IMG/VR virus record: IMGVR_UViG_3300038620_000113
Location: 1-60,912 of that record
Direction: 5' to 3' (one strand)
Origin: a virus
Length of the DNA stretch: 60,912 bases
Positions within the stretch are counted from its first letter, which is position 1, and the number at the start of each line of letters is the position of its first letter. The position numbers and the translations under genes were made by a program. Shown one piece after another: positions 1 to 60,912 of this stretch. Under the pieces are notes generated by a model, which made no database searches, was not told where the DNA came from, and was given only the letters and a program-made list of their open reading frames with translations.

Positions 1-327
1 AAAACCAATCCCACAAATATATTTTTTAACAGCTATTAAATATGGCTTTATTATGCTAACTAAGTCTCTTAGTTCTTTACGATCCAAATCAAACTTTATA
101 TCTACTTGATCTAATAAAGTTTTAACATTATAAAATTTTGAACTTTTTACATCCAAAAAACTTGAAGATGTCAGATAAGAACTAAAAGTGTTATAAACAT
201 ATTCAGAACTAACTGTAAGATTAGAAAGTTTTTCGTATTCACAAAAACCAGTAAACTGCATTTCGGCAGGTAAAGCAGTTGAATACAATATAAAACATTT
301 TTTTATACAATATTCTGTACGTGCCAT
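1..327 (-). CDS. Partial hypothetical protein, open to left edge
   Basis: The frame starts at an ATG on the minus strand (325-327) and stays open for 109 codons to the window edge, so the C-terminus is missing. It begins MARTEYCIKKCF and shows no recognisable domain, signal peptide or clear membrane segment. Base composition matches its neighbours, and it lies in the same direction as the membrane-protein gene just upstream (18 bp away). It could be another small phage-specific orphan. Only the existence of the gene is supported. Confidence 0.55.
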   Translation of the reverse strand, partial: MARTEYCIKKCFILYSTALPAEMQFTGFCEYEKLSNLTVSSEYVYNTFSSYLTSSSFLDVKSSKFYNVKTLLDQVDIKFDLDRKELRDLVSIIKPYLIAVKKYICGIGF

Positions 328-344
328 ATATTTTTTTCATATAA

Positions 345-629
345 TTAAAAAATGAAAGATAAACTTCCTAACCAATCGCCAACTGCTAATCCAGCCAATG
401 AACCAGTTGCAGATCCTAATGAGTGTATAAACTTGTCTCTCCAACTGCTTATTGCAATATTTGTGACGTTATAACACCAAACAAGACTTATAGCCAAACC
501 AACAAAAAATACAAGTGAGTAAACTTGTTGAGCTACTAAAGATGTATTTAATACCACTAAAAATACTTCCATAAAACCAGTTACATACAACTTGTATTTA
601 GGGGCTGTAAATAATTTTTTATTTAACAT
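345..629 (-). CDS. Small multi-pass membrane protein
   Basis: 94 residues. Two long hydrophobic stretches (about residues 15-35 and 37-58) and a third, Gly/Ala-rich one near the C-terminus (about 70-94) point to an inner-membrane protein with two or three passes. A short polar loop (SSWRDKF) lies between the last two. No family is recognised. It is the last complete gene of the leftward cluster before the window edge. A lysis or superinfection-exclusion role would fit a small phage membrane protein, but nothing in the sequence decides this. Confidence 0.6.
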   Translation of the reverse strand: MLNKKLFTAPKYKLYVTGFMEVFLVVLNTSLVAQQVYSLVFFVGLAISLVWCYNVTNIAISSWRDKFIHSLGSATGSLAGLAVGDWLGSLSFIF

Positions 630-705
630 GTTTATTCTAATAAAAGTTTAACATTAATCAGTATCTAACAGGGAAGCAATTATTAAAAGCGAAAAGTTCC
701 AACAG

Positions 706-1395
706 TTATTTCTTTTTCATGAGTTTTTTGTTAACTACATCATAACCCTCTACTTCACCAACATTTTCATAGTCAAATCCTTCAAGAACCGCAATTTTTT
801 GTTCTGGAAAATAACCATAAGTAAAGTAGTAACAAGCTTGACCTACTATTTCAGTAAATAAAGCTGGAAGTGCATCATTAGGAGCTAACTTTGCATGTAA
901 GTTATACGCTTTTATTTCACCACGAGTTCCAAATGGATGGTTTCCCCCAATGTGCACAATATAATCATGAACAGTTCTAAAAACTATATTATCTTTTACT
1001 GAAAAAACTGGATGGTCACTATAATCCATAGATATCATTATTCTATTGTTTTCTTCATAATCTTTTTTCATTTCTTGTTGTGTTTCATATGGATCTTCAT
1101 GGTAAATAACTGAATATTTTTCCCCCATAATATCTATTTCCGAAGGATTATTTTTATACTTTTCCTTTGTTGATACAAAAATAACATCAATTTTAGAAGT
1201 TAATCTTTTAAAAAACGTATAACATGAGTCAGAAAGTGATTTCCAATGTTTAACAGCACTGGGATCATATTTTGGTGCATTATGGTATGCTTCAGCTACA
1301 AGTCTTTTATAATATTTGTATCTTTTTAACACTAATTTTTCATCAAGCTGATTTTTATTTTCGTTTAAGTATTCACTAAAAGTTCTTAATTTCAT
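706..1395 (-). CDS. CTS-tagged cargo protein with polyvalent-protein-like domain
   Basis: 229 residues. The first residues MKLRTFSEYLNEN match the capsid-targeting peptide shared by 17 genes here; the predicted cut is after YLNE. The rest carries H-D...H (HDYIVHIGG, about residues 143-151), GE..A (GEIKAYN) and E..GQ (EIVGQACYY) in this order. From memory this pattern occurs in large phage and plasmid polyvalent proteins, where it may be a metal-dependent domain. An AATAAATA motif lies just upstream of the start. Inferred role: an internal head protein injected with the DNA. The enzymatic role is unknown, and the domain assignment is recall, not a search. Confidence 0.75.
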   Translation of the reverse strand: MKLRTFSEYLNENKNQLDEKLVLKRYKYYKRLVAEAYHNAPKYDPSAVKHWKSLSDSCYTFFKRLTSKIDVIFVSTKEKYKNNPSEIDIMGEKYSVIYHEDPYETQQEMKKDYEENNRIMISMDYSDHPVFSVKDNIVFRTVHDYIVHIGGNHPFGTRGEIKAYNLHAKLAPNDALPALFTEIVGQACYYFTYGYFPEQKIAVLEGFDYENVGEVEGYDVVNKKLMKKK

Positions 1396-1488
1396 AAAAT
1401 TTTTTTATATTTATTCTGTACAAAAAAATATTTACATATCAATTCAAAACTTAACAAAAAATTTCAAAAATTAGATTTTGCTGTCAAT

Positions 1489-1522
1489 ACCCAATTCTTT
1501 ACTTAATAAAATTGGGTTTTTT
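1489..1522 (+). terminator. Hairpin with U-tract on the plus strand, opposing flanking genes
   Basis: ACCCAATT and AATTGGGT form a stem around an AT-rich loop, followed on the plus strand by a run of T. Both flanking genes are on the minus strand, where no U-tract follows the stem. It would stop antisense transcription rather than serve these genes. Confidence 0.5.
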
Positions 1523-1540
1523 ATTTTTTACGTAAATATA

Positions 1541-2200
1541 TTAAATTTTATTCAATATATCTTTAGTTTCTTCTGCTATTTCTTGGTCTGATTCTGCATC
1601 AATAGGAATTGATTTAACCACTTTATTTTCTTTTCCAGTTACAATATCAGGCCCATGCACGTCTAAAATCAAATCTACGCAAAATCCACTATCACTTTTC
1701 CTACCACAACTTCTTACAAGAACAGAAAAATGGTAAATGATTTCTTTAAGTTCACCTAAATAATAATTTTCATAATCTTCATCACTCATTTCATCTATAC
1801 TTATATCTGTTCCCATTTCTCTATTGTAAAGATCAATTAATTTTTCTTCAATTTCATCAATGTTAAGCTCCCTATCGAAAGCTGTAATTCCAGTTCCCAT
1901 ACCTGTAGTAGCAAACCAAGCAGCATCTTGCATAACCGCTATACCTGTGTATACACCATCAAACAATTGATGGGCTTTACCTTTACTACCTTCAAAGTCT
2001 TCATCTTGTGCTTCGATTTGAGTTACAAGCCTCTCATACAAATCCTCCAAACTGTTTTGGATTTTGGGATTTGCAAATAAGTCTTCTCCGATAGCTTCAT
2101 TCACTCTACCAGCCCGGCGGCTTTCGCGAATTGGAGTTCTTCTGTTTTTACGGCTTGTGCCTATGATAAATTCGTTAAATGTGGGTAGTTTGCTTTTCAT
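1541..2200 (-). CDS. CTS-tagged cargo protein, unknown function
   Basis: 219 residues. It starts MKSKLPTFNEFI, the commonest CTS form in this window, then GTSRKNRR instead of the usual x-E-S. The T4-type [LI]-x-E cut site after the tag is therefore changed; another candidate, VNE, occurs at about residue 35. The 20-residue basic stretch after the tag (RKNRRTPIRESRRAGR) could bind nucleic acid in the head. The remainder is acidic and probably helical, with no known domain. The leader has AATAAATA followed by an A-rich tract ending CAATAATTATG, almost identical to those of the CTS genes at 21463 and 23163. Confidence 0.75.
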   Translation of the reverse strand: MKSKLPTFNEFIIGTSRKNRRTPIRESRRAGRVNEAIGEDLFANPKIQNSLEDLYERLVTQIEAQDEDFEGSKGKAHQLFDGVYTGIAVMQDAAWFATTGMGTGITAFDRELNIDEIEEKLIDLYNREMGTDISIDEMSDEDYENYYLGELKEIIYHFSVLVRSCGRKSDSGFCVDLILDVHGPDIVTGKENKVVKSIPIDAESDQEIAEETKDILNKI

Positions 2201-2230
2201 AATTATTGTTTTTTTATATTTATTTTAATA

Positions 2231-2263
2231 AAAAAAATCCCAAAAGCTTATGCTCTTGGGATT
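2231..2263 (-). terminator. Rho-independent terminator after the acidic CTS gene
   Basis: On the minus strand AATCCCAAGAGC pairs with GCTTTTGGGATT (one wobble pair) around an ATAA loop and runs into eight U. It ends the gene at 2286-3506. The next gene's late-promoter motif follows directly. Confidence 0.8.
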
Positions 2264-2285
2264 GTACTTTTAATAGTTAACGTTT

Positions 2286-3506
2286 TTAAAAACCAACTGA
2301 CTGTTGAGCCATTCCAACTGCTTTAGATGGATCGCCGTTAGCCTTTTTCCACAGGTCTTTTGCCATTTTGTTGGCTTCGTCTGGATCATATTCATCATCG
2401 CTTGAAATTGCATCCCCAAGTAAATCATGAACATAAGCAAAAAATTCACGTTTGTTACTAATTTTTTTTCCAGTTCTACCAACGTCTTCGTTAATATACT
2501 TTAAATCATATTCTTTTTTTTTACTTTCTGAAATAGCACCGGCACTATCTAAAGTCCAAAGAACTGCATCTTCAACTTCAACACCAAACTTTCTTGATGC
2601 TTTTTTAGCATCTCGCATAATATTTTCAAATCTATCACCTTGATCAGAAAATACAATATTCCCCTTTCCATCTTGAATTTCAAGACTTTGATGATTTCTA
2701 TCAATGTCAACATCATAACCCTTTCTATAATACATGTTAGCAATAGTTTTAATATCGTCTTTCATGGGATTTGCCATTTCATTAGTTTTACTTTCTGATT
2801 TTCCATAAACTTCATCCTCACCAAATGTTATGGTTCCATCAGATGCATCCCTGAACATATTACCAGTTTCCCAATCATAATCATCTTCATCTTCTTCATA
2901 TTCTAAGTCTTCAGGGTCATCATCAAGCCCATCCATATCATCATCCCTATAATCTGGTTCTTCTGGATCGGAATCATAATCATTATCATAGTCTTCAAAA
3001 TCGTCATCCTCTAAATCGTCTTCAAGTTCATTTCTTACATCAATTACATCAGCATGAAAATCATGACCACTATCATAACTTTGTGTAGAAGCATCGGTAA
3101 AGTCATCAATAACTTCAAACTGATCGCGTCTCAATTCATAACTTCTAAGTGTATCATAATCTTCAACATTGTGAATTACTTGATCAAAAGCAATACTATA
3201 TAGACCACGATAACTACCTTCAACATAACCTGTTTTTCCTACCATATCTTTAGGAACATCAGAATTTTGAAGAACCCTTACACGAGAACCAATATGAATT
3301 TTATCGTATTCATTATTTGGATAAATGTTACCATCATATGTTTGAGGAAAACGCTTTTTGGCTTTATCCATAAAACGATCTGCTTGTTTGTCTTGATGGT
3401 GATCAAAGCTTCCAACCTGCGTAAAGCCTTCCAAACCAGTGTAGTTTTCTTTCAAATAATCACCGAATGTTTTTATTTTGTTGTGAATTCTTTTATTTCT
3501 AGACAT
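2286..3506 (-). CDS. Large acidic CTS-tagged protein
   Basis: 406 residues. The CTS is offset by nine residues: after MSRNKRIHN comes KIKTFGDYLKEN, with predicted cleavage after YLKE. A small KOW-like segment follows (RVRVLQNSD...GKTGYVEG, about 74-95). The middle (about 150-215) is an extremely acidic Asp/Glu run with DYD, DDD and EDD repeats, and could be a DNA mimic or a charge spacer in the head. The C-terminal 140 residues look folded and include a helical end (MAKDLWKKANGDPSKAVGMAQ). AATAAATA repeats precede the start. Function unknown; packaged cargo is inferred from the tag. Confidence 0.75.
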   Translation of the reverse strand: MSRNKRIHNKIKTFGDYLKENYTGLEGFTQVGSFDHHQDKQADRFMDKAKKRFPQTYDGNIYPNNEYDKIHIGSRVRVLQNSDVPKDMVGKTGYVEGSYRGLYSIAFDQVIHNVEDYDTLRSYELRRDQFEVIDDFTDASTQSYDSGHDFHADVIDVRNELEDDLEDDDFEDYDNDYDSDPEEPDYRDDDMDGLDDDPEDLEYEEDEDDYDWETGNMFRDASDGTITFGEDEVYGKSESKTNEMANPMKDDIKTIANMYYRKGYDVDIDRNHQSLEIQDGKGNIVFSDQGDRFENIMRDAKKASRKFGVEVEDAVLWTLDSAGAISESKKKEYDLKYINEDVGRTGKKISNKREFFAYVHDLLGDAISSDDEYDPDEANKMAKDLWKKANGDPSKAVGMAQQSVGF

Positions 3507-3543
3507 AGTTTAGTTTTTTTTTTATTTATTTATTTATTAAAAA

Positions 3544-4221
3544 TTAACTATCATTTTCATTTGAGTTTTGTGTTTCAGAATTTTGAAATTGTCTTTTATA
3601 ATTTTCTTGAACACGTCTTTTTATTATTTCAGACTTTATTTCTGCATCTGTATTACCAGAGACACAATCTTTTTCAGAAACATTATTACCAAATATAATT
3701 CTTCCATCTCTACGTTCACGTTGTGGTTGATCTGGAGTTGTAACATTAGGTGGAGGTGCAGCTTCTTCTTGTTTATTTTGTAAGAATTTTTCTCTGGCTT
3801 GATTCTTTGGATTAAATCTCCCATCTTGATTTGCCTCCTTAACACGTTGAGATACATTTTCAAGAGAATCTTTATTTGTTAAATCCTGAGGTTCAACTAT
3901 AAAACTTTGTAGTTCCTGTTTTTCAGGCATAAAAAATATATCACCTTCATCTATTGCAAAAGGATTTGAATAGTTGTTAAAAGCAAGCATCATATCAGTA
4001 ATTTCATCCGTATCATAAATAGATTTTGATACAAGATCAGGTCTCATTTGCAAACGATCTGAAACAAAAACAATATTTTCTAAATCTGCAAGTCTATTTG
4101 GATTGTAAGTGCTTCTAGTCATATCCACTTTTCCAAATCCACGTTCATAAGTAGATTGTTGACCCTGATCTTCTGTTTGTCCTATAAATGGTTTTGCTTG
4201 AAGTATTCTAAAACTTAACAA
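3544..4221 (-). CDS. 53: Baseplate wedge protein, gp53/LysM-like
   Basis: 225 residues. The segment about 38-105 reads as a LysM-like phage baseplate module: RLADLENIVFVSDRLQ, then LVSKSIYDTDEITDMMLAFN, then NPFAIDEGDIFFMPE. In this family the pattern is 'rYkpD.is.eiYG...lw..il..N.i.nPf.i.eGd.l.iP', as in T4-like gp53, which links wedge subunits. The C-terminal third is Gln/Asn/Pro-rich and low in complexity. The gene lies between CTS genes and nuclease genes on the same strand. Other LysM structural proteins are possible; the fold call is moderately sure. Confidence 0.55.
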   Translation of the reverse strand: MLSFRILQAKPFIGQTEDQGQQSTYERGFGKVDMTRSTYNPNRLADLENIVFVSDRLQMRPDLVSKSIYDTDEITDMMLAFNNYSNPFAIDEGDIFFMPEKQELQSFIVEPQDLTNKDSLENVSQRVKEANQDGRFNPKNQAREKFLQNKQEEAAPPPNVTTPDQPQRERRDGRIIFGNNVSEKDCVSGNTDAEIKSEIIKRRVQENYKRQFQNSETQNSNENDS

Positions 4222-4234
4222 CTTTTACTTTTTA

Positions 4235-4876
4235 TTATTTATTTTGTTTTTGTTTTTTAGTAGACTTTTTAGTTTTTTTAGAAGACTTACTAGACTTTTT
4301 AACTTGCTTTTTTGATTTATCTTTCTTTTCAGTTTCAATTTCATTTTGTACATTTAAATCACTTTCTTTTTGTTCATAACTTATCCAAGAAAAATTGTAA
4401 TCTTCTTCAAGTGAATTATATTCTTTAATACTGTCATCTGAATTTAACTTTCTAAACGAACTATTTTTACCTATTCTAGCATAATTTAATCTATTGTTTT
4501 TCCAAAGATATATCCACTTCACACGGGGGTGTTGCTTACTTATATATTGAATAAATTCTTTATCATCTGAACTTTCATAAACTTTGTAAGAACAAGATTC
4601 TGTTGATTCCTTTAAATCACGAATTTTGTAAATATTTGAATCAAAGTGATAAACTGGACTTTTCACGTGTAAACTTAATGTATGTTCAACGCCATGTGAA
4701 TTATTTAGTTGGAAAAGATCACCACAATTTAATAACTCGGAAATGTTAGATTTACTGTTCCAATAATATAACAAGCGTCTACCAGTATTCCATATATCAC
4801 CATCTGTTTCACAAAAAATGTAATATATCTTCCCCTTTTCAAGTTTTGCAATAATTGACTGTTCTTGAATTGGCAT
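4235..4876 (-). CDS. Hypothetical protein with lysine-rich tail
   Basis: 213 residues. The N-terminal 160 residues are mixed alpha/beta with many aromatics (YYIFCETDGD, KWIYLWKNNRLNYARIGKNSS). The last 35 residues are almost entirely Lys/Ser/Thr/Gln (KKSKKQVKKSS and on), an unstructured nucleic-acid-binding type of tail. It sits 13 bp from the gp53-like gene and 32 bp from the nuclease gene in the same direction. No family is recognised. Confidence 0.65.
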   Translation of the reverse strand: MPIQEQSIIAKLEKGKIYYIFCETDGDIWNTGRRLLYYWNSKSNISELLNCGDLFQLNNSHGVEHTLSLHVKSPVYHFDSNIYKIRDLKESTESCSYKVYESSDDKEFIQYISKQHPRVKWIYLWKNNRLNYARIGKNSSFRKLNSDDSIKEYNSLEEDYNFSWISYEQKESDLNVQNEIETEKKDKSKKQVKKSSKSSKKTKKSTKKQKQNK

Positions 4877-4908
4877 AAAATTAGTTTTAATTAAATTGTA
4901 AATTATTA

Positions 4909-5643
4909 TTATTGAACTAGTTTGTAAAATCTTTTCAATCTTTCTTTAAAGTCAAGATACTTTTGTTCTAAGTCATTAGAATCAAGCTTGTATTGTTGAA
5001 CAGTATCATTTTTTTCATTTGCTATAACTATTAAAGCATAATCAACATTAATATCATACAAATTCATAACTGCTTTATAGTAAGCTGAAATTTGAAGTTT
5101 ATAATCTTCAACCCACTCTTCTTTTTTGGGTGCTCTTGCATTCTTCCAATCTAATAAAAGAGTTTTACCTTCAATATCCTCTACCATAAGATCAAATTTT
5201 CCAGCATACCCGTAAACATTACCATTTTTTTCTATTTTATTATAAACCGTTTTTTCACTCATTATATATCTTGAAATATCATTTTGTATGTTTGATGCCA
5301 TTACTTTATCAAAAAGTGATTTTGCAGATCTTGCTGCAACTGGCCGTTCAAATTCATCTAAATGATTTTTATTTAAGTACAACATAATTTCATTGAAGTC
5401 TTTAAAACCATTCTTAAAGAAGATTTCAAGCCAATCATGTAAATAAGTTCCTCTTTCAGTTGACTCCTTTAATATTTTATCTGCCTCCTTTTCGCCAACT
5501 CTTTCACGCCACCTTTTAATAAAAGTGTCATCTTTCGTAACACTAAGAATAGTTGTAACAGATGGAAGTTCAAATTCATCTGTACTATAAAATCGGACGG
5601 TATTACCGTCCGATAGTGTTCTTTTTACTGATCTTGGTTTCAT
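4909..5643 (-). CDS. PD-(D/E)XK nuclease, RecB/Cas4-like exonuclease
   Basis: 244 residues. The N-terminal part has ERGTYLHDWLE (about 63-73), the helix with His typical of RecB/Cas4-type nucleases. The core follows: GYAGKFDLMV (metal Asp) then LLLDWKNARAP (D-x-K) and the downstream QISAYYKAV motif. These are the canonical G-x-x-D, D/E-x-K and Q-x-x-x-Y elements of PDDEXK exonucleases. The protein probably processes DNA ends or degrades DNA during replication and recombination. The gene belongs to the leftward replication cluster with gp47. It has no fused helicase domain. Confidence 0.8.
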   Translation of the reverse strand: MKPRSVKRTLSDGNTVRFYSTDEFELPSVTTILSVTKDDTFIKRWRERVGEKEADKILKESTERGTYLHDWLEIFFKNGFKDFNEIMLYLNKNHLDEFERPVAARSAKSLFDKVMASNIQNDISRYIMSEKTVYNKIEKNGNVYGYAGKFDLMVEDIEGKTLLLDWKNARAPKKEEWVEDYKLQISAYYKAVMNLYDINVDYALIVIANEKNDTVQQYKLDSNDLEQKYLDFKERLKRFYKLVQ

Positions 5644-5679
5644 AATTTTAGTTTTAAGTAAATTATAGGTGTTGCGCTA

Positions 5680-6075
5680 TTAGCTAATTGTCATATCATC
5701 ATACACTTCATCAATTCCAACGCCTCTAACAGTTACCGTATAGGTTCCAGTCTCACCAGCCAAATCAGTAACATCACCAGGAATTGTATAATCAGTATCT
5801 CCTTCACTTTCTTTAAATACCAAACCTTGATCAGATGCATTGGAATCAATATCTACATCAATTGTAAAGGTTCGATAAAATGTGTTAGGAATAGATTGAT
5901 AGTGCTCGTCTTCATCATAACTGTTAACGGTTCCCTTAACATATAAAACATTTTGCAAATTGATGCCATTAGGACCAATAACAGTAAGTTCTGGTTGCTT
6001 ACGACCAACTTCAATTGTTTTGCCGCTTAGTGCTGCTTGTGATAGTATTTCTTGTAATAGTGTGCTTCTAGCCAT
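5680..6075 (-). CDS. Hypothetical beta-rich protein, possibly structural
   Basis: 131 residues. A short N-terminal helix (MARSTLLQEILSQAAL) precedes an all-beta region with alternating hydrophobics and many Thr/Val/Asp (TVTVRGVGIDEVYDD at the end). This would suit a virion decoration or tail-accessory protein. AATAAATA lies upstream of the start (around 6108-6115, minus), marking it as probably late. No family is recognised. Confidence 0.6.
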   Translation of the reverse strand: MARSTLLQEILSQAALSGKTIEVGRKQPELTVIGPNGINLQNVLYVKGTVNSYDEDEHYQSIPNTFYRTFTIDVDIDSNASDQGLVFKESEGDTDYTIPGDVTDLAGETGTYTVTVRGVGIDEVYDDMTIS

Positions 6076-6099
6076 AGTAGTATGTTTTTTTTATCTGTT

Positions 6100-6429
6100 T
6101 TATTTATTATTTTCCTTTAAAAGACCTGAGTCCAAAGAAAGCTTTTGCATAATTTGATAAACATTTTTGAATTTAAATTCACTAAGATATGTTGCAAGTG
6201 AATTTAAAAACTGAAGTGAATAACTTTCATAACCACCCGAAAGAACAGTTAAAAAATATGAGTGAAGTTGTACATCATTATTTGTTTTAAATTGAATTTC
6301 AGGATTTTTTTCAACATTTATAAATTCTAAGACTTCTTTTCTAAGACTTTCATCCATTTGATACATTTTTTGATCTTCGGGAACACTTTGTTGTTCTGCT
6401 TGTTGTTCTGTTACTTGTTCTTTTACCAT
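6100..6429 (-). CDS. Hypothetical small protein
   Basis: 109 residues. A Gln/Glu-rich N-terminus (KEQVTEQQAEQQSVPEDQ) is followed by a helical domain with hydrophobic heptads (LHSYFLTVLSGGYESYSLQFLNSLATYL). No domain is recognised. It lies between a presumed late gene and gp47, and the AT-rich spacer upstream holds an AAATAAATA-like stretch. Expression as a real gene is supported by length, spacing and composition only. Confidence 0.6.
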   Translation of the reverse strand: MVKEQVTEQQAEQQSVPEDQKMYQMDESLRKEVLEFINVEKNPEIQFKTNNDVQLHSYFLTVLSGGYESYSLQFLNSLATYLSEFKFKNVYQIMQKLSLDSGLLKENNK

Positions 6430-6464
6430 AATTTTTACTTTTTTTGATTATTTATTTGATTTAT

Positions 6465-7547
6465 TTACTGAATATCACCTGTAGCCTCTTTATAAAGCTT
6501 GAGGCAAGAAGCTTTAATTTTTTCAGAAACGTTTCCAGATTCTGTTTCAAATTTTTTAGTGTTTTTGTCTACGTACTTATATATATAATCAATAACAGAA
6601 AAATTTTGTTCAATTGTTTGACTTTCGTTTAGTGCTTCAACTTCACTGGTTGCTGTGTCTGGTAAAATTTGTATTGATCTAGCACTTTTGAAAGTTTCAT
6701 TAAGATTTTCAATAGGTATATCTACCTCTTCAAAATTTTTAACTTTTATATCAACAAAATTATTATTAAAAAGTTCTTCTATTTCATCGGTTGTTTTACT
6801 TTTGTATTCATCATAAGTTATTTGAATATATTTAGGGCTTCTTTCATTTTTATAAAAGTAAATTTCATCTGTATCAAAATTTAGAATATGGTACCCTTTA
6901 GGATTATCAGCATCAGAACGTGTTAATTCATAAGGTGTTCCTAAAAACTTAATATTGTCATAATCTTGCTTAAAATGAATATGACCAGTAAGAACCTTCT
7001 TAAAATTTTTGAAAGCACTTTTATCTTTGCCTGTACTTATGTTAACATCTTTATTAAACTTAGCACCCTTAACATCACTATGGCAAAACAGGTAATCCCC
7101 ACTTAAACTTTTAAGAAGATTAACTTCTTGTTCATATGTGTTTTGCCAGCCCATGAGGCACAAAGTCTGTTCTTTACTACCAGTTAAATAATCATAGTTG
7201 TATATGATATTTATATTAGGTAAATTTTCTAATAGAACTAAAGAATTAATATCGTTTGATGCACTCTTGTATATATCATGATTTCCTATAACAATATAAA
7301 CAGGTAATAAAGAACTAAGCTTCTTAAAAATTTTCAAAGCCTCATTCATTACTAACAAATTAAGAGAATTTCTATTGTCAAAAACATCTCCACAGTGAAT
7401 AAGAGCGTCACCCTCTTGATAATTGTTTTCTAAGTCTGGAATAAAAGTATTCCAAAAGTAATCATTTTGTATTTTAACCCACTCGGTTTTATTACTTTTA
7501 ACCCCAAAGTGAGTATCAGTTATTATCCATGCTCTTTTAATTTTCAT
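6465..7547 (-). CDS. 47: Recombination endonuclease subunit gp47 (SbcD/Mre11-like)
   Basis: 360 residues. Calcineurin-like phosphoesterase motifs are all present in order: DTHFGV (about 11-16), GDVFDNR (about 53-59), GNHDIY (about 92-97), CHSDVKG and GHIHFKQ. In T4, gp47 is the nuclease of the gp46/gp47 pair that resects DNA ends for recombination-dependent replication. The C-terminal part is the Mre11-type capping region, poorly conserved as usual. A gp46 ATPase partner is not in this window. It is transcribed after the helicase and a small unknown gene, as in a T4-type replication block. Confidence 0.85.
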   Translation of the reverse strand: MKIKRAWIITDTHFGVKSNKTEWVKIQNDYFWNTFIPDLENNYQEGDALIHCGDVFDNRNSLNLLVMNEALKIFKKLSSLLPVYIVIGNHDIYKSASNDINSLVLLENLPNINIIYNYDYLTGSKEQTLCLMGWQNTYEQEVNLLKSLSGDYLFCHSDVKGAKFNKDVNISTGKDKSAFKNFKKVLTGHIHFKQDYDNIKFLGTPYELTRSDADNPKGYHILNFDTDEIYFYKNERSPKYIQITYDEYKSKTTDEIEELFNNNFVDIKVKNFEEVDIPIENLNETFKSARSIQILPDTATSEVEALNESQTIEQNFSVIDYIYKYVDKNTKKFETESGNVSEKIKASCLKLYKEATGDIQ

Positions 7548-7571
7548 AAAACGGAACTAAAAGTGAAACAA

Positions 7572-8051
7572 TTAAAATAAAGATCGAATTTTTTTCTTAG
7601 ATAAAACACCATACTTTTCATCTAATTCTTTAATAAGATTTTCTTTTTCATTTACGTGAATATATTCATAAAGTTTTTCATAACTTATATCAAAAATTTT
7701 TGTAATAGAATCGAAAATATCAATTTTTGAATGAAAAGTATTTGAAAACTGATTAACAACTTCTGAGTAAACTTCACCCATATAAGATTGATTAATTTTA
7801 TTTGATTTTAATCTAGGTGTATTTTCATTAGTTTCTTCATGATTTAAATCGGATGTACTAGTAACGATATATTCACCCCACTTAGAATCTATAAGATAGT
7901 TGTATATATCATTAATCAAATTTTGTTTTAATGTATATTCATCAAAGTTTTTTTCTTTTTCTAAAAATTCGCTTTCATAATTTGAATCTACAGAAGGCAT
8001 TGAATTGGAACCGGACTGCAAAAAGTCTTCGAATTGGTCTTCATTTGACAT
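7572..8051 (-). CDS. Hypothetical protein between helicase and gp47
   Basis: 159 residues with no recognised domain. The N-terminus is acidic and Ser-rich, and the C-terminal third is charged helix (EKENLIKELDEKYGVLSKKKIRSLF). It is preceded by AAATAAATA about 17 bp upstream of the ATG, unlike the helicase gene before it. It may therefore be expressed late or in both phases. Confidence 0.65.
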   Translation of the reverse strand: MSNEDQFEDFLQSGSNSMPSVDSNYESEFLEKEKNFDEYTLKQNLINDIYNYLIDSKWGEYIVTSTSDLNHEETNENTPRLKSNKINQSYMGEVYSEVVNQFSNTFHSKIDIFDSITKIFDISYEKLYEYIHVNEKENLIKELDEKYGVLSKKKIRSLF

Positions 8052-8072
8052 AATTATTTTTTCTTTATTTAT

Positions 8073-9497
8073 TTAAGAAAATCCAAATGATTTTTCAATA
8101 TCAGCATGATCGTCATCTGAACCCAAATTTTCACCTTTGGAATTCGAATTATTAGAACTGGACGTTAAAGATGGCGTGGTCTGTGAACTCCATCTAACTT
8201 CATTTGTTTCTGTAAACCTTAAATGATTTTCTTGAAGTTTAAACATTGCTTTGGATTGCTTACTTCCCGAATCTCTTGTTTTTACAATTTGTAACCATGA
8301 TTCATTTTCATCGGCTTCTTCATCTGCTTGTTGTATTCCAATAAGGGTATCCGCTGTTGCAGCAACTCCAAATGATTCAGCAATATTAGTCATATCAATA
8401 GTTACTTTTTCACCAGATGACCTGTTAAGTTGTGTTGCTGTAACTACACAATAATTATTTTCAACACCTATGCCTCTTATTTCTTCAGATATTCCCTTTA
8501 CTTTTTCATACATTTGAGCCTTATCATTACCAGCATATCGCATAAGATTAATATAATCTAAAACCAAAACATCTATATTCACATTATTAACCTCTTCTAA
8601 CTTTTTAAGATACGATTCTAAGTTCAATGGGGTTGTTTTTGAAGTTGGAAATTGTTTAACAAATAAACTGCCAGGTGGTGTAAGTGGGTTACTTGTTTTT
8701 AATTGATGTAATTTATTTTTAACCTTATCAGTATCTTTAGACCATTCATCATAATTATAAATATCTACATTAAACAGATTCGATCCAACTCTTTTCATAA
8801 CTGTATGCTCTCCCATTTCTAAAGTGACATAAACACAATTTTTTCCACTTTTAATATAATTAGCAGTTATATTGCATAACCAGTTAGACTTTCCCACATT
8901 CGGAAGTCCTAAAAATAAATTAAGTGTACCCTTTGCAAACCCACCATTAAAAGCAGTATCAAGAAAATAAAATCCAGTTGGCAGTATTTCAGAATATTCA
9001 TCTGGTTTATGATCTTCAGCATTAAAAAAGTCTTTGCCGTAATCAAAACTTAAATCAATACTATAACCCTTCTCTAATTCGCGTTTTACATCCTCTTTTA
9101 ATTGTGATAAATTTTCAGGTGTTATTTCCCTGCTCTTTATTATTTCTATTGCATTTACAAAATGTTCATCAAAGTGGTTATATTCTATCCATGACTCTGC
9201 ATTTTCTTTGAGCCAATTTGGGTCTAACTGATTTAAGTCATATTCAAATATTTTTTCAATATGTGATTGATCAAGGTTTTTGTACTTATCTTTGCTTTTT
9301 TTAAGTTGTGTTACATAACGTATTGTTTGTTCTTTTGTTGGAATATTACGATACTTATAGTAAAATTTTTTATTAATACTGTAAGTCAATTTAATTTCTT
9401 CATCTTGAAAATAGTCTTCTTTAACATAATCAAAGTATTCTGGATTTTTACGTATGTAATGTAAAAAGATTTTTTCAAAATTTGTGTCACTTGTCAT
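8073..9497 (-). CDS. 41: Replicative DNA helicase, DnaB/T4 gp41 type
   Basis: 474 residues, the usual size for gp41. The Walker A motif GLPNVGKS (about 197-204) follows GFYFLDTAFNGGFAKG. Then come VYVTLEMGE (H1a), VLVLDYINLM (Walker B, about 313-322) and a Gln motif in VVTATQLNRSSG (H3). The N-terminal 170 residues are the helical primase-interaction region. A Ser/Asn-rich linker precedes the C-terminal DIEKSFGFS. The protein would form a hexamer and unwind DNA 5'-3' at the fork. A gp61 primase is not seen nearby. Confidence 0.9.
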   Translation of the reverse strand: MTSDTNFEKIFLHYIRKNPEYFDYVKEDYFQDEEIKLTYSINKKFYYKYRNIPTKEQTIRYVTQLKKSKDKYKNLDQSHIEKIFEYDLNQLDPNWLKENAESWIEYNHFDEHFVNAIEIIKSREITPENLSQLKEDVKRELEKGYSIDLSFDYGKDFFNAEDHKPDEYSEILPTGFYFLDTAFNGGFAKGTLNLFLGLPNVGKSNWLCNITANYIKSGKNCVYVTLEMGEHTVMKRVGSNLFNVDIYNYDEWSKDTDKVKNKLHQLKTSNPLTPPGSLFVKQFPTSKTTPLNLESYLKKLEEVNNVNIDVLVLDYINLMRYAGNDKAQMYEKVKGISEEIRGIGVENNYCVVTATQLNRSSGEKVTIDMTNIAESFGVAATADTLIGIQQADEEADENESWLQIVKTRDSGSKQSKAMFKLQENHLRFTETNEVRWSSQTTPSLTSSSNNSNSKGENLGSDDDHADIEKSFGFS

Positions 9498-9544
9498 TTT
9501 ATCACTCCATTTATTTTTTAATAAGTTATGTAAAAATATTAATT

Positions 9545-9643
9545 TTATTTATCTTCAATTTCTTCTAAGTAAATATGAACATTAAATTTAACAGGTTCTG
9601 CTCTAAGTTCTGAACTTTCAAGTTTTGAATTAAAGTATTTTAT
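9545..9643 (-). pseudogene. 3' remnant of a gene cut off by a dam copy
   Basis: On the minus strand a coding-like frame of about 32 codons (ending in FNVHIYLEEIEDK then TAA) has no start codon and opens just after a TGA within the 3' end of the dam gene at 9630. Composition and codon use look coding. I read it as the tail of a gene that stood upstream of the helicase before a dam copy replaced its 5' part. Its identity cannot be told. Confidence 0.4.
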
Positions 9644-10520
9644 TCATTCTTAAAAGTTCTTGACAACGGGGATTAATCCATATAGATTCCGTTCTGGCAG
9701 CATGTTTTGTAGCTGATCCTTTTCCTTGTAATTTACTTCCTTTTATTTTTCCAGCCATACTAGAAGATGTTGCAAAATCAAATCTTTTCCAATTACAATC
9801 TTCTAGTTGTTTATAAATTTCATTATTGTAACCAGATAGGGTTACTGAACCTTCAACTTGTAAAATTAAGTTAATCAATTCTTGGTGGTGGTTGTTGGTC
9901 ATTTCGTGTTTATATTTTTCGCTTTTTCGTGTGGATTCAACATAAGGTGGATCAAGATAAAATACTGTATTTGGACTATCATATTTTCTAATAACTTCCA
10001 AAGCATCTTGATTGTACAAATAAGTATTATTTAATCTTTGGTGCCACTTTTCAAATAGATTTTGGTGAGCTGTCCATTTTGAAGATACTTCCGCCATATT
10101 TTTTGTAGAAGCTAATACGGCCCGACCCCAATCACCTTCACTTTTACAGTACATTCCACCAAACCCTTGGTTAAACATAATATAAAAAGCCCAAAAACGT
10201 TCTAACTCATTATTATAAAGTTCTTCATTCCAAAACCATTTCAAACATTTAGCAAATTCTTTACGTGAGTAAAAAGTTTGGTTAATGATCTTTTCCATCT
10301 TTTGATAGTCATCCCGTAAAATTCGATAAAGATTGATTATATCAGAATTAAGTTCATTAAGAATTTCGGTTTTTACTGGATTTCTATAAAGAAAAAGGTT
10401 GGCTGCACCTGCATAAGGTTCTACATAAACATTCGTTCGAGGAATGAATTTGTTTATCTTAGTCTTATGATTTCCTTTACCTCCCATATAGCCAAAAGGG
10501 GGAATTAAATCTTTTTTCAT
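9630..10520 (-). CDS. dam: D12-class N6-adenine DNA methyltransferase, copy 1
   Basis: 296 residues. The SAM-binding motif is PPFGYMGGKGNHK (about 7-19), followed by PYAGAANLFLYR. The catalytic motif is FYLDPPYVEST (about 192-202). All are typical of Dam/DpnM-type enzymes acting on GATC-like sites. The N- and C-terminal thirds are nearly identical to the copies at 11802 and 12699. The middle (about residues 115-180), where D12 enzymes keep their target-recognition region, differs strongly. The start is 3 bp from the uvsX stop, so it is translated in an operon with uvsX. Likely role: protection from host restriction. Confidence 0.9.
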   Translation of the reverse strand: MKKDLIPPFGYMGGKGNHKTKINKFIPRTNVYVEPYAGAANLFLYRNPVKTEILNELNSDIINLYRILRDDYQKMEKIINQTFYSRKEFAKCLKWFWNEELYNNELERFWAFYIMFNQGFGGMYCKSEGDWGRAVLASTKNMAEVSSKWTAHQNLFEKWHQRLNNTYLYNQDALEVIRKYDSPNTVFYLDPPYVESTRKSEKYKHEMTNNHHQELINLILQVEGSVTLSGYNNEIYKQLEDCNWKRFDFATSSSMAGKIKGSKLQGKGSATKHAARTESIWINPRCQELLRMNKIL

Positions 10521-10523
10521 AGC

Positions 10524-11744
10524 CTATTCTTCAGGTTCATCACTTTCTTTAATTTCATCAACATCAAGTTCAAAACTTTCAGAAAAATCCTCAAATTCAA
10601 ACTTAGGCTTAATAGCTTTTTCATCTATCTTTTCAAGAACAACATCATTAAATACTTTTGGGTTAAAAAATCCTTTAGAATCATTTGTAGGTACAGTATC
10701 ACAAAGATGTTTAATAACAAAGTTTCTAGCATTTGGATTGGGTTCAAAACGATAAACTTCTTCAAGTTCACCAGTTTCTTCATTAAACATTTCAATTATC
10801 TTATCATCGTTAGGATCATAAGTTTCCATTTCTTTCTTTTTAAGTTTTTCAAGTTTTCCACGACCAATTCCACAAACATCCCAACTTACATAATCTTGAA
10901 GTCCAACATAAGGATTCATTCCTTCTGTAAAACTAACATGGATTTTAACAGTGCTAGGAATTGTTAGTCTTGACTTAAAAGGATTAACAGTTATAATAAC
11001 ACCTGTTTTTTGTTTATCAGAATCTTTTTGATATGCTTTACTCAGCATTCCAACAAAACTAGCAGGATAAATTGCACCATCACCACCTTTTATGGCACGT
11101 GGGTCGCCGTATGCATTCATGGAATTATAAACTTGATTTGTATAAATCATTGGTATTTCAAGATTAGCAAATCTTGAAACAGTCAAACGAAAAAGCTTTC
11201 TGATTTCTCTGGCAGGCGTAAAATCCTGTTTTGTTTCATTTTTTTGAACATCCTCAATTTCTTTTTCAGTTGCAAGTTGATTTAGTGAATCAAGAATAAC
11301 AACTGTTTTTAAGTCATCATTTGAAAGTTTGTTATCTTCTTTATGTTTTTCAAAAGTAGTTGCAAGACGTTCAAAATAATGATGGGCTTCCTTAAATGTA
11401 CCAACTAAAACATGCCTAAAACCTTCAAGATCAATACCGAACTTTTTAACTTGTTCGGGTTCAATGGCATTTTCAGAATCAACAAATATTACATAATATC
11501 CTTTATCTTGAAATTGCTTTGCTGCATTCAAACACAAAAAGGTTTTTCCTGTTTGGGGTTCACCCGCAAAAGAAACGAGTCTATTGCCCGGGTAGCCTCG
11601 AAATATACTGCCTGATATACAAGCATTAAGAAGATAATTTCCTGTATGAATGTATTCGCGAATTCCACGAATGTTAGACATGTTATCGCCTCTATCATCA
11701 AATTCTGAAACCAAACTGCTAATATTTTTGAAAGCGTTGCTCAT
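10524..11744 (-). CDS. uvsX: UvsX/RecA-like recombinase
   Basis: 406 residues. The Walker A motif GEPQTGKTFLCLNAAK lies at about 61-76, and IFVDSENAIEP follows. Walker B is VVILDSLNQLA, and an L2-like loop with NQVYNSMNAYGDPRAIKGGDG contains the usual recombinase Gly-rich segment. The C-terminus is acidic (DEIKESDEPEE), as in RecA and UvsX. The protein promotes strand exchange for repair and recombination-dependent replication. It is flanked on both sides by dam copies, so the T4-type order has been broken by duplication. The 57-bp gap to the next dam gene could hold a promoter. Confidence 0.92.
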   Translation of the reverse strand: MSNAFKNISSLVSEFDDRGDNMSNIRGIREYIHTGNYLLNACISGSIFRGYPGNRLVSFAGEPQTGKTFLCLNAAKQFQDKGYYVIFVDSENAIEPEQVKKFGIDLEGFRHVLVGTFKEAHHYFERLATTFEKHKEDNKLSNDDLKTVVILDSLNQLATEKEIEDVQKNETKQDFTPAREIRKLFRLTVSRFANLEIPMIYTNQVYNSMNAYGDPRAIKGGDGAIYPASFVGMLSKAYQKDSDKQKTGVIITVNPFKSRLTIPSTVKIHVSFTEGMNPYVGLQDYVSWDVCGIGRGKLEKLKKKEMETYDPNDDKIIEMFNEETGELEEVYRFEPNPNARNFVIKHLCDTVPTNDSKGFFNPKVFNDVVLEKIDEKAIKPKFEFEDFSESFELDVDEIKESDEPEE

Positions 11745-11801
11745 AATTACTCTACTTTTTATTTATGTTTTACAATACTAATATAGAAAAAATACAATGA
11801 T

Positions 11802-12695
11802 TTACAAAATTTTATTCATTCCTAAAAGTTCTTGGCATCTTGGATTTATCCAGATAGATTCAGTTCTGGCAGCATGTTTTGTAGCTGATCCCTTTCCTTG
11901 TAATTTACTTCCTTTTATTCTTCCAGCCATGTATGAAGATGTTGCAAAATCAAATCTTTTCCAATTACAATCTTCTAGTTGTTTATAAATTTCATTATTA
12001 TAACCAGATAAAGTTACAGAGCCTTTACAGTTTAAAATTAAATCAATCAAGTTAGAATGGTGGCTATCAGTCATTTCATATTTGTACTCCTCTTTCTGGC
12101 GGGTAGAACGAACATAAGGAGGATCAAGATAAAAGACTGTACTCGGATTGTCGTATTGTTTAATAATTTCTAAAGCATCTTGGTTATGTAAGTAAGTATT
12201 TTTTAAGCGTTTGTTCCATGATTCAAACATATTTTGACGGAGTATCCATTTTGAAGATACTCCCGCCATGTTTTTTTTAGAAGTTAATATATTACGACTC
12301 CAACTACTATCACTTTTAATGTAGGTACCACTAAACCCTTTGTTAAACACTATATAAAAGGCCCAAAACCTTTCAAATTCATTACTATGTTCTTCTTCAT
12401 TCCAAAACCATTTCAAACATTTAGCAAGTTCTTTTCTAGAAAAAAAAGTTTGGTTAATGATCTTTTCCATCTTTTGATAGTCATCCCGTAAAATTCGATA
12501 AAGATTGATTATATCCAAATTAAGTTCATTAAGAACTTCAGTTTCTACAGGATTTCTATAAAAGAAAAGGTTAGCTGCACCTGCATAAGGTTCTACATAG
12601 ATAGATGTTCTAGGGATAAACTTGTTTATCTTAGTCTTATGATTTCCTTTTCCTCCCATATACTGAAAAGGGGGAATTAAATCATTCTTTTTCAT
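11802..12695 (-). CDS. dam: D12-class N6-adenine DNA methyltransferase, copy 2
   Basis: 297 residues. FQYMGGKGNHK and FYLDPPYVRST are intact, so it should be active. The first 100 and last 90 residues match copy 1 almost residue for residue, while the segment from FNKGFSGTYIKS to NTYLHNQ is divergent. The differences cluster in the presumed target-recognition region. The stop is 57 bp from the uvsX start. The gene begins 3 bp after copy 3 ends, so copies 2 and 3 are a tandem pair. Sequence specificity cannot be predicted. Confidence 0.9.
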   Translation of the reverse strand: MKKNDLIPPFQYMGGKGNHKTKINKFIPRTSIYVEPYAGAANLFFYRNPVETEVLNELNLDIINLYRILRDDYQKMEKIINQTFFSRKELAKCLKWFWNEEEHSNEFERFWAFYIVFNKGFSGTYIKSDSSWSRNILTSKKNMAGVSSKWILRQNMFESWNKRLKNTYLHNQDALEIIKQYDNPSTVFYLDPPYVRSTRQKEEYKYEMTDSHHSNLIDLILNCKGSVTLSGYNNEIYKQLEDCNWKRFDFATSSYMAGRIKGSKLQGKGSATKHAARTESIWINPRCQELLGMNKIL

Positions 12696-12698
12696 AAA

Positions 12699-13592
12699 TT
12701 AAAATATTTTATTGGAACCTAAAAGTTCTTGGCATCTTGAATTAATCCATATAGATTCGGTTCGGGGAGCATGTTTTGTAGCTGATCCTTTTCCTTGTAA
12801 TTTACTTCCTTTTATTCTTCCAGCCATACTAGAAGATGTTGCAAAATCAAATCTTTTCCAATTACAATCTTCTAGTTGTTTATAAATTTCATTATTATAA
12901 CCAGATAAAGTTACAGAGCCTTTACAGTTTAAAATTAAATCAATTAACTTTTGATGATGAGAATCAGACATTTCATGCTTATATTCCCCACTTTTTCGTG
13001 TGGATTCAACATAAGGTGGATCAAGATAAAATACTGTATCTGGGCTATCATATTTTTTAATTATATCTAAAGCATCTTGATTATATAAGTTTACATTCTT
13101 TAAGCGAGAATGCCATTCCGCAAAAAGGTTATTTCGGGTGCTACTTCTTGAAGTAGCACTAGCTCGATTATTTGTTGATGTTAATATTTCACGTCCCCAA
13201 CTACCATCACTTGTAACTTGAATTCCACCAAACCCCTGATTAAACATAGTATAAAAAGCCCAAAATCTTTCTAACTCATTATTATATTTTTTTTCATTCC
13301 AAAACCATTTTAAACATTTAGAAAATTCTTTACGAGAATAAAAAGTTAAGTTAATGATTTTTTCAATGTTTTGATAATCATCTCTAAGAATAGAGTAAAG
13401 GTTAAATATATCTGAATTTAATTCATTCAAAACTTCTGTTTCTACTGGTTGACGGTAAAAGAAAAGATTCGCAGCTCCAGCATATGGTTCTACATAGATA
13501 GATGTTCGAGGGATGAATTTATTAACTTGAACTTTATTACTTCCTTTTCCTCCCATATACCGAAAAGGAGGAATTAAATCTTTCTTTTTCAT
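12699..13592 (-). CDS. dam: D12-class N6-adenine DNA methyltransferase, copy 3
   Basis: 297 residues with FRYMGGKGSNK and FYLDPPYVEST. It is again nearly identical to its sisters at both ends but differs in the centre (FGGIQVTSDGSWGRE, then NNRASATSRSSTRNN). It begins 3 bp after the polymerase gene stops. The three dam genes and uvsX thus form one leftward operon behind the polymerase. The pattern suggests tandem duplication followed by selected change of target specificity, or recombination with relatives that have other centres. Confidence 0.9.
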   Translation of the reverse strand: MKKKDLIPPFRYMGGKGSNKVQVNKFIPRTSIYVEPYAGAANLFFYRQPVETEVLNELNSDIFNLYSILRDDYQNIEKIINLTFYSRKEFSKCLKWFWNEKKYNNELERFWAFYTMFNQGFGGIQVTSDGSWGREILTSTNNRASATSRSSTRNNLFAEWHSRLKNVNLYNQDALDIIKKYDSPDTVFYLDPPYVESTRKSGEYKHEMSDSHHQKLIDLILNCKGSVTLSGYNNEIYKQLEDCNWKRFDFATSSSMAGRIKGSKLQGKGSATKHAPRTESIWINSRCQELLGSNKIF

Positions 13593-13595
13593 AAA

Positions 13596-14864
13596 TTAAA
13601 ATATTGAATTAAATACCACAAGAGAATCACTAAGTTCTGAATAACCCATAACCTTAATAAATCTGTTAATAGTATTAAGAAATGTTACTCGAAACATTGT
13701 ATCATAATCAAACTTAGGTGCAATCTCTTGAGGAAAATCGCCCACTTTATATGCAAATACATTAACTGCGTTACTGCTTAACTTTGTATCAACATTTGTA
13801 TGTATATAGTAATACTTAATTTTTTCACCAGATAATATAAACTGATATTTGTCTTTATACTTTGAGTTATAAAGTAAATAATTATAATAAGCTGCAGCTT
13901 TTAACTGAATGGGGGTTCCCTTGTGAATTTCTAACGCAGTAGTATCATTAATAATCCAGTTTTCATAGTTATTGCAACTCTTTGTAATAGCAATATCTTC
14001 TATATCGCAAAGCTTGTATTCTTTTTTAATTTCACTTATGTTTTTAACAAACTCATTTATAGAAAAGTTTTTAGAATTCTTAAATATATAAACAAGTTGT
14101 TCTTTAATTTTATCTCGAACAAACTTTGGGGTTTCACCTCTTACAAGTTCTACACCTTTTGATGAAAGATTGTCATAAGGGTTTTTGATAAGCTTTTCAA
14201 AATTTCTATTAAGCGATCCATCCGAATCAAAACCTGTAGGTTCCCACCTTGGAGCCAACACATACTTTTTCTTTGCAAGCCAAAGTCCGGTTACTGAATA
14301 AGCTTCTGGTTCAAAAACCTGATAAGGTTTGCCACGATTATTATAATATGGCACATAAAATTCATTAGAAAGTTTTTTAAGTTTATTTTCTATAACACCT
14401 TTTAATCTGTTATTATAAAGAGTTACTATATAATCAATTTCATCAGTATTATCAGGATTTATATTAGTACTTTTAAAAACTTGATCCAATTCAACATAGT
14501 TTGAATCTGTATCAATATAATTAACGACATTTTCTTTTATCGGCTTAACCTTTTCATGATTTATACCCATTGCAGTATGAAGTTCTTTATCTTTATGCCA
14601 TGCTTTCTTAAAGTAATTATCAATTACATGAGCCATTTCTTTAATTTGCTTTTGCCCTTGCAATGTTACAGCTTCTGCAACATTTTCATTGTAACATGTA
14701 AAATTTTTATAGCCAATGGTTCCATACATAGAATTAATAAGAATCTTAAATGCACTAGCTTGATTATCATAAAAATCTTTAAGATGTTTAAGACGTTTAA
14801 TTTCAGATTCTATTTCATCTTTAGTTGGATTTTCGGAAAGATTTGCATAATTGAATTCTTCCAT
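13596..14864 (-). CDS. 43: DNA polymerase gp43, C-terminal (polymerase) part of a split family B enzyme
   Basis: 422 residues, about half of a family B polymerase. Motif B is present near the N-terminus (KILINSMYGTIGY, about 42-54), then motif C (YIDTDSNYVEL, about 117-127) and the thumb region. Motif A (DxxSLYPS) and the 3'-5' exonuclease motifs are absent, and no N-terminal half lies upstream. The protein starts MEEFNYANLSENP. Split gp43 genes with separate exonuclease and polymerase parts are known in some T4 relatives. The missing half must lie outside the window. No intein C-fragment is visible at its start, so the break is a plain gene split. Confidence 0.8.
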   Translation of the reverse strand: MEEFNYANLSENPTKDEIESEIKRLKHLKDFYDNQASAFKILINSMYGTIGYKNFTCYNENVAEAVTLQGQKQIKEMAHVIDNYFKKAWHKDKELHTAMGINHEKVKPIKENVVNYIDTDSNYVELDQVFKSTNINPDNTDEIDYIVTLYNNRLKGVIENKLKKLSNEFYVPYYNNRGKPYQVFEPEAYSVTGLWLAKKKYVLAPRWEPTGFDSDGSLNRNFEKLIKNPYDNLSSKGVELVRGETPKFVRDKIKEQLVYIFKNSKNFSINEFVKNISEIKKEYKLCDIEDIAITKSCNNYENWIINDTTALEIHKGTPIQLKAAAYYNYLLYNSKYKDKYQFILSGEKIKYYYIHTNVDTKLSSNAVNVFAYKVGDFPQEIAPKFDYDTMFRVTFLNTINRFIKVMGYSELSDSLVVFNSIF

Positions 14865-14906
14865 GTTTTATTAACTTTAGTTTTTTAATAATATAGTATT
14901 ATTATA

Positions 14907-15380
14907 CTAATTTAATTCATTTTTTATAAATTTAGAAACTTCTTTTATTTTGTTTTTTCTTACAATATGTTTCACAGTTTCAGAAAAAGAATCAAAAGAA
15001 AGATAAAAATTATTATTAATTGCATAATAAACATTGAATTGGTCAATATAATTATAAAATTCTTTATTAGTAACCGATAAACCATTCACAGCAGTAATAT
15101 AGCATGGCCCATCCGTTCTACTAAAAATACAAGCAGGAATAACTCTTAAAACTGAAGGTGAACGACCCGAAATATTATAAATACTACTAAAACAACCAAA
15201 GTAAAATTTAATAAAGTAATGGCTATTAACTGAAGATAGACGATAACCATAACAAAATCTTTCTAACTTTTTGTATTTAAAGTAACTTTCTTTTTGAAAA
15301 ATCTCATCAACACCAAAAATATAAAGTAAATCTTCATCTTTATAGAGTAAAAGCTTTCTAAACTTTTTATAATTTACCAT
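14907..15380 (-). CDS. Orphan protein of the DGPA-repeat family
   Basis: 157 residues. It starts MVNYKKFRKLL, like the gene at 59902, and holds one copy of the short motif R-x-D-G-P-x-x-I (SRTDGPCYITAVNG, about 95-108) followed by a C-terminal helix. This is the MORN-like 'HR-x-x-GPA-x-x-x' repeat seen in many phage and giant-virus proteins. Five further relatives occur at 26504-27772 and 59902-60680. The start overlaps the stop of the upstream 58-residue gene by 7 bp, suggesting coupled translation. Function unknown. Confidence 0.65.
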   Translation of the reverse strand: MVNYKKFRKLLLYKDEDLLYIFGVDEIFQKESYFKYKKLERFCYGYRLSSVNSHYFIKFYFGCFSSIYNISGRSPSVLRVIPACIFSRTDGPCYITAVNGLSVTNKEFYNYIDQFNVYYAINNNFYLSFDSFSETVKHIVRKNKIKEVSKFIKNELN

Positions 15381-15550
15381 AGTTTATGTAAAGATTTTAA
15401 ATATGTTGAAATTACATTTTCCTTTTTTGAAGTATTATTAAGTACAACGTAACCTATTGTTATTGTTCTGTTAAAAGGGACCGTATTATAATACGATCCC
15501 GAATAACAATAGAAGTAAAATTGATTTTGAGTTTTTGTTGGTCTATTCAT
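15374..15550 (-). CDS. Small hypothetical protein, 58 aa
   Basis: An ATG at 15548-15550 (minus) opens a 58-codon frame, MNRPTKTQNQFYFYCYSGS to ...LKSLHKLW, ending in an ATGGTAA overlap with the next gene. The 2-bp gap to the upstream gene and this overlap argue that it is real. It is rich in Tyr, Asn and Thr, with no known domain. Part of the coding sequence forms a perfect-looking hairpin (a CGTATTATAATACG palindrome flanked by GGGA and TCCC) that could matter for the mRNA. Confidence 0.55.
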   Translation of the reverse strand: MNRPTKTQNQFYFYCYSGSYYNTVPFNRTITIGYVVLNNTSKKENVISTYLKSLHKLW

Positions 15551-15552
15551 AG

Positions 15553-15960
15553 TTACTCTTTTTTTGATGGAATATGTGAAAGTTCGTTGGTTGTATCTCT
15601 ATTAAGGGCTTCATTTTCTGAAAACTCTCCTTTAGAATACCGCTTAGACAATTTATTTATATTCCATTCTAAAACATCTAAATAAGAATAGCCAAGCTCA
15701 TTTGCAGCCAATATGGAGTTATAAATAGCCCTACCAACTTCATAATACATTAACTCACGTTCTACTGAATCACTTTCTACCCGCTTTTGGGCAGAATAAT
15801 GATATATTCTATGAATGTTAGAACTACAATTGGAAATCGAATTAATGTTACTATAAAGCTCCCCAGATACTTTAGATTCTTTGACTTCACCAAAGTTAAA
15901 TTTTGTACTTAGGGTTTTAAGTGCCTTCTTTTGATAATCTTGAAATGTCATTGTTTGCAA
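15553..15960 (-). CDS. MazG-like protein with degenerate active site
   Basis: 135 residues. The start (TMTFQDYQKKALKTL) and end (LEWNINKLSKRYSKGEFSENEALNRD) match the ends of phage MazG-type nucleotide pyrophosphohydrolases. The expected E-x-x-E-x-x-E-D metal-binding core is not convincing: the middle reads ERELMYYEVGRAIYNSIL. It may be an inactive partner of the adjacent gene at 15984, which has a good core but lacks this C-terminal signature. The two are 23 bp apart, and a heterodimer is conceivable. MazG proteins lower ppGpp or clean nucleotide pools. Confidence 0.5.
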   Translation of the reverse strand: MQTMTFQDYQKKALKTLSTKFNFGEVKESKVSGELYSNINSISNCSSNIHRIYHYSAQKRVESDSVERELMYYEVGRAIYNSILAANELGYSYLDVLEWNINKLSKRYSKGEFSENEALNRDTTNELSHIPSKKE

Positions 15961-15983
15961 CGTTTTAGTTAAAAAATAAATTA

Positions 15984-16367
15984 TTATAGATCGGCTCTCA
16001 AGATATCATTAATGTAATCTCTAAGAGCAGATTCCATATCGAAGTTCATATCATCACAGAGTGTGCTAAGATACCAGTTAAAATCCCCAATTTCTTCAAT
16101 TAGATTTTTACTATCTAAATCTTTACCATAAAAAATAGACTTTTTAGTAGCATCTAACAATTCACCTGCTTCACTTTGCATTCCCATAACAGCATGGATT
16201 CCTTGTTCACTAACAAATCCATTTGAGTTGATTCTAGGATTTGATGTACTGTTATCAATAAACTTTTCAATATCAAACAAGTCATTGTAATGGCTATTTA
16301 CTTCATTGTTTGATTTTTTACTTAGCTCAATTACTTGTTGTTCTAGCTGTTCTACTGTTTTTGACAT
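15984..16367 (-). CDS. MazG-like nucleotide pyrophosphohydrolase
   Basis: 127 residues. The core GMQSEAGELLDATKK (about 70-84) and LIEEIGDFNWYLSTL (about 97-111) give the E-x-x-E...E-x-x-D metal ligands of all-alpha NTP pyrophosphohydrolases. The usual C-terminal N-x-x-K-L-x-x-R-Y is missing and is replaced by MESALRDYINDILRADL. The protein probably hydrolyses (d)NTPs or ppGpp during replication. It lies between the clamp gene and the degenerate paralogue. Confidence 0.7.
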   Translation of the reverse strand: MSKTVEQLEQQVIELSKKSNNEVNSHYNDLFDIEKFIDNSTSNPRINSNGFVSEQGIHAVMGMQSEAGELLDATKKSIFYGKDLDSKNLIEEIGDFNWYLSTLCDDMNFDMESALRDYINDILRADL

Positions 16368-16422
16368 AACGATTTTTTATTTTGATTGAAAAATATATTA
16401 CAGTTAAGTTAATACAAAACTG

Positions 16423-17343
16423 TTATTCAATTTGCATGTGAACCAAACTAAATCCATCTGTAGCAGTTTTAGATGTAAATAAGCCCATCATTACATCATT
16501 TTGGATTTCAGAAAAGCGAACAATAAAATCTTCACTTGTAAGCTTAGCAAAAACGTCAGATCTTACAGCAAGATTCATGCTGGATTCCGATTGCATTTGT
16601 AGAAGTTTACCTCCATCCAGTTCCCACTGATTGCTTGGCGATGCAAATTTTACTTTTTCGGTATTAATATCAAAACTTAAATTGAAATAATCTTCATCTG
16701 AAAAGCTTAACAAATGTTTAACTTGATCAACTTGACTCTTTTGAAAATCCATTACAAAACTAACATTGTTTTCAGTCATTTCCTTAACAGTAAAAATCTT
16801 TTCATCTGGAATGAATGTAATAAGACTTACATCAGCAGCATCTAAGTAAATACTAACATGATCATCCCAAAATCCAATTCTATCAACAAACATCCGTTCA
16901 TCTTCCTTACTAACAGATTTACCACTTTCTTTGTATTGATACTGATGCACATCACTTACTACACTAATATCAATGTTTATACTTTTTCCTGTAAAAAAGT
17001 TTTTCAATGCATCAGATGCTTTTTTCAAGTTAGACATTCCAAAAATTGCTGGAACATCAGTTCCTTCATTCATTTCACTATAAAGGTTATTAACCTTTTC
17101 TTCCGAAAATTCAATTTCCAAAGATGAAAGTTCATCTGGTGTTAGCGAGAGTGACTCATTTTTAATAAGGGACTTATGTTGATTTGTTGCATTGGTATAA
17201 ATGCTAAAATTGTCATTTGTTGAATCCTTTTCAAGCAAATCCTTAAATTGGATAATAGCCTCATTTTCAACTTTTTTAATAGAGTTAAAAAATGATTCTA
17301 GTTTCTTTTTTGGTACGTTTTGTATACGAGCTGTGTAGTCCAT
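16423..17343 (-). CDS. 45: Probable sliding clamp, T4 gp45-like
   Basis: 306 residues from the ATG at 17341-17343 (MDYTARIQNVPKK); an upstream ATG would add only a low-complexity leader, so I prefer this start. No catalytic motif is present. Weak support comes from the position at the head of the replication operon and a C-terminal pattern of alternating strands (SMNLAVRSDVFAKL, DFIVRFSEI, DGFSLVHMQIE) resembling a clamp domain. The C-terminal half fits a gp45-type fold, while the N-terminal 80 residues are longer than in T4. It could instead be an unrelated DNA-binding protein. A second, more certain clamp lies at 43002. Confidence 0.45.
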   Translation of the reverse strand: MDYTARIQNVPKKKLESFFNSIKKVENEAIIQFKDLLEKDSTNDNFSIYTNATNQHKSLIKNESLSLTPDELSSLEIEFSEEKVNNLYSEMNEGTDVPAIFGMSNLKKASDALKNFFTGKSINIDISVVSDVHQYQYKESGKSVSKEDERMFVDRIGFWDDHVSIYLDAADVSLITFIPDEKIFTVKEMTENNVSFVMDFQKSQVDQVKHLLSFSDEDYFNLSFDINTEKVKFASPSNQWELDGGKLLQMQSESSMNLAVRSDVFAKLTSEDFIVRFSEIQNDVMMGLFTSKTATDGFSLVHMQIE

Positions 17344-17461
17344 AATAATAGTGTTTTTGATTGATAAAATTAAATGAATGTTCATTCAATAAGCATTTCT
17401 AAAACAAATATAATAACTGTTTTTTTACTATGCAATAGTTGAGTTGAATAAATATAAAAAA
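17344..17461. promoter_or_regulatory. Divergent promoter region between clamp and resolvase
   Basis: This 118-bp AT-rich spacer separates the leftward replication operon from the rightward genes. At 17447-17454 an AATAAATA motif lies 7 bp before the resolvase ATG, matching the presumed late promoters. The leftward promoter is not obvious; AT-rich tracts with TGTTCATTCAAT-like sequence lie near 17375-17390. Confidence 0.45.
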
Positions 17462-18142
17462 ATGTTAGCAGGTATAGATTTTAGCCTTAACTCAACTGCA
17501 ATTAGCATAGCTAATGAAAACAATGAAATAATCTTTTTTAATTTGTATAATACAGTTAAACGATATAATGGAAAAAAAGATATAAATTTGAAAGAATTTA
17601 CTAGTAATTATTCAGAATTAAAAATTCTTAATGAAATAAATGGAGTTAACATAGTACCGTTTACCATTGAATGGAATAAAGGTAATAACTACAATAGTAA
17701 ACAACAAACCAAGTTTAATAAGTTCCAAGAACATGTACAAAATATAACAAATTGTTTTAGGGAGTCAATAGGAAGTAGACCAAACAATAAACTATTTGCA
17801 CTTGAAGGATATTCTTACAACTCACAAACTAAATCTTTAATTGATATAGCGGAATGCACATCACTTTTAAAACTGGAACTATCAATATATTCAACTGATA
17901 ACAATGTTAATATTTTCAGCCCGTCTGAAATTAAAAAGACTGCAACTGGAAAAGGAAACTCTCCAAAATTAAACTTATTTTATTCTTTCTTAGAGGAAAA
18001 AGATAAAAGAATTAAGTACCTTCAACAATCAATAAACAACAACTATAGTACATTTCTTAAAAGGGAAATAGTAACATCACCACTTGATGATTTAATTGAT
18101 AGTTACTATGTGTTAAGAACCTTAGAAAAAAGTATTAAATAG
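17462..18142 (+). CDS. RuvC-like Holliday junction resolvase
   Basis: 226 residues from the ATG at 17462 (MLAGIDFSLNST). An in-frame TTG at 17444 would place the AATAAATA promoter motif inside the gene, so the ATG is preferred. RNase H-fold carboxylates are visible: GIDFSLNST (first Asp), LFALEGYSYN (Glu) and SPLDDLIDSYYVL (paired Asp near the end). This matches phage RuvC-type resolvases, which debranch replicated DNA before packaging, a job done in T4 by gp49. It is followed by a long repeat-rich spacer. Confidence 0.75.
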   Translation: MLAGIDFSLNSTAISIANENNEIIFFNLYNTVKRYNGKKDINLKEFTSNYSELKILNEINGVNIVPFTIEWNKGNNYNSKQQTKFNKFQEHVQNITNCFRESIGSRPNNKLFALEGYSYNSQTKSLIDIAECTSLLKLELSIYSTDNNVNIFSPSEIKKTATGKGNSPKLNLFYSFLEEKDKRIKYLQQSINNNYSTFLKREIVTSPLDDLIDSYYVLRTLEKSIK

Positions 18143-18564
18143 TTTTTAATTGTTTTTAACTGTTTCAAAACTTAAACCGTTTCAAAACCCCCAAACTGAT
18201 TTAAAATATTTCCCACCCAGTTTGAAACTTCGTTCCACTTCGTTTCACCCACCCTATAATAGAACTATTTTCAATGTTTGCTAAGCAACCATAATAGAAG
18301 GGCGTTTGAAACAGGTTTGTTGGTAGCAGTTTGAAGAAATTTTGAAATTTATGTTTGAACAGTTTGAAGTATAATTTGAGTTGCAGTTTGAAGGGTTTGA
18401 ATTGTTGTTTTTTCTTTTAACCAGTATAAAAGTTTGTTTAATAAATAATTTCCCATACAAAAAATTTTACTATGAACTTTCGCGTTTGAACAATGTTAGT
18501 TAAATTGCAGTTGAATCATTGTTCATTTAAGCATTAGTAAATAAAACTAAAAAAAATAAGCACT
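18143..18564. repeat. Iteron-like GTTTGAA repeat region upstream of nrdA
   Basis: A 422-bp stretch without a convincing gene. GTTTGAA occurs about eight times in direct orientation (near 18219, 18304, 18328, 18353, 18361, 18385, 18394 and 18484). Three copies have the longer form [GA]CAGTTTGAAG. Two inverted TTTCAAAAC copies lie at 18163-18187. The spacing is irregular. G+C is locally higher, with a C-rich strand around 18186-18256. Candidate replication origin, recombination hot spot or protein-binding region controlling nrdA. Confidence 0.55.
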
Positions 18565-21090
18565 ATGCACGTAATAAACAGAAGCGGCAACAAAGAAACC
18601 CTAAAATTCGATAAAATACACAACAGAATAAAAAAGCAAACATATGGTCTTAATAATAAGTACATAGATTCCCATTCCATAGCACTTAAAACTTTTGAGG
18701 GTCTTTATGATAATGTTAAAACTAAAGACGTAGATAACCTTGTTGCAAATGTTTGTGCAGGAAAGGTTACAACTCATCCAGATTATTCTAAGCTTGCTGC
18801 CAGAATATCAATAAGTTCTCTTCATAAAGAAACTAAAAAACAATTTAGTAAAGTTGTTAGCGATCTTTATGATTTTTACAATAACAAGACAGGTGAAAGA
18901 AATTCACTTATATCTGATAAGTTGTATGAAATTGTAAAAAATCATTCTGATCAAATTGAAGATGTTATTGATCACGATCGTGATTTTAATTTTGACTTTT
19001 TTGGTTACAAAGTTTTAGAACGTGCATACTTGCTAAAAATTAATGATGAAGTGGTTGAACGCCCTCAGCATCTTTATATGAGAGTGGCGTTAGGCATTTA
19101 TCAGGATAGAATTCTTGAGGATTCTAGTTACCTGAAAGATGCGTTTAATATTTATGAAAGAGTTTCCCGTGGTTACTTTAGTTTTGCAACCCCTACTATG
19201 TTTAATGCAGGAACGCGGCGCCCACAATTAGCTTCCTGTTTCCTTATGACTACTGAAGATTCTATTGATGGAATTTTTAAGAATGCTACTAGAAGTGCCC
19301 AAATATCAAAAAATTCAGGGGGTATTGGTATTGACTTTACTAACGTTAGGTCAAACGGTTCTTATATTAGAGGAACTGGTGGTGTATCAAATGGTATTGT
19401 TCCAATGCTCAGAGTTTTCAATGAAATTGGTAAATATGTAAATCAGGGTGGTAAGCGTAAAGGATCGATTGCAGCATACATTGAACCGTGGCATCCCGAA
19501 ATTGAGGATTTTCTTAACCTACGTAAAAATCACGGAAAAGAAGAACTTCGCGCTAGAGATATATTTACAGCTATTTGGGTTCCAGATTTGTTTTTTAAGC
19601 GCTTAGAAAATGATGAAAACTGGTCTTTATTTGATCCAGATCAAGCACCAGATTTACACGATCTTTATGATTCTCCGAACGATAAAGCTTTTACACGAAG
19701 GTATCTTGAACTTGAACAAGAAGGATGTGCCCGTCGCACTGTTTCTGCTAAACATATCTGGCATAAAATCTTTGAATCAATTATGGAAACTGGTGTTCCT
19801 TATATTTTGGCGAAAGACACTATAAATTATAAGTCAAACCAAAAAAATCTTGGTAGTATTCGGTGTTCTAATTTGTGCGCAGAAATAGTTCTTCATACCA
19901 ATGAAAATGAAATCGCAGTTTGTAATCTTTCATCTATCGCACTAAACAAGTTTGTAAAAACAAGTCATGAAACAGATTCTAGAGTTAAAAAAATTATTAA
20001 AGATAAGTGTGAAGCAGAACACGACAGCGTCGAACACGTATATGATTTTGATGAACTTTATAATGTTACTTATTCTGTTACTAAAGCAGTAAACCGCGTT
20101 ATAGATGAAAACTATTATCCCAATGAAGATGCAAAACGTTCTAATATGAAGCACCGCCCAGTTGGAATAGGTGTTCAAGGACTTGCAGACTTATTTGCTA
20201 AGTTAAAAGTTCCATTTAATTCAAAAACAGCTCGTGAGTTAAATTGGAAAATATCCGAAACAATGTATTATGCAAGTCTTAAAGCTAGTGTAGATTTAGC
20301 TAAAGTTGATGGTCCTTATTCTACCTTTAAAGGTTCTCCTGCATCGGAAGGAATTCTTCAGTTTGACTTATCTACACATAAAGAATTAAAAATTAACAAA
20401 AACAATATTGAAGTAACTGATGAGCGACCTGTTCAATTATCAGATCGGTATGACTGGGATTCTCTTAAAAAAGAAATAATGGAATATGGGCTTCATAATT
20501 CGCAACTACTTGCTAATATGCCTACTGTTTCAAGTGCTAAAATATCTGGCAATCATGATTCTTTCGAACCGTTTTCTAACAACATATTTTCACAGCGCAC
20601 AATAGCGGGTGAATTTAAGGTGTTGAATCAACATTTAGTTTATGATTTAGAAAGCTTAGGTCTTTGGTCTGAAGATATGCGAGATAAACTTATTTGGAAT
20701 AAAGGATCAGTTCAAAATATTGATAGTATTCCTGAAAATATTAAAAATGTTTATAAAACTGTTTGGGAATATAAGCTAAAAGATTTAATTGATATGGAAG
20801 CTGATCGGGGACACTTTATTTGTCAAACCCAATCATTTAATCTTTTCTTTGAAGAGCTTAGTCTTCCTAGATTGACAACTGCAATATTATATAGTTGGAA
20901 AAAAGGAAATAAAACTTTGATGTATTATGGTAGAACAAAACCAGCAACATCAGCATTAACTGGTTTAGGAACATCAAAGAAAAAATCGAATGATGTTAGT
21001 GAAAGTGAAAAACAAGAATACCAGAAATGGTTACAAGAGCAAAAAGAAAAGTCTGAAAACGGTGAAGACTGTGAAGCATGTACAACTTAA
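18565..21090 (+). CDS. nrdA: Ribonucleotide reductase class Ia, large subunit
   Basis: 841 residues. An N-terminal ATP-cone (about 1-95) is followed by the barrel: FATPTMFNAGTRRPQLASCF with the first redox Cys, SKNSGGIGIDFTNVRS, the NLCAEIVLHTNENEIAVCNLSS segment with the catalytic Asn-x-Cys-x-Glu and the second redox Cys, and the NSQLLANMPT block. The C-terminal GEDCEACTT supplies the swinging Cys pair. It converts NDPs to dNDPs with NrdB, which lies 30 kb away (51002) rather than adjacent as in T4. The ATG follows an A-rich leader. Confidence 0.95.
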   Translation: MHVINRSGNKETLKFDKIHNRIKKQTYGLNNKYIDSHSIALKTFEGLYDNVKTKDVDNLVANVCAGKVTTHPDYSKLAARISISSLHKETKKQFSKVVSDLYDFYNNKTGERNSLISDKLYEIVKNHSDQIEDVIDHDRDFNFDFFGYKVLERAYLLKINDEVVERPQHLYMRVALGIYQDRILEDSSYLKDAFNIYERVSRGYFSFATPTMFNAGTRRPQLASCFLMTTEDSIDGIFKNATRSAQISKNSGGIGIDFTNVRSNGSYIRGTGGVSNGIVPMLRVFNEIGKYVNQGGKRKGSIAAYIEPWHPEIEDFLNLRKNHGKEELRARDIFTAIWVPDLFFKRLENDENWSLFDPDQAPDLHDLYDSPNDKAFTRRYLELEQEGCARRTVSAKHIWHKIFESIMETGVPYILAKDTINYKSNQKNLGSIRCSNLCAEIVLHTNENEIAVCNLSSIALNKFVKTSHETDSRVKKIIKDKCEAEHDSVEHVYDFDELYNVTYSVTKAVNRVIDENYYPNEDAKRSNMKHRPVGIGVQGLADLFAKLKVPFNSKTARELNWKISETMYYASLKASVDLAKVDGPYSTFKGSPASEGILQFDLSTHKELKINKNNIEVTDERPVQLSDRYDWDSLKKEIMEYGLHNSQLLANMPTVSSAKISGNHDSFEPFSNNIFSQRTIAGEFKVLNQHLVYDLESLGLWSEDMRDKLIWNKGSVQNIDSIPENIKNVYKTVWEYKLKDLIDMEADRGHFICQTQSFNLFFEELSLPRLTTAILYSWKKGNKTLMYYGRTKPATSALTGLGTSKKKSNDVSESEKQEYQKWLQEQKEKSENGEDCEACTT

Positions 21091-21102
21091 AAATCAATAA
21101 CT

Positions 21103-21432
21103 ATGAGAATTAAAGAATTGCATAAGTATTTAAGTGATGGACTCACTTTTGATTTGAATAAAAAAGCAGTTGTAAATAAAAGTTATGTTACTTTTAGTGA
21201 ATGGCAACCTGATGTTGTAAGGGAACGAGCAGGCCATACTAATAGCTATTTTCCTCATTTAATACCAGTTGATGTGGGGGTTGGAATAACATGGAGTGAA
21301 TTAAAACGCCGACTCGAAGAAATTAAAAGTAACAACTATGCGTTGTATTGTTCATGTAATGTATTCTTTTTGAAAGAAAATGAAGATTGTAATGGAGAAT
21401 ATCACGTAGAAGAACTTTTTTTACAAAAATAA
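21103..21432 (+). CDS. Hypothetical protein downstream of nrdA
   Basis: 109 residues, 12 bp after nrdA, so likely co-transcribed. The middle reads GHTNSYFPHLIPVDVGVGITWSELK-like sequence, mixed alpha/beta, and one Cys pair occurs (YCSCNVF). No family is recognised. It does not carry the CTS. Confidence 0.6.
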   Translation: MRIKELHKYLSDGLTFDLNKKAVVNKSYVTFSEWQPDVVRERAGHTNSYFPHLIPVDVGVGITWSELKRRLEEIKSNNYALYCSCNVFFLKENEDCNGEYHVEELFLQK

Positions 21433-21435
21433 ATA

Positions 21436-21443
21436 AATAAATA
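21436..21443 (+). promoter_or_regulatory. Late-promoter-like AATAAATA motif
   Basis: AATAAATA within a run of AAAT repeats, 19 bp upstream of the CTS gene's ATG. It is followed by the A-rich leader ending CAATAATTATG that several CTS genes share. It differs from the T4 late consensus TATAAATA by one base. Confidence 0.55.
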
Positions 21444-21462
21444 ACAAAAAAAAACAATAATT

Positions 21463-22206
21463 ATGAGAAGCAAACTACCTACATTTAATGAATTTATCAA
21501 AGAAAGTAAAACCAATGAAAGTTTTAGTTTTTCTAATTTTGATGTTGATGAAGTAGCAACAGCTATAGCAGATAACGTAAACGATAGAGCACTTAAAATG
21601 GCTATGAAAGATGCAGCAGATGAACATAACATAAAATTTAAATCTACTGGAAATTTAGAAGAAGATTTAATTGGTCTGTTGGATGAAGCAGAAATTATGC
21701 GTGGAACTTCATTCAAAGAAAAAGTTATGAAACATATTATTGAAGTTGCCGAAACTAAAGATATGAATGGAGTAGAAGCTGCAGAAGAGGTTTTAGGGGA
21801 AAGTAAAACCAATGAAAGTTTTGAAGGTTTTAACTTGGATTATGACAGTATTAAACATGAGGGTAATATAGTAGAAGCCCTAGCAGATAATGTAAATGAT
21901 AAGGTTCTTAAAATGGCCATAAAAGATGCAGCAAGATTTTATGGTTTTGAATTTAAAGTCACGGGAAATGTAGAAACAGATTTATATAATATATTGGATG
22001 AAGCAGAAAATCCAAGTGTACCATCAGATTTAGACGGAGTTGAGTTTAAAACCCAAGTTCTTGAATACATTATTCAAACGGCTAAAAAGAAAGATATGAA
22101 TGGAGTAGAAGCAGCAGCAGATGATTTCAACGATAGTAAGAACTCAAACCCAGATAAGTACGATAAAGCTGAAAAGTTTGCTTTAAGGAACACAAGGATG
22201 CCATAA
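21463..22206 (+). CDS. CTS-tagged protein with internally duplicated domain
   Basis: 247 residues. CTS is MRSKLPTFNEFIKES, with the cut predicted after FIKE. Two homologous domains of about 105 residues follow: the first has VATAIADNVNDRALKMAMKD and ends MNGVEAAEEV, the second has IVEALADNVNDKVLKMAIKD and ends MNGVEAAADD. Between them the sequence GESKTNESFEGFN repeats the start of the first unit (KESKTNESFSFSN). The duplication therefore began inside the tag. The domain is helical and acidic, of unknown function. A terminator follows at 22296. Confidence 0.8.
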   Translation: MRSKLPTFNEFIKESKTNESFSFSNFDVDEVATAIADNVNDRALKMAMKDAADEHNIKFKSTGNLEEDLIGLLDEAEIMRGTSFKEKVMKHIIEVAETKDMNGVEAAEEVLGESKTNESFEGFNLDYDSIKHEGNIVEALADNVNDKVLKMAIKDAARFYGFEFKVTGNVETDLYNILDEAENPSVPSDLDGVEFKTQVLEYIIQTAKKKDMNGVEAAADDFNDSKNSNPDKYDKAEKFALRNTRMP

Positions 22207-22295
22207 TATACTTTATAGTTATTTCTGTAAGAGTGATGCAAAATAAGATATATTAGATAAATTCAAATTAAATAAAATATATAGAATCAAATTCT

Positions 22296-22320
22296 AAGCG
22301 GCTTTGAAAGCCGCTTTTTT
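22296..22320 (+). terminator. Terminator, first copy of a duplicated module
   Basis: AAGCGGCTTT pairs with AAAGCCGCTT around one base and runs into T. With the downstream 45 bp it is repeated almost exactly at 23635-23704. Confidence 0.9.
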
Positions 22321-22358
22321 TATTATTGAACTTTGTAACATTTTTAAATTTTTATCGT

Positions 22359-22366
22359 TATAAATA
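22359..22366 (+). promoter_or_regulatory. Late promoter, exact T4 consensus TATAAATA
   Basis: TATAAATA in the context CGTTATAAATATAG, directly behind the terminator at 22296. The same 14-bp context recurs at 23693-23706. It should drive the gp55-like sigma gene at 22396. Confidence 0.7.
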
Positions 22367-22395
22367 TAGATAAATTAAACAAAATATATAAAAAT

Positions 22396-23124
22396 ATGAG
22401 TAAATCAAATCACTACATATCTGGAGTAGAACTCTGGAAAGAAATGAAATACTGCAATCAACAGGGTGAACTTACAGATAAGGCAGTGGATATGTTTATA
22501 AAACTTTCAAAACATCTTATTGAAAATAAAAATTACTTTAATTTTTATAGTGATGACGATAAAGAAGATGGCATCCAAGGTGGAATTTTAGATGCTTATA
22601 GGTATTGGCAAAACTTTTTACCTTACAATAAAAACCTTATTAAGAAGCTTATAGAATTGGAACTTTGGAAATTCAATTATTATGAACTCTGTTCAAAAGG
22701 AAACTGCCCATCTAAATCAATGGCGCCAAAACGGTTATTTGTAAACAGCAATGAAATTGATAATTCGTTAACAGAACTATGGAGATATGATAACAAAAAT
22801 ACTAATGAAGTTCGTTATTATAATAATTTTTATGATATTGATTGGTATGTAGAAGATGTTTACCCTTTAATTGTTTGGTCTAATGAACAAGAAAATGTTA
22901 GAAAACAACTTTATGAAAATGATAACATTCAAGTAATATCTGAAATACCAGATGATATTAAAAGTGAGTTTAATACAGTTACTAGTATTAAAAGTAATGC
23001 TTTTGCTTATTTTAGTCAAGTTATTAAGTTTGGAATAACAAAACAATGGAAAACTATTTACAATATTCGTTCTAATAAAAAGATTTCGCTTTCAACTGAA
23101 GATGATTATACTTTACAAATTTAA
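22396..23124 (+). CDS. 55: Late transcription sigma factor, T4 gp55-like
   Basis: 242 residues, somewhat longer than T4 gp55 (185). The N-terminal GVELWKEMKYCNQQGELTDKA parallels gp55's ELL..I..WK, and FYSDDDKEDGIQGGILDAYRYWQNF parallels the gp55 segment ending in DGIEASIKGLHNF. The C-terminal SNAFAYFSQVIKFGITKQWK parallels [20 protein letters not shown]. These are the core-binding and -10 recognition regions of a minimal sigma. It would direct host RNA polymerase to TATAAATA-type promoters, which are abundant here. The extra 50 residues in the middle (about 125-180) are not explained. Confidence 0.65.
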   Translation: MSKSNHYISGVELWKEMKYCNQQGELTDKAVDMFIKLSKHLIENKNYFNFYSDDDKEDGIQGGILDAYRYWQNFLPYNKNLIKKLIELELWKFNYYELCSKGNCPSKSMAPKRLFVNSNEIDNSLTELWRYDNKNTNEVRYYNNFYDIDWYVEDVYPLIVWSNEQENVRKQLYENDNIQVISEIPDDIKSEFNTVTSIKSNAFAYFSQVIKFGITKQWKTIYNIRSNKKISLSTEDDYTLQI

Positions 23125-23162
23125 TTTTTTTTTAATAAATAAATAACAAAAAAACAATAATT

Positions 23163-23579
23163 TTGAGAAGTAAACTACCTACATTCAATCAATTTATCAA
23201 AGAAAGTAAATCCATCTATTTAAAAGAGGATATTTCTGCGTCTGATATTGATCCCATGTTAAAAGAATTTGTAAAAAAATCAGAAGACTTTCAAGAAATA
23301 CTTAAAAAATACGGTGCTCCAGATGCTGAGTCAGAAGAAGCAGTTATGATTGCCATGCAAAAACTTATTAATAAACATTTTCGTGGAAAAGCAGAAATTT
23401 TAGCAACGTTTATGCTTGATGGTAGAGAAAAAAGTATACCACTTGCTAGAGTTATAGAAAAAGAAGCAAAAAATTATAGTAGTTCAATTGGTCTTGCATC
23501 AATACATCCTTCCACAATGGAGAAGTTAGCTAAAGAGTTACTTGATGGTCTTAAACATTATATTGCGTCTAACTATTGA
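23163..23579 (+). CDS. CTS-tagged protein, TTG start
   Basis: 138 residues. The start codon is TTG: the leader CAATAATTTTGAGAAG is the one at 21463 with ATG changed to TTG, and the tag MRSKLPTFNQFIKES follows in frame, which decides the start. Cleavage is predicted after FIKE. The remainder is a helical domain (ASDIDPMLKEFVKKSEDFQE, then AVMIAMQKLINKHFRGK) of unknown function. AATAAATA lies 20-30 bp upstream. The non-ATG start may lower its dose in the head. Confidence 0.75.
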   Translation: MRSKLPTFNQFIKESKSIYLKEDISASDIDPMLKEFVKKSEDFQEILKKYGAPDAESEEAVMIAMQKLINKHFRGKAEILATFMLDGREKSIPLARVIEKEAKNYSSSIGLASIHPSTMEKLAKELLDGLKHYIASNY

Positions 23580-23634
23580 ACCGGAAGAACTAAACAAAAC
23601 CTTGTTAAATTAAACACCCACAAAATCAAATTTT

Positions 23635-23660
23635 AAGCGGCTTTTAAGCCGCTTTTTTTA
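23635..23660 (+). terminator. Terminator, second copy of the duplicated module
   Basis: AAGCGGCTT pairs with AAGCCGCTT and is followed by T7. The stem is the same as at 22296 with a changed loop. Confidence 0.9.
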
Positions 23661-23696
23661 TTATTAAACTTTGTAACATTTTTAAATTTTTATCGT

Positions 23697-23704
23697 TATA
23701 AATA
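23697..23704 (+). promoter_or_regulatory. Late promoter, exact TATAAATA
   Basis: Second copy of the CGTTATAAATATAG context, located 36 bp upstream of the TTG of the terminase-region gene at 23740. Confidence 0.7.
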
Positions 23705-23739
23705 TAGGAAATAAATACATTAAATAAAACAGACTTATA

Positions 23740-24555
23740 TTGGAAGAAAAAAATGATAAAAAAACACAAGAAAATGTTGCCAGTCAGTTAGACAACATTC
23801 TTAAAGAAACTGAAATCGAAGGGCAACAATCCAGTTCTGGTGAAATTGTAGATAATTCTGAACTTGTTCAAAAGTTTGAAAATGAAACACAAGAGCAAAA
23901 AGATAAAGCTGGTGAAAAAGCTAAAAGCACAATTATAAGTATTGCTAAGCTGTATTTTACAGAAGAACTGTTAAACTCTTATCCAAGCATTTATGAAAAA
24001 ATGCAAATTGATATTGATTCTTTAGCTGAACTATTATATCAAATGGATTCTATAAGTTCTGTAGTAGAAATGATGCGTAGGTTAATACAACTGGGAGAAG
24101 CAACACAACCCAGATTTTTTGAAGTGTTTACAAATTCTATTAAAGAATCAAAAGATCTTTCGGTTCAAAAGTCCGAATTTATATCTTCAGTTGAACATTC
24201 ATATCAAAAACTTCGAGATGAAATAAAAGAACAAAGAGAGTTAGAAGGAAATTACGAAATTAATGCGGTTGAAAACTATGAAAATCAAAAACGTAAAATT
24301 CAAGTTAGCAGTGTTAAAGAACTTGCTGAATTAATTAAGGAGGGTGATGAAAGTAGTATTAAAGGGCGTTTCAAAAAACTTGAAAAAGGTAAACCTAGAG
24401 ATCCATCGGTTAAGTCATCGGAAAATAAACAGGCACCAACAGAATATGTTGAAGAAATGAAAAAAAGAAACGAAGAAGAACGTGATGATGAATCATATAT
24501 AGAAAGCGAGATTGATGACTATTTTAATAAATCAAGTTCCGAATTTACAGACTAA
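23740..24555 (+). CDS. Putative small terminase subunit (gp16 position)
   Basis: 271 residues with a TTG start (MEEKNDKKTQEN). An acidic, Gln-rich N-terminus is followed by a helical core (about 65-140: AKLYFTEELLNSYPSIYEKMQIDIDSL, cited only by position). A coiled, charged C-terminal half ends YFNKSSSEFTD. Assignment rests on position only: it overlaps the start of the large terminase gene by 44 bp, as gp16 precedes gp17 in T4. No helix-turn-helix is obvious. It could be another virion-assembly protein. Confidence 0.45.
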   Translation: MEEKNDKKTQENVASQLDNILKETEIEGQQSSSGEIVDNSELVQKFENETQEQKDKAGEKAKSTIISIAKLYFTEELLNSYPSIYEKMQIDIDSLAELLYQMDSISSVVEMMRRLIQLGEATQPRFFEVFTNSIKESKDLSVQKSEFISSVEHSYQKLRDEIKEQRELEGNYEINAVENYENQKRKIQVSSVKELAELIKEGDESSIKGRFKKLEKGKPRDPSVKSSENKQAPTEYVEEMKKRNEEERDDESYIESEIDDYFNKSSSEFTD

Positions 24556-25111
24556 AAAAAGTAAAAAATTGAAATCAAATATTTATAAAAGTGATAGGAA
24601 TGATGAAGAAAAGAATAAAAACAGGATATGGACAACCGAAGAAGTTAATAATTTAATTCACTTAATAAGAGATAAAGGTTATAATCCTAAAAACCATCCG
24701 TTTTTTGAAGGGAATCCAAACTGGAAAGCTCCGGGTATTAATTATGAATACACTGAAGAAGAATTTATTGAATGTATAAAGTGTAGCAGGGATGTTGTAT
24801 ATTTTGCAAACAACTATGCTTATTCTATGACTGATGAAGGTGTTAGACAACTAAACCTTCGAGACTATCAGGAAGATGTTTTAGAAACATATCAAAATTA
24901 TCAACACATTGTATTTCTTTCATCTAGACAAATGGGAAAATGCATTGATGGACTTGAAACACTAATGCTTAAAAACATTAATAATCGAATGGAAATCGAA
25001 TTACCGATATTTGAATTATTTTATCAAGAAAAACAAAAACATAAAAAATTAAATATTTTTGATAAAATAGTTTATAATTTGTATAATCTACTTTTTAAAC
25101 TAAATAAATAA
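24512..25111 (+). CDS. 17: Large terminase N-terminal part fused to a split-intein N-fragment
   Basis: 199 residues. Residues about 90-143 match the T4 gp17 N-terminus: FANNYAYSM, LNLRDYQEDVLE and then SSRQMGK, the beginning of the Walker A motif. At Cys144 (TGC at 24941-24943) the ATPase is interrupted. From there the sequence reads CIDGLETLMLKNIN, an intein block A with the nucleophilic Cys1, and continues for 56 residues to a stop. No intein block B (TxxH) is present, so the split lies early, as in the atypical TerL inteins from metagenomes. The C-intein with the rest of the terminase must lie outside the window. Start at 24512 or 24515. Confidence 0.75.
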   Translation: MMTILINQVPNLQTKKSKKLKSNIYKSDRNDEEKNKNRIWTTEEVNNLIHLIRDKGYNPKNHPFFEGNPNWKAPGINYEYTEEEFIECIKCSRDVVYFANNYAYSMTDEGVRQLNLRDYQEDVLETYQNYQHIVFLSSRQMGKCIDGLETLMLKNINNRMEIELPIFELFYQEKQKHKKLNIFDKIVYNLYNLLFKLNK

Positions 25112-25122
25112 CATAAAAAAAT

Positions 25123-26133
25123 ATGTCAGATCAAAACCAAGATTTTTATCGCAATATCGCAGAGCAAAAAGAAAATGAAGGAAAACAACAATCCCAGTCA
25201 GAACAAGACCTTGGATATGTTGATCCACAGCACCAACAAAAAGGAATGGAAGAAAAGGCTAAAGAAATAGATCAAAGGGTTGAATATACTGTAGGAACAC
25301 AACCCGTGAATATGGACGATCTTCCATCAAAGGGATATTTTTATCCGAAAGAAACACAAATTGGAATTAAAGCTGCAACAACAGAAGAAATTCGCCACTT
25401 TTCATCAATGGATGAAACCGATAGTGTTGATTTTATGAATAAGCTTAATATGATTCTTAACAAGTGTGTTGAAATGTGGGTTAATGGAAGTAAAGTTAGC
25501 TATAAAAACTTATTGGAAGTAGATCGTTTTTATTTGGTTTTTGCAGTACGTGATTTTACTTTTAAGGATAAGCCTAATAAATTAACAATTAAAGGTGATG
25601 ATGGTTCAGGTAGTACGTTTGATATTGAATTGACTTCAGCGATATTTCCAACACTTGAAATTCCCGAAAAACTAAAACCTTTTTATAGTGAACAAGAAAG
25701 ATGCTTTGTTTTTAAGTCTAAGCATGAAGAGGTTGGAGAATTTAGAATATATGTTCCACAAGTTGGTTCAGGTCAATCACTCGTTGATTATATGCGAGAA
25801 AAACAGCGAAATAATGAATCTTATGATGCGTCTGCATTAAAGTATGTTCCTTACATCGCTAAGCATTATAAAGAAATATCTACAAATGATAAAATTGAAA
25901 TGAAAATGGGTGAGGTTAAAGGATGGTCATACAAAAAAGAACAGTATATCCTTGATGCAGTTCAACATTTAGAAGAATCCTATATGGATCTTGGTTATAT
26001 TATTACAGATGAAGAAGGCCGTCCACCACACCATAAAAACTTCAGCGGTGAAGAGGTCCGCACCCCAATATCGTTTCCGAGGGGATTCAAGGCTCTATTT
26101 ATCGAAGAGGATGCACTATCAGAGTTTGAATAA
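25123..26133 (+). CDS. Baseplate hub protein, T4 gp26-like
   Basis: 336 residues. The N-terminal 60 residues are Gln/Glu-rich linker. The core starts NMDDLPSKGYFYPKETQIGI, then IKAATTEEIRHFSSM and LEVDRFYLVFAVRDFTFKD. This is the pattern of the T4 baseplate hub family around gp26/gp51 ('LPS.G..Yp....i.v...t..Ei.......D.v..l..il..c'). It acts in assembly of the tail hub. The 3' end overlaps the next gene by 23 bp, suggesting translational coupling. Confidence 0.6.
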   Translation: MSDQNQDFYRNIAEQKENEGKQQSQSEQDLGYVDPQHQQKGMEEKAKEIDQRVEYTVGTQPVNMDDLPSKGYFYPKETQIGIKAATTEEIRHFSSMDETDSVDFMNKLNMILNKCVEMWVNGSKVSYKNLLEVDRFYLVFAVRDFTFKDKPNKLTIKGDDGSGSTFDIELTSAIFPTLEIPEKLKPFYSEQERCFVFKSKHEEVGEFRIYVPQVGSGQSLVDYMREKQRNNESYDASALKYVPYIAKHYKEISTNDKIEMKMGEVKGWSYKKEQYILDAVQHLEESYMDLGYIITDEEGRPPHHKNFSGEEVRTPISFPRGFKALFIEEDALSEFE

Positions 26134-26449
26134 TATTACTGATCTGGAATGGCAGCTTATAAGTTGCTTTCAAATGTTTCAATTCGATATTACTACCCTT
26201 GAAAAAAACATATTTCAAATTAGTAAATATGTTGAAGGTATGAATCCCAATACATTTGAAAAATGGCCGTTTTGGCGAGTTCAAATGTTTTGGGATAATA
26301 CAAAAGAAGCTATTGAAGAAGAAAAACGTCAACGCGATGAACAAGAAAAACAACAAAATACAAAAAGCGCTGATTCCGAGCGGCGTAAGCAAATGAGTGA
26401 TGCTAAAAAGTCTATGCCTTCCATGCCAAAAACACCAAAAATCAAGTGA
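26111..26449 (+). CDS. Probable tail assembly protein downstream of the hub gene
   Basis: 112 residues from the ATG at 26111, within the end of the hub gene in another frame. The N-terminal half is hydrophobic and aromatic (LISCFQMFQFDITTLEKNIF, EKWPFWRVQMFWDNTKE), and the C-terminal half is a Glu/Gln/Lys coil ending in PSMPKTPKIK. T4 has a small chaperone-like product next to gp26, and tape-measure chaperones often look like this. The stop lies inside the 5' arm of the terminator at 26441. Confidence 0.55.
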   Translation: MHYQSLNNITDLEWQLISCFQMFQFDITTLEKNIFQISKYVEGMNPNTFEKWPFWRVQMFWDNTKEAIEEEKRQRDEQEKQQNTKSADSERRKQMSDAKKSMPSMPKTPKIK

Positions 26450-26477
26450 GGTTCCAAAAAATCTCACTTGATTTTTT
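26441..26477 (+). terminator. Strong terminator after baseplate genes
   Basis: ATCAAGTGAG and CTCACTTGAT form a perfect 10-bp stem with a 12-base loop, followed by TTTTT. The 5' arm overlaps the last codons of the upstream gene. Confidence 0.9.
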
Positions 26478-26503
26478 ATGTTTAAGATTTTTTATTTTTT
26501 CCT

Positions 26504-26870
26504 TTAATATATTTTTTTAAATGTTTTTCTATATGATGTTTTAAAATCAGTCATAATTATATAGTCTATAAAAGCTATAGCATAGGGAATATTAGAATAT
26601 GTGTTTATTGAATAATACTCTAAATTCACTGGATCATCGATTCTTTCATGCTTGAAATGAAATCTAAATTCATCTATTTTTTTATTGTGATATAGATATA
26701 TAAAATCTAAATGTGAAAACTTATTAATACATTTATTATTAACCATATAAGTTAATGATTTTGGCATAAAATATGAGCTTGAATTGTCAATATTTTTTAG
26801 AATAAAGTTATTGTATTTTTTTGTTTTTTTGCAAAAAATTTCCGAACATATATTTTTTTGTGTTTACCAT
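26504..26870 (-). pseudogene. DGPA-family gene broken by a homopolymer frameshift
   Basis: The gene starts at an ATG at 26868-26870 (MVNTKKYMFGNFLQKNKK) and meets a stop after A7 (T7 on the plus strand at 26816-26822). With one A fewer the frame continues as YNNFILKNIDNSSSYFMPK and on to the C-terminus at 26504. The sister at 26883 has KYNNYILRSVYDKN at the same place, which proves the alignment. It holds a degraded motif (RIDDPVNLEYYS). It may be dead, expressed by slippage, or a sequencing indel. Confidence 0.6.
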
Positions 26871-26882
26871 TTTAATTAAATT

Positions 26883-27323
26883 TTATTTGTGTGGGTTAAT
26901 ACTAGTTTTATTTAATGTGTTTGTATTGAATACTTTTTTTGTTTTTTGTTTTATAACTTCTTGTATAAGCTGATTTCTGGTTAATTCATTAATATAAGAA
27001 ATATTACTTGCAAGATAAAATTTATGGGATATAGAAATGTGAAATTCTAAAGTTACTGGTCCGTCTATTTTTGGTTTATTAAATTCAATTAAAATTTCAA
27101 CTAGCTCTGCACGGTGAACTTTACCCCCTGAATACTTATATCTTAACTTTGAAAGTTTTTTCGGATGATTTATAGATTTTAAAATGTTAAAGTTGCTTAC
27201 ATGACTATACATTTTATTGCAACTCATGTTTTTATCATAAACACTGCGTAAAATATAGTTATTATACTTTTCTTTTTGTTTATTAACATAACTTAAAAAT
27301 ATTTCTTTTTTGTTGTTTACCAT
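26883..27323 (-). CDS. Orphan protein of the DGPA-repeat family
   Basis: 146 residues, starting MVNNKKEIFLSYVNKQKEK. The family motif is PKIDGPVTLEF (about 97-107), followed by a short C-terminal helix with ELTRNQLIQEVIKQKTKK. The N-terminal half is basic. It is one of three adjacent leftward paralogues, 2 bp from the next. Function unknown. The opposite orientation to flanking late genes suggests an inserted or independently expressed cluster. Confidence 0.6.
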   Translation of the reverse strand: MVNNKKEIFLSYVNKQKEKYNNYILRSVYDKNMSCNKMYSHVSNFNILKSINHPKKLSKLRYKYSGGKVHRAELVEILIEFNKPKIDGPVTLEFHISISHKFYLASNISYINELTRNQLIQEVIKQKTKKVFNTNTLNKTSINPHK

Positions 27324-27325
27324 TT

Positions 27326-27772
27326 TTAATTGTTTTTGTTTGTTAATAAAGCTTTTTTAATTTTTAACCTTTTAACCATACTAATAAATTCTGACTTTGT
27401 AACTTGGTTAAAACGGTTAACTTGACTTATTGGTTTTGATAAAAAATCATAATATTTTACTTTTTGAACTTCGGGTATGTCATTATTTTCATTAGATACC
27501 AAATGGACTTCGGCAGGTCTTTCCAAGTCATAGTTAAATACATGATAATATAGAATCACCTTACTTTGATTTAAGTAATCGTTCATGTACTGAATATAAA
27601 TAGGTTTATGTAACACTTTAAATTTATTTATACTTGATTTATTGGTATAACTTTCATAATAACACGGTGGAACCTTTGATAACTCCAACTCACGAAACGT
27701 GATTGTATCAATAATATTTTTTTTTACTATTATTCCGTTGTACGTAATCTTCCTACTTTTTTTGTTTATCAT
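27326..27772 (-). CDS. Orphan protein of the DGPA-repeat family, divergent
   Basis: 148 residues, starting MINKKSRKITYNGI. The motif is reduced to LERPAEVHLVSNENND (about 83-98), but the C-terminal helix (TKSEFISMVKRLKIKKAL) matches its neighbours in pattern. It is the first gene of the leftward trio, with its start 48 bp from the divergent CTS gene at 27821. The short intergenic region carries AAATAAATA on the rightward strand. Confidence 0.55.
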   Translation of the reverse strand: MINKKSRKITYNGIIVKKNIIDTITFRELELSKVPPCYYESYTNKSSINKFKVLHKPIYIQYMNDYLNQSKVILYYHVFNYDLERPAEVHLVSNENNDIPEVQKVKYYDFLSKPISQVNRFNQVTKSEFISMVKRLKIKKALLTNKNN

Positions 27773-27820
27773 AGTTTCTTTATTTTATTGTAAATAAATA
27801 AAGAAAGAAAAGTAACAATT

Positions 27821-28537
27821 ATGAAAATTAAGTCATTTTATGAATTTGTTAATGAAAACTCAAGTTTTAATAACATTAATGATGAGTATGGAATTGTTTA
27901 TAATGTAGTTTTGCATATTGAAAACGATGCAAAAGATTTAAAAAAATTTTCATCTTTAAAAGATGCAAAGAAATTTGTTGACAATCTTAAACGTAAAGAA
28001 TTAAGTCTTGATGATAGATATCATAATGATACTGTAACAGTAACAATAGAAAAAACTGAATTGGAAAATGATGGAGATATCATAGATTCTGAAGAAGTTT
28101 ATAGTAAAAATTTTCCACCTGTTAATTATAAAAGTGATAAATTATTAGATGAGTTCAGAATAAAGTTTGTTGATAAATATTATGGTGGCAGATCTAGAAA
28201 TTATTATGATAACTATTTTGAAATTGATTTATTTACTGATGTTTATGATTATGACATAGATGTAGATAATGACGTATCTGTTGAAGTTAGAATTTCTGAC
28301 CATAGTGAAAATCCTGACAACATAGATCGCTACGGAATTCCACCAGATTATCACATATCAATTGTTATTGCAGATAAAGATATAACATTTGATAAATTTT
28401 ATTTGTCTAATACGTTAGACAAAAAACAAACTGAAGTGCAAGTTTGGTTTGATTCGGATTCAACAGTTAACGAAATAATGGACTGGTTAAAAAATACCTT
28501 TAACAAAATTAAAAAAATTGAAACAAGTGAAAAATAA
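27821..28537 (+). CDS. CTS-tagged protein, unknown function
   Basis: 238 residues. The tag is MKIKSFYEFVNEN, with the cut predicted after FVNE. The remainder is an acidic, beta-rich domain with many Asp/Tyr (FTDVYDYDIDVDNDVSVEV) and an ending in basic helix (DWLKNTFNKIKKIETSEK). No family is recognised. The AAATAAATA motif lies about 25 bp upstream. Its end overlaps the next CTS gene's GTG start, so three or four CTS genes here form one late operon. Confidence 0.75.
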   Translation: MKIKSFYEFVNENSSFNNINDEYGIVYNVVLHIENDAKDLKKFSSLKDAKKFVDNLKRKELSLDDRYHNDTVTVTIEKTELENDGDIIDSEEVYSKNFPPVNYKSDKLLDEFRIKFVDKYYGGRSRNYYDNYFEIDLFTDVYDYDIDVDNDVSVEVRISDHSENPDNIDRYGIPPDYHISIVIADKDITFDKFYLSNTLDKKQTEVQVWFDSDSTVNEIMDWLKNTFNKIKKIETSEK

Positions 28538-29528
28538 ACTAGTTACATTTAGTCAGTTTGTTAATGAAAAACGAAGAAACCCAGAGTTTAATAAAAAAGA
28601 AAATTTTATTGAATTTTTGCAAAGAGTTATAGGAGATGATCCAACTAATTGGTACATTTCTTTTAGAAACGAAGACAATGTTACTTTTACAAATCCTTTT
28701 ACTAAGTATGCTACACCTGCTGGGTATTATGCTTATCCCCTTTATGTTCATTCCCACCATAAAGAATCACTATACCAGACTTTAATTAATGCATGGAAGA
28801 GGCTTAATGATCCTAGCTTAGAATATGAAGAATCATTGGATTTAGAAAACAATCTTGAGCATTTTTATATTTATATAGCCGATATAATGCCTTATATATC
28901 ACCCGATCCAAAAGTTGTCCATCTATTAAAAACAAATGAAGAATCAGTCATTTTAACAGAAAGAACTCCTTACAGAGAAATTAAAAAGTATTTAGATAAG
29001 TTATTAAGTATCGTCAAAGAGTTTGATAATGAAATAAGAGATAGCTTCTATAAACTTTATACATTACTTTTTTATGGGTATGAAGGTTTTAATAAAGAAT
29101 ATAAAAATTTTCTTGAAGAAGAAGATTTAGATGAATTTGATGACGTCGATGAAGCTTTTGATATGTTATTCAACGTCCTTGATAAAAATATTAAAATGAT
29201 AGAAGATGTAAGTGAAGAAAGAAAAAATATAATTTATGGAATACTAGAAGATTATGAAAAAAACCCAAAATTTAAACATAAAAATTATGTGGGAGTATTA
29301 TTTAATTTAGTTATAGCATTGTCTATAATGAAGAAAGGGAAAACTGCGCCAAGACTATCTACAAATCTCTTTAAGAAATTGGGGATAGATGGATTTGTAG
29401 ATACTTTACATTCTTTTAATTATATTCATTCCGCAGAAGAACAACAAGCTGTCTTCTTTACTAGAAAAGTAATAGATGAATTAGAATCTAAAGACTTAAA
29501 ATTGGTACTTTATGGAAGTTACGAATAA
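28527..29528 (+). CDS. CTS-tagged protein, 'KRRNP/TPAGYY' family copy 1
   Basis: 333 residues from the GTG at 28527, chosen because it gives a standard tag (MKNKLVTFSQFVNE). After the cut site comes KRRNPEF and the family signature NWYISFRNED, NPFTKYATPAGYYAYPL. The C-terminus holds LGIDGFVDTLHSF...HSAEEQQAVFF. Paralogues are at 46173 and 56552. From memory, TP-x-G-x-Y-x-YP and GxDGxxD...HPxEPxQAVFF occur together in phage polyvalent proteins and may belong to an ADP-ribosyltransferase-like fold. That is a guess, not established. It overlaps the upstream gene by 11 bp. Confidence 0.75.
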   Translation: MKNKLVTFSQFVNEKRRNPEFNKKENFIEFLQRVIGDDPTNWYISFRNEDNVTFTNPFTKYATPAGYYAYPLYVHSHHKESLYQTLINAWKRLNDPSLEYEESLDLENNLEHFYIYIADIMPYISPDPKVVHLLKTNEESVILTERTPYREIKKYLDKLLSIVKEFDNEIRDSFYKLYTLLFYGYEGFNKEYKNFLEEEDLDEFDDVDEAFDMLFNVLDKNIKMIEDVSEERKNIIYGILEDYEKNPKFKHKNYVGVLFNLVIALSIMKKGKTAPRLSTNLFKKLGIDGFVDTLHSFNYIHSAEEQQAVFFTRKVIDELESKDLKLVLYGSYE

Positions 29529-29549
29529 TAAATAGAAAAAACAATAATT

Positions 29550-30743
29550 ATGAAGATTAAGTCATTTTATGAATTTGTTAATGAAAGTTATAAATCGAGT
29601 GGTGAAAATCTTTCAGATTCTAAAGATTTCCAAAAAACACTTCCTAAAGAAATTAAGGATTTGGCTAATTTATTTGAAAAGCATGGTCATGAATTAATGG
29701 TAGTTGGTGGCGCGGTTCGCGATTTTCTTATGGGAAAAGAACCTAAGGATTATGATTTGGCTACTGATGCTAAACCCGATGAAATTGAAAACATACTTTC
29801 AAAACATTATAAAACGCTGGATGTTGGGAAACAGTTCGGTGTTATAGTTGCAGTTATTCCAAATTTTCCTGAAGGTGTTGAAATTGCTACTTATAGAGAA
29901 GATGTTTATTCAGATAATGATAAGGATTCCAGAAATCCGAGTTCCATAAAATATTCCACAATTGAAAAAGATGTTAGGCGTCGAGACTTAACACTAAATG
30001 CACTTTTTTATGATGTTGGTAAAAATCAATTTGTTGATTTAGTTGGTGGTAAAGAAGATATTGCTAATAAAGTAGTTGATACGGTTGGTAAAGCAGAAGA
30101 ACGATTTGAAGAAGATCCCCTACGAAAACTTCGTGCTATTCGGTTCACTGCAATAATGAAAGGCGATCTTAAAGATCATGTAAGTCGTGCTATTAAAAAG
30201 AACAACTTACTAACAGATGTTTCTAGGGAAAGAATTATAGAAGAATTTAGAAAAGGAATCGAAAAGTCAAAATCAACTGAATATTACTTGGAGCTTTTGG
30301 ATGAACATGGATTTTTAAGTCAGATATTTGTTGGTTATGAAACCAATAAAAACTTTATTGAATCTAATAAGTGGCGAATTGTTATGGCTGCTTTATTAAC
30401 TGATATAGATTCAGAACAACGTCTTAATATACTAAAAAAGATGAAACTTTCAAAACAAGATTTTAAGAGTATTGACTTATTAGCATCTTTAAAACATTTT
30501 GACCCCAAAGAAATTTATAGTTTCAAAAGAGCATTAGATAAAGTAAATGTTTCAAAATCTGAAGTTAACGAATTTGTAAAGAAGGTGGGTGGCAATAAAA
30601 ACATGATTATAAAAGCATTTGAATATGAATTGTCTATTGAACCTGAAAAGTTAATTCAAAAAGGTTATGAAAAACAAGAAATTGGTAAAAAACTAAAAGA
30701 ACTTGAATATCAAAACTTTTTGAAGTATTTAAAAAATAAATAA
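29550..30743 (+). CDS. cca: CTS-tagged tRNA nucleotidyltransferase (CCA-adding enzyme)
   Basis: 397 residues. The tag MKIKSFYEFVNESYKSS is followed by a 25-residue linker and then a complete class II CCA-adding/poly(A) polymerase head: VVGGAVRDFLMG (about 51-62), the metal Asp pair in KDYDLAT, a flexible loop, RRDLTLNALFYD, GGKEDI, DPLRKLRAIRF and SRERIIEEF. Such enzymes repair or add the tRNA 3' CCA. Bacterial and phage homologues do not normally begin with a capsid-targeting peptide. I infer the enzyme is packaged and injected. It sits in the late CTS operon with AATAAATA just upstream. Confidence 0.88.
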   Translation: MKIKSFYEFVNESYKSSGENLSDSKDFQKTLPKEIKDLANLFEKHGHELMVVGGAVRDFLMGKEPKDYDLATDAKPDEIENILSKHYKTLDVGKQFGVIVAVIPNFPEGVEIATYREDVYSDNDKDSRNPSSIKYSTIEKDVRRRDLTLNALFYDVGKNQFVDLVGGKEDIANKVVDTVGKAEERFEEDPLRKLRAIRFTAIMKGDLKDHVSRAIKKNNLLTDVSRERIIEEFRKGIEKSKSTEYYLELLDEHGFLSQIFVGYETNKNFIESNKWRIVMAALLTDIDSEQRLNILKKMKLSKQDFKSIDLLASLKHFDPKEIYSFKRALDKVNVSKSEVNEFVKKVGGNKNMIIKAFEYELSIEPEKLIQKGYEKQEIGKKLKELEYQNFLKYLKNK

Positions 30744-30758
30744 AAAAAAAACAAAGCC

Positions 30759-31220
30759 ATGAAAAGTAAGCTACCAACATTTAATGAATTTATAAGTGAA
30801 CAGTTAAATGAAGCTTCATCAAAACCGACAAGTAAACAATTAAAAATGATTAAACTACTTGGTGGTGATAAAAGTGATGTAGAAACAAAAAAAGATGCAA
30901 GTGAAAAAATAAAGTCATTAAAAAGTGATATAGTAACAAATCCTGTTAGTATATTTTATTACGAAGGAGAAACACTTGATAGAAGTTCTGTTTTACTGGC
31001 AACACCTAAAATGCTTGGTTTAGATAAAAAAAATATGCCTGAATTTCTACAAGTTACAAATAGGTACGGTTATGATTATCTTTATCAACTTTTTGATGGT
31101 TCTCAAGGAAGTTATAATCCTCCTAAAGTTGGTGAATGGCGGTACAAGTTAATAGGTCCTAAAAATAAGTTTAAGCCACCCTTAGAAGTTAGTGTCAGAT
31201 GGAATCCATCAGAAAATTAA
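30759..31220 (+). CDS. CTS-tagged protein, unknown function
   Basis: 153 residues. The tag is MKSKLPTFNEFISEQ, with the cut predicted after FISE. A Lys/Ser/Asp-rich helical linker precedes a C-terminal domain with FYYEGETLDRSSVLLATPKM and YGYDYLYQLFDGSQGSYNPP. No family is known. It follows the CCA gene by 15 bp and ends the CTS operon that begins at 27821. Confidence 0.75.
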   Translation: MKSKLPTFNEFISEQLNEASSKPTSKQLKMIKLLGGDKSDVETKKDASEKIKSLKSDIVTNPVSIFYYEGETLDRSSVLLATPKMLGLDKKNMPEFLQVTNRYGYDYLYQLFDGSQGSYNPPKVGEWRYKLIGPKNKFKPPLEVSVRWNPSEN

Positions 31221-31230
31221 ACCTAAATCA

Positions 31231-31290
31231 AATCTAAATAATGATTAACACAACGATTGTAATCTTCCATTACTTGATTCAAGAACCTTT
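31231..31290 (-). pseudogene. Remnant of a second TnpB 5' end
   Basis: About 60 bp match the intact tnpB gene's 5' region (36450-36509) at 56 of 60 positions by eye, in the same orientation. The surrounding bases do not continue the match. It is the trace of a decayed or partially copied element. Confidence 0.75.
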
Positions 31291-31317
31291 TCAAACTTTA
31301 GGCTTTACTGTTTTAAC

Positions 31318-31343
31318 CCCGGATGGTTTTTATACAACTATTC
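31318..31343 (+). repeat. Short duplicate of the 5' part of the next gene
   Basis: CCGGATGGTTTTTATACAAC plus four further bases recurs at 31491 inside the gene at 31451 (codons for PGWFLYNY). It lies directly behind the TnpB remnant, as if both were left by one rearrangement. Confidence 0.6.
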
Positions 31344-31450
31344 TCACGGAATCAATTTAATTTAATTTTATAATATTTTAAAATTCTTGTCGTTTTAAAA
31401 GCGTAGAAACAGTAACTAAAAATTGTTGATCTAATAGAATAATTATACTT

Positions 31451-31822
31451 ATGTCAAAAAGAAAATTCACATCTGCATGTTTTGCGCATCCCGGATGGTT
31501 TTTATACAACTATCCACATGGAACTAATAAGTTCTTTTGCATTTCAAAAATGCCATCTGGTAATTATACTGTATTGTACGGTAGAATTTTCACCACTAAC
31601 AATTTTTTAGAACCATTTAATTTACTTTATAAGATTTGTAAAAGGTTAGGGCTTTTGGGTAAGTGGAAACTATCTAAGAGATATCCAAGTCAAAGTGAAG
31701 TTTTTGATACTATGCCTAATATTTTTTGGGAAACTACTTACAGTTGGGATGTGTATGATAAAACCAATAGTTTATCTTATGACAATGTTATACAGGATAA
31801 AATAAACGAGTTAGAAAATTGA
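31451..31822 (+). CDS. Hypothetical protein
   Basis: 123 residues, rich in aromatic residues (AHPGWFLYNYPHGTNKFF, FWETTYSWDVYDK) with a basic middle helix (LYKICKRLGLLGKWKLSKRYP). No domain, signal peptide or tag is present. A fragment of its 5' region is duplicated upstream. It ends 12 bp before the TTGACA box of the HD/kinase promoter. Confidence 0.55.
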   Translation: MSKRKFTSACFAHPGWFLYNYPHGTNKFFCISKMPSGNYTVLYGRIFTTNNFLEPFNLLYKICKRLGLLGKWKLSKRYPSQSEVFDTMPNIFWETTYSWDVYDKTNSLSYDNVIQDKINELEN

Positions 31823-31833
31823 CTAAATTTTAC

Positions 31834-31864
31834 TTGACAATACCGTTTTAATTTGTTATATTAG
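31834..31864 (+). promoter_or_regulatory. Promoter TTGACA-N17-TATATTAG
   Basis: TTGACA at 31834-31839, a 17-bp spacer and TATATTAG at 31857-31864, then 25 bp to the HD-protein ATG. Same architecture as at 39366, 44982, 45687 and 54260. It combines a sigma70-like -35 with the Bacteroidota-type TAnnTT box. Confidence 0.75.
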
Positions 31865-31889
31865 TGGTAAGAAGTTAAACGATTAATAT

Positions 31890-32453
31890 ATGACTATGAA
31901 TTGGGAAAACGTAATTGAAACCGCACCAATTTCCCTCTTGAATTTATTGAAGGAAACTTCAAAGATTTACGAACGTCCTGATTACCATCCCGAAGAATCC
32001 ACTAGGGTTCATATTGAAGTGGTAACACGACGGTTAGAAGTTACAAACGACCCTGATCTTATCATGGCGGGGTTTATCCATGACCTAGGTAAATGGCCAC
32101 ATAATCAAAAAGGTGCTGGTAAAGATGGTTGGCCAACCGCGCCTGGACATGCAAATTATGCTAGGGCATTGGTTGAAAATAACCAAGATATTTGGGATTG
32201 GATTAAATCGTGGGGTGCAAATCCCCAAGTGGTGGCTGAAATTAGTGGACACCACATGAAGATTAAAAACTTTGATAGTGAAAAGCCAAAGCGTCAAAGA
32301 AAGATGAAAAACCAAGTTTCCCCAAAATCTTGGATAAAGCTTCAAGTGTTTACGGAGGCTGATAACATGCTTCGCCCCTTCTACTATGAAGGTGTTTCTA
32401 ACGAAAAGGCTGAAGTCCTTTTGAGTATTTCATCCAAGCAACGCTTTCTATAA
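31890..32453 (+). CDS. HD-domain phosphohydrolase
   Basis: 187 residues. HIEVVTRRL (His41), GFIHDLGKWP (His64-Asp65), an EISGHHMK helix (about 117-124) and VFTEADNML (last Asp) give the H...HD...H...D metal set of the HD superfamily. In phages such proteins act on nucleotides or on phosphate ends of RNA. The start lies 25 bp from a strong promoter, and the next gene, a 5'-kinase, follows after 18 bp. A role in RNA end healing, perhaps as a 2',3'-phosphatase, is inferred from this pairing only. Confidence 0.75.
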   Translation: MTMNWENVIETAPISLLNLLKETSKIYERPDYHPEESTRVHIEVVTRRLEVTNDPDLIMAGFIHDLGKWPHNQKGAGKDGWPTAPGHANYARALVENNQDIWDWIKSWGANPQVVAEISGHHMKIKNFDSEKPKRQRKMKNQVSPKSWIKLQVFTEADNMLRPFYYEGVSNEKAEVLLSISSKQRFL

Positions 32454-32471
32454 CTTTAAACTTATTTCATT

Positions 32472-32879
32472 ATGAACGGTGATCTTTTCATATTGCGTGG
32501 TGTTCCAGGTTGTGGCAAGTCCACTGTAGCTGAAACCATTGCAGCACAAGGTGGTAAAGTCATAAGTGCTGATAACTTCTTTATAAAAGAAGATGGAACT
32601 TATGATTTTGATATTAACAAGCTAGGTGATGCACATAATTGGGCACAATCCGAGGCTGAAAAAGCTTTGAGTTCTGGTATTGCTAAAGTTGTAATAGCCA
32701 ATACAAACTCTCGTGAAAAAGAAATGAAGCCCTATCAAAAGATGGGTGAAAAGTATAATTACCGTGTGCATGTTCTAGTAGTAGAGAATCGACATGGATC
32801 AAATGATATCCATAGTGTTCCCAGTGAAGCGAAAGAAAGAATGGAAAATAGTATTCGCAACAGCTTGAAATTAAAATAA
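32472..32879 (+). CDS. P-loop polynucleotide/nucleoside kinase
   Basis: 135 residues. The P-loop is GVPGCGKST (10-18), followed by VISADNFF (about 30-37, substrate Asp), the AHNWAQSEAEKAL helix, VIANTNSREKEMKPY and a lid region with Arg residues. This is the AAA_33 type shared by T4 polynucleotide kinase 5'-kinase domains and N4BP2-like proteins. It is short, lacking the phosphatase domain of T4 Pnk. It probably phosphorylates 5'-OH RNA or DNA ends together with the HD protein and the RNA ligase at 54327, which uses the same promoter type. Confidence 0.8.
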   Translation: MNGDLFILRGVPGCGKSTVAETIAAQGGKVISADNFFIKEDGTYDFDINKLGDAHNWAQSEAEKALSSGIAKVVIANTNSREKEMKPYQKMGEKYNYRVHVLVVENRHGSNDIHSVPSEAKERMENSIRNSLKLK

Positions 32880-32889
32880 ACTATACATT

Positions 32890-33669
32890 CTAGTAAGAAA
32901 AATTCTTAAATAATCTGTTAAAGTTTTTTTGTAAAATAAAGACTTCATAAAGCATATTTCCAGACCGAAAAGGAAAATTCTTTTCAAAAACATCAATTAA
33001 GTTTTTATCTGAATTGTTCAAACTTTCAAGTGCTTTTTCTTTTTCATATGGAGCACTTCTAGCTTTGTAAAAACTTTTAAGATCTACACAGTGTTTATTA
33101 ACGAAACTAGGAAGCCTTTGCTCACCACCTAAAATTTTTAGAAAAGCGTTCCACGACTTAGAACTATCTTCTGCAATAAAGTTAATTTCAGCATTGTTGT
33201 TAAGTTTATGCCATTGGGTTAACCAGCTTGTAAGTTCTCTGCAAACTTGTTCTTTTTCACCAACAATTTCTACATTTCTTACAAACTTGTCAAAACCTGA
33301 ATTTTGAAAAGCATAATTGTTTGCATAATCATTTGCAACTCTTTGAAAAGCATTAGACATTGCATTTTGATATCTACGAGCGATATTCACTTCATCATAA
33401 GTAGTTGAATGGTTCATAGGTAAATCTGTTCCGACTCCTAGGTTAGGTTTATTAAGTTGATGGTAATTACTCATTACTGTATCCTGTCTGGTTGGTCCAA
33501 CAAATTTCATGTTACATGAACATTCTTGAACTTTTTTTTGTTCGTAATTTTTATCAAAGTCATACAATTCAGCATAAAAGTAATTTTGATTTTCATTCAT
33601 AACACAAATAGATAGTGGGTGGGAATCTGGAGCATATCCCGCGTTTTCTGCACTAATAAAAAAGTTCAT
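32890..33669 (-). CDS. Probable 3'-5' exonuclease (DEDDh-like), degenerate first motif
   Basis: 259 residues. It begins NFFISAENAGYAPDSHPLSI and FYAELYDFD, the layout of small 3'-5' exoribonucleases in which the first motif is normally F-x-D-x-E; here the Asp appears as Ser (ISAEN). Later, ELTSWLTQWHKL and INFIAEDSSKSWNAFLKIL correspond to the second and third motifs (D-x-x-x-D-W-like). The acidic set looks incomplete, so it may be inactive or divergent. It is leftward between rightward genes, with AAATAAATA upstream of its start. Confidence 0.5.
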   Translation of the reverse strand: MNFFISAENAGYAPDSHPLSICVMNENQNYFYAELYDFDKNYEQKKVQECSCNMKFVGPTRQDTVMSNYHQLNKPNLGVGTDLPMNHSTTYDEVNIARRYQNAMSNAFQRVANDYANNYAFQNSGFDKFVRNVEIVGEKEQVCRELTSWLTQWHKLNNNAEINFIAEDSSKSWNAFLKILGGEQRLPSFVNKHCVDLKSFYKARSAPYEKEKALESLNNSDKNLIDVFEKNFPFRSGNMLYEVFILQKNFNRLFKNFSY

Positions 33670-33722
33670 AGTTATTTTTTATTATTTATTTAGTTAAAAA
33701 ATAATAAATAGAAAAAGTAGTA

Positions 33723-34622
33723 ATGAAAACTAAACTACCCACATTTAACCAGTTTATTAATGAATCTTTAGTTAATGAAAAGCTTTATGATGAACCCGTA
33801 GAAGTAAATGGAAAGGTTTTAGTTATACGATTTTCAGATGATATTCAAAATGATATTAAAAGGGGGTATAGCACTTGGAATCTGGGTGGGGATCACTCAG
33901 AAATTCCCGGAGTTTTTAATAGTTTAAAATCGGCTGTTCTTGGGCTTTTTAGTGATTCTCAATACGCCGCCCTTTTTAATTATGATGGTGTTGTTTGGCG
34001 TATTCAATATGACTTTATTAATGATTATATTGATTCTGACAATTTAAAGGGTTTTTATAATTACTTAAAAAAACATAAAGATCGTTATCTGTTAGATATG
34101 TTTAATAAAGTTAAAGATTATGAAGAATTTGAAGAGGAATTAAATAATGACTTGGAAGACATTAAAAATTATTACGGAAAAACGTCTGAAGGGTGGATTG
34201 AATTTTTAAGCAGGTTTGATTTGCGTCCTGATAGAATGCTGGAGGAAATGTTTGAAAATAATTGGGAAAGCGCAAAGTATTATGTTTTAAATATTATTAA
34301 AGAAATGGACAAAACAGGTGGTAAAACTTGTATTGAAGATATAAGATATAATAAAAATTATAATAGTTGGGGTATAGTGCATCACGAAGGACTTTCTTGT
34401 TTTCTTGCTCCCTTTGACAATATAGAGAAAAACTTTGAAATGGCTAAAGATATAGCAAATGATTTGTTAGGCTCTAGTTTCGGTTATGTTGCTATAGGTG
34501 ATGTAGAGGTTTATAAAAGCATGAAAATTAAAATGCATAATGATACAGTTAATATGCACTTTTTACTTTGTGATTCCGTTGAAGAAGAAGAATGTGGAGA
34601 GCCTGTTCATTATACAGATTAG
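33723..34622 (+). CDS. CTS-tagged protein, unknown function
   Basis: 299 residues. The tag is MKTKLPTFNQFINESLVNEK; FINE and, eight residues on, LVNE are both possible [LI]-x-E or similar cut sites. The domain that follows is mixed alpha/beta with EDIKNYYGKTSEGWIEFL and a late segment YGVAIGDVEV-like (GYVAIGDVEVYKS). No family is recognised. It diverges from the exonuclease gene across a 53-bp spacer containing AATAAATA-like sequence on both strands. Confidence 0.75.
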   Translation: MKTKLPTFNQFINESLVNEKLYDEPVEVNGKVLVIRFSDDIQNDIKRGYSTWNLGGDHSEIPGVFNSLKSAVLGLFSDSQYAALFNYDGVVWRIQYDFINDYIDSDNLKGFYNYLKKHKDRYLLDMFNKVKDYEEFEEELNNDLEDIKNYYGKTSEGWIEFLSRFDLRPDRMLEEMFENNWESAKYYVLNIIKEMDKTGGKTCIEDIRYNKNYNSWGIVHHEGLSCFLAPFDNIEKNFEMAKDIANDLLGSSFGYVAIGDVEVYKSMKIKMHNDTVNMHFLLCDSVEEEECGEPVHYTD

Positions 34623-34681
34623 TTTTACAAAGTTTGATAACATATAAAACTACTATTTTTTAATATAAGCAATAAAAAACT

Positions 34682-35299
34682 ATGAACACCACTTTGTGTG
34701 GTTGTAATTTTTCAAACGAAAGTCCAAAAATTCTTTTTTTTATTGAGCAAGTAGATTATCAAACTGCAATGAAAATTGTAATTGATAATCACTATTTGCA
34801 CAGAAAGCCACCTTGTAGCAGAGCTTATGGAATTTTTTGTAATTCCTGTCAAAAGATATTAGGAGTAGTGGTGTATGGTGTTTCTTGCAGTAACACTTTA
34901 TTAAGAGGAATTTGTGGTGAAGATGAAGCAAACAGCGTTTATGAACTTACAAGACTATGGATAAAGGATGGAACACCAAGAAATACTGAAAGTTATCTTA
35001 TAGGAAATACATTAAAGTTACTTGATAAGGAAATAATAGTTTCGTTTTCCGAAATAGCACAGGGGCATATTGGAACAGTTTACCAAGCCACAAATTTTTT
35101 ATATTGTGGATTGAGTGCAAAATTCAGAGACCCAAAAGTTAAAGGACTTGAACACCAACACCATGCAACCTATGCTAGAAATATGACTATGAAGCAAGTC
35201 AAGGAAAAGTATGGAGAAGAAAACGTTTACTATGTAGATAGACCAAGAAAGCACCGATATATTTTTTTTAACGGAAAAAGGAACTTTTTAAAAAGTTAA
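34682..35299 (+). CDS. mom: Mom-like DNA adenine-modifying acyltransferase
   Basis: 205 residues. The signature is clear: MKIVIDNHYLHRKPP (about 30-44), AYGIFCNS, GVVVYGVSCS, VYELTRLWIKDGTPRNTES (about 88-106), IVSFSEIAQGHIGTVYQATNF and LSAKFRDP. This is the family of phage Mu Mom, a GNAT-type enzyme that converts adenine to a carbamoylmethyl derivative, making DNA resistant to many restriction enzymes. The N-terminal 20 residues with Cys pairs (CGCNF) are extra. It stands beside TnpB and the tRNA region and fits with the methylases elsewhere in the window. Confidence 0.75.
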   Translation: MNTTLCGCNFSNESPKILFFIEQVDYQTAMKIVIDNHYLHRKPPCSRAYGIFCNSCQKILGVVVYGVSCSNTLLRGICGEDEANSVYELTRLWIKDGTPRNTESYLIGNTLKLLDKEIIVSFSEIAQGHIGTVYQATNFLYCGLSAKFRDPKVKGLEHQHHATYARNMTMKQVKEKYGEENVYYVDRPRKHRYIFFNGKRNFLKS

Positions 35300-35344
35300 A
35301 GTATGATGTTCTACCGTTACAACAACAAATGAAATTCTTTGAAT

Positions 35345-36562
35345 TTATTTTTGCTGTTTTTCGTGGCGAAAGGTACGGTAACAGCCTTTCCGGTCGATAT
35401 TCAATGCCGCATTATAATCGGCATTAGTTGAATATCCACAATCAATACATCTAAACCGCTCTTGAGAGGAACGATTTTCACGATGCAATGAACCACAATT
35501 AGAGCAAGTCTGACTAGTATAAGCCGGTGAAACCTTCATCAACTTGATACCAGTTTCACTACAAACTTGCTCTAGTTTCTTTATAGTTTTAGCGTAAGAC
35601 CAGTATTGAAGTTTGTTGTTAGTCTTTTTGCCTAACTTGGATTTATGCTTGACTTGTTTGAGGTCTTCGATAGAAAGCAATTCCACACCGTTTAGGTCTA
35701 ATTTTTGGTTAATACAATAATTGATTAAATTATCTCGTTGAATCAGTTTCCGCTTGTAAGCCTTAGAGCCGCGTTGTTTACGGGTGATTTGTTCATAGAG
35801 GCTATCAAATTCTTGACCTATTGATTGATTATCACTAGTCTGAATAAAGACCTTCTGACCTAAGTCAATTCCTATATGAGAACAATCGGGATTAGCCATT
35901 GGCTGCGGGGCATTCTTCTCCCAAAACAAGTTAATAAATGTCTTACCTGATTTTCTTTGTACTTGAATAGTATTTTTGAGTTGATACTGGCTATTGAGTA
36001 ACTGATTGGAATGACGGTGTTGTTTAAGTGGTAGATGAATGGTATAATAACGGTTTTTAGTATTGTAGTTGCGGTAGGGAGTGGTTATTTTAACGAAGTT
36101 ATCAAAATGATTTCCCCTTCTTATGTTACAAAGAGCACTCTCTAGGCTTAAATTAACATTATTCAAATTAGGCTTAGTAAAATATTTGCTTAAATGAACC
36201 GGCTTGAGATTGAGTTTTTTGAATCGCTTTTGTAAGAATGGATGATTGGGCTTATGTTTTATCAAGTAAGCATAAACCTTTTGATAGCGCTTATAACGGC
36301 GCTGGTTGGCTTTGGAACTTTGAGATCGAATGATTTCGGATGCCTGTTTATAGGCGGCTTTCCGATACTTAGAATGCTCAATGTTACAAACAATAGGTAA
36401 ATTAGAATTGCCTAGAGTGGCCCGCAAAGGCAATTGATTGGCTAGAATCAAATCTAAGTAATGATTAACACAACGAGTATAATCTTCCATTACTTGATTC
36501 AGGAACCTTAACTTACCTTGATTGGTTATCCGAGTAATGCTATGCCGTGAGGTTTTAATCAA
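35345..36562 (-). CDS. tnpB: TnpB RNA-guided nuclease of an IS200/IS605-type element
   Basis: 405 residues, the standard TnpB size. RuvC-I is SHIGIDLGQKV (about 231-241), RuvC-II ELLSIEDLKQV (about 292-302) and RuvC-III NADYNAALNI (about 380-389). The zinc ribbon is TCSNCG...FRCIDCG. All catalytic D-E-D residues are present. Its GC content is clearly above the neighbours', showing recent transfer. No TnpA transposase is visible, so the element is non-autonomous or TnpB is domesticated. Its reRNA would overlap the 3' end and run below 35345. A 60-bp remnant of another copy lies at 31231. Confidence 0.9.
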   Translation of the reverse strand: MIKTSRHSITRITNQGKLRFLNQVMEDYTRCVNHYLDLILANQLPLRATLGNSNLPIVCNIEHSKYRKAAYKQASEIIRSQSSKANQRRYKRYQKVYAYLIKHKPNHPFLQKRFKKLNLKPVHLSKYFTKPNLNNVNLSLESALCNIRRGNHFDNFVKITTPYRNYNTKNRYYTIHLPLKQHRHSNQLLNSQYQLKNTIQVQRKSGKTFINLFWEKNAPQPMANPDCSHIGIDLGQKVFIQTSDNQSIGQEFDSLYEQITRKQRGSKAYKRKLIQRDNLINYCINQKLDLNGVELLSIEDLKQVKHKSKLGKKTNNKLQYWSYAKTIKKLEQVCSETGIKLMKVSPAYTSQTCSNCGSLHRENRSSQERFRCIDCGYSTNADYNAALNIDRKGCYRTFRHEKQQK

Positions 36563-36773
36563 AAGAAAAAATCTTTTTCCTACTTTATTTATTTAGTTGA
36601 ATAAAGAGAAATGATTGACTTAATTAATTTTCATTTCATTTCACTTTTTAGCAAAGAATTTCAAATTATAGTTTTTGCTGTTGTAACCCTATCCAAAAAA
36701 CCAATAAATGTAAATCTGTAAAACTTTTATAGATTTATTTTTTGTAATTTTTTAACACAAACAATAAAAAACT

Positions 36774-37220
36774 ATGAACAACACCATTAAAGTGAACAGG
36801 GGTGACTATAATTTAACCACTATGATTTTTCACGCCAAAGAAGATAATTTTCAACATCTTCTAGATAATATAATTAATAGTTTAGAAGAAGTTGAAGTTT
36901 ATATTAATGACGAAGCCTTACAAAGAGGAATAAATATCAAATCTGTAAATTGGGTCAGTAATACTGATGAAACCAAACCAGAAGGACCTACATTAATGAT
37001 TGAGTTTGACAAAAAGAAAAAAGAAAAAATGTTTCTTTTTTGGACTGTAGAATATAATTTAGGAGTAAAACTTTACTTTGAAAATCAAAGCAGTAGCAGA
37101 AATGTTTTTAATAATTACGTTTTAAAAGGTCAATTCACACATGATTCATGGACTTTTGAATTAACGACCAAAAAAATGTGGGACACGTATCTAAAAGTAG
37201 CTTTTGATGAATATTTTTAA
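36774..37220 (+). CDS. Hypothetical protein
   Basis: 148 residues, acidic N-terminal helix (HLLDNIINSLEEVEVYINDEA) followed by a beta-rich part (MFLFWTVEYNLGVKLYFENQ) and ending KVAFDEYF. No recognised domain and no CTS. It is the first gene after the TnpB insertion; a 210-bp spacer with a TATAGATTTATTTTTT-like A/T hairpin precedes it. Confidence 0.6.
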   Translation: MNNTIKVNRGDYNLTTMIFHAKEDNFQHLLDNIINSLEEVEVYINDEALQRGINIKSVNWVSNTDETKPEGPTLMIEFDKKKKEKMFLFWTVEYNLGVKLYFENQSSSRNVFNNYVLKGQFTHDSWTFELTTKKMWDTYLKVAFDEYF

Positions 37221-37240
37221 TTTCGGTAATACTATATTGT

Positions 37241-37248
37241 TATAAATA
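37241..37248 (+). promoter_or_regulatory. Late promoter, exact TATAAATA
   Basis: TATAAATA 12 bp before the ATG of the small membrane protein at 37261, in the context TTGTTATAAATAAATT. Confidence 0.6.
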
Positions 37249-37260
37249 AATTACAATTCT

Positions 37261-37452
37261 ATGGAAATTACAAGTCAAATGATTCACACAGTGGGCCTTA
37301 TTGTGGGAATACAAATTCTAGGTTCTATAATTGGGGAAATGTTAAACCCCCTTCGTAAAAAACCAAAGACATGGCTTAAAATAATTGAGATTATAATTTT
37401 TGTTCTGGTATTAACAACCACGTTGTTTAATGGTTACATGCTATTTACTTAA
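37261..37452 (+). CDS. Small membrane protein
   Basis: 63 residues with two hydrophobic segments (about 10-27, IHTVGLIVGIQILGSIIG; and 43-62, IIEIIIFVLVLTTTLFNGY) joined by a basic loop (NPLRKKPKTW). This looks like a two-pass inner-membrane peptide. The exact TATAAATA upstream marks it as late. A holin or other lysis role is conceivable but not shown. Confidence 0.6.
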   Translation: MEITSQMIHTVGLIVGIQILGSIIGEMLNPLRKKPKTWLKIIEIIIFVLVLTTTLFNGYMLFT

Positions 37453-37495
37453 AATAATAAAGCACAGCCTAACCATTAAAATTTTAAATTTGTTC

Positions 37496-37526
37496 TTGCT
37501 AAGTATTCAGTTATGTGTTATATTTA
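37496..37526 (+). promoter_or_regulatory. Weak promoter TTGCTA-N17-TATATTTA
   Basis: Imperfect copy of the TTGACA-N17-TAnnTTnG arrangement, 37 bp upstream of the gene at 37564 and the tRNAs beyond it. Confidence 0.35.
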
Positions 37527-37563
37527 TATTATACTAGTATTCAAACTTTAATCTTAAAATATT

Positions 37564-37842
37564 ATGGACTCGGAAATCACAAACCAAGTAAAAGACCTCC
37601 TTGATGAAGAAATAAACATCTATATAAATGATGATTATTCTGGGAGAGGAATGTTTGGAGAAAAAACAAGTGCTTTAGTTGTTAATGAGCATGGCTTTAA
37701 AGGAATTTTAATGCTAATTCATTTTCTTACGGAAAGAGTAAAAATAAATGATTTAAGTCATGAAGAATTTCTTTCTATTATAGAAGAAGTTAGTTCTGCC
37801 CGGCTTGATGAAATGGGTAAAGATGGTATTGTAATTTATTAA
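37564..37842 (+). CDS. Hypothetical acidic protein
   Basis: 92 residues, acidic, alpha/beta (MDSEITNQVKDLLDEEINIY, LVVNEHGFKGILMLIHFL). No family is recognised. It lies 46 bp upstream of tRNA-Ser(UGA) in the same direction and may share its transcript. Confidence 0.6.
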   Translation: MDSEITNQVKDLLDEEINIYINDDYSGRGMFGEKTSALVVNEHGFKGILMLIHFLTERVKINDLSHEEFLSIIEEVSSARLDEMGKDGIVIY

Positions 37843-37888
37843 AAATAAGTAAAACTTATTTACAGAATGCTAAGCTTAAAACTGTAAT

Positions 37889-37978
37889 GGAGGGGCAAGC
37901 AGACTTGGTGACTGCGTCCGACTTGAAATCGGTTCGGGTTAGTAGCCCTTGGAGGTTCGATCCCCTCCCTCTCCGCCA
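37889..37978 (+). tRNA. tRNA-Ser(UGA), copy 1
   Basis: GGAGGGG pairs with CCTCTCC (one G-U). The anticodon loop CTTGAAA has anticodon TGA, and a long variable arm marks tRNA-Ser. The 3' CCA is encoded. Position 8 appears to be C rather than the near-universal U, and the T-stem has one A-C mismatch. Confidence 0.85.
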
Positions 37979-38091
37979 CATTACTTTTTAAGATCTAGTT
38001 TAATTTTTTCATCTCATCTTTTGACAACGAAAGATAAAAGCATTAAATTAGAGGATAGAAAAATTGTATAACTTAATAAAGAAAGTATTGT

Positions 38092-38268
38092 ATGTTCATG
38101 TATTGTGAAGATTGTGGTTATGATTCAGGCGACGAAGGCAATAATAAAGAGTTGCTAAAAAAGGTCAAATCTGACTACAAAGAAGAACAAAAAGAAGAAC
38201 CAAGCTTTGACAGTTTTAGGGATGCAAAGTGCCCTAAGTGTAAAAGTTTTAATCTAAATGTTGATTAA
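38092..38268 (+). CDS. Small zinc-ribbon protein, 58 aa
   Basis: ATG at 38092 opens a 58-codon frame starting MFMYCEDCGYDSGDEG and ending CPKCKSFNLNVD. Two C-x-x-C pairs 42 residues apart make a zinc ribbon, with a charged acidic/lysine linker between. Such small proteins are common in phages and may bind nucleic acid or host RNA polymerase. It lies between two tRNA genes. Confidence 0.6.
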   Translation: MFMYCEDCGYDSGDEGNNKELLKKVKSDYKEEQKEEPSFDSFRDAKCPKCKSFNLNVD

Positions 38269-38287
38269 AATCTTTATGAAGAACTTT

Positions 38288-38330
38288 GGGGCTTTTAGCT
38301 TAAACGGTTAGAATAACTATAACTAACAAT
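38288..38330 (+). pseudogene. 5' half of a decayed tRNA
   Basis: GGGGCTTTTAGCTTAAACGG and the next bases (TTAGAATA) form a tRNA acceptor 5' strand and a normal-looking D-arm, but no anticodon arm, T-arm or acceptor 3' strand follows before tRNA-Met starts at 38337. Remnant of tandem tRNA duplication or deletion. Confidence 0.5.
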
Positions 38331-38336
38331 GAGGTA

Positions 38337-38410
38337 GGGCCTGTGGTCTAATTGGTTAAGGCATCGCTCTCATAAAGCGAAAATTCTCGGTTCGATTCCG
38401 AGCAGGCCCA
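38337..38410 (+). tRNA. tRNA with CAU anticodon (Met, or Ile2)
   Basis: GGGCCTG pairs with CAGGCCC. The anticodon loop is CTCATAA (CAT), and the T-loop is TTCGATT. Discriminator A; CCA is not encoded, so the CCA-adding enzyme is required for maturation. Elongator Met versus lysidine-modified Ile cannot be decided by eye. Confidence 0.85.
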
Positions 38411-38436
38411 CTTAAACAATAAATTATTTAACAAAT

Positions 38437-38766
38437 ATGAACAAGCATGAAAGAATAAAAGCAGTTGCTAAACAGTTAAAAAATGATGGTTGGGATGTTA
38501 GAGCTTCTAATATAGAAGGATTTGATCCCCCCGATATGATTGAAGGTTATGTTCCAAGTATTGTTGCTTATAAAAATACGCACAAAAGAATTATTGAAAT
38601 AGAGCAAAAGAAACCAAAAATTTTTAATAAATTTATATTTTCAAAATTTCGATTTACAAATAAAAAAGAAAAAATAGAAGCATTTAAAAAAAGTGCCCAA
38701 CGACAAAGCAATACTACTGTTTGGGTCTTTTATGCAGGTGGTAAAACTCTTCAAATGGTAAGTTAG
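38437..38766 (+). CDS. Hypothetical protein, possibly inactive nuclease-like fold
   Basis: 109 residues. GWDVRASNIEGFDPP, then GYVPSIVAY, then KRIIEIEQKK resembles the layout of small PD-(D/E)XK-like proteins ('GY.V.A...G...P..i.GyiPDi.a....k..iiEvE'), but Ser replaces the metal Asp. It is therefore probably inactive or not a nuclease. It lies between tRNA-Met and tRNA-Lys. Confidence 0.45.
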   Translation: MNKHERIKAVAKQLKNDGWDVRASNIEGFDPPDMIEGYVPSIVAYKNTHKRIIEIEQKKPKIFNKFIFSKFRFTNKKEKIEAFKKSAQRQSNTTVWVFYAGGKTLQMVS

Positions 38767-38784
38767 TTTACCCTGTAGAAACAA

Positions 38785-38857
38785 CCGTCAGTAGCTCAGT
38801 TGGCAGAGCAACAGACTTTTAATCTGTGGGTCGGGGGTTCGAATCCTCCCTGACGGA
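38785..38857 (+). tRNA. tRNA-Lys(UUU)
   Basis: CCGTCAG pairs with CTGACGG. The D-arm is AGCTCAGTTGGCAGAGC, the anticodon loop CTTTTAA (TTT) and the T-loop TTCGAAT. Discriminator A; CCA is not encoded. tRNA-Lys is the target of several anticodon nucleases, including PrrC. Confidence 0.9.
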
Positions 38858-39114
38858 CTATAAAACAAAATTGAATATGGTTGATAATACTTTTAACTTT
38901 TTTCTAATCCATAGTAAAGATTATGGCTGCTTATTTGCGTTTTGAGCTTCTGTAATTTTTATGGGATTTATATCTGTTAAAATTCACTTTCATAATTTGA
39001 ATTATCGAGGAAAAATATATTCCCTAAAATATTAAATTATACAATACTTGTTGGATGTAATTTTATCTTTTATTTTTATTGTTTCTATAGTTGTTCCACT
39101 AATTTTGATAATAT
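38858..39114. other. Spacer without recognised content
   Basis: About 257 AT-rich bases between tRNA-Lys and the next gene. I see no gene longer than about 22 codons, no clear hairpin and no promoter match. Confidence 0.5.
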
Positions 39115-39369
39115 ATGATTATTCCTAGTTACGAAGAAGTGAAAAAGTATGTTCAAACTCAAGGTGAAGACTTTGAACCTGTAATGACAGACAATCCTTA
39201 TCTTAACTTTATGATGGAGGTTGCTATTCAGGAACTTTACTTTCCTGGTGAAGATGACAACTATACCTTGGAGGATTGGAGAAAAGAAGAAAGTGATTTT
39301 GTTCGAGAAGTAGAAGCAGTAGGTAAAGAAAATCTTTACCCTATGGAAGAAATTTTCCCTAACACTTGA
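39115..39369 (+). CDS. Hypothetical acidic protein
   Basis: 84 residues, acidic and helical (IPSYEEVKKYVQTQGEDFEP, FMMEVAIQELYFPGEDDN). No family is recognised. Its stop codon overlaps the TTGACA box of the downstream promoter at 39366. Confidence 0.55.
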   Translation: MIIPSYEEVKKYVQTQGEDFEPVMTDNPYLNFMMEVAIQELYFPGEDDNYTLEDWRKEESDFVREVEAVGKENLYPMEEIFPNT

Positions 39370-39396
39370 CAATTGTTAAATATTACTTTACCTTAG
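39366..39396 (+). promoter_or_regulatory. Promoter TTGACA-N17-TACCTTAG
   Basis: TTGACA at 39366-39371, a 17-bp spacer and TACCTTAG at 39389-39396. The start site would fall near 39403, just before the tRNA-like RNA. Confidence 0.75.
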
Positions 39397-39402
39397 TGGT
39401 AT

Positions 39403-39500
39403 AATACAATGAAAAAGAGTTAAAAAAGAAGACTCTGGTGAGTGCTTATTCCGCACCCCGGGAATAAGTGGGGGTTCGATTCCTTCCCTTTTTTTAACTT
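39403..39500 (+). ncRNA. Degenerate tRNA-like RNA
   Basis: The 3' half has a tRNA T-arm (GGGGGTTCGATTCC) very like that of tRNA-Ser at 40221. The acceptor has become an A/U stem (AGTTAAAAAAG with CTTTTTTTAACT). In place of a normal anticodon arm is an 8-bp helix CTTATTCC/GGAATAAG with loop GCACCCCG, which lacks the U33 and purine-37 pattern. It follows a strong promoter and precedes hairpin array A. It may be a decayed tRNA or a tRNA mimic. Confidence 0.5.
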
Positions 39501-39675
39501 GATCAAGCCACTTCCTTACATTTAGCATTTGGACGGGGATATTTAGTGGCCATCTTATTTTTCATTGTTTATTAAAACTAGCCAAGAAACTTCCTTTATG
39601 CTAATTGGAATTTAGAAATAGTTTCCGCTAGTTGTTTATTTTTAGGTCAAAGAAGTTCCTTTTTTAATTGATTAT
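39501..39675 (+). ncRNA. Structured hairpin array A (two full units and one half)
   Basis: Unit A1: GAT-CAAG-CCACT-TCCTT (39505 region) closing with AGTGG-CC-ATC at 39545-39554. Unit A2: AACTAGC-CAAG-AAACT-TCCTT from 39576, closing with AGTTT-CC-GCTAGTT (39620-39633). Unit A3: GGT-CAAA-GAAGT-TCCTT (39646-39661) lacks its 3' half. All share an outer stem, a CAAR/CC internal loop, a 5-bp inner stem and TCCTT at the start of a loop of about 28-32 nt. Array B has the same plan with changed stem bases. Confidence 0.7.
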
Positions 39676-39679
39676 TGCT

Positions 39680-39814
39680 ATGCTTATTGCAGTTGGGGAC
39701 GTTCACGGCAAGTATAAAGAATTCACGCAGGCCTGTTCGCACTTGGAAAATCTTTACCTTTTTCAAGTGGGCGATTGGGGTGTAGGCTTCCGATGGTCAA
39801 AACCACCCTCTTAA
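39680..39814 (+). pseudogene. Truncated calcineurin-like phosphoesterase
   Basis: 44 codons, MLIAVGDVHGKYKEF then FQVGDWGVGF, the first two metal motifs (GDVHG, GDWG) of a Ser/Thr-phosphatase-like metallophosphoesterase, then a stop. The remaining motifs are missing. Local GC is higher than in neighbouring genes. It occupies, behind array A, the place that the TerD-like gene has behind array B. Confidence 0.6.
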
Positions 39815-39894
39815 ATGAACTGGAGTTGGCGGTGAGCCGCTTTTGAATAGGCGAATCAGCCGCTATTTTTCTAATCCAAATTAAACTTTCAACT

Positions 39895-40080
39895 ATGAAT
39901 AATAAACCTTTCGATATTAACAAACAGATAGAAAGAGATCAAAAAGAACAAGAATTCTGGAATCAGGAACTTGAGAATGTGGAATACAAAAAAGACAAAG
40001 AACGTTTAGAAAAAGAAGAACAAGATGAAATTGAACAGCAGATGATAGAAGAACAAATGCTTGAAGAGGAAAGTGATTGA
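39895..40080 (+). CDS. Small charged coiled-coil protein
   Basis: 61 residues, almost all Glu/Lys/Gln/Asp (FDINKQIERDQKEQEFWNQE and an acidic end EEQMLEEESD), predicted as a single long helix. No family is recognised. The gene lies between the two array cassettes. Confidence 0.5.
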   Translation: MNNKPFDINKQIERDQKEQEFWNQELENVEYKKDKERLEKEEQDEIEQQMIEEQMLEEESD

Positions 40081-40220
40081 CTTAAAGGAAAACTATAATT
40101 TGAAAATGATTCTTTTGTACTTTTTCTATCCGTTAGGAAAAAGCATTACATTGAATAACAGTTAATTGATATTTTGTAACTTTTAATCTTCCTATTTCGT
40201 TAAGGGAGTAGGAGGAACAA

Positions 40221-40306
40221 GGAAAGGCAAGCAGATTGGCGACTGTTCCCGACTTGAAATCGGGCGAGGTTAACAGCCCTTGGGGGTTCGAATCCCTCCC
40301 TTTCCG
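40221..40306 (+). tRNA. tRNA-Ser(UGA), copy 2
   Basis: GGAAAGG pairs with CCTTTCC. The anticodon loop is CTTGAAA (TGA), with a long variable arm and T-arm GGGGGTTCGAATCCCTC. Discriminator G; CCA is not encoded. Like copy 1 it reads CA AGCAG after the acceptor, so position 8 is C. Hairpin array B begins 8 bp downstream. Confidence 0.88.
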
Positions 40307-40314
40307 CTAAACGC

Positions 40315-40504
40315 GAGATCAAACCACTTCCTTTATAAATTCGATAATCAGTTAATATAGTGGTCATCTCCGGAATTAGATTCTAGCCAAGAAACTTCCT
40401 CAAAACGCTTTAGAAGAGCAATTAGTTTAGTTTCCGCTGTTTAATTTTAAGGTCAAAGAAGTTCCTTATTTTTTTAAAAGCCGATTATTACTTCCCACCT
40501 TTAA
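40315..40504 (+). ncRNA. Structured hairpin array B (three full units)
   Basis: B1: GAGAT (40315-40319), CAAA, CCACT, TCCTT, closing AGTGG (40359-40363), TC, ATCTC. B2: AGC, CAAG, AAACT (40392-40396), TCCTC, closing AGTTT (40429-40433), CC, GCT. B3: TTAAGGT, CAAA, GAAGT (40458-40462), TCCTT, closing ACTTC (40490-40494), CC, ACCTTTAA. Inner stems change in both arms together (CCACT/AGTGG, AAACT/AGTTT, GAAGT/ACTTC), as do the outer ones (GAGAT/ATCTC, AAGGT/ACCTT). That is covariation support for RNA structure. It ends 12 bp before the ATG at 40517. Confidence 0.75.
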
Positions 40505-40516
40505 TTTTTATTAGCT

Positions 40517-42394
40517 ATGACTATCACACAAAACACCATTAACAAATCTTTAGAATACTTTAAGGTTCTGCCTGTAACTCAAGACGTACAAAATGTAAAT
40601 TCTAAAAGTGATTTTACACCACAAAAATTACACAATCTTTTGGCGAAAGGATTGGTTCCAACTTCTCGGGCATTACCTTACATTGATTGGATAAAAGATT
40701 ATGCTCTACAGTGTATTAGTGGAAATGACCTAAGCAAAACATTTTATCGGCGCTGGAATGATTTATTTTCCCGTTCGGAAGATGAACGCTTAGCCGATCA
40801 GTTATATCACTATCTTACCACCTATGGCGCTGAAAGTTTGGGTATTTACCGTCCTGAATTGGTATATCTTCCTGCTAACTTAGAAAAGAATACAAAAGAA
40901 GAAAACCAGCTACCCGTTCAGATAATTGACATAGAAGATCAAGAAAAAGTTATTGAACGGGCCTATAAAATGCTAGATTCGGGAATGCCGCTGGCTAGCC
41001 AAACCGTAAGTGATTTACTCGATATTCTCGATGGTTTGGGTTATAAATTTACAGAAAATAAATTAGCTAATAAGGAAGCACGAGCACGGATTGCTTCTGA
41101 AAAAGGAGTTTGGCCTGAAGAAGCAGATGATATTTTAAGAGTGTTAATTTATCAGGCTACAGGACGAACTCTAGTTATTAAAGATCGAGAAACTATATCG
41201 GCCTTAGAAAATTCTAATTACACCCTGCCCCAACTTTCTAATCAAGCGGAAAAGAAAATTGCTACCCACAATTTTAATCGTCATAAAAAATTGTTGGTAG
41301 CTTTTAAAAAAGCCCATTCGGATAATAAACCTATTATCAACCGAATAGCTCGAAAAAGCAAAAGCCTTCATCAACCCCAAAAGCAAAAAATCTTAGACAA
41401 TCTAACGAATGGAGATTATAGTTACGATGAGGTAACTCGAGCTATAATAAAAGAATCTACTTTTCGTGTTATTTCAGCCTTAAATGCTATTCGTGAAAGA
41501 TTAAAAGATCAAGAACATCCAGTTCGTATTTACAAAATACGCAATGGAAAAACATTTGCTAAAGAAGATTCTACTAATAATCGAGAAACTAGAAAGTATC
41601 AAATCTATGAAAGTATATTAATTAGTAATCTTTTGTTTCGTTTAAAAGATCAAAAGATTTACATTCCTTCTCATATTGATTATGCCCTTCCTAAATCGGA
41701 AAAAGATTTTGTGGGAGAAATTCCGGCGGGTAGTTCTTTTTCTCTCTCCGCTGACCAAGAAGGTTTATGTATCGGAGTCTATTGGCACGAAAAAAATAAT
41801 ATAGTAGATTTAGACCTCAGTGCCTTAACCAAAGATAGATGTAATAATTTTACCAAAGTAGGATGGAATAGTGATTGGGTTGATGATGATTTGGGGCTTT
41901 CTTTTTCGGGTGATATAACCCGAGCGCCCCAGGGTGCTTGTGAATATCTAACTTGGCAACCTGGGGTTGAATGGGAGGCTTTGGTTCTAACTAACCTTTT
42001 TGATGGAGAATTGAATTCATCTTACTATATATTAGGTGGTTACCCTCGCAACTTTAAGAGAGAGGGATTAATCCAAACCGAAAATCTCCAGTTTGCACTG
42101 CCAATGACCATGTCTAAAAAGCAAAAAATTACTGGATTGATTGTTCAAGATTCAGAAACGAGTAAATTTTATTTGTATGATGGTGATTTTGGTAACCTGC
42201 CAGTTTCTGATACTAACGGTAAAAGCATAAAAGCTATGAATGCTCTAAAACAAAAGCTAAAAAGCCAAATGACTCTTAGGGAATTACTACAAACTGGAAA
42301 AAATAACTTTTTAGTAGAAAGCCCTGAAGATGCTGATATCGATTTATCGCTGCAAAATCTAAATCAAGATGCTTTTTTAAATCTTTTTAATTAG
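40517..42394 (+). CDS. Large protein with C-terminal TerD-like domain
   Basis: 625 residues. The C-terminal part (about 405-590) resembles a TerD-type calcium-binding domain: ADQEGLCIGVYWHEKNNIVD, DLDLSALTKD, LSFSGDITRAPQGACEYL. The N-terminal 400 residues are unrecognised, helical and basic in the middle (FNRHKKLLVAFKKAHS, INRIARKSKSLHQP, about 262-295), which could bind RNA. Its leader is hairpin array B, preceded by tRNA-Ser. GC is slightly above that of neighbouring genes, suggesting horizontal origin. Binding to the array RNA, as in Ro60 and Y RNA systems, is a hypothesis only; no vWA or TROVE motif was seen. Confidence 0.6.
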   Translation: MTITQNTINKSLEYFKVLPVTQDVQNVNSKSDFTPQKLHNLLAKGLVPTSRALPYIDWIKDYALQCISGNDLSKTFYRRWNDLFSRSEDERLADQLYHYLTTYGAESLGIYRPELVYLPANLEKNTKEENQLPVQIIDIEDQEKVIERAYKMLDSGMPLASQTVSDLLDILDGLGYKFTENKLANKEARARIASEKGVWPEEADDILRVLIYQATGRTLVIKDRETISALENSNYTLPQLSNQAEKKIATHNFNRHKKLLVAFKKAHSDNKPIINRIARKSKSLHQPQKQKILDNLTNGDYSYDEVTRAIIKESTFRVISALNAIRERLKDQEHPVRIYKIRNGKTFAKEDSTNNRETRKYQIYESILISNLLFRLKDQKIYIPSHIDYALPKSEKDFVGEIPAGSSFSLSADQEGLCIGVYWHEKNNIVDLDLSALTKDRCNNFTKVGWNSDWVDDDLGLSFSGDITRAPQGACEYLTWQPGVEWEALVLTNLFDGELNSSYYILGGYPRNFKREGLIQTENLQFALPMTMSKKQKITGLIVQDSETSKFYLYDGDFGNLPVSDTNGKSIKAMNALKQKLKSQMTLRELLQTGKNNFLVESPEDADIDLSLQNLNQDAFLNLFN

Positions 42395-42427
42395 AGACTC
42401 GCTTCCAGATCAAAATAATTCAAAATT

Positions 42428-42919
42428 ATGCAACCACATTTAATTAATTTTTTATCATACAAAAATGAAAAATTAAAAAAACAACTACATAGTATATCAA
42501 TGGACTTAATCTCATCCGATGATCCTCTCATGAAAGAGTATAATAAAACACATAGTTTTATAAGTAAACTAAACAGATTAATTGAATGGTTAACTTTGGC
42601 TCATGAGGTTATTTGTATTTTTTATGGATCTGATGGACCTAATCGTCATTTCTATGTTTTAGATAAATCTAAAAAATATGTATTGTGGGATTTAGAATTG
42701 GAACACGAAGTAGATGAAAAACATGTCTTCTCATTTATTTCTATGGTGGTTTTATGTCATAGAAAGCTTGTAGGCGATATGAGAATACCACTTTCTGAAA
42801 GGTATTGTGGCGAATATAAGCCCAATCCCCAAAAAGTGAAATTTTGTGTTAAAGATTTAGAAAATATTTTTTTAAATTTTGAGAAAAAAAATTTAAAAAA
42901 AATTAAAGAAAATTTTTAG
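42428..42919 (+). CDS. Hypothetical protein
   Basis: 163 residues, no recognised domain. An aromatic middle section (WLTLAHEVICIFYGSDGPNR, HFYVLDKSKKYVLWDLELEH) and a Lys-rich end (FEKKNLKKIKENF) are the only marks. A TTG/ATG-rich spacer of 82 bp separates it from the clamp gene. Confidence 0.55.
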   Translation: MQPHLINFLSYKNEKLKKQLHSISMDLISSDDPLMKEYNKTHSFISKLNRLIEWLTLAHEVICIFYGSDGPNRHFYVLDKSKKYVLWDLELEHEVDEKHVFSFISMVVLCHRKLVGDMRIPLSERYCGEYKPNPQKVKFCVKDLENIFLNFEKKNLKKIKENF

Positions 42920-43001
42920 TTGATTGGGTTAATAATAAAACTTTACAAGAAAATAAATCGTATCTGTAATAAGATGAAATACTGTAATAAATAAGTTAGA
43001 T

Positions 43002-44087
43002 ATGTCCGCCACAAAAGTTAATTCAACTAGTAAAAAACGTATAATATTAAATAAAAAAGATTGGATTAAAGCCATCAAGAAAATAGATGGTTCTTGGCGG
43101 TATAGAAAACAACATAATTTATTCTGGCTAGACTGCCTAAAAAACAATAACTTAATTTTTTCTATTAATGTAAAAGCAACTTTTAAATCAGATTTTCAAG
43201 ACTTTATTACTAACTTTGAAAAATTAGAAAATATTCCAAAAGAAGTAGATTACTTAAACTTAAAAGATGGTTATATTTCAGAACACACAGAAAATATTTT
43301 AGAAAACAAAATAAGTTATAGAAAAATTGATAAACCTTACCAATATGATGGAAGTGTTTTTATAGATTCTAATGTTTTAGATAAAGTATACCCTTTCACA
43401 ACAATAGATAACACTCGTCCAGCTTGCCAAAACGTTTACTTTAGTGTAGATAATAATAAAGTTGTTGTGGGCGCTACAGATGGACAAAAGTTGCGTCTAA
43501 TAACAGAATATCAAAAAACACCAATAGACAATAAAACAAGTTTTATTATACCCAAAAAAGATATAAATAAAATAAGGGCTAAAGCAAAAGAAAAGATTTA
43601 TTTGTACTGGAATAGTAACTGCACTCCTTTAAATTGGTTAATTCAATCTTTCCCTTATCAATGGAGCAATATTTCCAGTAGTTATAAGTATCCCCCTATT
43701 GAATCTTTTACTAACATCAATCTTTCAACTTCTATAAAATTGAGTTCCAAAAAGTTAAAAGAAGCTTTACAGCTTTTGTTGCCTTACTTAGATTCTACTC
43801 TTTACTTAGTAGAACTAAAACTTTATAACAACAAGTTAGAAATGAGACCGGGGCTATATTCTAGACACACACACTTTTATTATTCTTCTTTTATTCCTAT
43901 ATTAGAAGTTGATACTTCTTTTAATGGAATTTCATTTAATGGAAAACATATTTTAGAACTTTTGAAAAAAGAAAATAACTTAGAACAAATAACTTTTTAT
44001 CTATCTAACAATAAAAAGCAAGTTTACACTACAACTTCATATTTTCAACAAGACCTAATAATATTTCAAAATTACTATGAACACTGA
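43002..44087 (+). CDS. dnaN: DnaN-like beta sliding clamp
   Basis: 361 residues, the length of bacterial DnaN. Domain landmarks are NTRPACQNVYFSVDNNKVVV followed by GATDGQKLRLITEY (about 133-165), the classic 'RP.l.gv.....n.l.lvATDghRLa' strand pair of domain 2, and FPYQWSNISSSYKYPPIESF (about 212-231), the 'FPdy..viP' segment. The three-domain layout would give a dimeric clamp. T4-type phages normally carry only the trimeric gp45 clamp, and a gp45-like gene is proposed here at 16423. It may instead recruit or block host polymerase III. It overlaps the next gene by 11 bp. Confidence 0.7.
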   Translation: MSATKVNSTSKKRIILNKKDWIKAIKKIDGSWRYRKQHNLFWLDCLKNNNLIFSINVKATFKSDFQDFITNFEKLENIPKEVDYLNLKDGYISEHTENILENKISYRKIDKPYQYDGSVFIDSNVLDKVYPFTTIDNTRPACQNVYFSVDNNKVVVGATDGQKLRLITEYQKTPIDNKTSFIIPKKDINKIRAKAKEKIYLYWNSNCTPLNWLIQSFPYQWSNISSSYKYPPIESFTNINLSTSIKLSSKKLKEALQLLLPYLDSTLYLVELKLYNNKLEMRPGLYSRHTHFYYSSFIPILEVDTSFNGISFNGKHILELLKKENNLEQITFYLSNNKKQVYTTTSYFQQDLIIFQNYYEH

Positions 44088-44898
44088 AATCAACATACCA
44101 GAAGTAGAAAAAGAGATGCCTAGACTCATATTAACATCAGGCGGAGAAACAAGTGCTTTTCTTACTTATCAATTTTTATTAGCAGGGCTTAGAGAAAATG
44201 ATCATATAGTTTTTACGAATACTGGCTTTGAAGATCCCAAAACTTTAGAATTTTTGCATAAGCAAGAAGAATATTGGGGGTTACCACTACGCTGGCTTGA
44301 ATATGATCCAGAATGTGAAAACAGTTTTAGGGAAGTGGACTATCATACTGCATCGGTGAAAGGTGATCCTTTTAAGAAAATGATTGAAGAAAATGCCTAC
44401 CTTCCCAATCCTAAGCATCGAATCTGTACTCAAAAGTTAAAAGTTGAAACCGCTCAACGTTTCATGAAAAGTTTTGGTTATGATGAATGGCAGAAAGTTG
44501 TGGGCCTCCGTTCAGACGAACCCACTAGAAAATCTAAGTTAAGTAAGTTTGATACTGATTTAGAACAACTGGTTTTGCCGCTCTTTTATTCTAACGTTGA
44601 TAAAAGTTATATTGAATCGTTCTGGGAAAAACAAAACTTTCGTTTAGAAACCGATGAATTATTAAAGAATTGTAATCTTTGTTTCTTAAAAGGAAAAGGA
44701 AAAATACTAAGTATTATGTCGCAATATCCTGAAGTGGCAAACGAATGGATAGGGTTGGAAAATAAAGTAGGAAGAACTTTTAACAAAGATCATAGTTTAG
44801 AAAATTTGAAAATACTTGCTGAAAACATGCTTTTTCCAGGTGAAGATATATTTTCAACAGATCAACTGGATGTTGATTGTGTTTGTGGTGGAGATTAA
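44077..44898 (+). CDS. PAPS-reductase/ATP-pyrophosphatase-like protein
   Basis: 273 residues. The PP-loop is LILTSGGETSAFL (about 16-28); SGG-x-T/S is typical of N-type ATP pyrophosphatases. HIVFTNTGFEDPKTLEFL, KHRICTQKLKVE, VVGLRSDEPTRK and the Cys cluster CNLCFLKGKG near the C-terminus match phage 'PAPS reductase-like' proteins. Such enzymes may act in sulfur transfer or nucleobase modification rather than sulfate assimilation. Together with the Mom-like enzyme it may contribute to DNA or tRNA modification, which is inference. It ends DQLDVDCVCGGD. Confidence 0.7.
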   Translation: MNTEINIPEVEKEMPRLILTSGGETSAFLTYQFLLAGLRENDHIVFTNTGFEDPKTLEFLHKQEEYWGLPLRWLEYDPECENSFREVDYHTASVKGDPFKKMIEENAYLPNPKHRICTQKLKVETAQRFMKSFGYDEWQKVVGLRSDEPTRKSKLSKFDTDLEQLVLPLFYSNVDKSYIESFWEKQNFRLETDELLKNCNLCFLKGKGKILSIMSQYPEVANEWIGLENKVGRTFNKDHSLENLKILAENMLFPGEDIFSTDQLDVDCVCGGD

Positions 44899-44918
44899 AA
44901 GTTATTTTAAGTAAAAGT

Positions 44919-44944
44919 TACACCGAAAACTGGCTTGGTGTAAT
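44919..44944 (+). other. Hairpin after the PAPS-reductase gene
   Basis: TTACACC and GGTGTAA pair around a 12-base loop. No U-tract follows, so it is at best a weak terminator or an RNA processing site. Confidence 0.4.
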
Positions 44945-44981
44945 AGAAATGTCTGGTTTTTAAAATTTTTGGTTCCATCGC

Positions 44982-45012
44982 TTGACAAACATTTTCTTTT
45001 TGCTTAAATTAG
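44982..45012 (+). promoter_or_regulatory. Promoter TTGACA-N17-TAAATTAG
   Basis: TTGACA at 44982-44987, a 17-bp spacer and TAAATTAG at 45005-45012. The leader contains GTTGGC...GCCAAC inside TAGAAA...TTTCTA, a small stem-loop before the ATG at 45078. The first 15 bases of the leader resemble that of the 45687 promoter. Confidence 0.7.
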
Positions 45013-45077
45013 AAGGTAGAAAGTTGGCGGAGCTAAAAAGGCCAACAATAATTTCTAACATCTAACCATCATTTATT

Positions 45078-45272
45078 ATGATTACCGCGTTAATTATTTG
45101 TATTTCTATTGTAGTTTGGTTTTTCCAACAAGTCATATGGGGCATCTTATTAAACTATGCTGACATACAAAGTGATATTGTTTCTTGGGTAATTTCGGTT
45201 ATTGCTTATATATCTTTTACTGTAGCAATTGTTATTGCTGCAATTTTGGCAATTCAACATTTTACCTCTTAA
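45078..45272 (+). CDS. Small two-pass membrane protein
   Basis: 64 residues, nearly all hydrophobic: about 2-27 (MITALIICISIVVWFFQQV and on) and 35-60 (IVSWVISVIAYISFTVAIVI), with a short polar turn YADIQSD. Expressed from a strong early-type promoter with a hairpin leader. Possibly a superinfection-exclusion or host-takeover peptide; no family is recognised. Confidence 0.6.
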   Translation: MITALIICISIVVWFFQQVIWGILLNYADIQSDIVSWVISVIAYISFTVAIVIAAILAIQHFTS

Positions 45273-45289
45273 CAAACATTCTCTACTTG

Positions 45290-45475
45290 GACGCTATTTA
45301 CTTTAGGAATAACGGCTCCTTACACCGCAAAGCAGAAATCATTGTTAATGGTGCAGAAAGGGATAACAACTATCAGGGTTATATTTCCTTAGAACAATTC
45401 TAAGCAGTGCAAGAAGTTGCCCGCCAAAAGCACCAAGAATTGAGCACTCCGGGTTTACAACTTAAAGGATAGGTG
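45290..45475 (+). pseudogene. Decayed gene fragment of foreign composition
   Basis: The frame reading YFRNNGSLHRKAEIIVNGAE, ...GYISLEQF, stop, AVQEVARQKHQEL...LQLKG, stop looks like protein but has in-frame stops and no start. GC and codon use are higher and more bacterial than in neighbouring genes. Identity unknown. Confidence 0.5.
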
Positions 45476-45489
45476 CACCTGTTTTTATT

Positions 45490-45520
45490 CCCCCGTCTAA
45501 CTCAGTCGGGGGATTTTTTT
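45490..45520 (+). terminator. Strong terminator
   Basis: CCCCCG and CGGGGG form the stem around TCTAACTCAGT, followed by A and T8. Confidence 0.9.
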
Positions 45521-45686
45521 TATCTTTCCACCCGCCTCAAAAATTAACTTTTAACGATTAACTTATCATAAGTTTAGTGCGAGGGAATTTTAACATCTAA
45601 TCCTTTTAGCGAAGCTTTTGAGGGGTTTTTTTATGGTCAAAATTAAGTTTTAAGAAAAGAAAATTAAAATTTTCTGGAACCACCTC

Positions 45687-45717
45687 TTGACTCCTGTTTT
45701 CTTTTTACCTATATTAG
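45687..45717 (+). promoter_or_regulatory. Promoter TTGACT-N17-TATATTAG
   Basis: TTGACT at 45687-45692, a 17-bp spacer and TATATTAG at 45710-45717. The start site would be near 45724, at the beginning of a structured leader. Confidence 0.75.
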
Positions 45718-45723
45718 GGGTAG

Positions 45724-45880
45724 AAAGTTGGTAGGAAAAAAACCAACCAATGAGAAATCAAGATTTGTTTAACCACCATTCTAGGTGGTTAAACAGAAGA
45801 GGCTGCAGATGCTACTTTAAGCAAGTACCTCTAATAATGTTTTAATACCAACCTCAGTGTAGGTTGGGGTTCTTTTTATT
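45724..45880 (+). promoter_or_regulatory. Structured leader RNA with terminator, riboswitch- or attenuator-like
   Basis: P1 GTTGGT/ACCAAC (45727-45747). P2 GTTTAACCACC/GGTGGTTAAAC, a perfect 11-bp hairpin (45767-45794). P3 AGAGG/CCTCT enclosing TACTT/AAGTA (45798-45832). Then a terminator CCAACCT/AGGTTGG with a T-rich tail (45848-45880). GTTGGTA at 45727 can also pair with TACCAAC at 45846, which would break both P1 and the terminator. That is the logic of a transcriptional switch in front of the gene at 45906. No known class is recognised. Confidence 0.6.
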
Positions 45881-45905
45881 AGTTAAACCACAATTCAAAA
45901 CAGCT

Positions 45906-46145
45906 ATGTTTACCAGTAACGAAGCCACAAAAAACGAAGGAAATATCTTCAGCCATAAAAAAGCTGAAGACACATTAAATAAAATGGCAAACAATAATGA
46001 TGATTTGTCATTCGATACCACAATTGATGGATATACTTGTCTTCGTGCAACAGATGGCTGGACTTATGTTCTTTTGCCTTTACGCCCCGGTCATGCTGCT
46101 ATTGTAGCATATGATGAAGATAACAACGTGGTAGGCAAAATTTAA
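45906..46145 (+). CDS. Small protein behind the structured leader
   Basis: 79 residues from the ATG at 45906 (MFTSNEATKNEGNIF), 26 bp after the leader terminator. The frame is open further upstream, but only through the terminator itself, so this start is preferred. The C-terminal half is a small beta-domain (YTCLRATDGWTYVLLPLRPG, HAAIVAYDEDNNVVGKI). No family is recognised. Expression is probably controlled by the leader. Confidence 0.6.
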   Translation: MFTSNEATKNEGNIFSHKKAEDTLNKMANNNDDLSFDTTIDGYTCLRATDGWTYVLLPLRPGHAAIVAYDEDNNVVGKI

Positions 46146-46172
46146 AAAAATAAATAAGTAAAACTATTCTTA

Positions 46173-47010
46173 ATGAAAATTATAAGCTTTTACGAATATT
46201 TATCTGAAAAACGCAGACGCCCAGATTTAAATGTATTAGAAAAAGAAGATTTGGGCAGTTTTTTAAAACGCTATATAAAAGATGATCCCACTAATTGGTA
46301 TCTTTCTTTTCGCGAAAAAAAAAACTGTAACTTTTACAAATCCTTTTACTGCATATGACACGCCCGCTGGATACTATTGTTATCCTTTAGACGCAATAAA
46401 ACACGGTTCAAAAACAATTTATCAAGAGTTGTTAGATCTTTCTAAAAAATATGATAAAGATTTTGATATTCATAGTAGAGTATTTCCTTATGGACCTGGT
46501 AATATAATTCAAATTATAAAAGTAAAAAGTAATGCTAATATATTATCTTGGAATACAAGTTTTAAAGATGTAAAATATTATTTAAACAAGCTTTATAAAC
46601 ATTTAGAAAGTAATAATATTACAAATGACGAAAATGTTTTTAGTTTTATTGAGTACGCTATTAATTACTATAATGATTCAGAAAATAAAGATAATCTTCG
46701 ATCTATAATAAATTCAAATAACTTTATTGAATTAGATAAAAAATATAAAAGACAGCTTTTTGACATTATTCATTATGATGGAGAATTAGCTGGTAATGCT
46801 GTTTGGTTTTTTGTACTAGCATCACTAAATGCTATAAATAAAGACGATCCTAAAAAAATAACAAACACTTTTGTTAAATTAGGAATCGATGGATTTAGAG
46901 ATTCTGAAAATAAAAAATGGTTTATTCATCCCAATGAAGAATTACAAGCTGTACTTTTCAAAAAAAGTATAATTGAAGAATCCTATTCTTATATTCAAAC
47001 AAATAAATAA
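46173..47010 (+). pseudogene. CTS-tagged 'KRRNP/TPAGYY' family copy 2, frameshifted in A10
   Basis: The tag MKIISFYEYLSE is followed by KRRRPDLN and NWYLSFRE, then a run of ten A (46315-46324) shifts the frame. With nine A it would read REKKTVTFTNPFTAYDTPAG, exactly the family signature of the copies at 28527 and 56552. The second frame continues to the conserved end LGIDGFRDSENKKWFIHPNE...QAVLF. It may be corrected by polymerase slippage in the A-run, be a recent pseudogene, or reflect a sequencing indel. AATAAATA is upstream. Confidence 0.7.
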
Positions 47011-47028
47011 AAAAAAAAACATAAAATT

Positions 47029-47400
47029 ATGAATAATAAACATGCCAAACTAGAAGACGGTAAAATTCCATCACTTAATAAATTTAGTAAACTTACTGAA
47101 AGTAATAATCAAAAAGTTCAACTCAACCGAAAAGATAAGTATAACGTATTTATGCGGGTATCGGATAATCAAGGAACTCGTGGAATGCGAGTATCTAAGG
47201 ATAACTTAACTTTAGGTAAACTTCTTCAGTTATTCCGTAGTTATGATAAAGCATCTGGTTCTCCGATGGGTGGGGGATTAGAAAAATGGGTGAATAGTAT
47301 AGTTTTAACTACCACCTATGGTCAAGAAGTGGATATATCTCATAAAGATATTCCCTTGTTGAAAGATATGAAAGTTAAAGAATTTCCTAAAGAAGGGTGA
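47029..47400 (+). CDS. CTS-like tagged small protein
   Basis: 123 residues. The N-terminus KLEDGKIPSLNKFSKLTES is a variant tag shared in form with the gene at 52479 (LQEGKIPSFTEFTKMNEN). The C-terminal domain of about 85 residues (YNVFMRVSDNQGTRGMRVSK, GGGLEKWVNSIVLTTTYGQE) is unknown. It lies 18 bp behind the frameshifted copy 2 gene, with AAATAAATA between. The [LI]-x-E cut site is replaced by LTE. Confidence 0.65.
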   Translation: MNNKHAKLEDGKIPSLNKFSKLTESNNQKVQLNRKDKYNVFMRVSDNQGTRGMRVSKDNLTLGKLLQLFRSYDKASGSPMGGGLEKWVNSIVLTTTYGQEVDISHKDIPLLKDMKVKEFPKEG

Positions 47401-47533
47401 ATTAAAATGAAAATAGAACTTTTTCAAGAATAAACAAGATAGTATAAAAGTTCAAGTTTTAAATTTCTTTAAGGCTCCAAGCAAAGTTAGCCGTAATTAG
47501 AACGTCAACATCGGATTGGAAATAAATTATAAG

Positions 47534-47618
47534 GAGGAGTGGCCGAGTGGTCGAAGGCGCCTGCCTGCTAAGCAGGTGTGGTTAATAGCCACCGTAGGTT
47601 CGAATCCTACCTCCTCCG
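47534..47618 (+). tRNA. tRNA-Ser(GCU)
   Basis: GGAGGAG pairs with CTCCTCC. The D-arm begins GGCCGAGTGG with normal U8, the anticodon loop is CTGCTAA (GCT), and there is a long variable arm. Discriminator G, followed by CA, so CCA is not fully encoded. It lies alone 75 bp upstream of the methyltransferase gene. Confidence 0.9.
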
Positions 47619-47692
47619 CATTAGCTTTTAATTTGATTCAAACAACAATAATAAAAAATTTAATTCTCACTAAGTCGTAAAATTAAATAGCT

Positions 47693-48994
47693 ATGAATAA
47701 CAACACAGTAAAAAATTTTTGTAACAAGTTACAAAAGTGGTATTCAGAATCTTACAATAAAGTAACAGTTTCAAATAATCTAAACACTGAAGATATTCTT
47801 ACTGAAATTATTATTCAGTGTACTTACTTATGGTTTTTGAAGGAATTAAAAATTATTTCAAGCGACTTATTTGATAAACAAAAGATTTATACTATTTTAA
47901 AGGCTAGTAGTAATGATACTGGTTATTTTAACGGAATTTTACAAAATGTATTTTTTAATGGGATGAAAACAAATCTTAGTGAATATGCTATAGTTCAAAG
48001 TAAAGACTTGTTTTTAGATATTGAAAATTTTGAAAGCTTGTTAAACAAAATACCTTATTTAGATACAGAACTTTTTAATAATTCAAAGTTTCTTTATGAT
48101 AACCCATCAGAACTAGATTCTACACATATTCCAAATACACTGTTTTTCAATGATAACAAAAGTGGTATCATTGACTTGCTCAGTCAATATTCTTTTTTAA
48201 CAAATGAAAAAGAAGTATCACAATCAGATTCTGAATTAGACCCAGAAGTACTAGGAACCGTTTTTGAAAATTTACTAGCACAGTATAATCCCGAAACAAA
48301 GACAACCGCTAGGAAACAGTCTGGTTCTTTCTATACCCCCAAAGAAATTGTAAATTATATGGTAAATGAATCAATTGTTAAACAACTTTCTGAAAAAACA
48401 AGTTATCATGAAGATTCTATTAGAAATTTAGTTGTACATGAAAAAGTTGATAGTTTTAAAAATGAAAATAATAAAGAAGAATTAGTAAGAATAATAAGTA
48501 GGTTAAAAATTCTTGATCCTGCTTGTGGTTCTGGTGCTTTTCCTATTGGAGTTATTCAAAGACTTGTTAAGGTTCTTAAAGTTCTTGATTCTGATAATAC
48601 ACTATGGAAAAGGTGTCAACAGGAAATAGCCGAAGGATATGATAAAGATTTTCCAGAACCCACAAGTTTAGATATTGATAAAAGATTAAACTTAATTGAA
48701 GAAACTTTTAACCAAAATAATAAAAGTTTAGATTATTCAAGAAAGTTTTTTATTTTAGTAAACAATTTATATGGTATAGATATTCAGCCGATGGCAGTTC
48801 AAATTTGTAAACTTAGATTTTATCTTTCTTTGCTTATAGAACAAGAAATTGATTATAATGAAATAAATTATGGAATATCTTATTTTCCAGACTTAAGCCA
48901 AACTTTTATTGTTGAAAATGCTTTAACAATGGACATGAATGATAAAAATTCTAAAAAGCCAAAAGGTCATATTGGAATAGATGATATAATGTAG
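47693..48994 (+). CDS. Eco57I-type adenine methyltransferase, N-terminal part before an in-frame amber
   Basis: 433 residues. GSFYTPKEIVNYMV (about 208-221) and motif I, LDPACGSGAFPIGVIQ (about 274-289), are those of Eco57I/type IIG and BREX-like adenine methyltransferases; LYGIDIQPMAVQICKLR (about 360-376) is motif II-III. The sequence stops at TAG (48992-48994), before the catalytic NPPY. The next gene continues in the same frame. Composition is as AT-rich as the phage. Either the two halves work as separate polypeptides, or the amber is read through, or this is a recent break. Confidence 0.75.
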   Translation: MNNNTVKNFCNKLQKWYSESYNKVTVSNNLNTEDILTEIIIQCTYLWFLKELKIISSDLFDKQKIYTILKASSNDTGYFNGILQNVFFNGMKTNLSEYAIVQSKDLFLDIENFESLLNKIPYLDTELFNNSKFLYDNPSELDSTHIPNTLFFNDNKSGIIDLLSQYSFLTNEKEVSQSDSELDPEVLGTVFENLLAQYNPETKTTARKQSGSFYTPKEIVNYMVNESIVKQLSEKTSYHEDSIRNLVVHEKVDSFKNENNKEELVRIISRLKILDPACGSGAFPIGVIQRLVKVLKVLDSDNTLWKRCQQEIAEGYDKDFPEPTSLDIDKRLNLIEETFNQNNKSLDYSRKFFILVNNLYGIDIQPMAVQICKLRFYLSLLIEQEIDYNEINYGISYFPDLSQTFIVENALTMDMNDKNSKKPKGHIGIDDIM

Positions 48995-49003
48995 AACAAT
49001 TTT

Positions 49004-50413
49004 ATGAATAAGTTAAAAGTAAACAGTTTTGATATAGTGATCGGAAATCCCCCATATATAAGGACAAAAGACATTCCTCAATACACAAAGCAACATTTAA
49101 GTTCCTCTTACGAATCAGCGACAAACTCCTATGACATCTACGTCTGCTTTATTGAAAGGAGCATGAGGCTTTTGGATAATACAGGGGATCTTGTATTTAT
49201 ACTACCGACCAAATTTTTTAATGCAGACTATGGCTTGGGTATACGCAAGTTGATATGGAGGAATCGATGGCTATATAAGGTGCTTGATTTCAAGGCTGCC
49301 CAAATGTTTGAGTCCTCAACAAATTATACCTGTATTCTTCATCTCAAAAGCTCCTCTCAAAACAGCTATCAATATACAAGCTTCGGCAGCAATCCTTCAA
49401 AAGAAACCTTTATTGCCTATATCAATGACGCTCGTATTGATCATCAAACTATAGAAGAATTTACTGATAATACTTCTAAGCTGACAGAGGGCTATTGGTA
49501 CTTTATTCCTCCTGATAAGAGGCCCGTGTTTAGCAAGATGGAAAGAATGGGAGTTACCTTAGAGGGATTAACCGATGATATTTTTGTGGGACTCCAAACG
49601 AGTGCAGACCCTATATATATACTAGAAAAGACAAAGCAAGGGTATTATTATTCGAAATACCTGGAAGCCCATGTAGCACTGGAAGACGAATTTATGCGCC
49701 CCTTGCTTCGGGGCGGCGAGATTCAACGCTACAAAGTAGATTTTCAGAATCAGTGCATTATTTTTCCCTACCATATCAATGGCAACCGCGCCAGTTTGAT
49801 CCCGGCAAATGAGCTCCAGCAAAACTATCCGTTTGTATGGGATTATCTGTGCCGCTGCGAAGAGAAACTACGAGGCCGCGAGCAAGGGAAAATGGATCAT
49901 GAAGGCTGGTATGGGTTTGGTAGGACACAAAACATTGCGGCTTTTGGTCAATCTAAAATCATGACACAGGTGTTGGCCAGGGGAGCAGCGATGGTGCCGG
50001 ATAGAGAGGGGATGTACCGCTTCGTAGGGGGTGGCAACGCAGGCGGGTATGGCATCGTACTAAGACAGGATGCGGGTATTTCCTATGAATGTTTGGTAGC
50101 GCTGCTTAATAGCAAATTGCTGGAAACCTATCTACAGTATCATTCTAGCCTATTCCGGGGTGGCTATTATTCTTACTCAAAGCGGTACTTGAAGGAACTG
50201 CCTATAGTTATTCCAAACGAGGAGCTACAGGCTTATCTAGCAGCTCGTGTCAATAGCATACTTACCAAAAAGACACAAGATCGTGATACAACTGCCGAAG
50301 AACAAGAGATCGACCGCTTAGTCTACCAGCTCTATAGGCTGACTTATGATGAAGTTTTGGTAATTGATCCCGAACCGCCCTTTAGCCGGGAAGCATACAA
50401 CAACAATAATTAA
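49004..50413 (+). CDS. Eco57I-type adenine methyltransferase, C-terminal catalytic part
   Basis: 469 residues. Motif IV, DIVIGNPPYIRTKDI, stands at residues about 9-23. A long target-recognition domain follows, with YWYFIPPDKRPVFSKMERMG, GLQTSADPIYIL and the TaqI-like C-terminal segment. GC content rises sharply from about 49050 on (GGCCGCGAGCAAGG-like stretches near 49870), unlike the N-terminal half and all neighbours, so this part is a recent bacterial acquisition. The frame is the same as upstream with only a TAG between. No endonuclease motif was seen; protection from restriction is likely. Confidence 0.75.
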   Translation: MNKLKVNSFDIVIGNPPYIRTKDIPQYTKQHLSSSYESATNSYDIYVCFIERSMRLLDNTGDLVFILPTKFFNADYGLGIRKLIWRNRWLYKVLDFKAAQMFESSTNYTCILHLKSSSQNSYQYTSFGSNPSKETFIAYINDARIDHQTIEEFTDNTSKLTEGYWYFIPPDKRPVFSKMERMGVTLEGLTDDIFVGLQTSADPIYILEKTKQGYYYSKYLEAHVALEDEFMRPLLRGGEIQRYKVDFQNQCIIFPYHINGNRASLIPANELQQNYPFVWDYLCRCEEKLRGREQGKMDHEGWYGFGRTQNIAAFGQSKIMTQVLARGAAMVPDREGMYRFVGGGNAGGYGIVLRQDAGISYECLVALLNSKLLETYLQYHSSLFRGGYYSYSKRYLKELPIVIPNEELQAYLAARVNSILTKKTQDRDTTAEEQEIDRLVYQLYRLTYDEVLVIDPEPPFSREAYNNNN

Positions 50414-50444
50414 TCATAAATAAATATGAAAAGAATCCAAAAAT

Positions 50445-50981
50445 TTGAGTTCCAAAAGCCAAACAAATCCAAACCCCCCTAAAAAGTTTGGAAATACCAA
50501 ACAAGGATATTTCCATCCCGAAAACCCCGATAAGTATATTGGTGAAAAAAATAATATAATTTTTCGTTCCAGTTGGGAACATCGGTTCATGCGTTATGTT
50601 GATAAACATCCACGTGTTATTGCATGGACTTCGGAACCAGATCTTCAAATAAAGTATTTTCATCCTATAAAAAAGAAAGAAGCTAAATACTATCCAGACT
50701 TTTTAATGCGTGTTCAATATGATGATGGTAATACACAAGATTACCTAGTTGAAATTAAACCGAAAAAGTATTATCCTCACACATTACCAAATGGCAAAAT
50801 TTACAAACCAGTTTTTGAAGGTCGAAAAACAAAAAAGAAACTTGAAAATTACAATTATCAATTAGAACAATATCTTATCAACAATGAAAAAATGAAAGCA
50901 GCTAAAGCCCTATGCAATAGAATGGGCAAAGAGTTTCTTATTGTTGATGAAGACTGGATTGAAAATCATTCACTAAATTAA
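50445..50981 (+). CDS. 4: Head completion protein, T4 gp4-like nuclease fold
   Basis: 178 residues. [40 protein letters not shown], then YYPDFLMRV and [11 protein letters not shown] match T4 gp4 (gp50/65 family), including the PD-x(n)-E-x-K nuclease-like residues. gp4 acts when the filled head is closed before tail joining. The TTG at 50445 ([10 protein letters not shown]) is the likely start. An ATG at 50427 opens only an 18-codon frame. Confidence 0.8.
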
Positions 50982-51001
50982 AAAAATCAACTACTAAAAT
51001 T

Positions 51002-52006
51002 ATGAAAATGACACAAGACAACAAACCAAAAATTTTACAAGAAAATAAAGATCGATTTGTAATCTTTCCAATCAAACATTACGACATATGGGATTATTAT
51101 AAGCGCCAAACTGCTGCATTCTGGACTGCTGAAGAACTTGATTTAGAAACCGATGTAAAAGATTGGCGTGAAAAACTTAATGACAATGAACGTTATTTTA
51201 TAAAACATATACTTGCCTTTTTTGCAGCATCTGATGGAATCGTTAATGAAAACCTTGCTGTAAACTTTTACAATGAAGTCCAGTATCCTGAAGCCCGTAA
51301 TTTTTATGCTTCACAAATTTTTATTGAGGGAATTCATGGTGAAGTATATTCACTGTTCATAGATACATACATAGAAGAAGAAAACGAAAAACAACAACTC
51401 TATCAAGCACTTGAAAACATTGATTCTGTTCAGAAAAAAGGAAATTGGGCAATTAAATGGATTGAAAGCGAAAACTTCATTGAACGATTAATTGCATTTG
51501 CAGTTGTAGAGGGTATATTTTTCTCAGGTAGTTTCTGTTCAATCTTTTGGATGAAACAACGTGGATTGCTACCTGGGTTGGCACAAGCTAATGAGCTTAT
51601 ATCACGTGATGAAGGACTACATGCAAGTTTTGCTTGTATGCTTTACAATAATCATATTGAAGATGAATTTAAGCTACCAAAATCTCGAATTCATGAAATT
51701 GTTTCAGAAGCTGTTGAAATTGAAAAAGAATTTATCAGCGAGTCACTTCCAGTTAATTTGATTGGCATGAATGCCAAATTAATGAAACAATACATTGAAT
51801 TTGTAACTGACAGGCTTTTGGATGATCTTAACTTGGAACCAATGTTCGGATCTAAAAATCCATTTGACTTTATGGAAAACATCGGACTCGAAGGCAAAAC
51901 AAACTTCTTTGAGCGCCGCGTAACAGAATACAAAGTTTTTGACCCTGATAATGCTACAGGCAAAAATTCTGAATCTGAAGAAGAAGGAATGGTTGAGGAT
52001 TTTTAA
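51002..52006 (+). CDS. nrdB: Ribonucleotide reductase class Ia, small subunit
   Basis: 334 residues. Iron ligands are recognisable: [10 protein letters not shown] (first Asp/Glu region), [30 protein letters not shown] (E-x-x-H), [13 protein letters not shown] and [11 protein letters not shown] (E-x-x-H). The tyrosyl-radical Tyr is probably that of EVYSLFID. The C-terminal acidic tail (EEEGMVEDF) binds NrdA. The gene is far from nrdA (18565) but behind gp4. An ATG at 51002 or 51008 can start it. A terminator follows. Confidence 0.93.
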
Positions 52007-52032
52007 GTAAAACTAATTTTAATGTCATTTGC

Positions 52033-52062
52033 AAACCCCACTTTAGTAGTGGGGTTTTATTT
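52033..52062 (+). terminator. Terminator after nrdB
   Basis: CCCCACT and AGTGGGG pair around TTAGT and run into TTTTATTTT. Confidence 0.9.
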
Positions 52063-52071
52063 TGTGAAATA

Positions 52072-52079
52072 AATAAATA
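52072..52079 (+). promoter_or_regulatory. Late-promoter-like AATAAATA motif
   Basis: AATAAATA 11 bp before the CTS gene's ATG, directly behind the nrdB terminator. The arrangement GTGAAATAAATAAATAAAAA is repeated behind the next terminator at 53571. Confidence 0.55.
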
Positions 52080-52090
52080 AAAAAACTATT

Positions 52091-52438
52091 ATGAATAGAA
52101 AAACAAAATTACCTACATTTAACCAATTTATTAGTGAAAATCGTCATTTTGGACCTGATTCATTTCATTCAGGTTTTAAAAGCTATTTTGAAATGAATGT
52201 TGGAACAGATTATGGTTCTTTTGAATATAAGAGTGAGAAAGATCTTGCTTTTGATTTAGATATAAGAGTAGATGCAGTTAAAAAAATGGTTGACTATCTT
52301 TTAGAACTTGTTGATAGCAATAAAGCAGTTAAAAGTAAAGAGGCGCGTGTTATCGCATTAAATTACTTAGCGGATCTCGATGAAGATAGTCTGGATAGAT
52401 TAATAGACAAAGCTTACTTTTCAGATATTAAACTTTAA
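52091..52438 (+). CDS. CTS-tagged small protein
   Basis: 115 residues. The tag is MNRKTKLPTFNQFISEN, with the cut predicted after FISE. A small helical domain follows (VKKMVDYLLELVDSNKAVKS, ALNYLADLDEDSLDRLIDKA) and is of unknown function. The terminator-promoter unit upstream shows it has its own late transcript. Confidence 0.75.
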   Translation: MNRKTKLPTFNQFISENRHFGPDSFHSGFKSYFEMNVGTDYGSFEYKSEKDLAFDLDIRVDAVKKMVDYLLELVDSNKAVKSKEARVIALNYLADLDEDSLDRLIDKAYFSDIKL

Positions 52439-52478
52439 CAATTTTTAAATAAATAAATAAAAAAAAAAAACAACAATT

Positions 52479-53504
52479 ATGAATAGAAACACAAAATTAC
52501 AAGAAGGTAAAATTCCATCATTTACTGAATTTACTAAAATGAATGAAAATTTTATGGATAAACCTATTGATAAATTAGTAGATGCTATTTATTCTGCTGC
52601 AGGGGGTTATCTTCATCTTCCAGAACGGAAACGTATTAAAATAGATGGTGAATATTATGGTGTTAATCAACCCCTTTCTTTGAATGAAAATGTCCTTGAG
52701 GCGTTAACTATGTTTATATATCGTCAAATAGACACCGTAGAAAGAAATATAGAAAGTGTACTGGATGCTTATTTGTTATCACAATTTATTTATATAAGAA
52801 CTAACTACCTATATAATATAGCTGAAGAGGGAAAAACTAAATCTGAATTAAAAGAGATACGTGAATTTGTAAAAGAAAAAAGAAATCGTTTTCGTATTCA
52901 AGATGCAAAAATAAGCAAGAAGAATACTCTTGATGACATTGCGAGACATGATAAAATGAGACATGATAAAATTAAGCGCCAGCTAAACAGCCCCGGGATT
53001 TCTCGTAAAAGCAAGCGTGCTGGTGGAAATGCCTTTAGTAAAAAATATTTACTAGGTAAAAATTTTTGGGATGATAGGCTTTCTAAATATAATGAAAAAG
53101 AAGTTGAAGTAAAACCAAGTTTTATTAAAGATGAATTAGGAATAAGTATACTATCCGACTATGCTGCACCCAATCCTAAAATAGGTCCAGAACAAGGTGA
53201 AAAATTCGATTATTTTATAACAGGTAAGGTAGTTCTTGAAAACAAGAAAGGAGATAAATCATCTTACAACTTTGATGGTGAATTTATTAAAATGCCTTTT
53301 GAAGATTACCTCCCAGAAGATCAAAAAGCAACCCTTAGTATAACATCTGCATACCCCTTTGTAAAAGAGTTAGTAGTATTCGGTATAGAAACCGACAACT
53401 TCGGTACAAAGAATACCATTGTAGACGCTCTGGTAGGGGTAGCTAGAGAATACGAAGAAAAAATAATGAATACATTTTTAGATGAATATAATGTAGAAAC
53501 ATAA
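52479..53504 (+). CDS. CTS-like tagged protein, unknown function
   Basis: 341 residues. The N-terminus is KLQEGKIPSFTEFTKMNEN, the same tag variant as at 47029. A helical region (about 60-120) is followed by a strongly basic one (about 125-180, EKRNRFRIQDAKISKKNT and KRQLNSPGISRKSKRAGG). The C-terminal domain has KFDYFITGKVVLENKKGD. No family is recognised. The basic middle could hold the protein to DNA in the head. Confidence 0.7.
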   Translation: MNRNTKLQEGKIPSFTEFTKMNENFMDKPIDKLVDAIYSAAGGYLHLPERKRIKIDGEYYGVNQPLSLNENVLEALTMFIYRQIDTVERNIESVLDAYLLSQFIYIRTNYLYNIAEEGKTKSELKEIREFVKEKRNRFRIQDAKISKKNTLDDIARHDKMRHDKIKRQLNSPGISRKSKRAGGNAFSKKYLLGKNFWDDRLSKYNEKEVEVKPSFIKDELGISILSDYAAPNPKIGPEQGEKFDYFITGKVVLENKKGDKSSYNFDGEFIKMPFEDYLPEDQKATLSITSAYPFVKELVVFGIETDNFGTKNTIVDALVGVAREYEEKIMNTFLDEYNVET

Positions 53505-53537
53505 TAATAGTTAGATACCAACTTTAGTATAAGCCAT

Positions 53538-53570
53538 AAACCCCATTATTAAAGTGGGGTTTTTTATTTT
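53538..53570 (+). terminator. Terminator
   Basis: CCCCA and TGGGG pair around TTATTAAAG, followed by T6. It is related in sequence to the one at 52033 (both read AAACCCCA...TGGGGTTTT). Confidence 0.85.
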
Positions 53571-53597
53571 GTGAAAAAAATAAATAAAAAAACTTTT

Positions 53598-54243
53598 ATG
53601 AATTACTATAAACTAAAAACTTTTACAGAGTTTGTTAATGAAAGTAATACATCATCTCTTTTAAAAAATAAAAAACAAGAATTTCTTAAAAACGAATACT
53701 TAAAAAAACTTTTTAATGAACTCAATGAAAAATATTAGAATGGTAAATTAGAGATGCCAGTAAAGGGGTTTAAAGTTGGTTCTATGAAAAATATACTTGC
53801 TTACACAAGACCAAGAGGAAATCAAAATGTACAATTTAGATCCCAAATATAGACATTGGCATATTAGTAATATAGAATTTAGTGATGACAAGTTAAAAAA
53901 ACCAAGACTTGTTATTGTAATGGAACCAAATAAAGATGGATATGATATTTTATTGGGTCAAATTAATTATGAAAAAGCAAAAGAATTATCAAATTTACAT
54001 AAGATAATGTCTATAGTAGAAAATCTTAAGAAAAAAAATAAAAATTCTGAATTCACACTTTATAAATCATGGGAAGGTCAACTCTCTAAATATCCACTTC
54101 AAAGAACTGTAAATCAATTAAAGCTTTTCAAAGCTCATAATGACAAAACTTTATAGAAAAATTTTTATGAAAATTCTGAAAAAGTATCATTAGAAGAACT
54201 TAAAAAAGATGCAAAAATTTCAGGAAAGGGCTCTATAAAATAA
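53598..54243 (+). pseudogene. Decayed CTS gene
   Basis: The tag MNYYKLKTFTEFVNES is intact and preceded by AATAAATA. After 46 codons comes TAG (53736-53738), and the frame then continues NGKLEMPVKGFKVGS. A shift near 53810 leads into the frame HISNIEFSDDKLKKPRLVIV and on to a second TAG (54154-54156), after which KNFYENSEKVSLEELKKDAK runs to TAA. Two ambers and one frameshift make a functional product unlikely. Confidence 0.65.
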
Positions 54244-54259
54244 AACAATTTTTTAATAC

Positions 54260-54290
54260 TTGACATTGGCTTTATTATTTTTTATCTTTG
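54260..54290 (+). promoter_or_regulatory. Promoter TTGACA-N17-TATCTTTG
   Basis: TTGACA at 54260-54265, a 17-bp spacer and TATCTTTG at 54283-54290, an exact Bacteroidota TAnnTTTG box. It is 36 bp upstream of the RNA ligase ATG. Confidence 0.8.
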
Positions 54291-54326
54291 ATTTCAACAA
54301 GTTAAAAATCAATTACACACAGGTTT

Positions 54327-55466
54327 ATGCTAAACATACAAAAGCTTATTCAAGAGAAAGGAATTGATGAAGCAACTAGTGAGTTGGGAGTTGAATATCG
54401 AGATTACGGGCACAAGATTATACTTGCCTATAATCAACTTGAATCGGACTTTGATAATCCAGCAACTCATGAGTGTCGTGGATTGGTTCTTGAAAAGGAA
54501 ACATTAAATGTGATGTCCTTTCCACTTTATAAATTTTTTAATGCTGGTGAAAAACATGCTGCTACTTTGGATTGGAGTAGTGTAAGTGTTTTGAAAAAGT
54601 ATGATGGAACAATGATTCATATTTACTATGATTGGATTATTGATGATTGGTGTGTAGCAACCACTCGAACTGCCAATGCTGAAGGTGCATCTACTAACTT
54701 TTCTTCTTTTGAAAGTCTTTTTAAGTACGCTCTTGAAAGGATGGGTCTCTCATGGAACAGCCTAAAAAATGAAAAGTTACAAAAAGGATATACCTATGTA
54801 TTTGAGCTTTGTACACCTTACAATATTATTGTAACACCGCACCCCACTTCACAAGTTTATCTTTTAACAATAAGAGATTTGTTTAACAATCAAGAACAAA
54901 ATCTTGAAATTGTTAGGCATGTAGCAGAAATAGATCTGGGAGTTTATCCTCCTGCTTCTTATGATTTGTTAAATCGTCAAGAAATTGAACAGGCAGCATC
55001 CAATCTTCCTTTTGATGATGAAGGATATGTAGTTGTTGACAAAAACTTTGACAGGGTAAAGATAAAAAATCCAGCCTATGTTGCCACTCATCATCTCACT
55101 ACTTCTCAGGCTGAATGGCGAATTATGGATATTGTTAAACAGGGAGAAGTTGAAGAATTCATTGCTTGTTTTCCTGAAAGGCAAAATGAAATTCGTAAAT
55201 TAGAAAACTATTACAATTGGCTAGTTGAAACTTTAGAACGGGTTTTAGAGGAAGTTTATCATACATCCGAATATGCTCAATGGATAGATAAACCCAGTCG
55301 CAAACCTTTAGCCCTTTGGCTTAAAGAACGCTTGAATCGCGAAGGTTTAATATCTTGGATGGGAATTATCTTTTCTATTTTAGACGGCAAAAACAGTAAA
55401 AGCATCAAGCAACAGGTTAGAGAACAGAACAGTCGGGATATTTACAAGTTCTTAAAATCTTTTTAA
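54327..55466 (+). CDS. rnlA: RNA ligase 1 (T4 Rnl1 family)
   Basis: 379 residues, the length of T4 Rnl1 (374). The nucleotidyltransferase motif I is LKKYDGTMIHIY, with Lys91 as the AMP-accepting residue (K-x-D-G). CRGLVLEKETLNV precedes it, and YVFELCTPYNIIV (motif III/IIIa) and EGYVVVDKNFDRVKIKNPAY (motifs IV and V) follow. The C-terminal third is the helical tRNA-specificity domain. In T4 it reseals tRNA cut by the host anticodon nuclease PrrC after end healing by Pnk. The kinase and HD protein at 31890-32879 may supply the healing step. Confidence 0.9.
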   Translation: MLNIQKLIQEKGIDEATSELGVEYRDYGHKIILAYNQLESDFDNPATHECRGLVLEKETLNVMSFPLYKFFNAGEKHAATLDWSSVSVLKKYDGTMIHIYYDWIIDDWCVATTRTANAEGASTNFSSFESLFKYALERMGLSWNSLKNEKLQKGYTYVFELCTPYNIIVTPHPTSQVYLLTIRDLFNNQEQNLEIVRHVAEIDLGVYPPASYDLLNRQEIEQAASNLPFDDEGYVVVDKNFDRVKIKNPAYVATHHLTTSQAEWRIMDIVKQGEVEEFIACFPERQNEIRKLENYYNWLVETLERVLEEVYHTSEYAQWIDKPSRKPLALWLKERLNREGLISWMGIIFSILDGKNSKSIKQQVREQNSRDIYKFLKSF

Positions 55467-55489
55467 CATTAAAAATATATATGTAAAAA

Positions 55490-55729
55490 ATGTTTAGTAT
55501 AATACTAACCATAATCGGAATCTACTTTATTATTGGAATTTCAATGTTTTTTCATAATTTATACACCGTTATAAGGGATTGGATATTCCACCCAAATGAA
55601 AAAACTAATCATAACTTGATTTATATAGCCGAAGATATAAAGAATAAGAACTTAATAAAGTCACCTTCTTTTTGGTTAGACTCTATTTTACTTGTTCCTT
55701 TTTGGATTTTAACTTTTATTAAAATTTAA
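55490..55729 (+). CDS. Small membrane protein
   Basis: 79 residues. An N-terminal hydrophobic segment (about 2-25, FSIILTIIGIYFIIGISMFF) and a C-terminal one (about 60-79, FWLDSILLVPFWILTFIKI) flank a polar loop. No family is recognised. It follows the RNA ligase by 23 bp. Confidence 0.55.
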   Translation: MFSIILTIIGIYFIIGISMFFHNLYTVIRDWIFHPNEKTNHNLIYIAEDIKNKNLIKSPSFWLDSILLVPFWILTFIKI

Positions 55730-55797
55730 GCTATACTGCTAGACACACAAAATTTCATTATTACATTAATTTAATTTCCATTAACTAAAAGAATAGT

Positions 55798-55902
55798 ATG
55801 ATATTTTACCACGAAACATTATTATTAATAGTAGTATCTATTGTTGGTTTAGCTGTAGTAATCAAAATACTTTTAACTATATTTAAAAACAAAAACAAAT
55901 AA
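55798..55902 (+). CDS. Tiny single-pass membrane peptide, 34 aa
   Basis: An ATG at 55798 encodes MIFYHETLLLIVVSIVGLAV and on to IFKNKNK, one transmembrane helix with a basic end. Its stop is 5 bp before the next gene's ATG. Real expression is suggested only by spacing and by the membrane-helix pattern. Confidence 0.4.
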   Translation: MIFYHETLLLIVVSIVGLAVVIKILLTIFKNKNK

Positions 55903-55907
55903 CTTTT

Positions 55908-56300
55908 ATGATTAATAAGCACATTGAAAATTTAGAAAATGAATTAAAAAGACAAATAGAAAAGTGGGGGATAAAAGATCATCCTTCTACAACTTCAGGT
56001 AGAAATATTGAAAAAGATAGAATTCATAATTATTATGAAATTCCTTCTGAAGAAAGAGCAAAATATCTTCTTGGTAAAGCTGAAAAAGAGGGAAATCTAT
56101 CATGGTCGCACATAGCTATTGAAGAATTATCAGAAGCTATTGCAGAACCTGATCCATCTAAAAGATATGAAGAAGTTTGTCAACTTGCTTGTGTTTGTTT
56201 AAATTGGATGGATAGTATTTTTAGAAAAGAAATACCCGATTCTGAAAAAGAATTTAATCAAAACACAAATAACAATCTTCCATTAGAGCCTAACTGCTAA
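55908..56300 (+). CDS. MazG-like protein, third copy type
   Basis: 130 residues. EKWGIKDHPS near the start, SHIAIEELSEAIAE (about 65-78, E-E-x-x-E) and YEEVCQLACVCLNWMDSIFR (about 84-103) match a phage MazG-like family in which 'ER.RQ...WG...H' precedes 'EE.gEa' and 'EL.qvAAva..w...'. It probably acts on nucleotides or ppGpp. It is not closely similar to the two at 15553-16367. Confidence 0.55.
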   Translation: MINKHIENLENELKRQIEKWGIKDHPSTTSGRNIEKDRIHNYYEIPSEERAKYLLGKAEKEGNLSWSHIAIEELSEAIAEPDPSKRYEEVCQLACVCLNWMDSIFRKEIPDSEKEFNQNTNNNLPLEPNC

Positions 56301-56346
56301 ATTTAATCAGATTACTGTTTTACACTTTCAGTTCATTGAAAAGTAA

Positions 56347-56550
56347 TATTGTAGTATTTTTGCTGAAAAAGAAATTCTAAATTGGAAAAAAGAAGATAAT
56401 CTTTATGTATTTGGAAATTACGACAATGATAAAAGTTCACTAAAAGATAGTATTGACCTTTCAAAAATTAATGGTCAAAATGGAAATACTGACTATGATG
56501 AAGATGCAGTTTTAGAAGACGAAGATGATAATGGAGATATAACTTTTTAA
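56347..56550 (+). pseudogene. 3' remnant of a gene with an SSB-like acidic tail
   Basis: 67 codons open behind a TAA with no ATG: AEKEILNWKKEDNLYVFGNY, then SLKDSIDLSKINGQNG, and an acidic end DYDEDAVLEDEDDNGDITF. The terminal D-x-x-D-I-x-F resembles the acidic tips of single-stranded-DNA-binding proteins (DDDIPF). It may be the end of a lost ssb/gp32 gene, or a gene with a non-standard start. It ends 1 bp from the convergent CTS gene. Confidence 0.4.
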
Positions 56551-56551
56551 G

Positions 56552-58039
56552 TTACCCATAATTTGCAATATTTACAACCTGTCTTTCTTCTACTATATCA
56601 CTGCTTAAAAAGAGTGCTTGTGATGGCTCATTTGGATGGATAAATGATTCTTCATCTCCGTAGTCTATAAAGCCATTTATTCCTGCTTTCTTAAAAACAC
56701 TTGAACTGATTCGACTTACGGGACTATTGGATTCCACATAATGACTAACTAACATGACGGCTGTGTACAAAAACGGAACATAGTATTCATCTTCACCGTT
56801 TTCAATATTTTCAATGAGATCATGAAGCTTTTCATAAATATAGGGCAACTTAAAGTTATGAGCAACAGGTTCAAAACTTTCTAATCTTCTAATAGTGGTT
56901 TTAAATTCTTCAGATATAGGGTCATCTATATAATTTAAAAAGTTAGGATCGAATTCATAATCTTTTTTTGAAAGTTCTTTAGAAATTTTGTTTAAATAAT
57001 TTTTAACGGTTTCTTTATCTGAACCATATGATATAATTGAATCATCTTTTTTAATTTTTATAAATTCTATGTAATTTGAACTGGGAACAAAAGGAAATAC
57101 ATCTGATGCCACATAATCAAAGAAAAATCTGTTAATTAATTTTGATGATAATATTTTAATAACTTTTTCATTCAAATTAAAATAGTTTTGGATTACATCA
57201 AAATAATCTTTGATAATCTTTTTATAACTTTTTTTTAAATTTCGACTTATACCTTTCTGTCTTTCATGTAAGCTATAAGTCTTATCAAAATAAAGTTTTA
57301 ACAGAAATAGATTTGGAATTCCTGTATAATCATCATATGGATAACTTGATACAAAAACTTTTTCATTATCTTCAGTTGTTATGTGAAAACTTATTTCACA
57401 ACTAAAATTTGAAAAGTCTAAATCTTTTAAGTTGGCAGTTAAATATTTACGTTTACCACCTAAACTTTGTATTTCTTTATAAAGATTTCTTTTCCTAGAG
57501 TTTGTACTGGTATCTTCAAAATTTAATATATTTAAGGTTTTTTTATAATCTTCAAGTAAAGTTTTATACAAATCTTTATATGGAGAAACCCCTTTTATTT
57601 TTAATACTTCATTTTGGAAGTTCTCATAAACTTCACTTAAAATATTATCTATATTTTTTATTTCTAATAAGTTTACTTCTGGTACTTGCTTAATAACTTT
57701 TGAATTTGGTTCAATAAGTTTTTTAGGAACTAATTCATATCCTTTTATTACATTATAAATATCTATAAACGGTTTTAGACTTAAATTTTTGTCTACTCCA
57801 GTCTCTCTTAAATAGTTTACCGCTGGATATGAATAGTATCCCGCTGGTGTGTTATATGCTGTATTGTAATTTATAAAATTGGTGGTCAGTTTATCCCTAA
57901 ATGATAAAAACCAGTTTTTCAAATTATCTTCTAAATTTATTTTTTGAATAATATCAACAATACTTACTTTATCTTGTACATTTTTATCGGGGTTTCTTCG
58001 CTTTTCTGCTATGTAATTTTCAAAACTTTTAATTTTCAT
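56552..58039 (-). CDS. CTS-tagged 'KRRNP/TPAGYY' family copy 3, extended
   Basis: 495 residues. The tag MKIKSFENYIAE is followed by KRRNPDKN. NWFLSFRDKLTTNF and YNTAYNTPAGYYSYPAV (about 43-75) are the family signature, and KAGINGFIDYGDEESFIHPNEPSQALFLS (positions about 455-483) is the conserved end. It has about 160 extra residues in the middle compared with copy 1. The tag ends in IAE|K, a good match to [LI]-x-E. It is leftward with the LRR gene upstream; the 12-bp gap implies co-transcription. Confidence 0.75.
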   Translation of the reverse strand: MKIKSFENYIAEKRRNPDKNVQDKVSIVDIIQKINLEDNLKNWFLSFRDKLTTNFINYNTAYNTPAGYYSYPAVNYLRETGVDKNLSLKPFIDIYNVIKGYELVPKKLIEPNSKVIKQVPEVNLLEIKNIDNILSEVYENFQNEVLKIKGVSPYKDLYKTLLEDYKKTLNILNFEDTSTNSRKRNLYKEIQSLGGKRKYLTANLKDLDFSNFSCEISFHITTEDNEKVFVSSYPYDDYTGIPNLFLLKLYFDKTYSLHERQKGISRNLKKSYKKIIKDYFDVIQNYFNLNEKVIKILSSKLINRFFFDYVASDVFPFVPSSNYIEFIKIKKDDSIISYGSDKETVKNYLNKISKELSKKDYEFDPNFLNYIDDPISEEFKTTIRRLESFEPVAHNFKLPYIYEKLHDLIENIENGEDEYYVPFLYTAVMLVSHYVESNSPVSRISSSVFKKAGINGFIDYGDEESFIHPNEPSQALFLSSDIVEERQVVNIANYG

Positions 58040-58051
58040 AGTTGTTTTTTT

Positions 58052-59458
58052 TTATTGAGTTACTATTAGACCTTCAACATCAGAAACAGCTTCAACATCT
58101 TTTTTTCTAAAATCTTTAGGATTCATAGAACAATCAAAGTAACCCCCGACCTTTTTAGGTGCACCTTCAAGGGATCTTAAATCGTTACGCCTACAGTTAA
58201 AATTACCTCCGACTTTTTCGGGTGCACCTTGAAGAGTTGTTAATCTATTGTCTTCACAAAAAAAATCATTTTTAATTTCTTTAGGCATACCTTTAAGAGA
58301 ACTTATTTTGTTCTGGGTGCAATCAAACCTACCCCCAATCTTTTTAGGAGCACCTTCAAGTGATTCTAGTTTGTTGTCAGCACAACTAAAACGTTCGCCA
58401 ACTTTTTTAGGGGTACCCTCAAGAGTTTTTAGATTATTTTCAATACAGTGAAAATCACCACTAACATATCCAAATTTATAGTTTTTTGTAATTTTTTTAA
58501 AAACTTCAGGTTGGTTTGATAAATTAACAGTTCCTTTAACATTAATTGTATTTCCATCTATTTCAAAAGTTCCCTCAACAAAATCACTTAATACAGTTTT
58601 AATTGGAGTATCTGGATTATATGCACATCTTCCCTCATCATACAGTCCTTTAAGCTGTTCGTATCTAGTTTTACTTAGTTTTTGATTCTTTTCAAGCCAT
58701 GCATCAACTGTCTCTTTAAAGCCATTAACAGGGGTTCCTTTAATTTCATTATCATAATCCCTAAATAAAGCAATTTCTTCACTGTCTTCACTGACGTATG
58801 GTTTTATTAAAACCCGTGCAACGGGGTTATTAATGTTCAAATCATCTTTTTTAATTAAATAAGCTATAATTGTTCCCTTTTTAACATCTTCCATTATATA
58901 AAATTTTTGACTTCCAGTATTTAAATTCATGCATGAAGTCCAACCTCTTTCATCTTCTTCACCGTATAAATGGGTGCTCATTCCTGCAATGTCGTATGGA
59001 TGGCGTGAAATAACTACAAGATAATCACTTTTATCTCTTTGAGTTGATTTCTTATTAAGTTCTTTTTCGTAATCACTTTTTAACTTTTGAACATTTATAT
59101 CACTCTTTTTAAGACCACTATCTTTCATTAAAACTTTTACAATACTTGTTGTTCTTTTATCCGAAACTGCTAGGTTTTGGTTAAAATCTTCAACTTCATA
59201 ATTTGTATATTCTAAGGCTTTTTTAATTCTATCCCTAACATCTTTACTTATCTTTTGTTTTTGTTCTTCGGATTCTTTAAGTTCTAAGTAAAGTCTGTAT
59301 TTGGGTTTTCCATTTTCCTTCTTTCCAAATATATCCTGATAGAATTTTTCACCTCCAGCTTCTTTCCATGCTTTAATATAAGATTTAGCTTGACTTGGAT
59401 GGAGTGCTTCATCAATGGAACTCGAATTAATGTATTCTTGGAAAGATTTTAAGCGCAT
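58052..59458 (-). CDS. CTS-tagged protein with PcfJ-like region and leucine-rich repeats
   Basis: 468 residues. The tag is MRLKSFQEYINSSSIDEALH; SIDE|A offers an [LI]-x-E cut site. The middle holds RHPYDIAGMSTHLYGEEDER, GWTSCMNLNTGSQKFYIMED and KGTIIAYLIKKDD, a pattern also seen in PcfJ-like and other phage proteins. From about 345 on come five or six 20-23-residue repeats of the form C-x-x-N-x-L-x-x-L-E-G-x-P-K-K-V-G-x-x-F, a phage-type LRR solenoid for protein binding. An exact TATAAATA (59475-59482) drives it. Confidence 0.8.
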   Translation of the reverse strand: MRLKSFQEYINSSSIDEALHPSQAKSYIKAWKEAGGEKFYQDIFGKKENGKPKYRLYLELKESEEQKQKISKDVRDRIKKALEYTNYEVEDFNQNLAVSDKRTTSIVKVLMKDSGLKKSDINVQKLKSDYEKELNKKSTQRDKSDYLVVISRHPYDIAGMSTHLYGEEDERGWTSCMNLNTGSQKFYIMEDVKKGTIIAYLIKKDDLNINNPVARVLIKPYVSEDSEEIALFRDYDNEIKGTPVNGFKETVDAWLEKNQKLSKTRYEQLKGLYDEGRCAYNPDTPIKTVLSDFVEGTFEIDGNTINVKGTVNLSNQPEVFKKITKNYKFGYVSGDFHCIENNLKTLEGTPKKVGERFSCADNKLESLEGAPKKIGGRFDCTQNKISSLKGMPKEIKNDFFCEDNRLTTLQGAPEKVGGNFNCRRNDLRSLEGAPKKVGGYFDCSMNPKDFRKKDVEAVSDVEGLIVTQ

Positions 59459-59474
59459 TGTTAGTTTCTATATT

Positions 59475-59482
59475 TATTTATA
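59475..59482 (-). promoter_or_regulatory. Late promoter, exact TATAAATA
   Basis: On the minus strand TATAAATAAATATAG ends 10 bp before the ATG of the LRR protein. Confidence 0.65.
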
Positions 59483-59499
59483 ACTCGACAAATTCAAAA

Positions 59500-59868
59500 C
59501 TACTTCTTAACCACCACACCAAATTTATTGTGTTCTTGAATTTGAACATTAATATAAACTGCATTTGTAAGACGGGCTGGATCTATTGCATTAACAGTTA
59601 TATTTACGGGGTACTTAGAAGCTAGTGGTAAATAAAAATTAATTTGTGATTCTATTTCATTTTCAATTCTACTAAGTGTCATGCTTTGCATAGCGTTAAA
59701 GAGATAATCTAATATTCCTGTTCCATATTCAGGTGTTCCAAGAACTTCTCCACGTTCTGTAAAAATTAACATATTGATTTGTTGTGTAAGCATTTCAATT
59801 TCATCGGTTTCTTCTAACTTGACAACATATGATGGATCATTTTCTGTTCTAGCGTATACATCTTCCAT
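59500..59868 (-). CDS. 25: Baseplate wedge protein gp25-like
   Basis: 122 residues. INMLIFTERGEVLGTPEYGTG and ILDYLFNAMQSM, followed by IENEIESQINFYLP and INVQIQEHNK, are the GPW/gp25 pattern ('l..lL.T..GE....PeyG..l.dllFe......'). In T4 gp25 is a core wedge subunit needed to start the sheath. An AATAAATA motif is upstream. It stands apart from the gp53-like gene at 3544. Confidence 0.78.
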   Translation of the reverse strand: MEDVYARTENDPSYVVKLEETDEIEMLTQQINMLIFTERGEVLGTPEYGTGILDYLFNAMQSMTLSRIENEIESQINFYLPLASKYPVNITVNAIDPARLTNAVYINVQIQEHNKFGVVVKK

Positions 59869-59901
59869 TTACAGATATTACTTTTTTATTATATTTATTC
59901 T

Positions 59902-60339
59902 TTATAATGAAATATTTTCTATTTTATGAAGTTTCTTTTTTAATTTTAATTTTTTCAAATAATCATAACTTACTTCTGTTTGTTCACCATTTTCAGAAAA
60001 GAAGTATCTAATAATTTCTTTAGAATATCTAGGAGAAAATGAAATAATAGCGGGTCCTGATAATCTATGTGGCAATCCTGTAAGACAATTAACAACACCG
60101 GTATCAGTTCCAAATTTATCTAAATACAAGTATTCGTATTCAATGTCCATCATTTGAATTAATTCATCCCAATTATCAACTTTTTGAAAAAATAATGTAT
60201 GTGGTTTTGATGAATTATTACAACATTTTAAAAATATAGGATTCTTAGATTCCCTTCTTATTCCTAAAACCGAGTAAAAAATTTCGTGTTTTAAAGTTTC
60301 CCAGTACACCATTATTTTAAACTTTTTATAATTTACCAT
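59902..60339 (-). CDS. Orphan protein of the DGPA-repeat family
   Basis: 145 residues, starting MVNYKKFKIMVYW like the gene at 14907. The family motif is TGLPHRLSGPAIISFSPRYS (about 83-102), followed by RYFFSENGEQTEVSYDYLKK, which resembles the 'W...G..h...yl..L' part of these repeats. Function unknown. It diverges from the next relative at 60381 across a spacer containing AAATAAATA. Confidence 0.6.
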   Translation of the reverse strand: MVNYKKFKIMVYWETLKHEIFYSVLGIRRESKNPIFLKCCNNSSKPHTLFFQKVDNWDELIQMMDIEYEYLYLDKFGTDTGVVNCLTGLPHRLSGPAIISFSPRYSKEIIRYFFSENGEQTEVSYDYLKKLKLKKKLHKIENISL

Positions 60340-60380
60340 AATTAGGTTTAATTAGTCAATCACTAAATAAATACAAAAAA

Positions 60381-60680
60381 ATGCATAAAACAGTTAAAAA
60401 GTGGGATGCCACAAAGAAAAAGCATGTTTTTCATAATGATAATGATTCACCATCATTTATAACATTTTATAAAAACGGTAACACTAAAAAAGAAATCTAT
60501 TATAAAAATGGTTTTATACACAGAATGGAAGGACCTGCGGTTATAGAATATGACAAAAGTGGTAATATTACAAAAGAAAGTTACTTTATAGAAGGTTCAA
60601 AACTAACTAAGCGCGAATTCAATTTTTGGAAGTTAAAAAGAATTATCTTGAATACGGACTTTAGTAAAATTAACTACTAA
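60381..60680 (+). CDS. Orphan protein of the DGPA-repeat family, clearest repeat
   Basis: 99 residues. KNGNTKKEIYYKNGFIHRME (about 30-49), then GPAVIEYDKSGNITKESYFIEG, shows the alternating 'x-x-G-x-x-x-x-x-x-Y-x-x-G-x-x-H-R-x-x-G-P-A' pattern of MORN-like antigenic repeats most clearly in this window. The C-terminal SKLTKREFNFWKLKR is the 'l...eF...' helix also present in relatives. Its stop overlaps the convergent phosphoesterase gene by about 11 bp. Confidence 0.6.
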   Translation: MHKTVKKWDATKKKHVFHNDNDSPSFITFYKNGNTKKEIYYKNGFIHRMEGPAVIEYDKSGNITKESYFIEGSKLTKREFNFWKLKRIILNTDFSKINY

Positions 60681-60912
60681 GCATCATAAAGCTTAATTCA
60701 CCAAGACAAACCGCGCGAGTATTTCTAATGTAGATATCGCTGTTTTTATGAAAATGTCCATACATCCAAAATGATGGTTCATTTCCAGTGTCAATTAACC
60801 ATTCATAAACATACTGTAAAAAGTTTCTTTCTCTGTCCATATCTTTTTTTAGTGAATGTGCATCATAAGAAAACTTTTTTAGAAAGTAAATAGTAACCTG
60901 CACGAATGGAAA
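60670..60912 (-). CDS. Partial calcineurin-like phosphoesterase, open to right edge
   Basis: The frame has no stop to the window edge. YEWLIDTGNEPSFWMYGHFHKNSD holds the GHxH metal motif (GHFH) of metallophosphoesterases, and the C-terminus ends CLGELSFMMLSS. The catalytic N-terminal motifs lie outside the window. It is probably a small phosphodiesterase or phosphatase. Confidence 0.6.
   Translation of the reverse strand, partial: FPFVQVTIYFLKKFSYDAHSLKKDMDRERNFLQYVYEWLIDTGNEPSFWMYGHFHKNSDIYIRNTRAVCLGELSFMMLSS

Follow-up and report, generated by a model that had tools for sequence, protein, structure and literature searches.

Introduction

Adenine methylases of the alpha class carry the AdoMet motif, the recognition region and the DPPY motif in that order. 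In the multispecific phage cytosine methylases of the SPbeta/phi3T type, several recognition domains are placed in each protein and several targets are modified per phage. Several DNA-modifying enzymes in a single phage are already known and are commonly of different kinds. The base contacts of E. coli Dam (EcoDam) are described in PMC10073500: K9 reads base pair 1, L122 and P134 read base pair 3, R124 reads base pair 4 and Y119 intercalates. According to PMC6567924, the substitution K9A permits methylation outside GATC. In lactococcal phages, the methylases are reported to block restriction enzyme cutting (PMC4190342). In jumbo phages, the possession of more than one DNA methylase is proposed to help, possibly, against several restriction systems (PMC7824862).

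The locus described here contains three D12-class adenine methylases of one family. It is a seemingly home-made set, in which a single methylase was duplicated and mainly the DNA-reading residues diverged.

Organization of the methylase locus

The window, i.e. the whole stretch of DNA that was analysed, is a virus record of 60,912 bases in which PF02086 has three places only, the genes D1, D2 and D3. An earlier note, made from the sequence alone, had located these genes and placed them around uvsX, and both observations hold: the ORFs are intact, lie on the minus strand and each exceeds the PF02086 cut-off. D1 (9630..10520, 296 aa; PF02086 E=1e-18) is downstream of uvsX, D2 (11802..12695, 297 aa; E=2.8e-17) is upstream of it, and D3 (12699..13592, 297 aa; E=4.8e-16) stands in tandem with D2, from which it is separated by a 3-nt spacer. 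All three are annotated as D12-class adenine-N6 DNA methyltransferases. The gene of the UvsX/RecA-like recombinase (10524..11744, minus strand, 406 aa; PF00154 E=2.6e-14) sits between D1 and the D2-D3 pair and is followed by D1 three bases later. Directly upstream of D3, a family-B DNA polymerase is represented by its C-terminal half only (13596..14864, minus strand; PF00136, profile positions 144-238 of 453). A gp41-like replicative helicase (8073..9497, minus strand), which aligns with the helicases of the relative L085 and other huge phages at 26-36%, is downstream of D1. The minus-strand transcription order is polymerase C-terminal half, D3, D2, uvsX, D1 and gp41-like helicase. The proteins encoded by D1, D2 and D3 are 77-80% identical (80% for D1 and D2).

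The best phage matches of uvsX, among the matches listed, come from Lak phages and from huge phages with genomes of 462-735 kb. The window therefore probably represents part of a huge-phage genome.

Relatives of the locus

The scans behind the D12 and huge-phage loci considered here covered the best 80 loci per scan. Single-protein scans with D2 and with uvsX gave no close relative of the trio, and the alignment-based scans and local comparison gave none above about 41% identity among the matches listed. Two D12 ORFs occur in 10 of 239 D12 loci, the closest such pair being 44% identical among the loci listed, and the 77-80% identity of the trio is not met elsewhere among these 239 loci. Among the matches listed, the examined stretches of the huge-phage relatives L085, L093-L098, L173, L175 and L176 contain no D12 gene, and four T4-like loci (L107, L114, L118 and L141) contain a distant one a few kb before pol.

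In 9 of 10 syntenic huge-phage relatives, among the matches listed, a gene of about 100 aa lies between uvsX and gp41 (L095:5880-6179 and equivalents, KLKVKYVLGN...YPxxED). The L095 copy has no PHROGs match, and the 60,912-base window holds no trace of this gene. An open tail of 32 codons (9545..9643, minus strand), without a start codon or a homologue, overlaps the end of D1. It has no phage match, and neither the retrieved loci nor the gene of about 100 aa resembles it above chance. In the reading of the earlier note, one of the copies took the place of another gene's 5' part. The replacement of another gene by D1 is supported by its position, which matches the ~100-aa gene slot. The tail, which is unlike that gene, is possibly the remains of a displaced gene.

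The gap between the polymerase and uvsX is a putative cargo site, because it is empty in some relatives and filled with up to 3.3 kb in others. In L094 and L097 it holds a glycosyltransferase-like pair, judged by eye from the sequence. The relatives L093-L098, L173 and L176 likewise have short polymerase ORFs close to uvsX, and because of this recurrence the split polymerase looks like a trait of the phage group. In the 462-kb relative (L085:4741-8141) an ORF of 567 aa separates the two ORFs of the polymerase, the second of which begins, by eye, with an intein-like end.

Class and motifs of the methylases

The three proteins belong to the D12 class, with PF02086 scores of 68.5, 63.7 and 59.7 bits against a cut-off of 22. 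The alpha-class motif order is present: GGK and VEPYxG near residues 14-39, the centre at 111-170 and DPPY at 191-194. G39 and DPPY are invariant across 68 aligned sequences. D1, D2 and D3 all retain DPPY, the AdoMet-pocket motif and an aromatic residue at the flipping position.

The label Dam, which the earlier note had given to the copies, does not suit them. The scores to the Dam model NCBIfam TIGR00571 (75.9, 73.7 and 63.2) stay below its curated cut-off of 114.85. The GATC-reading signature, defined as [GN][LM]xRxN followed by F[NT]xP[FY]G[RK], occurs only in EcoDam and T4Dam among 211 aligned sequences and is not found in D1-D3. The copies are better called D12-class adenine methylases, a name that leaves the target unspecified. 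In the window, GATC is seen 134 times against 185.7 expected and CATG and GTAC are mildly avoided too, signals that are too weak to name a target.

Divergence of the recognition region

The divergent centre, alignment positions 111-170, corresponds to 10014..10193 in D1, 12186..12365 in D2 and 13083..13262 in D3 (minus strand). Residues 115-180, which had been described as strongly different, are indeed only 52-61% identical (D1-D2 40/66, D1-D3 36/66, D2-D3 34/66). The end regions are 81-88% identical in protein, with 99/113, 93/113 and 92/114 for residues 1-114 and 99/117, 100/117 and 102/117 for residues 181-297 (D1-D2, D1-D3 and D2-D3, respectively). The description of these ends as almost identical goes too far: in DNA, codons 21-80 of D3 are only 72-77% identical to those of D1 and D2, and residues 201-220 differ too. 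The gene is a patchwork, and the statement that the copies differ in their centre alone likewise overstates the case. In DNA, D1 and D2 agree fully over codons 61-80, D1 and D3 almost fully over codons 181-200 and D2 and D3 fully over codons 221-240, and other flank stretches are 67-77% alike. Codons 141-160 of D3 have a DNA identity of only 53% to D1 and D2.

The controls confirm that the centre has diverged in excess. The control set was formed from the 239 D12 loci, which gave 206 full-length distinct sequences and, with EcoDam, T4Dam and the trio, 211 aligned sequences. The centre/flank divergence ratio of the trio pairs is 2.56, 2.75 and 3.14, to which conversion in the flanks itself contributes. 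In 1598 control D12 pairs of 55-92% identity, which are non-independent (a single cluster of 48 bacterial sequences supplies 1115 of them), the median ratio is 0.43 and the maximum 1.86, and none reaches the trio. The per-cluster median ranges from 0.36 to 1.48 (15/17 clusters with pairs in range), the lowest value belonging to the largest bacterial cluster, in which the centre is better conserved than the flanks. The centre is thus not equally variable across D12 families; equal variability would have spoken against the earlier note. Residues 111-170 of the trio hold 36 variable columns against 22.7 expected from the per-column variability in D12 enzymes outside the trio (p = 1e-4, 10,000 permutations). 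In a less favourable test, with the controls free to pick their best 60-residue window, 49, 22 and 22 of the 1598 control pairs equal the trio pairs.

Fold and base-reading positions

The AlphaFold2 model of D2, built from a 68-row alignment, has a pLDDT of 90.8 and a pTM of 0.90. It shows the overall fold of EcoDam (2g1p; Z 24.5, rmsd 2.3, 232 residues), and also matches DpnM (Z 22.5) and T4Dam (Z 20.4). Mapping by hhalign places EcoDam K9 at position 11 of the copies, L122 at 124, R124 at 126, P134 at 135 and Y119 at 121. The fold match and these profile-mapped base contacts agree with the earlier proposal that the divergent centre overlaps the DNA-reading region. The residues of D1, D2 and D3 are G/Q/R at position 11, M/T/I at 124, C/I/V at 126 and A/N/E at 135. 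Position 121, equivalent to the intercalating Y119, is F in all three, and the copies show no variation at the column that matches EcoDam Y138.

All four base-reading positions fall on columns that are different in all three copies. Because only 12 of the 297 columns are of this kind, the chance probability is 1.6e-6, in a test framed once position 11, the sole all-different column within residues 1-100, had already drawn attention. The mapping of K9 and L122 is the same across every alignment tried, with p = 0.0015 for two of two. Of 12 MAFFT runs, 9 place R124 at 126 and 7 place P134 at 135; in the 211-row alignment R124 stays unaligned, and in pairwise phmmer alignments R124 and P134 fall on columns not different in all three. 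The divergence at the base-reading residues is stronger than the first reading of the sequence could show.

Origin of the copies

The duplication proposed in the earlier note stands. The copies are 77-80% identical, and in trees of 18 sequences they form a single group with the whole protein (support 100/100), the centre (100/98) and the flanks (100/100). The branch lengths are 0.17-0.36 in the centre versus 0.063-0.074 in the flanks. The end of the polymerase gene and the end of D3, with spacer and next start, carry the same run, AATATTTTAATTTATG. This common run fits a D2/D3 tandem duplication via short homology.

The recombinational exchange of recognition regions, the second half of that proposal, does not stand. 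The centres are closest to their sisters, with identities of 0.50-0.62 against at most 0.41 to outsiders among the D12 matches listed. The centre-only tree keeps the copies together in the same D1-D3 grouping as the flank tree, and therefore no imported recognition region is seen; on these two grounds, import of the centres from a sampled lineage was rejected. The run test on 248 polymorphic sites gives four shared tracts at p < 0.01 and no significant one within residues 111-170. Three are strong, each with 0/5000 permutations: D1-D2 at codons 63-82 (12451..12509 in D2 coordinates, 17 consecutive polymorphic sites), D1-D3 at codons 185-201 (12991..13039 in D3 coordinates, 12 sites) and D2-D3 at codons 218-232 (12897..12941 in D3 coordinates, 12 sites), all on the minus strand. 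A weaker D1-D2 tract covers codons 18-24 (p 0.009). These conversion-like tracts are the apparent footprint of gene conversion, and their position outside the centre argues that flanks were homogenised and not that centres were swapped. The centres appear to have diverged in place, without import from any sampled lineage.

Codon fits give omega values of 0.25, 0.05 and 0.14 in the centre, each of which rejects 1 (2dlnL 9.1, 33.7 and 16.5). Purifying selection thus acts also in the centre, and the copies are therefore not decaying. Omega above 1 was not found for any copy pair, with synonymous sites close to saturation, and positive selection was dropped as an explanation. For D1-D3, separate fits give 0.051 in the centre and 0.048 in the flank, alike because synonymous sites saturate; a contrast of 0.14 versus 0.04 is seen only with a shared branch length. 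The picture suggested by these sequence comparisons is one of an old duplication, with flanks homogenised in patches and a recognition face diverging in place under purifying selection.

Proposed function and alternative explanations

It is fairly probable that duplication within one huge-phage lineage gave three predicted D12 methylases, each most likely with a different short non-GATC target, which serve in anti-restriction. The copies share a catalytic frame, formed by the AdoMet pocket, DPPY and the base-flipping aromatic residue, and all three differ at the positions for reading base pairs 1, 3 and 4 about the flipped adenine. After replication, the three enzymes together would place methyl groups at several sites of the phage genome, which host restriction enzymes of different specificities could then not cut. 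We infer the enzymatic activity, the three targets and the anti-restriction role, with the phage probably marking three distinct sites in its own DNA and thereby evading several host restriction enzymes. Conversion between the copies, plausibly via the UvsX-driven recombination of the phage (UvsX as the agent being likewise our reading), would homogenise patches of the flanks. The recognition face would meanwhile have diverged and then stayed distinct.

The context of anti-restriction is provided by two further genes of the window. A Mom-family protein (34682-35299, plus strand; PF25680 E=7.6e-40) is likely a further adenine-modifying enzyme. Its gene is adjoined, on the opposite strand, by that of a TnpB-family RNA-guided nuclease (35345-36562, minus strand; NF040570). 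An Eco57I/BREX PglX-like adenine methylase is present in two pieces (47693-50413, plus strand). An in-frame TAG at codon 434, inside the Eco57I domain and just before NPPY, interrupts it; TAA ends 22 of the 26 long ORFs examined. A broken gene, a two-part enzyme and recoding are candidate readings of this split.

Other explanations of the trio have to be weighed. It is rather unlikely that all copies modify the same site, the centre having merely drifted and the extra copies being retained for dose or by chance. Omega below 1 everywhere and the unchanged column aligned to EcoDam Y138 would agree with this, but none of the 1598 control pairs diverges like the trio, the largest bacterial cluster has a median ratio of only 0.36, and the base-reading columns differ in all three copies. 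A single working copy, with the others having lost sequence-specific methylation or serving regulation, packaging marks or binding, is also unlikely. Regulatory or packaging roles of phage DNA methylation are considered possible in PMC4190342 and PMC7824862, yet DPPY, the AdoMet-pocket motif and the flipping-position aromatic residue are kept in all three copies, whose ORFs are intact and whose centres are under purifying selection.

The swapping in of recognition regions from other methylase genes by recombination is quite doubtful. Type III modA alleles are described as diversifying by this route (PMC3311624), and the 53% DNA identity of D3 codons 141-160 to D1 and D2 would suit it. The centres are nevertheless closest to each other among the matches listed, the centre-only tree keeps the trio in unchanged order, and the significant tracts lie outside 111-170, although this test would miss a donor that belonged to a sister phage outside the sample. 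An assembly artefact, i.e. strain variants of a single gene strung together in a metagenome contig, is very improbable. As a virus record of a public collection, the window leaves room for such an error, but the copies differ by 20-23% in protein, have three different junctions and intact ORFs, and share no exact stretch longer than 113 nt.

Three differently targeted methylases from one duplicated gene thus stay the preferred reading. The trio, about 78% identical, is a natural matched set in which target differences would be traceable to a handful of residues, and offers a direct test of D12 DNA reading. Two processes that tend to be treated as one are also told apart here: recombination that homogenises flanks and in-place divergence that makes new specificity. 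It is improbable that the array is in addition a phage-borne generator of methylation specificities, with the sister copies placed around the gene of the recombinase that drives the conversion of their flanks, and with recombination in these similar flanks bringing recognition faces into new combinations as hosts change their restriction. If this were true, the D1/D2 direct repeats would allow gain or loss of copy number or of uvsX.

Comparison with known systems

A literature search, with subscription papers largely outside its reach, found no paper on in-genome D12 paralogues of a phage with diverged recognition faces. The fold, the catalytic motif order and the aromatic flipping residue of the copies are those of E. 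coli Dam, T4 Dam and DpnM. The LxRxN...F[NT]xPFG signature belongs to E. coli Dam and T4 Dam, whereas D1-D3 are without it. Each of the three known enzymes is encoded by a single gene, in contrast to the three diverged paralogues found here, which score below the Dam cut-off.

Like the copies as interpreted here, the type III modA methylases of phasevarions (PMC3311624) methylate adenine and owe their target to a recognition domain of high variability. The modA variants are alleles across strains and arise via import and exchange, whereas D1, D2 and D3 are paralogues in one genome whose centres appear to have diverged in place. The multiplicity of modification enzymes in phage PA5oct, with five Mom enzymes, and in lactococcal 936-type phages is read in PMC7824862 and PMC4190342 as possible protection against multiple restriction systems. 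The lactococcal methylases are of different groups and are interpreted there as independently acquired; in the present phage, a single family expanded within the lineage. The SPbeta/phi3T-type cytosine methylases join many recognition domains in one protein, whereas the present locus has one per protein, distributed over three genes.

Follow-up and report, generated by a model that had tools for sequence, protein, structure and literature searches.

How might a phage package its DNA when the gene for its large terminase subunit (TerL) breaks off within the Walker A motif? This question is raised by an open reading frame (ORF) in a linear viral record of 60,912 bases, a fragment rather than a completed genome, which was analysed as a whole and is referred to here as the window. 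The ORF encodes 198 aa from an ATG at 24515 (a TTG at 24512 is the other start codon) and has its stop codon at 25109-25111 (Table 1). Residues 66-144 match the terminase large subunit PHROGs 5989 (E 1e-16), 36964 (E 2e-13), and 2 (E 1e-4), and over 106 aa the N-extein is 47-53% identical to the TerL proteins of intein-less relatives (L021, L029, and L048). In such relatives the Walker A motif reads SRQxGKT; the window gene has the first residue of an intein, Cys1, where the Thr would stand. Together, the PHROG matches and the alignment of SRQMGK with SRQxGKT place a terminase-type Walker A motif in an N-terminal ATPase region like that of T4 gp17. The Walker B motif and the nuclease domain are missing both from the gene and from the window and are found in the C-halves of relatives; thus, the gene is classed as half of a TerL rather than as a whole one. 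A preliminary description had recognized gp17-like sequence up to SRQMGK, followed by 56 residues starting with Cys and a stop. The ORF and its PHROG matches bear this out, and the gene is confirmed as a real T4 gp17-like large-terminase N-half that ends in an N-intein (IntN). It overlaps an upstream gene for a probable small terminase subunit (TerS), whose product has no PHROG or Pfam match and is related by blastp to the TerS proteins encoded in the same place in relatives (28% identity, E 4e-9 for L020; also L048, L060, and L002).

Table 1. Features of the terminase region, in window coordinates
Feature	Position	Strand	Evidence
Probable small terminase subunit (gp16-like), overlapping the TerL N-half	23740..24555	+	blastp to TerS of relatives; TerS-TerL order
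TerL N-half/N-intein fusion gene (198 aa)	24515..25111	+	ORF and PHROG matches
N-extein (residues 1-142), which stops partway through Walker A	24515..24940	+	PHROG terminase matches
SRQMGK, Walker A as far as its catalytic Lys; Cys1 of the intein follows	24923..24940	+	Alignment with relatives
N-intein of 56 aa with Cys1 and block A, lacking block B	24941..25108	+	N-intein HMM, 31.5 bits, E 1.8e-8
Region of the predicted first intein helix, LPIFELFYQEKQKHKK, corresponding to alpha-1 in the HINT fold	25001..25048	+	Alignment with relatives; helix 26-35 of the L119 model
Additional helix at the C-terminus of IntN, LNIFDKIVYNLYNLLFKLNK, which may clamp onto the first IntC helix (putative pairing)	25049..25108	+	Conserved in N-halves; helix 42-54 of the L119 model
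Junction lacking the endonuclease, IntC-TerL-C, tail sheath, and tube genes that relatives carry at this point	25112..25122	.	Gene order in relatives
Conserved gene (PHROG 36717) located behind the tail tube gene of relatives ("gp26-like" is a name of convenience)	25123..26133	+	31-36% identity to relatives

The tail that follows GK directly consists of 56 residues, opens with CIDGLETLMLKN, and is followed by the stop. A tblastn search of phage records with the tail alone gave no match, so the tail is detectable only by profiles. A hidden Markov model (HMM) was therefore built from the tails of 54 relatives, with the window left out. It scores the window tail at 31.5 bits (E 1.8e-8), whereas the highest score among 2000 shuffled versions of the tail was 12.1 bits; of the 417 ORFs in the window only the TerL N-half exceeds the threshold. 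Thus, the N-intein beginning with Cys that the preliminary description had proposed is upheld, and its Cys1 directly after GK and block A are as in class 1 inteins. The start of the window IntN diverges from the consensus of the family, and the HMM alignment covers the tail only from residue 13 on, so that the block A strand is assigned from Cys1 and from position. Block B was correctly described as absent; in relatives it lies in the C-fragment. When aligned with the structure model discussed below (strands 12-17 and 20-25, helix 26-35), the tail ends after strands 1-2 and helix 1 and before block B, which corresponds to the atypical split site S2 as defined in PMC13014065. Because about 60 homologous N/C pairs are found at the same site, it is strongly supported that the 56-aa tail is an early-split N-intein within the Walker A motif of TerL.

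The first sequences found to align into the tail came from two huge-phage genomes, LR756500 (462 kb) and LR756501 (735 kb), and from six metagenomic contigs. All of their N-halves have the Cys after GK and a final helix of the type LTxxEKIKYxLWKLYxxL; over a larger set of relatives IntN is 42-72 aa long. In six contigs that were read fully, the gene order is TerS, TerL-N plus IntN, a free-standing endonuclease of ~360 aa, and the C-intein (IntC) plus TerL-C, followed by the tail sheath gene where the contig continues. IntC starts with a helix of its own (for example MINILKNTIILLINFIEKIEYR), includes the His of block B (ADxH), and has mostly SHN as its last residues; the next residue is T, sometimes S, at the position of the Walker A Thr. 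The Vsr/EDxHD-like endonuclease between the halves has weak matches to MTES_1575/DUF559, below the cut-off, and is also weakly near the "Mobile intron protein" 3r3p and Vsr (E 0.02-0.25). Among distinct C-inteins, 44 lie behind a full endonuclease and 8 behind a truncated one, while 7 follow the N-half without an endonuclease and 6 have another ORF in between; 15 were not assessable, as the contig or sequence stretch ended or the intein was of another kind. Four inteins of the helix type are fused in one ORF (L119, L160, L365, and L407). In three loci (L123-L125) the N-half runs straight into an apparent remnant of the endonuclease tail (WELDWNKDPKQTLKKCIKFLND) that overlaps the start of the C-half, as if a deletion had fused IntN to the remnant. 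Distances among IntN and among IntC sequences correlate beyond those of the exteins (partial r 0.27, reached in 0 of 1000 permutations), which is weak support since the permutation does not model the tree. Viral contigs were scanned with C-intein alignments, the N-intein alignment being too variable for scanning; a scan of bacterial and archaeal genomes with the C-intein alignment gave no match. The same huge phages show two further features: in LR756500 (L002, 9624-10436), and likewise in contig G014, a second, partial terminase-like gene with SRQMGIS in place of GKT lies directly 3' of TerL-C, and in LR756501 (L003, 1484-4966 (-)) a ribonucleotide reductase gene contains an apparent contiguous intein (NPCIVGDTL...).

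One of the natural fused members, L119, was modelled using an alignment of C-fragments only (pLDDT 83.5, pTM 0.75). After the two strands and the first helix, the model has two extra helices, 42-54 and 59-73, exactly where the other members are split, and then the rest of the HINT fold. Among known structures VidaL resembles it most (Z 18.7, rmsd 1.9 Å over 139 aligned residues) and is also the best sequence match of the family in the PDB (E 7e-11); 90 chains match with Z of 5 or more, and the predicted HINT fold applies to the fused relative L119 only. From this model we infer that the split fragments are kept in contact by pairing between the helix at the end of IntN and the one at the start of IntC.

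Comparison of occupied with empty sites suggests how the intein came to lie there. The TerL genes of L048, which is intein-less, and L018, which has the intein, are ~91% identical in DNA on both flanks, and the 1,736-bp cassette of L018 separates the GK codon precisely from the T codon. In addition, intein-less genes are scattered among intein-bearing ones in the tree of N-halves. The precise insertion and the scattered distribution are both marks of homing. The sequences thus indicate that in relatives this Walker A site holds a mobile cassette composed of IntN, a Vsr/EDxHD-like endonuclease gene, and IntC. Insertion between GK and T makes the Walker A Thr the +1 splicing nucleophile and the Walker A Lys the -1 residue; judging from the motif, the unspliced halves would be unable to form a P-loop.

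Other systems share parts of this arrangement. In cyanobacterial DnaE, the halves of an essential enzyme are likewise encoded at distant places and carry split inteins; however, that split is canonical, the gene is chromosomal, there is no endonuclease, and the insertion site is unrelated. The "fractured" genes attributed to Dassa et al. 2009 (gp41-1, NrdJ-1, and others) reportedly consist of two half-genes with a split intein and a free-standing endonuclease. The relatives of the window gene share all three, with the endonuclease between the halves, whereas the window has no endonuclease, its halves would lie apart, and the split is early instead of at the canonical endonuclease site. TerL inteins of Ackermannviridae (Klebsiella phage Magnus, Vibrio phage VP-1) occupy the same GK/T site and have a related C-intein, but each is one uninterrupted intein without the added helix pair. 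In VP-1 the TerL with the contiguous Walker A intein (L016, 2443-4659) is cut again further down by a GIY-YIG-like stretch, and a separate downstream gene (L016, 4748-5785) starts with an IntC that ends in SHN before CSFLGS (+1 Cys), possibly at the site of AceL-TerL. The TerL of Salicola phage SCTP-2 (MF360958) seems to be encoded in three pieces, as its "terminase large subunit" gene (L015, 4959-5852) has an IntC start, a TerL middle, and a second N-intein at its end (CLDGETTVKLRD...).

In the natural atypically split inteins that have been described, IntN has 15-37 aa, and the break falls behind strand 2 in VidaL and PolB16 or behind helix 1 in AceL-TerL and GOS-TerL [PMC13014065]. The likeness to AceL-TerL drawn by the preliminary description holds for the position of the split, after the first helix at site S2, but does not extend to kinship, since the window family is a different group. 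AceL-TerL and GOS-TerL (also the consensus Cat, PDB 6dsl) reside in a large terminase and are split at S2 as well; however, their IntN measure 25 and 37 aa, respectively, and both have a +1 Cys [PMC11766414], whereas the window IntN has 56 aa and the +1 residue of nearly all its relatives is Thr or Ser. A +1 Thr/Ser inside Walker A, as opposed to a +1 Cys, implies another insertion site. VidaL (PDB 6vgv, 6vgw), the best match of the family in sequence and structure, is also a natural early split with a short IntN, but this IntN has 16 aa and ends after strand 2 at site S1 [PMC13014065], unlike the window family with its 42-72 aa, its split after helix 1, and its added helix on each fragment. 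The fractured-gene arrangement itself is already known. A search of literature outside subscription papers gave no description of a Walker A TerL split-intein clade, so that the helix-extended clade provisionally appears to be undescribed.

If the window gene encodes only the N-half, then where is the other half? The preliminary description placed neither the C-intein nor the rest of the terminase in the next 36 kb; this is correct and extends to both strands of the whole 60.9-kb window, in which no C-intein (by HMM), no terminase C-half, no other piece of TerL (by PHROG), and no intact gp17 gene is present. The window also has no free-standing endonuclease, versus most relatives, which have one. 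When viral contigs were scanned with C-intein alignments, the gp26-like gene, and the TerL C-part nearest the window lineage, neither a close relative of the window phage nor a C-half assignable to it came up. Relatives almost always keep the order TerS-TerL-sheath-tube-gp26-like gene; in the window the TerL-C/sheath/tube block is absent between 25111 and 25123 and elsewhere. Since this block is missing exactly where the N-half stops, relocation is the simplest reading. Separated halves do occur in the family. They lie 12.4 kb apart on one strand in LR756501. In the 152-kb contig of L155 (G007), the N-half is at 1,797-2,300 (+) and the C-half, then the sheath gene, at ~24,507-26,753 (-), ~22 kb away on the opposite strand, and both have intact splice residues (L276 1797-2300 (+); L277 10508-12754 (-)). 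This is the clearest trans arrangement seen, and because the halves are on opposite strands, neither read-through nor cis RNA splicing could join them. Another contig (G013) has an orphan C-half with the sheath gene and no N-half within 15 kb, and in G009 about 20 kb separate the terminase unit from the gp26-like gene. That the halves of a gene are scattered is nothing exceptional in this lineage, since the DNA polymerase N- and C-parts of LR756500-502 are also separate, distant genes; the window itself encodes only the C-terminal part of a family B DNA polymerase (13596-14864 (-), PHROG 262 positions 497-840 of 856) and no N-part. Elsewhere the window encodes a TnpB/Cas12f-like protein (35345-36562 (-), PF07282, E 6e-21) and an Eco57I-type N6 methylase domain that spans two adjoining ORFs (47693-48994 and 49004-50413 (+)), as if the frame were broken in one gene.

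The absence of the block could instead mean that the halves are actually adjacent and that the contig lost ~5 kb (endonuclease, C-half, sheath, and tube) through misassembly or a strain deletion, in which case the intein reading would stay and the claim of distance would fall. The window contig is unique and uncompleted, the exact 25111/25123 junction is found in no second record among those open to the search, and the C-half, sheath, and tube directly follow in nearly all relatives, where the missing block is contiguous. However, the break falls cleanly between two genes that are 11 nt apart with both ORFs intact, and true dispersal is seen in LR756501 and G007, as is the distance in G009; such a loss is thus considered unlikely, although it is the most serious of the alternatives.

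It is less probable still that the N-half is a relic whose C-half has been lost, with packaging carried out by another, intact terL elsewhere in the genome. The lack of a partner in the window, or of an assignable orphan in the scanned public contigs, fits this idea, as does the divergent N-terminal strand region of the window IntN, and there is no known close relative with which to compare selection on the gene. Yet the N-extein is ~50% identical to intact TerLs, and the ORF is open, overlaps TerS in a normal operon, and keeps Cys1 and both helices. Finally, RNA splicing of terL is documented in phage ICP1 [PMC10448857], a precedent for a group I or II intron that splits the gene here, with the tail being intron sequence read by chance. 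This seems very improbable: no Rfam intron match is found in the window, the tail is conserved as protein, and the partner genes of relatives have their own start codons and encode a HINT-fold IntC ending in HN.

We therefore favor trans-splicing, with a probability of roughly 0.8 for the reading as a whole: an N-half with a split N-intein here, an IntC-TerL C-half encoded elsewhere in the genome, and protein trans-splicing that restores Walker A. The window gene would supply the N-terminal part of the packaging ATPase and the N-fragment of an atypically split class 1 intein, and a second gene, outside the fragment, would supply IntC-TerL-C. IntN, with strands 1-2, helix 1, and the added helix, would dock on IntC, at whose start the second added helix lies; once complete, the HINT domain would excise itself and join the Walker A Lys to the Walker A Thr, yielding SRQMGK-T. 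Failure to splice would leave no P-loop and hence no packaging. The intein presumably was once a homing cassette in which a free-standing Vsr-like endonuclease gene lay between IntN and IntC; in the window lineage, the endonuclease would have disappeared from the locus, and the C-half would have been relocated together with sheath and tube. Homology supports trans-splicing well. The analysis shows the N-half with its N-intein, the family, the exact insertion site, and the predicted fold of a fused relative, and from there we infer the presence of the partner, the splicing event, the helix clamp, and the dependence of packaging on splicing. As for the earlier proposal that packaging depends on trans-splicing of two distant genes, the split intein stands by homology, and the distance is plausible given the precedents (12 kb; 22 kb on opposite strands), with the partner absent from the window fragment.

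Taken in this way, the locus would probably, though with less assurance than the reading above, belong to a widespread and apparently undescribed clade of phage split inteins in the terminase P-loop, with a Lys/Thr junction and a dedicated helix pair; in some large phages this intein would have been freed from its homing cassette, so that the motor is made from two genes many kb apart, even on opposite strands. The helix-extended IntN/IntC pairs could supply many new split inteins from nature, perhaps tight and orthogonal ones, that use Cys1/Thr+1 chemistry. In the series formed by the relatives (empty site, cassette with endonuclease, decayed endonuclease, fused, and scattered), the life cycle of a fractured gene may be read directly. 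Trans-splicing would be placed at the most sensitive point of phage packaging and, since the splice junction is the P-loop itself, splicing could gate packaging.

Follow-up and report, generated by a model that had tools for sequence, protein, structure and literature searches.

What is made from a viral methyltransferase gene that is interrupted by one in-frame amber codon and changes its composition close to that codon? The gene occupies positions 47693–50413 of record IMGVR_UViG_3300038620_000113, a linear, viral, metagenome-type contig of 60.9 kb that was analysed over its full 60,912 nucleotides (the window). Its product could be two interacting chains, a read-through fusion or the remains of a freshly broken enzyme. 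The anatomy of the gene is well supported: it is very probably a nuclease-less phage derivative of a bacterial enzyme, with a swapped C-half and a stop in a loop.

Phage background

The phage appears to infect Bacteroidota-type bacteria, judged from its gene content and its start regions, which are A-rich and without Shine-Dalgarno sequences across the record. The replication genes are T4-like and comprise UvsX, a family B DNA polymerase, a DnaB-type helicase, SbcD, and a sliding-clamp-like protein. Both ribonucleotide reductase subunits, PAPS reductase, and five tRNAs are also encoded. One of these, tRNA-Ser(GCT) at 47533–47619 (+), lies just 5' of the interrupted gene and is not a suppressor. 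Three D12-class (Dam-type) adenine methylase genes stand in tandem at 9630–13592 (-), between UvsX and the DNA polymerase B gene, and one of them directly follows UvsX; with the interrupted gene, the phage thus has four adenine methylase loci. The DNA polymerase B ORF at 13596–14864 (-), 422 aa long, aligns only with the C-terminal portion of a profile of 856 positions, and the polymerase, like the methylase, may be encoded in pieces.

No near DNA matches to the 36.7–60.9 kb part were found among GenBank phages, and single-sequence scans with either half of the methylase gene returned no close phage relatives. The 80 viral loci reached through NrdB have neither half and do not share the gene order. 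Elsewhere in the window, neither half recurs as an additional copy or as a silent cassette.

Reading frame, stop and the two ORFs

Translation of 47693–50413 gives a single frame whose sole internal stop is the TAG at 48992–48994 (+), which falls between motif I (DPACGSGAFP) and motif IV (GNPPY). The preliminary description, which placed both halves in one frame with only this TAG between motif I and NPPY, was right on this point. ORF1 (47693–48994, +; 433 aa; GC3 0.16) is the phage-like N-half with a helical region and motifs X and I–III, and ends in the TAG. An intercistronic gap of 9 nt, or three codons (AACAATTTT, 48995–49003, +), separates the TAG from the ATG of ORF2 (49004–50413, +; 469 aa; GC3 0.44), the C-half with motif IV NPPY, the rest of the catalytic fold, and the TaqI-type specificity domain. 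Besides the TAG, there is no disruption across the 902 codons, and the catalytic motifs are all intact.

Same-frame neighbours with 3-nt gaps are found elsewhere in the phage, at 10521–10523, 12696–12698, and 13593–13595. At 10520–10526 (-) the order is UvsX-TAG-GCT-ATG-methylase, and the methylase starts one codon past the UvsX stop in the same frame. This junction serves as a naturally occurring control for genes of one frame that are separated by a TAG, and since such close neighbours are common in the phage, the same-frame adjacency of ORF1 and ORF2 is unremarkable when taken alone. The start region of ORF2 scores -1.0, and the three coupled starts with 3-nt gaps score -4.0, 0.7, and -1.3. 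Against decoy ATGs, the ORF2 start ranks no better than the top 10%, and among real starts it reaches the 19th percentile.

Enzyme family and the missing N-terminal domain

The Pfam domains Eco57I, N6_Mtase, and TaqI_C are split over the two ORFs, with Eco57I in both and TaqI_C in ORF2; together with DPACGSG and GNPPY, which are read directly, they bear out the earlier assignment to the Eco57I type. The order of SAM motif I, motif IV (N/D)PPY, and a C-terminal TaqI-type domain is that of gamma-class N6-adenine methyltransferases. The best matches of both ORFs are the PADLOC type IIG models; BREX PglX, DISARM DrmMI, and MADS2 were considered and set aside as far weaker matches. ORF1 is 34% identical to the middle part of a 1133-aa Parabacteroides protein, in which its start corresponds to about residue 160, and the relatives carry ~170–220 extra residues N-terminal to that point. 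These extra residues may form a PD-(D/E)XK nuclease, as suggested by the family and by an E-x-K motif in the Parabacteroides distasonis enzyme, where a D-x6-E-x-K-like pattern was read by eye in the N-terminal region.

No further N-terminal reading frame precedes ORF1, and the locus lacks the putative endonuclease domain of its type IIG relatives. It also lacks the single polypeptide of such an enzyme, because the TAG at 48992–48994 is read under the standard code. Taken together, ORF1 and ORF2 most likely derive from a type IIG adenine methyltransferase of Bacteroidota (Eco57I family, gamma class) and have no nuclease part. ORF2 keeps 48 of 50 conserved columns (96%). ORF1 keeps 32 of 40 (0.80) against a minimum of 0.825 among the relatives, and several of its changes lie beside the split.

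Composition junction

A change-point analysis with a codon-position model places a single shift at 49037, with a gain of 57 lnL units. In a GC model with two change points, a compositionally foreign block extends over 49037–50396 (+), with 2-lnL intervals of 49019–49118 on the left and 50378–50417 on the right. The block has a GC content of 43.5%, and the richest other 1350-bp window of the record reaches 36.7%. The GC3 rises across the junction from 0.17 to 0.45, a step of +0.28. When 110 relatives were cut at the same motif, the mean step was -0.08 (sd 0.09, maximum +0.05). The step in the phage gene is therefore larger than in any of the 110 relatives, and the change in composition is abrupt, as expected of a recombinant (chimeric) gene.

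The shift lies ~45 nt past the TAG and downstream of both the TAG and the ORF2 ATG. This agrees with the earlier statement that the gene turns GC-richer within about 60 bp of the TAG. The GC-rich block runs from the NPPY codons through the ORF2 stop; the TAG and the ORF2 ATG fall just outside it, in phage-like sequence. The test resolves tens of bases, and at that scale the result hints, without proving it, that stop and restart are both of phage origin.

Origin of the C-half and the linker

The closest relative of ORF2 is a truncated gene in a Bacteroidetes metagenome-assembled genome (L008, 47% identity). A tree groups the two at a support of 100/99, followed by a sample from the same phylum. 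The donor itself was not found, as the next best match after L008 in 395 genomes sampled from its phylum is only 41% identical. The GC3 of L008 is 0.32, which is below that of ORF2.

Both halves also occur together in bacteria. One single gene (L260) carries both, at 31% identity for the N-half and 30% for the C-half, and the pair L266/L278 is a further instance of single bacterial genes that join an N-half of the ORF1 type to a C-half of the ORF2 type. An origin of the halves in two unrelated enzyme families is ruled out by such genes. In ORF1-like relatives, the distance from the position of ORF1 residue 411 to NPPY is usually ~100 residues and up to ~150, and this linker often contains an F(D/E)PEWMFG element. 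The element is missing in the phage, where the linker before NPPY has ~34 residues; ~65 residues were lost compared with the relatives. In L008, the F(D/E)PEWMFG element stands immediately before the ORF2-type C-half. This linker element, together with the presence of both halves in the single gene L260, places the halves in one broad family. The exchange is thus best described as a putative swap of the specificity half inside one type IIG family, with most of the linker lost. The earlier proposal that a phage methylase recombined with a bacterial one is retained for the junction at NPPY and the Bacteroidota C-half (47%, 100/99), and it is refined in that the halves do not come from unrelated enzymes, since both occur in single bacterial genes. 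The loss of ~65 linker residues and the absence of an N-terminal domain of ~170–220 residues are additions to it.

Three other loci show related arrangements. A viral contig (L154:3-4022) combines a half of the ORF1 type with a short ORF for NPPY in a different frame and with an ORF of 632 aa in which the recognition domain is repeated twice; the arrangement resembles an array of cassettes or else a locus that has been disrupted. A second viral contig (L132:975-2378) has a C-half-only ORF of 467 aa that starts 17 residues before the FDIVIGNPPY strand and lies directly 3' of the end of a methylase-like gene, which itself runs off the end of the contig. The sequence examined for this contig contains no half of the ORF1 type. 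A gene on a Planktothrix plasmid (L003:4365-6500) ends near the end point of ORF1, with no C-half downstream, and is a lone N-half.

Predicted structure

The read-through chain was modelled with AlphaFold2, with the TAG set to Q for modelling only, and reached a pLDDT of 86 and a pTM of 0.87. The modelled strands are beta-1 (273–275), beta-2 (359–363), beta-3 (405–407), and beta-4 (446–451). The stop corresponds to residue 434, inside the longest stretch with pLDDT <50 (417–436), a loop modelled as disordered that connects beta-3 with beta-4. With a cut at the TAG, ORF1 retains strands beta-1 to beta-3 together with the SAM motif, and ORF2 receives everything from beta-4 on, including the recognition domain. 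The strands beta-1 and beta-4 adjoin in the standard strand order of the methyltransferase fold, and the two halves would therefore meet across the sheet. Among solved structures, CamA is nearest in fold (TMt 0.82), and M.BseCI, BrxX, and MmeI (type IIL) come next. The catalytic fold is predicted to be complete, provided that both halves come together; the read-through fold is uninformative on the assembly of two separate chains. A full-length relative (L168) was also modelled for its N-terminal domain, and this model was poor (pLDDT 61) and was left out.

Two chains, one chain or a broken gene

The explanation that accounts best for the locus is that a bacterial allele supplied, through recombination, a new C-half from motif IV onward, target recognition domain included. 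This replacement would have given the phage a new methylation specificity, probably protecting its DNA against host restriction. With the TAG in the beta-3/beta-4 loop, the gene would now be read as two ORFs, ribosomes would re-initiate at the ORF2 start 9 nt past the TAG, and the two chains would reassemble as in fragment complementation. The product would be a modification-only phage methylase of two cooperating chains with a swapped specificity half, a proposal that is given slightly less than an even chance. The lone lesion in 902 codons, the retained motifs, the position of the TAG in the longest very-low-confidence loop, the 48 of 50 columns kept in ORF2, and an ORF2 start score within the range of the coupled starts with 3-nt gaps in the phage all speak for it. 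On the other hand, no relative was found split at this position, the full-length relatives with both halves covered being one ORF each; the ORF2 start ranks at only the 19th percentile, and ORF1 retains slightly fewer conserved columns than every relative compared.

The continuity of the full-length relatives and the changes at conserved columns of ORF1, slightly more than in any compared relative and several of them near the junction, would also fit a recent nonsense change that inactivated a functional, continuous chimeric methylase, with the ORFs still open because little time has passed. Moreover, an in-frame ATG within 12 codons of the stop is not rare given the AT-rich genome, and the loss is perhaps tolerated, with three other adenine methylases in the phage. 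A fresh break of this kind would have left, by contrast, only one lesion in the whole gene, with all catalytic motifs intact and ORF2 at 96% of its conserved columns, and it would have fallen in a loop that is predicted to be disordered rather than in a structured part. It is the chief alternative, although one that stays clearly below an even chance. An error of sequencing or assembly is improbable: the record is a metagenome-type viral contig and no second copy was found by single-sequence scans of both halves, but a misjoined GC-rich block needs two joins, at the NPPY codons and at the ORF2 stop, with phage-like genes on both sides, and of a substitution error in a gene that is really continuous there is no sign. 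Some full-length enzyme from read-through of the TAG is more improbable still. The ORFs share a frame and the read-through chain is predicted to fold with high confidence; however, TAG is a working stop that ends 11 of the 67 listed ORFs, a sense reading would join UvsX to the Dam-type methylase, and there is no suppressor among the five tRNAs found in this record, which is a fragment. Genome-wide recoding was likewise rejected, for TAG (table 15) because of the same 11 ORF ends and the same fusion of UvsX to a D12 methylase, and for TGA because table 4 gives no better gene structure.

If two cooperating chains do assemble, the locus would encode a natural adenine methyltransferase divided into a SAM-binding half and a catalytic and recognition half, and exchange of a single cistron could change the specificity of the phage's protective methylation. 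A more specific form of this proposal is possible but rather unlikely. It holds that the locus is a natural two-chain N6-adenine methyltransferase whose catalytic fold is divided after motif III and before motif IV. The second chain (motif IV, recognition domain, and stop) would be exchanged as a unit to change specificity while the catalytic/SAM chain is kept, with the split just outside the exchanged block. Even as a broken gene, the locus would clearly document a phage-bacterial swap of a type IIG specificity half at the NPPY codons.

Comparison with known systems

Bacteroidota type IIG enzymes: Enzymes matched by PADLOC REase_MTase_IIG, such as that of P. distasonis (WP_009274871.1), show the helical region, motif I, NPPY, and the recognition domain arranged as in the phage. 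A Parabacteroides enzyme of this group is 34% identical to ORF1 over 480 aligned columns, and the Bacteroidota type IIG enzymes share the C-terminal signature TAxEQxID..YxLTYDEV of ORF2. They are single chains, mostly of 1.1–1.3 thousand residues, with an N-terminal domain and a linker of ~100 residues, whereas the phage has two ORFs, no such domain in either, and a linker of ~34.

CamA: The CamA enzyme of Clostridioides difficile (PDB 7lni), closest in fold to the read-through chain, is likewise an orphan adenine methyltransferase. Unlike the phage enzyme, it is a single chain of 577 aa from a bacterial chromosome, and the identity is 19%.

Split methyltransferases: The two-chain C5 methyltransferases M.AquI and M.EcoHK31I, as well as fragment complementation, are documented (PMC3404938), and like the putative ORF1/ORF2 enzyme, each of the two is a single methyltransferase made from two polypeptides. 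However, both methylate cytosine at C5 and are divided in the variable region or around motif IX, while the phage locus concerns an adenine enzyme cut between motifs III and IV in the catalytic sheet, whose assembly is putative. Type IIG genes that occur as two ORFs or are frameshifted have been described in Campylobacter and Helicobacter (PMC4335053, PMC3936762); those splits are frameshifts, often in homopolymer tracts, in contrast to the stop codon and the common frame of the phage ORFs. In a limited literature search, no naturally occurring adenine methyltransferase turned up that is divided at this point, after motif III and before motif IV. Recognition domains are known to move by recombination (PMC3077401).

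Phage methyltransferases: An HF1/HF2-type halovirus DNA methylase (AAO61365.1) is a phage-encoded relative of ORF2 at 30% identity, but it is a continuous protein of 1288 aa from an archaeal virus. Methyltransferases acquired by phages protect phage DNA against restriction endonucleases, for example in lactococcal 936-type phages (PMC4190342). These orphan methyltransferases are other enzymes in another phage group, and the abstract of that study mentions no split.

Other features of the window

A TnpB-like ORF at 35345–36562 (-) has a Cas12f1-like TNB domain, a transposase profile, and a GC3 of 0.36; no TnpA was noticed, and the ORF is possibly a recent arrival. The region 44899–46281, ~1.4 kb, has a single ORF of at least 80 aa (93 aa) in an otherwise gene-dense phage. 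The ORF at 31890–32453 (+), which encodes 187 aa with a GC3 of 0.37, is the second most GC-rich gene in the window.
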